DNA of 14,900 nucleotides from Gammaproteobacteria bacterium (GTDB lineage Bacteria; Pseudomonadota; Gammaproteobacteria; Chromatiales; Chromatiaceae): assembly GCA_019136395.1 (NCBI GenBank), contig JAGVUH010000423.1, forward strand, positions 1 to 14,900, read 5' to 3'. This document shows, one piece after another, positions 1 through 14,900 of this stretch. The notes beneath the pieces are model-generated. The model saw only the letters and a list, made by a program, of their open reading frames with translations, was not told the origin of the DNA and ran no database searches. Position 1 is the stretch's first letter. The number at the start of each line of letters is the position of its first letter. Position numbers and translations under genes: made by a program.

Positions 1-1
1 C

Positions 2-718
2 ACCCAGCGGCCGAATGGCGTCGGCGCCGCCGTAGGCGCCACGGTCTACGACCCTCGCCGCAAAAAAGCGCTCTGCGCCAATGCCGTCTTCTCGGCGTTC
101 ATGAGCCAATTCGCGGTCTGGGACGCCGCCACCAAGGCCTGGTCCCTGGTCACCTCGACCAATAGCGTCTGGCTCTCCGCATTCGGCGGCGGCCTCGTCG
201 TGCACGAGGGGCTCGATCTGCTGCTGGCCCTGTCGGCGGTAGATGGTGCTGGGGATCCCGCCAGCCAGGGCGTCGCCTACAAAGTCTGGGCCGCCCCGCT
301 CGCCGCCGTCTTCTCCGGCGCCGCCTTCACCTGGCAGGCCCTGACCCTCTCCGTCACCTCCTGGCCGCTTAACCCCAGCGGTGGCGCCATCAACACCATC
401 AATAACCGCACCTTCGCGTATTGCCCGGACAACGGCGCCCTCTACGCCCTGGACGCCTACACCGGCAGCACGCAGGTCTGGAAGCTCGCGCCGCCGGCCG
501 GCGCCCGCAGCCAGGCCGCCGCCCTCGCCGGAACCTGGACCGTCGCTCCCGAGAGCTTCGGCGGAGAAGGCCTGGCTTCCCGCTCGCCCAGCGCCGTCAC
601 GCCTTGGACCAGCCAGCAATACGGCCGCCTGCAGTGGGTGCCTCACTGCAAGGCCTTTCTCTGGGTCTCGGACGACACCACCGGACCCGTCCAGATGATC
701 CGCCCCACCGGAGTCTAG
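2..718 (+). CDS. Partial phage structural protein, propeller-like, 5' end outside window
   Basis: The frame is open from base 2 to the TAG at 716-718, giving 238 visible residues. There is an internal ATG at 101, but sensible protein sequence continues upstream of it (YDPRRKKALCANAVFSAF), so the true start lies to the left of the window. The protein has several short segments of the type YDPxxKKAL, WDAATKAWSLV and LYALDAYTGSTQVWKL, and ends with LQWVPHCKAFLWVSDD. Such D-x(3-4)-W repeats are typical of Kelch or quinoprotein-like beta-propeller blades. No catalytic motif is seen. By position, next to other appendage proteins and before the tail genes, it is probably a virion surface protein, but this is inference. 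It ends 4 bases before the next start. Codon use matches the neighbours. Confidence 0.75.
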   Translation, partial: TQRPNGVGAAVGATVYDPRRKKALCANAVFSAFMSQFAVWDAATKAWSLVTSTNSVWLSAFGGGLVVHEGLDLLLALSAVDGAGDPASQGVAYKVWAAPLAAVFSGAAFTWQALTLSVTSWPLNPSGGAINTINNRTFAYCPDNGALYALDAYTGSTQVWKLAPPAGARSQAAALAGTWTVAPESFGGEGLASRSPSAVTPWTSQQYGRLQWVPHCKAFLWVSDDTTGPVQMIRPTGV

Positions 719-722
719 CCGC

Positions 723-2042
723 ATGGCCCAATACCACCTCCTCAACACCGGCAGCGCCACGGCCCCCGAAGACACCTGGGCCAAGGCGTTCACCACGCTC
801 TCCTCCGCTGCCGCGGGCATGGCCGCCGGGGACATCCTCTTCGCCGCGTCCGCCCATGCCGAATCCGGTGCCGGCAGCACCCTGGTCTTCCCGGGCACGG
901 TGGCATCCCCCAATCAGATCATCGGCGGCACCCCGGGCGCCACCAGCGGCCTCACCGCCACCGCAACCGGCGCTGCGGTGACCGTCACCGGGTCCTCCGT
1001 CTGGTCGATCCAGGGGTCGTTTTTCATGGAAGACGTGCGCTTCATCTTCAGCCAGACGTCCTCCGTCGCCAACTATATCGGCAACGCCAGCGGCAACGTC
1101 CAGCGCTACAAAGGCTGCGATTTCTCCATGCAGTCGAGCGCCGGGACGAGCCAGATCGTGTTCGGCGCCTCGTTGACGGGCGTCTCCAACAAAATCTCCC
1201 TGGAAAACTGCCGTTTCCGATTCGGCGCGGCCGGGCAAACGGTGAACATTACCCGCGCCGTCGAAATCCTGGGCGGATCGATCGAGTCCGGCGGGACCAC
1301 CCCCACCAGCATGTTCTACCTGACGGGGTCCGACCGCCCGTCGTCGCTGCAAGTCGACGGATTCGACTTCTCCAATTTCGGCACCGGGTTCAACGTCATC
1401 GCCGCCGCCGCCGATGGCCCCCAGAACGCCATCCTGCGCAATTGCAAATTCCCCAGCGGCTGGACCGGCGGGCTCATCGCCTCGGGCATTGCCAAGCCGG
1501 GATTCCGGTCCGAGATGCACAACTACATCGTTGGCTCGACCAACGTGCGATTCTGGATCGAGGACTATGCCGGAAGCATTCGCGAAGAGACCACGATCAA
1601 GGTCACGGCCAACAGCTACGCCTACAAGGCGGCCCTGTCCGCCAACGTCAATTATCCGGCCTCGTCGCTAATGGTCGCCGAGGCCTATTTCAACGTCGCG
1701 ACGTCCGGATCGGCCATCACCCTCACCTGGGACCTGTGTACCGACAACGTCACTCTCACCGACAAAGACGCCTGGCTGGAAGTCGAATATCTCGGCACGC
1801 CGTCAAGCAACCTCGCCACGATCACCAGCGGCAAGGCCGATGCCCTCACCGTCGTCAATAGCGGCGCCACCAACCTCACCACCTCGGGCACGACCTGGAC
1901 GACCACCGGCCTCACCACGCCGGTCAAGCAGTCCGTCAGCAGGACCTTCACGCCTCAGGCCGCCGGCCACTTCATCGCCCGTCTGCGCCTGGCCAAGGCC
2001 TCCACCACGATTTACTGCGATCAAGCCCCGGTGGTGTCCTGA
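723..2042 (+). CDS. Putative beta-helix phage appendage protein (439 aa)
   Basis: Starts at ATG 723 with GGAG at 710-713 as a plausible ribosome binding site, and ends at TGA 2040-2042, which overlaps the next ATG by one base. The N-terminus (MAQYHLLNTGSATAPEDTW) reads like a phage structural protein. In the middle, a short hydrophobic-aromatic motif recurs: YKGCDF (Cys near residue 132), LENCRF (163), VDGFDF (214) and LRNCKF (241). Repeats of this kind are what right-handed parallel beta-helix coils of the pectate-lyase-like fold look like, with stacked Cys, Asn or Phe residues. The last 140 residues are rich in Thr, Ser and Val and look like a beta-sandwich. No lyase or hydrolase active site can be named. 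The likely role is a tail or head appendage that may contact host surface polysaccharide. The fold is inferred from pattern and the function is uncertain. Confidence 0.8.
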   Translation: MAQYHLLNTGSATAPEDTWAKAFTTLSSAAAGMAAGDILFAASAHAESGAGSTLVFPGTVASPNQIIGGTPGATSGLTATATGAAVTVTGSSVWSIQGSFFMEDVRFIFSQTSSVANYIGNASGNVQRYKGCDFSMQSSAGTSQIVFGASLTGVSNKISLENCRFRFGAAGQTVNITRAVEILGGSIESGGTTPTSMFYLTGSDRPSSLQVDGFDFSNFGTGFNVIAAAADGPQNAILRNCKFPSGWTGGLIASGIAKPGFRSEMHNYIVGSTNVRFWIEDYAGSIREETTIKVTANSYAYKAALSANVNYPASSLMVAEAYFNVATSGSAITLTWDLCTDNVTLTDKDAWLEVEYLGTPSSNLATITSGKADALTVVNSGATNLTTSGTTWTTTGLTTPVKQSVSRTFTPQAAGHFIARLRLAKASTTIYCDQAPVVS

Positions 2043-2668
2043 TGGCCCTGCAGCGGCTCCCTTCCGGCAACCTCCTGATCGAATCCGTCGGCGGCTGGCA
2101 GCGCCTGCCGGACGGCCGCCTGGCCTATGACGCCACGTCCGGCAGCGTCGACGGCACCGCTTCCGGCGGCACGCTCACCGGCACCGGCAGCCTCACCGGC
2201 GGCGCCGCCACCGGCGATGCCACCGCCTCCGGCGGGACGATCACCGGAGCGGGATCCATTACCGGCGGCACCGCCTCGGCCGGCGGCGACGCCGCGGCGG
2301 CAGGCGCCACCCTCACAGGCACCGGCAGCCTCACGGGAGGCGCCGCCACCGGCGACGCGAACGCATCCGGCGGCACGATCGCCGGCACCGGCGCCATCAC
2401 CGGCGGCACCGCCACCGGCGCCGTCAGTTTCACGACGTCCGCCATGGAAAACAACGCCGGATCGCTCCTTGCCTCCACCGCCGTGGTCTGGGAGTGGCGC
2501 CAGGGCGGCACCATCGGCGCCGCGCCCGTCTCCGTGACCTACGGCAGCGGCACCACCAACGCCAGCGGCATCCTCACCGTCAGTGGCATCCCCGCCGGGG
2601 CCGGCGAGCTGCTCGTCGCCACGCCGGACGTCGTCAGCGTCTTCTACCAGCGCGGAGACGCCGCCTGA
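2042..2668 (+). CDS. Gly/Thr/Ala-rich repeat virion protein A (208 aa)
   Basis: Starts at ATG 2042 inside the TGATG junction with the preceding gene and ends in the same way against the next gene. Residues 1-33 form a short head (MALQRLPSGNLLIESVGGWQ) followed by a repeat region from about residue 33 to 125. Three full repeats of 22, 24 and 22 residues share the pattern S-[LI]-T-G-G-x-A-x-G-D-A-x-A-x-G-G-T-[LI]-x-G-x-G. The C-terminal 80 residues contain two short beta-rich stretches, including TTNASGILTVSGIPAGAGELLV, typical of Ig-like or carboxypeptidase-regulatory-like domains in phage proteins. The next gene encodes the same repeat, so the two may form one structure. No enzyme motif is seen. 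A fibrous or spike-like virion appendage is the best guess; I do not recognise a named family. Confidence 0.8.
   Translation: MALQRLPSGNLLIESVGGWQRLPDGRLAYDATSGSVDGTASGGTLTGTGSLTGGAATGDATASGGTITGAGSITGGTASAGGDAAAAGATLTGTGSLTGGAATGDANASGGTIAGTGAITGGTATGAVSFTTSAMENNAGSLLASTAVVWEWRQGGTIGAAPVSVTYGSGTTNASGILTVSGIPAGAGELLVATPDVVSVFYQRGDAA
2189..2392 (+). repeat. Tandem coding repeats, 22-24-22 residues, in repeat protein A
   Basis: Three contiguous imperfect repeats covering residues 50-117 of the protein starting at 2042. Each ends in G-[AT]-G and most carry G-G-x-A-x-G-D-A near the middle. The 24-residue unit is in the centre. The same 22-24-22 layout and the same total length of 204 bases occur again at 3034-3237 in the next gene. 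Confidence 0.85.
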
Positions 2669-3357
2669 TGCTCCGTAACCTCAACCGCACCGCTGGCGGC
2701 CGCCGCATCCTGGGCGTGCCCGACGTCGGCATCCTGGCGGCCACCCTCCTGGCCGAGACCGCCAGCGGCGACAATGGCCCCGGCCTGCTCTACGACGATG
2801 CCGGCGCCCATCCCGGCGCCCAACTGCGGGCCCGCATCACCACCTGGCCCGGGGTCGGAAGCTTCTTCGTCTACGAAAACGGCGCCTTCGACGCCAGCGG
2901 GTTTCCGGATGGCGTCTATAACATCCCCTACGACGTCTATGTCGACAACGCCCTGAGCGTTTCAGACACCCTGACCCTGACCTTCGGCACCGGAAGCGCC
3001 AGCGCGCCCGGCGGCACCGTCACCGGAACCGGCACCATCAGCGCGGGCTCCACCTCAGGCGATGCCGCGGCGTCCGGCGCCACCCTCACGGGCACCGGCA
3101 GCATCGTCGGCGGTAGCGCATCCGCCGACGGCTCCGCGACCGCCCCGGGCGCCACTCTCACCGGGACCGGAGATCTGACGTCAGGCCAGTCCGTGGGCGA
3201 TGCCATCGCGGCCGGCGCCGTCCTGACCGGCACCGGCAGCCTCACCGGCGGCGGCGTCCCCGGCGTGCTCACCGCGGACGACATCGACCCCCGCTACATC
3301 CGCCGAACCTCCCGCCGTTTCACCGTCACCCGAGGGCGCCATGTCGGATCGATTTGA
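2668..3357 (+). CDS. Gly/Thr/Ala-rich repeat virion protein B (229 aa)
   Basis: The frame is open from further upstream, but the start chosen is ATG 2668 in the TGATG junction, with GGAG at 2654-2657. The sequence upstream in this frame is basic low-complexity shadow of the preceding gene. Residues 1-106 form a domain containing GPGLLYDDAG, GSFFVYENGAFDASG and FPDGVYNIPYDVYVDN, a beta-sandwich style found in phage structural proteins. Residues 107-199 hold three full repeats (22, 24 and 22 residues) of the same type as in the previous gene, most ending LTGTG. The C-terminus (DDIDPRYIRRTSRRF) is short and basic. It overlaps the next gene by 17 bases. It is probably a virion appendage partner of repeat protein A; the neighbouring repeats suggest duplication and divergence of the repeat module. 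Exact function is unknown. Confidence 0.8.
   Translation: MLRNLNRTAGGRRILGVPDVGILAATLLAETASGDNGPGLLYDDAGAHPGAQLRARITTWPGVGSFFVYENGAFDASGFPDGVYNIPYDVYVDNALSVSDTLTLTFGTGSASAPGGTVTGTGTISAGSTSGDAAASGATLTGTGSIVGGSASADGSATAPGATLTGTGDLTSGQSVGDAIAAGAVLTGTGSLTGGGVPGVLTADDIDPRYIRRTSRRFTVTRGRHVGSI
3034..3237 (+). repeat. Tandem coding repeats, 22-24-22 residues, in repeat protein B
   Basis: Residues 123-190 of the protein starting at 2668. The register matches the copy at 2189-2392: 22, 24 then 22 residues. A 27-base stretch at 3076-3102 differs from 2303-2329 at one base only, which shows the two arrays are related at DNA level as well as protein level. Confidence 0.85.
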
Positions 3358-3646
3358 AAACGCCTACGTCGACGAAAAAATCGTCCTCACCTTCGACTTC
3401 CAGGACGAACTGGAGCCCGGAGAAGCCCTGGAAGGCACCCCCACTGTCGGCGTCTCCGTCCTCCAGGGCACCGATCCGGTGCCGGAAAACCTGCTCAACG
3501 GCCTCCCCGGAATCGTCGAGAGTGCCGTCCTGGTGCCGGTCGATCCCACCGCCGCCGCAGTCGATTACCGCATCAAGGTCCTGGTGGCTACCAGCAACCC
3601 CCAAAAAGTTCTGGCCTGCATCGGCCGGCTCTACGTCGAGGCCTGA
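3341..3646 (+). CDS. Small conserved-type phage virion protein (101 aa)
   Basis: Starts at ATG 3341 with GAGGG at 3332-3336 just upstream, inside the end of the preceding gene, and ends at TGA 3646. The protein is acidic in the first half (FDFQDELEPGEALEG) and ends with alternating beta strands (DYRIKVLVATSNPQ, IGRLYVEA). This layout, with an early acidic strand, a statement of a target value and a final Tyr-Arg-Ile-x-Val strand, resembles small beta-sandwich proteins commonly found between head and tail genes of long-tailed phages, sometimes annotated as fibre-tail adaptor proteins. That match is from memory of the family style and is not certain. Placement just before a putative tail terminator supports a head-tail or fibre attachment role. 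Confidence 0.75.
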   Translation: MSDRFENAYVDEKIVLTFDFQDELEPGEALEGTPTVGVSVLQGTDPVPENLLNGLPGIVESAVLVPVDPTAAAVDYRIKVLVATSNPQKVLACIGRLYVEA

Positions 3647-3647
3647 C

Positions 3648-4049
3648 ATGGACGTCTTCGACCTCGAAACCGCCCTGGTATCCCGCATTTCTGCGCTGCC
3701 CGAGGCCCGCAACGTCCCCGTTCTCAGCACCGGGGAGGCCGTCGATTTCACCGCTGGCGTCGACAACGCCCTGGCGGTCAAGGTCGCCATCGGGTCCATC
3801 AGTGTCGGCGGCCAGGTCCAGACCCAGGCCCGCCAGTACGCCGAATTCAGCGTCACCGTCTATCGGCGTCTCGCCGCCGGCCGGCGGCAGTCCCAGCAAG
3901 CGCTCTTTTCCGCGGCGGTCTCCGCCCTGGTCGGTTGGCAACCGGTCCCCGGCCGGGAATGCCGGCTCGCCGACGGTCCCCCTCCCCACGACGAAGACGG
4001 CGTCGCGGGCGTGTCCTTCGCCGTCGCCATCCCCGTTTTTTACTCCTAG
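3648..4049 (+). CDS. Putative tail terminator / Gp37-like (DUF1834-type) protein (133 aa)
   Basis: ATG 3648 follows the previous TGA by one base, with GAGG at 3638-3641. The frame is open upstream, but that sequence is shadow of the preceding gene. The N-terminus MDVFDLETALVSRISAL, a short helix, followed by a value-type segment (ARNVPVLS) and beta strands (AEFSVTVYRRLAAG, VAGVSFAVAIPVFYS), fits the small alpha/beta proteins that lie immediately before the tail tube gene, such as Mu Gp37-like and lambda U-like tail terminators. Those proteins cap the tail tube and stop its growth, then join the head. The length of 133 residues is within the usual range. The position directly before the tail tube gene is the strongest support; the family assignment is inference. 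Confidence 0.7.
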   Translation: MDVFDLETALVSRISALPEARNVPVLSTGEAVDFTAGVDNALAVKVAIGSISVGGQVQTQARQYAEFSVTVYRRLAAGRRQSQQALFSAAVSALVGWQPVPGRECRLADGPPPHDEDGVAGVSFAVAIPVFYS

Positions 4050-4052
4050 GAG
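4048..4052 (+). promoter_or_regulatory. Strong ribosome binding site of the tail tube gene
   Basis: AGGAG lies 6 bases before ATG 4059 and overlaps the TAG stop of the previous gene. It is among the best Shine-Dalgarno matches on the + strand, as expected for the most abundant tail protein. Confidence 0.8.
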
Positions 4053-4058
4053 CACATC

Positions 4059-4799
4059 ATGACCGCCTCGATCCAGAACGGAAAAACCGCCTTCGCGGAC
4101 TACTCATCCGCCATCCCCTACGCCAACCGCCAATTCACCCGCGTCGGCAATGCCTCTGTCCTGACCCTCAACGTGAACGAAGAAACCAAGGACCTCCTGG
4201 ACTACCAGGACGGCTCCGGCGGTCTCGCCGCCAGCTATCGCCGCGTGCAAAGCGTTACCGGACAGATCGACCTCCGCGATATTTCCGCCGCCAATCTGGC
4301 GCTGGCCCTCTGGGGCACCACGGCCGCCCTGGGCGTCACCGCCATCACCGGAGAGACGCACAAAATCTACCCCGGGGCTTTCATTCCGACCAACCGCCTC
4401 ATCAACACCACGATTGCCCCTGTGGTGAAAAAGGGCGCCACCACGGTCGCGACGACGGATTACGTCGTCAGCAAGGCCGGCATCCTGATCGCCTCGACCA
4501 TCACCACCGGCGGCGTGACCTCCGGCGATTCCATTACCATCGATTACACCCCGGCCGCCGGCAACGACGTCCAGGCGCTCATCAACACGGCGCCCCTCAA
4601 GTCCCTGCATTTCGAGGGCGTCAATCAGGTCGACGGCAAGTACGTCAATTTGCGCATCTGGCAGATCAAACTCGGCGCGCCGAAAAACATCTCGATGATC
4701 GGCGACGATTTCGCGACCCTCTCCCTGGAGTTTTCGGTGATCAAAGACACGACCATCGTCAGCGGGTCGCAATATTTCGACATGGAACAGGAGTCCTAA
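4059..4799 (+). CDS. Major tail tube protein (246 aa)
   Basis: Forms the stacked hexameric rings of the non-contractile tail tube. The ATG at 4059 is fixed by AGGAG 6 bases upstream. The N-terminus is MTASIQNGKTAFADYSSAIPY, then an NASVLTLNVNEETKDLLDYQ segment, a charge-rich strand typical of the tube fold. The central part (residues 100-180) has an inserted Thr-rich beta domain (GVTSGDSITIDYTPAAGNDVQ). The C-terminal part has KNISMIGDDFATLSLEFSVIKD, a segment I associate with siphovirus tube proteins, and ends in FDMEQES. Its position between a putative terminator and the chaperone/tape measure pair is the standard order for tail tube genes. There is no sheath gene beside it, so the tail is probably non-contractile and flexible. 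It ends 3 bases before the next start. Confidence 0.88.
   Translation: MTASIQNGKTAFADYSSAIPYANRQFTRVGNASVLTLNVNEETKDLLDYQDGSGGLAASYRRVQSVTGQIDLRDISAANLALALWGTTAALGVTAITGETHKIYPGAFIPTNRLINTTIAPVVKKGATTVATTDYVVSKAGILIASTITTGGVTSGDSITIDYTPAAGNDVQALINTAPLKSLHFEGVNQVDGKYVNLRIWQIKLGAPKNISMIGDDFATLSLEFSVIKDTTIVSGSQYFDMEQES
4789..4793 (+). promoter_or_regulatory. Ribosome binding site deciding a GTG start
   Basis: AGGAG lies 9 bases before GTG 4803. It supports a GTG start for the tail assembly chaperone, since no ATG lies nearby in frame. Confidence 0.65.
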
Positions 4800-4802
4800 G
4801 CG

Positions 4803-5165
4803 GTGGCGATCACCAAGACCGTCACCGTCGGCGAATGCGTCACCGTCACCGTGCGAGAACTGACGGTGATGGAAGTGCGAGATTGGGCGGTGGATCTCGG
4901 AAACGGCGCGCGGAAGATCGACATCGGCGGCGAGTACGCCTTCGACGGCTATTCCCTGGACGACCTCCTGCGCATGTCCAATGCAAGGCTGGCCGACCTG
5001 GAATGCCTCACGCCGTCCGAGTTGGCACCGCTGGCCGCCGCCTGCCAGGAACTGAATCCGCATTTTTTCAAGGCCCGCGCAGCAGTGGCCGCAGCGAACC
5101 GGGCGCTGCTGCGCGGGATCTTGAGCGGGCCATCGTCGCCCTTGTCGAGCGCGGACACAGCATGA
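4803..5165 (+). CDS. Tail assembly chaperone, G-type (120 aa), unshifted product
   Basis: Binds the tape measure protein before tail tube polymerisation in long-tailed phages. GTG 4803 is chosen because of AGGAG at 4789-4793 and the 3-base gap after the tail tube stop. The protein begins MAITKTVTVGECVTVTVRELTVMEVRDW, a beta strand leader common in G-type chaperones, followed by an acidic alpha-helical part (FDGYSLDDLLRMSNARLADLECLTPSELAPLAAACQELNPHFF). It is followed directly by the tape measure gene. The last 30 residues after NPHFF are low complexity and overlap the other frame used by the frameshift product, so the zero-frame ending is probably tolerated rather than selected. See the shifted product for the second form. 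Confidence 0.82.
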   Translation: MAITKTVTVGECVTVTVRELTVMEVRDWAVDLGNGARKIDIGGEYAFDGYSLDDLLRMSNARLADLECLTPSELAPLAAACQELNPHFFKARAAVAAANRALLRGILSGPSSPLSSADTA

Positions 5166-5224
5166 TCCTGGCCTACCCATGGCGCCTTTACCTCGCCGCG
5201 GTCGAGATGAATCGTGCAAACTGA
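4803..5224 (+). CDS. Tail assembly chaperone G-T fusion made by -1 frameshift (140 aa)
   Basis: Decoding 4803-5069 (89 residues) followed by a -1 shift that re-reads base 5069 gives 51 more residues to TGA 5222-5224. The joined end reads NPHFF then QGPRSSGR, and continues to ERAIVALVERGHSMILAYPWRLYLAAVEMNRAN. That tail is a well-formed helical segment with a Trp-Arg-Leu-Tyr motif, unlike the low-complexity zero-frame end, and this kind of ending is what I associate with the T half of phage GT chaperones. It overlaps the tape measure start (GTG 5214) by 11 bases. In lambda-like systems the T part links the chaperone to tail tube subunits. The shift is inferred from sequence; the slippery site and stem-loop are listed separately. 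Confidence 0.8.
5063..5069 (+). promoter_or_regulatory. Slippery heptamer T TTT TTC for -1 frameshift
   Basis: The zero-frame codons are CAT TTT TTC AAG, so the heptamer T TTT TTC fits the X XXY YYZ rule for simultaneous slippage. It lies 26 codons before the end of the unshifted chaperone, and the -1 frame beyond it stays open to 5224. Confidence 0.85.
5074..5117 (+). promoter_or_regulatory. Frameshift-stimulating RNA stem-loop
   Basis: The arms CCCGCGCAGCAG (5074-5085) and CTGCTGCGCGGG (5106-5117) are perfect inverted repeats of 12 bp. The stem continues inward with a U-G pair (5086/5105), a G-C pair (5087/5104), one G-G mismatch, and three more pairs (5089-5091 with 5100-5102), leaving an 8-base loop. 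It starts 4 bases after the slippery heptamer. This is the usual kind of layout for a -1 frameshift signal. Stability was judged by eye, not computed. Confidence 0.8.
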
Positions 5225-7349
5225 AACCAGGATCGTCCTGACCGCAGACGCACGGGGCGTCCAGGCCGGTGCGCGCCAAGCGGTAGCCAGCCTCAACGAC
5301 GTCGAGAAAGCCCTCGGCAGCATTCAGGCGCTCTCGGCCAAGGCGCTGTCCTTCGCGGGGCTAGGCTTCGGCGGCAAGGAACTGATCGCCCTCGCAGACC
5401 AATACGGCGCCCTGACCGCACGGCTGCAGCTCGCCACCCAATTTACCGGCGATTTCAGCCAGGTCATGGCGGCGCTGCGCCGCACCGCAGACGACACCCG
5501 GGCGCCCCTTAAGGATACCGTCGATCTCTACACCAAGCTGTCGCCATCGCTGCAAGCCTTGGGGCGCAGCGGTGCCCAGTCGGTGTCCGTCATTGCCACC
5601 GTCAACAAGGCCATTGCCCTCTCCGGCGCCAGTAGCGAGGCTGCCTCCGCCAGCATGACGCAGTTTTCCCAGGCCCTCGGCTCCGGCGTCCTGCGCGGCG
5701 ACGAGCTCAACTCCATCCTGGAGCAGACGCCCACCCTGGCCGACGCCATCGCCGAAGGCCTCGGCGTAGCCCGGGGAGAACTGCGCAAAATGGGCGAAGA
5801 CGGGCAGCTCTCAAGCCTTGTCGTGCTGCGGGCCTTGGAAAAGGTTTCTGACCGCATCGACCGCGACTTCGCAAAAATGCCGACCACGGTCGGCCAGGCG
5901 CTCACATATCTGCTCAATACCCTATTCAAGGATTTCTCGGCGGCCTCGAGCGGCATCATGATTCCAGCCATCGCCCTGATCATCGATACCGTGGACGGTG
6001 CCGCCCGCGTCTTCCGTACCCTGGGGATCACCATCGCCGCGATGGCGGCGCGCTTCGTGGAGACCTTCAAGGGCAATTTCGACGTCGCCGGACAGATCCG
6101 CGACGAGGCCAATACCCAGATCGAGGCCATCTGGGCCGAACCCCAGTGGAAAGACAAATACAAGCAGGCCATCGTGGCGACCGAAAAAGACGTCGCCGAC
6201 CAGCGCCTCAAACTGCAGAAAAACCTCGCCGCCGAGCAGCAGAAACTCGAAGACCTCAAGACCTTCGCCGCAGGCAAGGCCTCCGCGGCCATCCTGAAGG
6301 ACGACAAGGCACGCATCGACGAGCAGATCAAGGATGCCGAGCGCCTGCGCGACGCGCTGGCCAGGGCATGGGAAGACACCCGGAAGGGCATCGAAGCGGC
6401 GCGGAAAGAAGCCGACGATCTGCTGCATAAGGCCGCCGACGTTCGTCAGGCCGCCGCCGACAAGATCGCCGACCGTCAGAACAAGAACCTTACCCCAGAG
6501 CAGCAGGACGCCAATACCTTCAGCGATTTCCAGCAAGCCGCCAGCGCCGCCGCGTTTAATCAGGCGCTCGCCAAGGCCGCCGGCATCGATGGCCGCATTG
6601 AAGTCGCGAAGCGCGCCGCCGAGAAGGCCGCCCGAGATACCGAGCGAGCCGTCCGGCTGGCGGACAAGCTCCAGAATGACGACTTGGCCATCAAAGCCAT
6701 CGGAGAGGCCGCCGACCTGCAGGCCAGGCTCCTCGAAGCGCAAGCGGAGGCCAAGCAAAAGGAATCCTCCGACCTGGAGGCCAAAGCCCAACAGCAGGCG
6801 GACACGCTCCGCAACCTGGAAGCCAGTCTTGACGCGCTGCGCCAGAAAGCCGCCACCCTCCAGGTGCAGGCAGATGTGACCCAGGCAGAAGCCAGGATCG
6901 CCGGCCTCAAGGCCCAGCTCGATGCGCTCACCGACAAGACCGTCACCGTCACCGTCAACACCGTCGCCGCCGGGCAGGCGGGTGCCGCGCCGGCGCCCGG
7001 ATTCGCCGCCGGCGGCTACACCGGCCCCGGCGCCAAATTCACCCCGGCCGGCATCGTTCATGCCGGCGAGTTCGTCGTCCGCCGCGAAGTGGTGAATTTG
7101 CCCGGCGTCATGGCCATGCTGGCCCGACTTAACCGGGATGGGGTCGCGAGCCTCAAAGGCTACGCCTCCGGCGGCCTTGTCGGCCGCCTTGGCGTCCCCG
7201 CGCTGCCGGCCTCCCGCGGGAGCACGCCGACCCCGGTCAATCTGCACCTGGACGGCCGCCGCTACCCCATGGCCGCAGCCCCTGACGTGGTCGCGGAAAT
7301 CACGGCCGCCCTGGGCCGCGAAGCGCTGCGTTGGGGAGGGCGGCGATGA
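5214..7349 (+). CDS. Tape measure protein (711 aa)
   Basis: Sets tail length as a scaffold inside the tube and is ejected during infection. The GTG start at 5214 overlaps the chaperone T frame. Residues about 159-210 (VLRGDELNSILEQTPTLADAIAEGLGVARGELRKMGE) match the N-terminal tape measure domain known as tape_meas_nterm. A hydrophobic stretch follows at about 245-285 (GIMIPAIALIIDTVDG) and may insert in the host membrane. Residues about 310-590 are a long charged alpha-helical coiled-coil region rich in Ala, Lys, Glu, Gln and Asp. Near residue 600 the motif GGYTGPGAKFTPAGIVHAGEFVVRREV appears, which is typical of the C-terminal part of these proteins. At about 0.15 nm per residue the tail would be near 105 nm. 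The stop overlaps the next start as ATGA. Confidence 0.93.
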   Translation: MQTETRIVLTADARGVQAGARQAVASLNDVEKALGSIQALSAKALSFAGLGFGGKELIALADQYGALTARLQLATQFTGDFSQVMAALRRTADDTRAPLKDTVDLYTKLSPSLQALGRSGAQSVSVIATVNKAIALSGASSEAASASMTQFSQALGSGVLRGDELNSILEQTPTLADAIAEGLGVARGELRKMGEDGQLSSLVVLRALEKVSDRIDRDFAKMPTTVGQALTYLLNTLFKDFSAASSGIMIPAIALIIDTVDGAARVFRTLGITIAAMAARFVETFKGNFDVAGQIRDEANTQIEAIWAEPQWKDKYKQAIVATEKDVADQRLKLQKNLAAEQQKLEDLKTFAAGKASAAILKDDKARIDEQIKDAERLRDALARAWEDTRKGIEAARKEADDLLHKAADVRQAAADKIADRQNKNLTPEQQDANTFSDFQQAASAAAFNQALAKAAGIDGRIEVAKRAAEKAARDTERAVRLADKLQNDDLAIKAIGEAADLQARLLEAQAEAKQKESSDLEAKAQQQADTLRNLEASLDALRQKAATLQVQADVTQAEARIAGLKAQLDALTDKTVTVTVNTVAAGQAGAAPAPGFAAGGYTGPGAKFTPAGIVHAGEFVVRREVVNLPGVMAMLARLNRDGVASLKGYASGGLVGRLGVPALPASRGSTPTPVNLHLDGRRYPMAAAPDVVAEITAALGREALRWGGRR
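7333..7340 (+). promoter_or_regulatory. Ribosome binding site deciding the start at 7346
   Basis: GGGGAGGG sits 5 bases before ATG 7346, which overlaps the tape measure stop. An in-frame upstream start at 7331 (TTG) lies before this site and is therefore unlikely. Confidence 0.7.
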
Positions 7350-7858
7350 GTTTCGAAATCGGCAGCATCGTCCTCCACGACATCCAGTCCCTGGACCTGG
7401 AGCAGACCTATGAGCCCCTGGGCGGCGAAGCAATCCTGCGGGCGGTGTCTGGCCTGGGCCTGAAACAGGCCACCTGGAGCAAACTGCGGGTGACGACCAG
7501 CGGCTCCGGCTGGATGCCGCCGTCCCTGGCCGCCCTCGACACCGCGGCGCAGCAGACCCTCAAATGCGCGGTGCCGCGCTCGATCCCCTGCAGCGGGCTC
7601 ACCGCCACCCTGCCCGCCGCGCGGCGGTCCGATACCGGTCATACCCCCTACGGCATCGCCATTCTGCCCAGCGGCCAGGCCGTCAAGACCGCCGCCGCCC
7701 TGGTCGGCGATGTCGCCACCGTCACGGCGGTCTCCGGCGCCACAGCCTACGCCGTCCAATACTATCCCCAGCTCACCGTCTGGGCCCTGCGCCCCAGCGC
7801 CTCCGGCAATCGCGGAGACGCGAGCCACCGCTGGGAACTCGTCTGCGAAGAGGTCTAG
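7346..7858 (+). CDS. Conserved-type phage tail-tip protein (170 aa)
   Basis: Starts at ATG 7346 in the ATGA overlap with the tape measure gene and ends at TAG 7858. The sequence has LEQTYEPLGGEAILRAVSGLGLKQATWSKLRVTTSGSGWMPPSL in residues 20-60, then a Cys-containing strand (LKCAVPRSIPCS) and a C-terminal beta strand block (YYPQLTVWALRPSASG). The YEPLGG, W-x-K-L-R and SGW motifs occur in a family of small proteins found directly after tape measure genes in long-tailed phages of Proteobacteria. That is from memory and has not been searched. The position suggests a distal-tail or minor tail role. No catalytic residues are seen. Confidence 0.78.
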   Translation: MSFEIGSIVLHDIQSLDLEQTYEPLGGEAILRAVSGLGLKQATWSKLRVTTSGSGWMPPSLAALDTAAQQTLKCAVPRSIPCSGLTATLPAARRSDTGHTPYGIAILPSGQAVKTAAALVGDVATVTAVSGATAYAVQYYPQLTVWALRPSASGNRGDASHRWELVCEEV

Positions 7859-7861
7859 CAT

Positions 7862-8830
7862 ATGCCCACATCCCCCCTGCGAATCGGTCCGCGCATCCAG
7901 GAAACCACGACGACCACCGGCACCGGTGCGCTGACGCTCGCGGGCGCGACCGATCAGCATTTTCCCTTCTCGGCGATTCAGGTCGGGTTTTCGACCGCGA
8001 TCTCTGTGCCCTATCTGTTGACCTGGACCGGCGGGGTCGAATGGGGTTTAGGCGAAATCAGCGCGGACGGGACGACGCTCTCCCGCGCCATCGTCTCCGG
8101 CGTCTATCCCGGTAACTGGCGCAACGGGGCTCCCGGCGGACAGGCCAACCTCCCGGCCGGGACAAAAACCGTTTCCCTGGTTGTCCTGGACGGCCTGTCC
8201 CTGGTGGCGACGGGCGGAGCCTATACCACCGACGACCCGACCGGGGACGTCCCGCCGACCTGCGTACAGAACAGCAGCGTCGCCCTCGGCATCGGCGCCC
8301 TGTCCGACGGGGACGGCGCCGTGGCGGCCGGTTATCAGGCCTGGGTAGGGGCGCCCTACGGTGTCGCCATCGGAGCACTGGCCTATGCCACCCATCCGTT
8401 TTCGCGGGTGATCGGGTCGGGGGGGTCCATGGGCGACAGCTCCCTGACCGTCGGATTCGAGGAAACCCTGTTCGGCGAGCAACTCGGCGCGGGCCAGGCC
8501 GTCTCCGGCACCCCTTTTAACGCCGATTTTGCCTGGCTGATGCAAAATCCTGACGCACTCTGGTGGATCGACCTGACGGCAATCGGCGCCAATGTGGCGC
8601 GGACACAATTCCGCGCCATCCGCCGGTCGCTCCTCGTCCAGGGGACGACGCTGCAGGTGACCGGGTCGGATACCGTCCTGGTCTCGACGCTGGCGACCGT
8701 GCCGACGGTGACCTGCACGATCGGCGCATCGCCCGACGGCAATGGCAATCTGCCTCTGCACGTCTCGGCCAGCAGCTCCGGAGCGACGGCCGTCGATTGG
8801 CGGATTTCCGCCACGGTGCGCGGCGGATGA
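7862..8830 (+). CDS. Tail-associated protein with YadA-like head segment (322 aa)
   Basis: ATG 7862 follows the previous stop by 3 bases, with GAAGAGG at 7847-7853. The N-terminal 110 residues (IQETTTTTGTGALTLAGA, then TLSRAIVSG and LPAGTKTVSLVVLDG) match a small beta domain common in phage surface proteins, in which an attribute is set by TLSR and NLPAGTK motifs. Residues about 137-175 contain SVALGIGALSDGDGAVAAGYQAWVGAPYGVAIGALA, the A-[IV]-A-x-G type repeats of the YadA adhesin head, a left-handed beta-roll that trimerises. Three such coils are seen. The remaining 150 residues are a separate beta-rich domain. The role is probably tail-tip or fibre surface; the sequence does not show which host structure it touches. 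Confidence 0.8.
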   Translation: MPTSPLRIGPRIQETTTTTGTGALTLAGATDQHFPFSAIQVGFSTAISVPYLLTWTGGVEWGLGEISADGTTLSRAIVSGVYPGNWRNGAPGGQANLPAGTKTVSLVVLDGLSLVATGGAYTTDDPTGDVPPTCVQNSSVALGIGALSDGDGAVAAGYQAWVGAPYGVAIGALAYATHPFSRVIGSGGSMGDSSLTVGFEETLFGEQLGAGQAVSGTPFNADFAWLMQNPDALWWIDLTAIGANVARTQFRAIRRSLLVQGTTLQVTGSDTVLVSTLATVPTVTCTIGASPDGNGNLPLHVSASSSGATAVDWRISATVRGG

Positions 8831-10542
8831 TCTACGGCGAATCCCTCTACGCGTCAGATCCCTACGCCGAGGGCAGCCTCGCCGCCGTCCCGGCCGAGTA
8901 TCTCTCCGGGGCGCGTAGCGCCGCCGAGCCCTACGGCGCCGCGGCGGCCGTGTGGACGGCCATCGTCATCCTGGCTGGGGTCAATGTCACCGACACGGTC
9001 GTCGGCGACATCGTCGTCGAAGCGGAGGAGGGCGCGGCCCGTATCGCCGAACTGGCACTCAGGCCTGAGACCGGGACAACCCTGGATCTGGCATCCTGGA
9101 CCGGGCGGTCCTTGACCATCGATCTGGCCGAGCTGGCGACCGGAACCGTCCGCTACCCCATGCGGCTGTTTACGGGGGTGGTCGACACGCCGGAGCTAGA
9201 TCTGGAATCCCGGGTGGTCCGCTTGCGCGCCACCGACGACCTGCAGGGCGCGATCGACGCGCTGACGCGGTCGGAAATCGCTGCCCTGATCGGCGGGCGC
9301 TGGTCGACGGCGGTGTTCGACGCCGCGGCCCAGGGCTGGCGCCATGCCCAGGACCGGCTCTCCACCGTCCGGGCCAGCCTGGACCTGTCCCCCTCCGGCG
9401 CTCTGCGCCTGACTGCCTGGGCGCCCGCCGCCACGCCGGGCATCGTCTTCGGGGCGGACCGTCTGATCGACGCCACGCTGGCCGTCACCCTCGCGGACCG
9501 CCAGGGGCTGGTGAATACGATCGCCATCGACTTCGCCTATCGATTCCCGCGGCTCAAGGCCGAGGGCTTTGGGCTTGGCTATCACTACGTCAACGCCGGC
9601 AGTTTTGCCGCCTACGTCCTCGCGGGCAAATGGTTTTTGCAGCGCTCCGCGGTCGAGCAGGCCATTTCAACGGCCGGGCTCTCCATCGTCTCGATCACCT
9701 ATGACGCGATGCCGGCCTCGCCGATTGCGGTGGGATCGGGCTACTGGACCCCCAACCCGGCCGTTGATATCACCCTGTGCATGGGGTTCGACGCCACGGT
9801 CGCCTACGATTATTCCCAGGCCATCGAGGAGGCCCATCAAATCACCGTCGCCTGCGCCGGGAGCGTCGCTGCCGTCGGCGTCCAGCGGCAGACGATGAGC
9901 GGCGCCCTGGAGGGGGTCTATCAGCAGGCGCCGGGCTGGGAAACCAAGGCCCGCCTGTACCGGGCCAGCATCGAGACCGTGCCGCCGCAGGACCTGGCGC
10001 CGGTCGTGGTCGGCAAGACCAGCGGCCAGGACCCGACCCTGACGCTCGAGAGCAATCGCGCCGCGTGCAACGCGGCCATCGAAACCCTGATCGACATCGC
10101 CAAGACGACCATATGGGCCAGTCACCGCCGGAATGGCGTCGCGGCCGCCGTCTGTCTCAATCCCGCCCTCGATCTCGACCAGACCGTCGAGGTCGATGCC
10201 GCGGGCGTGCACGCCATCGGCAAGGTGCGCCGTGTCCGCCATCGCATGAGCCCCGAGCGCGGCGAGGCGGTGAGCGAATTCGAGCTGGCCCTCTGCGCGG
10301 TTTCCGGCGTCGGCGTCACCCATCCCGAAACCTCCACCGCCGCGGTGCCCGGCCCCGGCCCCGTGCAGACCGACCTGACGGATGACCCCGTGATCACCTT
10401 CGCCAACCTGTACGCCGAAGACCATAGCTTCACCATCGATTTCCCCGCCGTGGCCGACGCCGAGCGCGATGCGGCCGCCCCGGCGATCGTCAGCAGTTTT
10501 GCCGCCTCCCTGGTTGAGGACGTGTTCACGGTGACCCTATGA
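8827..10542 (+). CDS. Baseplate/tail hub-like protein (571 aa)
   Basis: Start chosen at ATG 8827, which overlaps the preceding TGA as ATGA. The frame is open from 8563, but the upstream part is basic low-complexity shadow. The segment at residues 113-141 (RLFTGVVDTPELDLESRVVRLRATDDLQG) is typical of hub proteins of the Gp27/Gp44 type, which have a strand and helix around FTGxVD. RHAQDRLSTVRASLDLSPSGALRLTAWAP lies further on, near residues 175-205. Residues 480-571 look like a final beta domain. Hubs sit at the tail tip and form the ring through which the tape measure and DNA leave. The fold is supported by motif style only. It ends in an ATGA overlap with the next gene. Confidence 0.72.
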   Translation: MIYGESLYASDPYAEGSLAAVPAEYLSGARSAAEPYGAAAAVWTAIVILAGVNVTDTVVGDIVVEAEEGAARIAELALRPETGTTLDLASWTGRSLTIDLAELATGTVRYPMRLFTGVVDTPELDLESRVVRLRATDDLQGAIDALTRSEIAALIGGRWSTAVFDAAAQGWRHAQDRLSTVRASLDLSPSGALRLTAWAPAATPGIVFGADRLIDATLAVTLADRQGLVNTIAIDFAYRFPRLKAEGFGLGYHYVNAGSFAAYVLAGKWFLQRSAVEQAISTAGLSIVSITYDAMPASPIAVGSGYWTPNPAVDITLCMGFDATVAYDYSQAIEEAHQITVACAGSVAAVGVQRQTMSGALEGVYQQAPGWETKARLYRASIETVPPQDLAPVVVGKTSGQDPTLTLESNRAACNAAIETLIDIAKTTIWASHRRNGVAAAVCLNPALDLDQTVEVDAAGVHAIGKVRRVRHRMSPERGEAVSEFELALCAVSGVGVTHPETSTAAVPGPGPVQTDLTDDPVITFANLYAEDHSFTIDFPAVADAERDAAAPAIVSSFAASLVEDVFTVTL

Positions 10543-10877
10543 GCAAAGACCTCACTGCCGCCCTGGACGCCCTGACCCGCGAAGCCGCAGGGCAGACCAG
10601 CCGCGTGGACAAGGCCCTGCCCGCCGCAGCGGCCGCCCAGCCCATCCCGGCGCGCTCGGGCACAGGCAAGCCTGCCGCTGCGAGCGGCAACGGCAGCGCG
10701 ATCGCCAGCCCGCTGACGGAAACGGCATTCGCCGACCGCACCTGGTGGTCGAGCCGCAACAAAACATCGACCGATGGCCTGTTCACTCTCGCCCACACGC
10801 CGCTCAAGTCCATTAAATTCACCGACGCCAACTCGGCCGAGGTAGTGATCAATTTTGTCGATCCCCCGGTGACATGA
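10539..10877 (+). CDS. Small tail-tip protein (112 aa)
   Basis: ATG 10539 overlaps the hub stop by 4 bases, with GGTGA at 10530-10534. The first 60 residues are Ala-, Pro- and Ser-rich and likely disordered. The C-terminal 50 residues (ETAFADRTWWSSRNKTSTDGLFTLAHTPLKSIKFTDANSAEVVINFVDPP) are a compact beta-rich block with a WW motif. Such small proteins follow the hub gene in several proteobacterial phages. Its partner and function are unknown. It ends in an ATGA overlap with the next gene. Confidence 0.75.
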   Translation: MSKDLTAALDALTREAAGQTSRVDKALPAAAAAQPIPARSGTGKPAAASGNGSAIASPLTETAFADRTWWSSRNKTSTDGLFTLAHTPLKSIKFTDANSAEVVINFVDPPVT

Positions 10878-12358
10878 TCGACGACGGACTCGACCCCCTC
10901 ATCAAGATCGACGCCTGGGGCAACTGGTGGCACGGCAGCTACGACACGGCGGCCGGATTCCGCTCCCGGTCCGGGGTGGCGCAGCCGGTTGTGGCCGCGT
11001 CCTCACAGGCCGCCAGTAACCTGGCCCAGTCGGCAGAGTGCCACCTGGTCGATTTCGGCATGCCCGCCGCGGCGACGCCATCCGGAGAGTCGGATGCCGG
11101 AATGGAGCGGTGGCACAAGGCGATCTTGTTTGGATCGGCCCGGCGCTGGTCGATCCTGGGCGCCAGCGAACTCGGCTTTAACGCGTGGCCCTACCGCGCC
11201 CCGGATGGACAGGTTTGGATTTTGCGACCCTTTTTCGGGGTAAATCAGTGCCGCGTCGCCGCCAGTCGGCTCCGGCTCCCGGGCGCTGCCACCGATACCG
11301 AGACGGTCGTCGCGACGTTCAGCCGCACGGTGCCGACGAGCGGGACACAGTATTGGGATGTCGCCCACGCGCCGGACGGCACGAAGGCCGCCCTGCGCCA
11401 TTTCCCGACTGCACGCTACGACGCAAACGGGATTACGCTCAATTTCCTGCTGGAGTTTGCGGTCGCTGGCGGGGACGCGGGCACCCCGCCGACGGTGACG
11501 ATTTCAGAAACGAGCGTCGCAAATGTCATCGAGACGGGCAACTACCTCCAAAAGTCTCCCGCCAAAGTGCCGGTATCCTCGAGCACCCAATATTACGGGC
11601 ACCTGACCGACCCCAATCTGAGAGTAAAAATTACTCGATGGTTCGCGGATTCACTGATCCCTGTGCAGTCGGTCGTCAAGTCGTGGTCCGTGACACGAAA
11701 AATGCTGGGCGTGTGCTACGACGCGGCCGGAGCGCGCTGTGAAATCACGCTGCGCCTGGGTACCGAACAGAGCGACGACGACGTCGTCCAGGCCATGGAG
11801 GATACGTTCAAGTGGGGGTACGAGCAGCAGGAATTCACCGCGGGGGCATGGTTCGGCACGGGAGCGACGCTGACCGATTCCGAGTTGGCCAGCGACTATG
11901 GATACACCCCCGAACCGCAAGGCACCGCGGGCACCAACCTGCGGCCGGCAGACTTCTCTGGGTGGTTTTTCCATATCGAAAACAAGACCATTTGCAACGA
12001 GATCGCGGTCGGCAGTCGGGTGATCGATTACAACACCCAGATCGTGTCGGTCTTTCAGAGCCAGGTGTTCGACGCGCTGTTTCTGGCGCGCCTGGATGAT
12101 CCGATCTCCGCTGGCGCCTCGCCAAGCAGTTCGCAAACCGGGCACGGCGTAGGCGAAGTCGGCGTGCTCTGGTGGTTTCCGTACCCCCAGGTGGTCGCTG
12201 CCGTGAAATCCGCGCCCGGAAGCCCCGTCGACATCCATGCCTATGCGCACCCCGCTGCAGCGGCCTGGTATGGCGAATCCGGAAAACTCAGTACGACGAA
12301 GTTCGCCGTCCACCCCGAGACCGGTGCTTTTGCGCCGACCACCACCCTCTATTACTGA
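10874..12358 (+). CDS. Unassigned large tail-tip protein (494 aa), possible receptor-binding protein
   Basis: ATG 10874 overlaps the preceding gene as ATGA, and TGA 12358 is 10 bases before the next start. I do not recognise a family. Visible features are an aromatic N-terminus (IDAWGNWWHGSYDTAAG), WILRPFFGVNQC near residue 115, a strand-rich middle, VVQAMEDTFKWGYEQQEFTAGAWFG near 305-325, and a Ser/Gly-rich segment (GASPSSSQTGHG) near 415-430. There is no signal peptide, membrane segment or catalytic motif. Around 11500-11720 the codons become more AT-rich than in neighbours (for example CTG AGA GTA AAA ATT), suggesting exchange in this part. Being the last and largest gene of the tail block, it could be a host-recognition protein, but this is inference only. 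Confidence 0.7.
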   Translation: MIDDGLDPLIKIDAWGNWWHGSYDTAAGFRSRSGVAQPVVAASSQAASNLAQSAECHLVDFGMPAAATPSGESDAGMERWHKAILFGSARRWSILGASELGFNAWPYRAPDGQVWILRPFFGVNQCRVAASRLRLPGAATDTETVVATFSRTVPTSGTQYWDVAHAPDGTKAALRHFPTARYDANGITLNFLLEFAVAGGDAGTPPTVTISETSVANVIETGNYLQKSPAKVPVSSSTQYYGHLTDPNLRVKITRWFADSLIPVQSVVKSWSVTRKMLGVCYDAAGARCEITLRLGTEQSDDDVVQAMEDTFKWGYEQQEFTAGAWFGTGATLTDSELASDYGYTPEPQGTAGTNLRPADFSGWFFHIENKTICNEIAVGSRVIDYNTQIVSVFQSQVFDALFLARLDDPISAGASPSSSQTGHGVGEVGVLWWFPYPQVVAAVKSAPGSPVDIHAYAHPAAAAWYGESGKLSTTKFAVHPETGAFAPTTTLYY

Positions 12359-12368
12359 GGCCGCCCCC

Positions 12369-12740
12369 ATGACCCTCTCCAGCGAAGCCCCTCTGACCGG
12401 CGCCACCCTCGGGCTGGGGATCGTCTCCGCTGCCCAGGCCGTGGGCATCGACCCTGTGCTGGCCCTGGCCGGCGCAGCCGGAGCCCTGTGGGCCCAATTC
12501 TATCTGCCGCAGATGCAATTCTCCGTCCGCATCGGCTCCGTCCTCCTGGGCTCGCTGATCGCCTCCTGGTCGGCCCCCGCCCTGGCCGCCGCGCTGCCCT
12601 CATTGCCCGGCTGGCCGGCAGCGGTGACCGTCGAGATGGTGACCTTCCCGGCGGCGGTCACGATCGGGCTGCTCTTCCACGCGGCCGGAGGAGTGGCTCA
12701 TCGCCTGGTCCTGCGCCGCGGAGACTCCGATGCCCGCTGA
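12369..12740 (+). CDS. Hydrophobic lysis-cassette protein, possible holin or antiholin (123 aa)
   Basis: The frame is open from 12237, but ATG 12369 is chosen because it lies after the upstream stop (12356-12358) and has GAGG at 12357-12360. Three hydrophobic segments are visible at residues about 28-46, 54-76 and 91-113, followed by a basic tail (HRLVLRRGDSDAR). That is the layout of a class I holin. It overlaps the next gene by 11 bases. A holin forms membrane holes that release the endolysin. Two other holin-like genes are nearby, so this could instead be a regulator or antiholin. No named family was recognised. Confidence 0.72.
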   Translation: MTLSSEAPLTGATLGLGIVSAAQAVGIDPVLALAGAAGALWAQFYLPQMQFSVRIGSVLLGSLIASWSAPALAAALPSLPGWPAAVTVEMVTFPAAVTIGLLFHAAGGVAHRLVLRRGDSDAR

Positions 12741-13020
12741 TCTCCTCTCCCAGATCGCCGCCGCCGCCGCGTGCGGCATCATCATCGCCCGCTGCGAACC
12801 GGCCCTCAACCGCATGCGGGCTGGCTCCTCCCCGGTCCTGCTCATGCTGTCATTCTGGTGCCTGGTGGTCGCCGCCTTGGGCGGGATCACCCTGATCCTG
12901 ATCGGAGCCGTTCCCCCCTGGCCCGCCACCGTCGGCGCCATGGGCGTCGCGCTGCTCCTCATGTGCGAGCGCCGGGTCCGCTATCTCACCCGCATCCCAA
13001 AACGCCATGACGCCTCCTGA
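12730..13020 (+). CDS. Holin-like membrane protein (96 aa)
   Basis: ATG 12730 has GGAG at 12720-12723 and lies inside the end of the preceding gene. Hydrophobic segments lie at residues about 5-20, 35-60 and 64-79. Charged residues between them (RCEPALNRMR) and the basic end (CERRVRYLTRIPKRHD) suggest an inside positive face. The segment PVLLMLSFWCLVVAALGGI and the short tail are typical of small phage holins located before endolysins. The gene overlaps the next by 14 bases. It is a good holin candidate; class is uncertain. Confidence 0.75.
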   Translation: MPADLLSQIAAAAACGIIIARCEPALNRMRAGSSPVLLMLSFWCLVVAALGGITLILIGAVPPWPATVGAMGVALLLMCERRVRYLTRIPKRHDAS

Positions 13021-13198
13021 TTCAGACCGGAGCGCCTGCCCGGGCTGCTCCGCCGCCCCGCCGCTCGATCCGCATCCCGCGCCGCCCCCCGACTGCGTCA
13101 ATTGCCAGTGGATGATCCGCGGCCGCGTCGGCTGGATCGTCGGCGTGCTCGTCCTTTGGTTTTCGGTCCTCGCCTACTGGGTCTTGCATGCGGCTTGA
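13007..13198 (+). CDS. Small Cys-rich single-TM protein (63 aa)
   Basis: ATG 13007 overlaps the upstream stop by 14 bases, and the gene overlaps the endolysin start by 11 bases. The first 35 residues are Pro- and Cys-rich with two CxxC pairs (Cys11/14 and Cys30/33), and residues about 41-60 form one transmembrane helix (VGWIVGVLVLWFSVLAYWVL). No lipobox and no signal peptide cleavage site are seen. No Shine-Dalgarno sequence is obvious, so translation may depend on the upstream gene. Possible roles are a lysis regulator or metal- or disulfide-binding membrane peptide. I do not recognise it, and it may be a chance frame, though codon use and gene packing fit. Confidence 0.5.
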   Translation: MTPPDSDRSACPGCSAAPPLDPHPAPPPDCVNCQWMIRGRVGWIVGVLVLWFSVLAYWVLHAA

Positions 13199-13769
13199 TC
13201 TCCAGTGCTCCTCCCTCGTCAGCGCGGACCTCCTGCGGGCCGTGATGCCCGAGGCCCGCCGCCGTGCCGACGCCTATGCCGCGCCGATCTCCCGCGCCAT
13301 GATGGCGTTCGAAATCGTCACCCCGGCCCGCATCGCCGGATTCCTCGCCACCGTGGCCGTCGAGTCCGGCCAGCTGCGCTACACCCGGGAGATTGCCGAC
13401 GGCGCGGCCTACGAAGGCCGGGCCGACCTCGGCAACACGACCCCCGGCGACGGCCGCCGCTACCGCGGCCGCGGGCTGATCCAGATCACCGGCCGGCGCA
13501 ACGTCACCCAATGCTCCCGCGCGCTGTTTGGCGACGATCGCCTCCTCGAAACCCCGGAAATCCTCGAAACCCCGTCCTGGGCCTCGACCTCCGCCGCCTG
13601 GTTCTGGCAATCCCGCGGCCTCAACGAAATCATGGACGCGGGCGACTTTCTCGGCGCCTGCTCCCTCATCAATACCGGCCAGCGCTCGGCGCCGAACAGC
13701 CGCATCAATGGCCTGGCCGAGCGCTTGTCTTTCTACTCCCGGGCCAACCGCGCCCTGTCTGGAGCTTGA
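13188..13769 (+). CDS. Endolysin, GH19 (chitinase/lysozyme-like) glycosidase (193 aa)
   Basis: Cuts the glycan backbone of peptidoglycan during lysis. Visible GH19 features are AVESGQLRYTRE (candidate catalytic Glu59 and Glu68), then EGRADLGNTTPGDGRRYRGRGLIQITGRRN (residues 76-105, the family signature), WFWQSRGLN near residue 140, and INTGQRSAPN plus ERLSFYSRA at the end. The usual AHESG motif reads AVESG here, so the common His is Val58. The length fits the short phage version of the family. ATG 13188 was chosen because the frame up to residue 40 (PEARRRADAYAAPISRAMMAF) resembles the family N-terminus. No Shine-Dalgarno sequence is clear, and a start at the ATG of 13245 (residue 20) is possible but would cut this region. 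There is no signal peptide, so a holin is required for export. Confidence 0.9.
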   Translation: MRLDLQCSSLVSADLLRAVMPEARRRADAYAAPISRAMMAFEIVTPARIAGFLATVAVESGQLRYTREIADGAAYEGRADLGNTTPGDGRRYRGRGLIQITGRRNVTQCSRALFGDDRLLETPEILETPSWASTSAAWFWQSRGLNEIMDAGDFLGACSLINTGQRSAPNSRINGLAERLSFYSRANRALSGA

Positions 13770-13771
13770 CC

Positions 13772-14188
13772 ATGGACCCCATCACCCTCTCCGGCCTGTT
13801 CGCCATCGGCGGAAAACTCATCGACAAACTATTCCCGGATCCCGCGCAGCGCGAGCAGGCCAAGGCCGAGCTGGTGCGCCTGGAGCAGGCCGGCGAACTC
13901 GATGCCATGAAAATCCAGCTCTCCGCCATCATCGCCGAGGCCCAAAGCGCCGATCCCTGGACCAGCCGCGCCCGTCCGTCCTTTCTTTACGTGGTCTACA
14001 TCCTGCTGCTGTGGTCGATCCCCATGGGCGTCCTGACCGTCTTCGCCCCCGAGCGCGCCGCCGCGTTCACCATCGGATTCAAAGCCTGGATGGCAAGCAT
14101 CCCAGAACCCGTCCTGGCCCTCTTCGGGACCGTCATGACCGGCTACGTCATCGGCCGCTCCTGGGAAAAGGTCAGGGGCGGGAAGTGA
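13772..14188 (+). CDS. Holin of the 3TM gene-transfer-release type (138 aa)
   Basis: ATG 13772 follows the endolysin stop by 2 bases, with GGAG at 13761-13764. The frame is open upstream but that part is endolysin shadow. The N-terminus contains LFPDPAQREQAKAELVRLEQ, and residues 60-66 are ADPWTSR followed by a transmembrane helix at about 70-92 (FLYVVYILLLWSIPMGVLTV). A second hydrophobic helix lies at about 112-130 (PVLALFGTVMTGYVIGRS). These match the GTA_holin_3TM family of holins. It makes the membrane hole for endolysin release or membrane depolarisation. It is the last gene of the late operon. Its stop is 27 bases from the stop of a gene on the other strand. Confidence 0.85.
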   Translation: MDPITLSGLFAIGGKLIDKLFPDPAQREQAKAELVRLEQAGELDAMKIQLSAIIAEAQSADPWTSRARPSFLYVVYILLLWSIPMGVLTVFAPERAAAFTIGFKAWMASIPEPVLALFGTVMTGYVIGRSWEKVRGGK

Positions 14189-14215
14189 CCTCCACAATCG
14201 CGCCAGGATCGATTT

Positions 14216-14464
14216 TCAGGGCGCGGTCTGAGGCGCGCTATTCCCGCCCCGCAGAAATTCCGCTTTGATCCTGAAAAGCTCCCACAGCCCGGGGTGCATA
14301 CGTCGATTGCCGGCCTCCCACTCCTGCCAACCGCGGAGAGTGCAGTAGATGAGCGCGGCCGCCGCGGTTTGCGAAAGTCCGGCCGCCTCACGGGCGGCGC
14401 GGACTTCTCCCGGCGATGGGTTGGCAGAAGGGCCTTTCGGCCCCCGGTTTGGATGGTTAGGCAT
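14216..14464 (-). CDS. XRE-type helix-turn-helix protein (82 aa)
   Basis: Reads right to left from ATG 14464 to TGA 14216. A frame from 14659 is open, but its N-terminal 65 residues are basic low-complexity shadow of the neighbouring gene; the real start at 14464 overlaps that gene's end by 8 bases. The sequence SPGEVRAAREAAGLSQTAAAALIYCTLRGWQEWEAGNRRMHPGLWELFRIK has the helix-turn-helix pattern of XRE/Cro repressors: helix 1 at about residues 18-29, the AAGLSQTAAA turn, and a recognition helix near 41-50 (CTLRGWQEWE). It probably binds DNA as a regulator of phage genes. The operator target is not known; a palindrome upstream of this unit (14758-14776) is one candidate. Confidence 0.82.
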   Translation of the reverse strand: MPNHPNRGPKGPSANPSPGEVRAAREAAGLSQTAAAALIYCTLRGWQEWEAGNRRMHPGLWELFRIKAEFLRGGNSAPQTAP

Positions 14465-14690
14465 TGCAGCCAGCGGCCCACTTAGACCCGGCGGCGCCCC
14501 AGCAGAATTCGTCGGCAGAGACAAGGCCGTTCTTGGTGACGCGCTCCCATAGGGCAAGCATTTCCCGGTCGGTCGGCGCTTCCCAGATGCGAACGGCTTC
14601 GGTCTCGTCGCCGCGGGCGAGCCACAGAATAGCGTCCATGATTTCGACGGAGGTTTCACGGCTGGATGCGGATTCGATGAAGCTGATCAT
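14457..14690 (-). CDS. Small phage protein with WGAAG motif (77 aa)
   Basis: Reads from ATG 14690 to 14457 with AGGAGA six bases upstream (positions 14697-14702 on the + strand). The protein contains MDAILWLARGDETEAVRIWEAPTDREMLALWERV and SADEFCWGAAGSKW, with a clear acidic, helical and balanced composition that differs from the shadow frames on the + strand. The C-terminal FCWGAAG motif is typical of a small family found together with the XRE protein in proteobacterial prophages, as I remember it. Function is unknown. It overlaps the next - strand gene by 8 bases, so the two are co-transcribed. Confidence 0.8.
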   Translation of the reverse strand: MISFIESASSRETSVEIMDAILWLARGDETEAVRIWEAPTDREMLALWERVTKNGLVSADEFCWGAAGSKWAAGCNA

Positions 14691-14696
14691 TTTGTT

Positions 14697-14702
14697 TCTC
14701 CT
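14697..14702 (-). promoter_or_regulatory. Ribosome binding site of the WGAAG protein gene
   Basis: On the - strand, AGGAGA lies 6 bases before ATG 14690. It is a strong match and supports this start. Confidence 0.75.
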
Positions 14703-14727
14703 GTAGCCACTGTTCCCGAGGCGCGGT

Positions 14728-14746
14728 GGGTAGCGATGTGCTATCC
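14728..14746 (-). other. Short hairpin in the 5' leader of the - strand unit
   Basis: GGGTAGC and GCTATCC flank the 5-base loop GATGT; seven pairs form with one G-T pair. It lies at the start of the predicted leader. A role in transcript stability or translation is possible, but the match may be chance. Confidence 0.3.
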
Positions 14747-14755
14747 ATGAACTGA

Positions 14756-14783
14756 ATTATACACGCACTGCGTATAAATGCAA
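14756..14783 (-). promoter_or_regulatory. Candidate promoter of the - strand unit
   Basis: Reading the - strand, TTGCAT (14783-14778) and a perfect TATAAT (14761-14756) are 16 bases apart. The -10 is strong and the -35 only partial. The spacer contains the palindrome listed next. A second possible -35, TTGACG (14797-14792), has no well-spaced -10. The region is AT-rich in contrast to the rest of the window. The transcript would start about 60 bases before the ATG at 14690 and cover both - strand genes. Confidence 0.55.
14758..14776. promoter_or_regulatory. Imperfect palindrome, candidate operator
   Basis: TATACACGCACTGCGTATA reads TATACGCA on one arm and TATAC-(AC)-GCA on the other, so the arms match apart from a two-base insertion. 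It lies between the -35 and -10 of the candidate promoter. Binding here would block RNA polymerase. The regulator, possibly the XRE protein itself, is inference. Confidence 0.45.
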
Positions 14784-14816
14784 GGCCATACCGTCAAAAG
14801 TGACGTCTACTTGTAG

Positions 14817-14900
14817 TTAGGCATCGTCATCGTTGCCTGCCACCATCCGCTCTGTTGCTTTCAACATCGCTCTTACGCATTCGCCGTGAATCTCTTGCCA
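14817..14900 (-). CDS. Partial C-terminus of an upstream - strand gene
   Basis: The - strand frame from the right edge to TAA at 14819-14817 is open for 27 codons and reads WQEIHGECVRAMLKATERMVAGNDDDA. The other two - strand frames close within this stretch. The helical, balanced composition fits a small protein end. It stops 20 bases before the -35 site of the candidate promoter. The 5' part is outside the window, so identity cannot be judged. Confidence 0.4.
   Translation of the reverse strand, partial: WQEIHGECVRAMLKATERMVAGNDDDA

Follow-up and report, generated by a model that had tools for sequence, protein, structure and literature searches.

The slippery heptamer of phage lambda is GGGAAAG, and that of Escherichia coli dnaX is the A-rich A AAA AAG. 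In lambda, a -1 shift near the end of G is described as yielding a G-T fusion, and G and GT are described as acting on the tape-measure and major tail proteins (PMC5009743). Phage P2 relates E to E+E' by a -1 shift at the T-run heptamer TTTTTTG just before the tape measure (annotation of NC_001895), and the length of the fusion is given as 142 aa (PMC3091744). The same source reports no downstream hairpin for P2-like phages and calls downstream structure at phage frameshift sequences rare. A second account predicts a hairpin in three of five phage clusters and, after a stricter test, judges it relevant in one of them (PMC4066793). For the tail chaperone gene 17.5/17.5* of the Bacillus phage SPP1, a putative -1 shift at UUUUUUC was found by bioinformatics (PMC6316719). 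The -1 signals of dnaX and of the IS3 family are described as three-part, with a Shine-Dalgarno (SD)-like element, a heptamer and a downstream hairpin (PMC3711429, PMC4066793).

A Candidate Frameshift Site between Tail Genes

The window, the whole 14,900-nucleotide stretch of DNA analysed here, contains a small gene on the forward strand (positions 4803-5165, GTG start, 120 aa) that we call G. As in lambda, it has a major tail protein gene upstream (4059-4799, forward strand; PHROG 807, major tail protein with Ig-like domain, E = 1.7e-42) and a tape-measure protein gene downstream (5214-7349, forward strand, GTG start; Pfam TMP_3, E = 1.4e-57; PHROG 339, E = 1.1e-76). G matches PHROG 7608, a family of unknown function (E = 1.2e-18). 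Twelve of 17 members of the G family match Pfam Phage_TAC_7, named for P2 E, at E ≤ 0.5, which is below the threshold (best E = 0.0013), and four of the 17 match the tail assembly chaperone family PHROG 1442 at E ≤ 0.05 (best E = 1e-7). A fold comparison of G gave no significant match, and comparing the profile of G directly with P2 gpE gave nothing (probability 0.1).

Near the 3' end of G, the codons CAT TTT TTC (5061-5069) place the heptamer T TTT TTC (5063-5069, forward strand) in the X XXY YYZ register of a -1 slip, as the initial annotation had stated. The window contains two TTTTTTY motifs, the second on the reverse strand (3374-3380). As 0.73 are expected by chance on both strands, the heptamer is by itself unremarkable. 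Judged from sequence comparison, we put the probability that this site is a programmed -1 ribosomal frameshift of the lambda G/GT type at about 0.93.

The locus resembles lambda in the place of the shift near the end of G but differs from it in the heptamer, a difference that the initial annotation had noted. The motif is nevertheless not new: P2 has a T-run heptamer before its tape measure as well (TTTTTTG), and SPP1 17.5 has, on the published description, the same heptamer as the window. Unlike the window, P2 has no outstanding downstream structure when checked here (rank 0.48), and its SD-like element is good (rank 0.03). The window shares its three-part layout with dnaX and the IS3 family, whereas the dnaX heptamer is A-rich and lies in an unrelated gene. 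A further related case is Pseudomonas phage F10, whose gp12 belongs to the same protein family and which has CAT TTT TTC and an open -1 frame before the tape measure; unlike in the window, its hairpin is not outstanding (rank 0.76), and its SD-like element is moderate (rank 0.08). F10 and the F10-like phages account for 33 matched records, and none of the five inspected (F10, LESphi2, MD8, JBD68 and CF67a) has a joined CDS annotated at the G gene. A search confined to open-access literature brought up no description of the G-family site.

Collection of Relatives

A protein search identified 16 relatives, which were aligned as A1. DNA loci were taken from viral contigs (41), genome contigs (20), F10-like phages (2) and one further genome. 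Three whole-genome profile searches gave matches in 22 of 395, 10 of 399 and 27 of 398 genomes, with one genome (G001) counted each time. Contigs were scanned with peptide patterns that do not require the heptamer, among them NPHFF in all its codons, and genomes were searched with a protein profile. A profile located the site in 124 of 125 sequences including the window, with L001 giving no match, and removal of loci with more than 90% identity over 160 nt left 95 non-redundant loci. As a hold-out, we used the 24 matches without a locus among the 54 listed from one genome search; these were fetched afterwards and had not been used before. One genome (G787, contig C1) contained seven chaperone-family matches, which suggests several related prophages; all six that were examined carry the heptamer.

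Downstream RNA Structure

Four nucleotides after the heptamer, CCCGCGCAGCAG (5074-5085) is the exact reverse complement of CTGCTGCGCGGG (5106-5117). This 12-bp repeat continues inwards with the pairs 5086-5105 and 5087-5104, one G/G mismatch, and 5089-5091 with 5102-5100, giving arms at 5074-5091 and 5100-5117 on the forward strand, 17 pairs in total, as first described, and an 8-nt loop. The proposed stimulatory hairpin spans 44 nt after its 4-nt spacer, within the 17-140 nt and 4-10 nt ranges used for dnaX- and IS3-type signals. With 89% complementarity over 18 nt, it is the highest and first listed of six inverted repeats reported for the window. The folding suggested in the initial annotation (5060-5125) gave a minimum free energy (MFE) of -45.3 kcal/mol and a z-score of -5.7 against dinucleotide shuffles, none of 200 being as good; for the longer piece 5070-5165, the z-score is only -1.95, with 10 of 200 shuffles as good. 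No equally stable hairpin occurs at 1630 other positions of the same phase in the window. When the 60 nt downstream of the heptamer were recoded synonymously, one recoding in 10,000 folded as well in the 0 frame, and likewise one in 10,000 in the -1 frame. Arms of at least 12 bp arose in 1 and 6 of 10,000 recodings, respectively. The window hairpin is thus unlikely to be a chance product.

The MFE fold adds outer pairs between 5068-5073 and 5119-5124 with a bulge at 5118; a ribosome occupying the slip site would open these pairs. A pseudoknot was considered and rejected, as the hairpin loop (5092-5099) has no run of at least five pairs with the next 113 nt. An Rfam search of 4800-5400 gave only mir-128 (E = 0.74), at 16 bits and thus below the gathering score of 49.

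Structure at this place is also enriched across the family. In the 92 non-redundant loci that carry the heptamer, the MFE of the 60 nt past the heptamer is in the top 5% of its own locus in 35, and the best single hairpin in 37; 45 loci reach neither mark. Compared with synonymous recodings, the downstream MFE has a mean z-score of -1.34, with p ≤ 0.05 in 40 of 92. By single-hairpin energy, the window is the strongest of the 92 loci scored.

The relatives contain a compact hairpin of 10 pairs and a 6-nt loop that starts 6 nt after the heptamer, counted where at least 8 pairs form. In this fixed register it is found in 16 of 92 loci; all other offsets between -9 and +9 gave 0-5. The 14 carriers among the first 47 loci were aligned as A3. 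In this alignment, 96.4% of the cells pair, a percentage inflated by the selection of loci for pairing, and eight of the ten pairs have changed on both sides, a measure less affected by that selection. The double-change cells number 26, compared with 8.3 in shuffles (none of 500 as high). An earlier set, composed of 13 of these loci and L030 with its 7 pairs, gave six of ten pairs and 21 cells, and on the tree the pair states changed one to six times each. At offset -31, the count for the first 47 loci (17) exceeded that of the true register; we attribute this to codons rich in purines opposite the T run and left it out of the count. Three other loci (L004, L043 and L045) have stems around 27-35-nt loops. 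These stems and that of the window all start 4-6 nt after the heptamer, with their 3' arms at different places. The exact pairing register of the window was not found in its relatives, whose 3' arms lie elsewhere. Compensating changes in homologues, which the initial annotation had proposed to look for, therefore support the hairpin as a class and not the two arms of the window.

Upstream of the heptamer, we applied the SD-like rule of PMC4066793, in which GAGG, GGAG, AGGA, GGNGG or AGGKG lies 6-17 nt before the second heptamer base. In the window, AGGA (5047-5050, forward strand) has its last base 14 positions before that base, although its predicted pairing with the anti-SD is only moderate (rank 0.21). 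Such an element is present in 55 of the 92 heptamer-bearing loci, compared with 18.0 expected, and also in two of three loci without the heptamer. The anti-SD energy is in the top 5% in 27 of 92 loci; against synonymous recoding, p ≤ 0.05 is reached in only 13 of 92 (mean z -0.86). A trade-off between hairpin and SD-like element was considered and is not claimed. It appeared among the first 47 loci (Spearman -0.43, p = 0.003 with the 60-nt MFE rank; -0.28, p = 0.06 with 36 nt) and faded in the 92 (-0.23, p = 0.03 with hairpin ranks; -0.15, p = 0.14 with MFE ranks; 2x2 odds ratio 1.04, p = 1). The synonymous z-scores were unrelated, and the tree-independent pairs were too few to tell.

These data bear on the possibility that the heptamer shifts while the long hairpin of the window is a by-product of coding that stimulates nothing, as in P2. 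Nearly half of the loci do without outstanding structure by either measure, P2 and the reported P2-like phages would set a precedent, and the arms of the window are unmatched in register among its relatives. However, the rarity of equally good folds among synonymous recodings and among other positions of the window, the family-wide excess of structure and the compensatory changes in a subset of loci make this explanation rather unlikely, and we favour a hairpin that would stimulate the shift.

Conservation of the Heptamer

The motif T TTT TT[C/T] is present in 92 of 95 loci (65 TTTTTTC, 27 TTTTTTT). From the amino acids and the codon usage of each locus, 12.9 of 94 would be expected, a figure that does not model shared ancestry and leaves out L074, where FF is replaced by MF. 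Eleven amino acids (H, D, G, R, L, P, V, Y, N, A or S) occur in the position before FF, yet the third base of the codon there is T in 93 of 95 loci. In the hold-out, the site was on the contig in 23 of 24 cases, and all 23 had the heptamer, followed by a -1 frame that is open for 50-115 codons; four of these 23 are more than 90% identical to a locus already used. The excess over codon usage, the T-ending codon and the hold-out together argue for selection on the nucleotides, beyond that on the protein alone.

A conserved T run would also be expected if RNA polymerase slipped on it, giving mRNAs of variable length from which normal ribosomes read the downstream frame, and 27 of 95 loci indeed have TTTTTTT at the site. 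We consider such transcriptional slippage very improbable. The runs are short (6 T in 60, 7 in 31 and 8 in 1 of the 92 loci), whereas runs for transcriptional realignment are given as exceeding 7 A or 8 T (PMC3711429), and an SD-like motif and a hairpin 4-10 nt downstream are among the elements listed for ribosomal shifting (PMC4066793). The conserved run is better explained by programmed ribosomal frameshifting.

The -1 Frame

From 5069, the -1 frame of the forward strand is open for 51 codons to a TGA at 5222-5224, past the stop of G to about the start of the tape measure, with which it overlaps. We call this extension T (5069-5224). The predicted GT fusion has 89 + 51 = 140 aa. The first description of the frame as open holds. 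Past the slip site, the median length in the 95 loci is 58 codons in the -1 frame versus 29 in the 0 frame. The protein is conserved as well. A fixed regular expression for the T pattern matches 77 of 95 loci; of the other 18, 13 have a variant recognised by eye, three lack the heptamer, and L082 and L087 have none. On the reverse complement of L087, from about position 347 onward, a T-like pattern lies in the 0 frame with an internal stop, which suggests a decayed or rearranged copy.

We aligned 25 T regions chosen by hand, including that of the window, which is 28-46% identical to the 24 others. They share the motif ER..AL..GH..W.YPWR.Y..A, located 3' of a variable part that lies under the hairpin. 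None of the 25 matches a PHROG at E ≤ 0.1, and a Pfam search gave only single scattered matches (E 0.056-0.087). The GTG start of the tape measure sits within the end of the T frame (5214-5224), and termination of GT could thus couple to tape-measure initiation.

It is barely credible that no shift occurs, that T is not made and that the site persists only for its protein motif NPHFF, well conserved though this motif is, as the codon choice at the heptamer is far from usage (92 of 95 loci versus about 13), the amino acid preceding FF differs among loci although the third position of its codon seldom changes, and a conserved protein pattern is kept in the -1 frame.

Joint Loss of Heptamer and T

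In the three loci without the heptamer (L047, L074 and L077), the -1 frame is open for just 3, 3 and 10 codons, and a tape-measure-like frame follows G with almost nothing in between. The three group as one clade (SH-aLRT 99), which adjoins the window with a support of 84 in a quick tree from a short alignment with few columns. A profile of T found nothing among the best 150 of 193, 196 and 232 candidates scored in these three genomes, and each of three control genomes had a single match to it. The heptamer, whose conservation had been proposed as a check on the site, is thus absent only where T is absent too, and this clade provides a natural control.

Proposed Mechanism and Significance

The comparisons above lead us to infer that the shift occurs and at a rate that would leave G as the main product. 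Most ribosomes would translate the 120-aa chaperone G to its stop. Some would pause at T TTT TTC as the downstream hairpin (5074-5117) resists unwinding, and pairing of AGGA (5047-5050) with 16S rRNA would perhaps aid the pause. The two tRNA-Phe would then slip back by one base and pair anew in the -1 frame, with TTT TTT in place of TTT TTC, and translation through T to 5224 would yield the 140-aa GT. By analogy with lambda, G may bind the tape-measure protein and the rarer GT may recruit the tail tube subunit, with both being absent from the finished virion.

As frameshifting of this kind is known from other phages, the locus is a well-supported new example and not a new mechanism. The present analysis adds the PHROG 7608 family, its unannotated T region and the evidence for stimulatory RNA. 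A function is suggested for a family filed as unknown, and the results point to a hidden T region for which the members tested gave neither a Pfam nor a PHROG family. The evidence for stimulatory RNA is comparative and concerns a tail-chaperone frameshift, a setting in which structure has been called rare (PMC3091744).

It is possible, if doubtful, that the heptamer is kept in this family and the stimulatory RNA is replaced over time. The hairpin's 5' arm would remain some 4-7 nt after the heptamer, and its 3' partner would move (compact, intermediate or long-loop forms) or yield to an SD-like element. The window lineage would then shift unusually often and adjoin (support 84, short alignment) a clade that gave up both the shift and T. 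If true, the family would offer a natural series for the tuning and loss of the GT:G ratio.

Other Features of the Window

Upstream of the tail genes, at 2149-2420, the window encodes proteins of GGTITGTGSLTGG-like repeats (genes 2042-2668 and about 2655-3357). The gene at 2042-2668 contains tandem units of 66 and 138 bp and had no Pfam match at E ≤ 0.01. A helix-turn-helix gene lies at 14216-14659 on the reverse strand (HTH_31, E = 6.5e-6, just under the cut-off), opposite to the strand of a GH19-type endolysin gene at 13188-13769 (PHROG 181, E = 2e-54).
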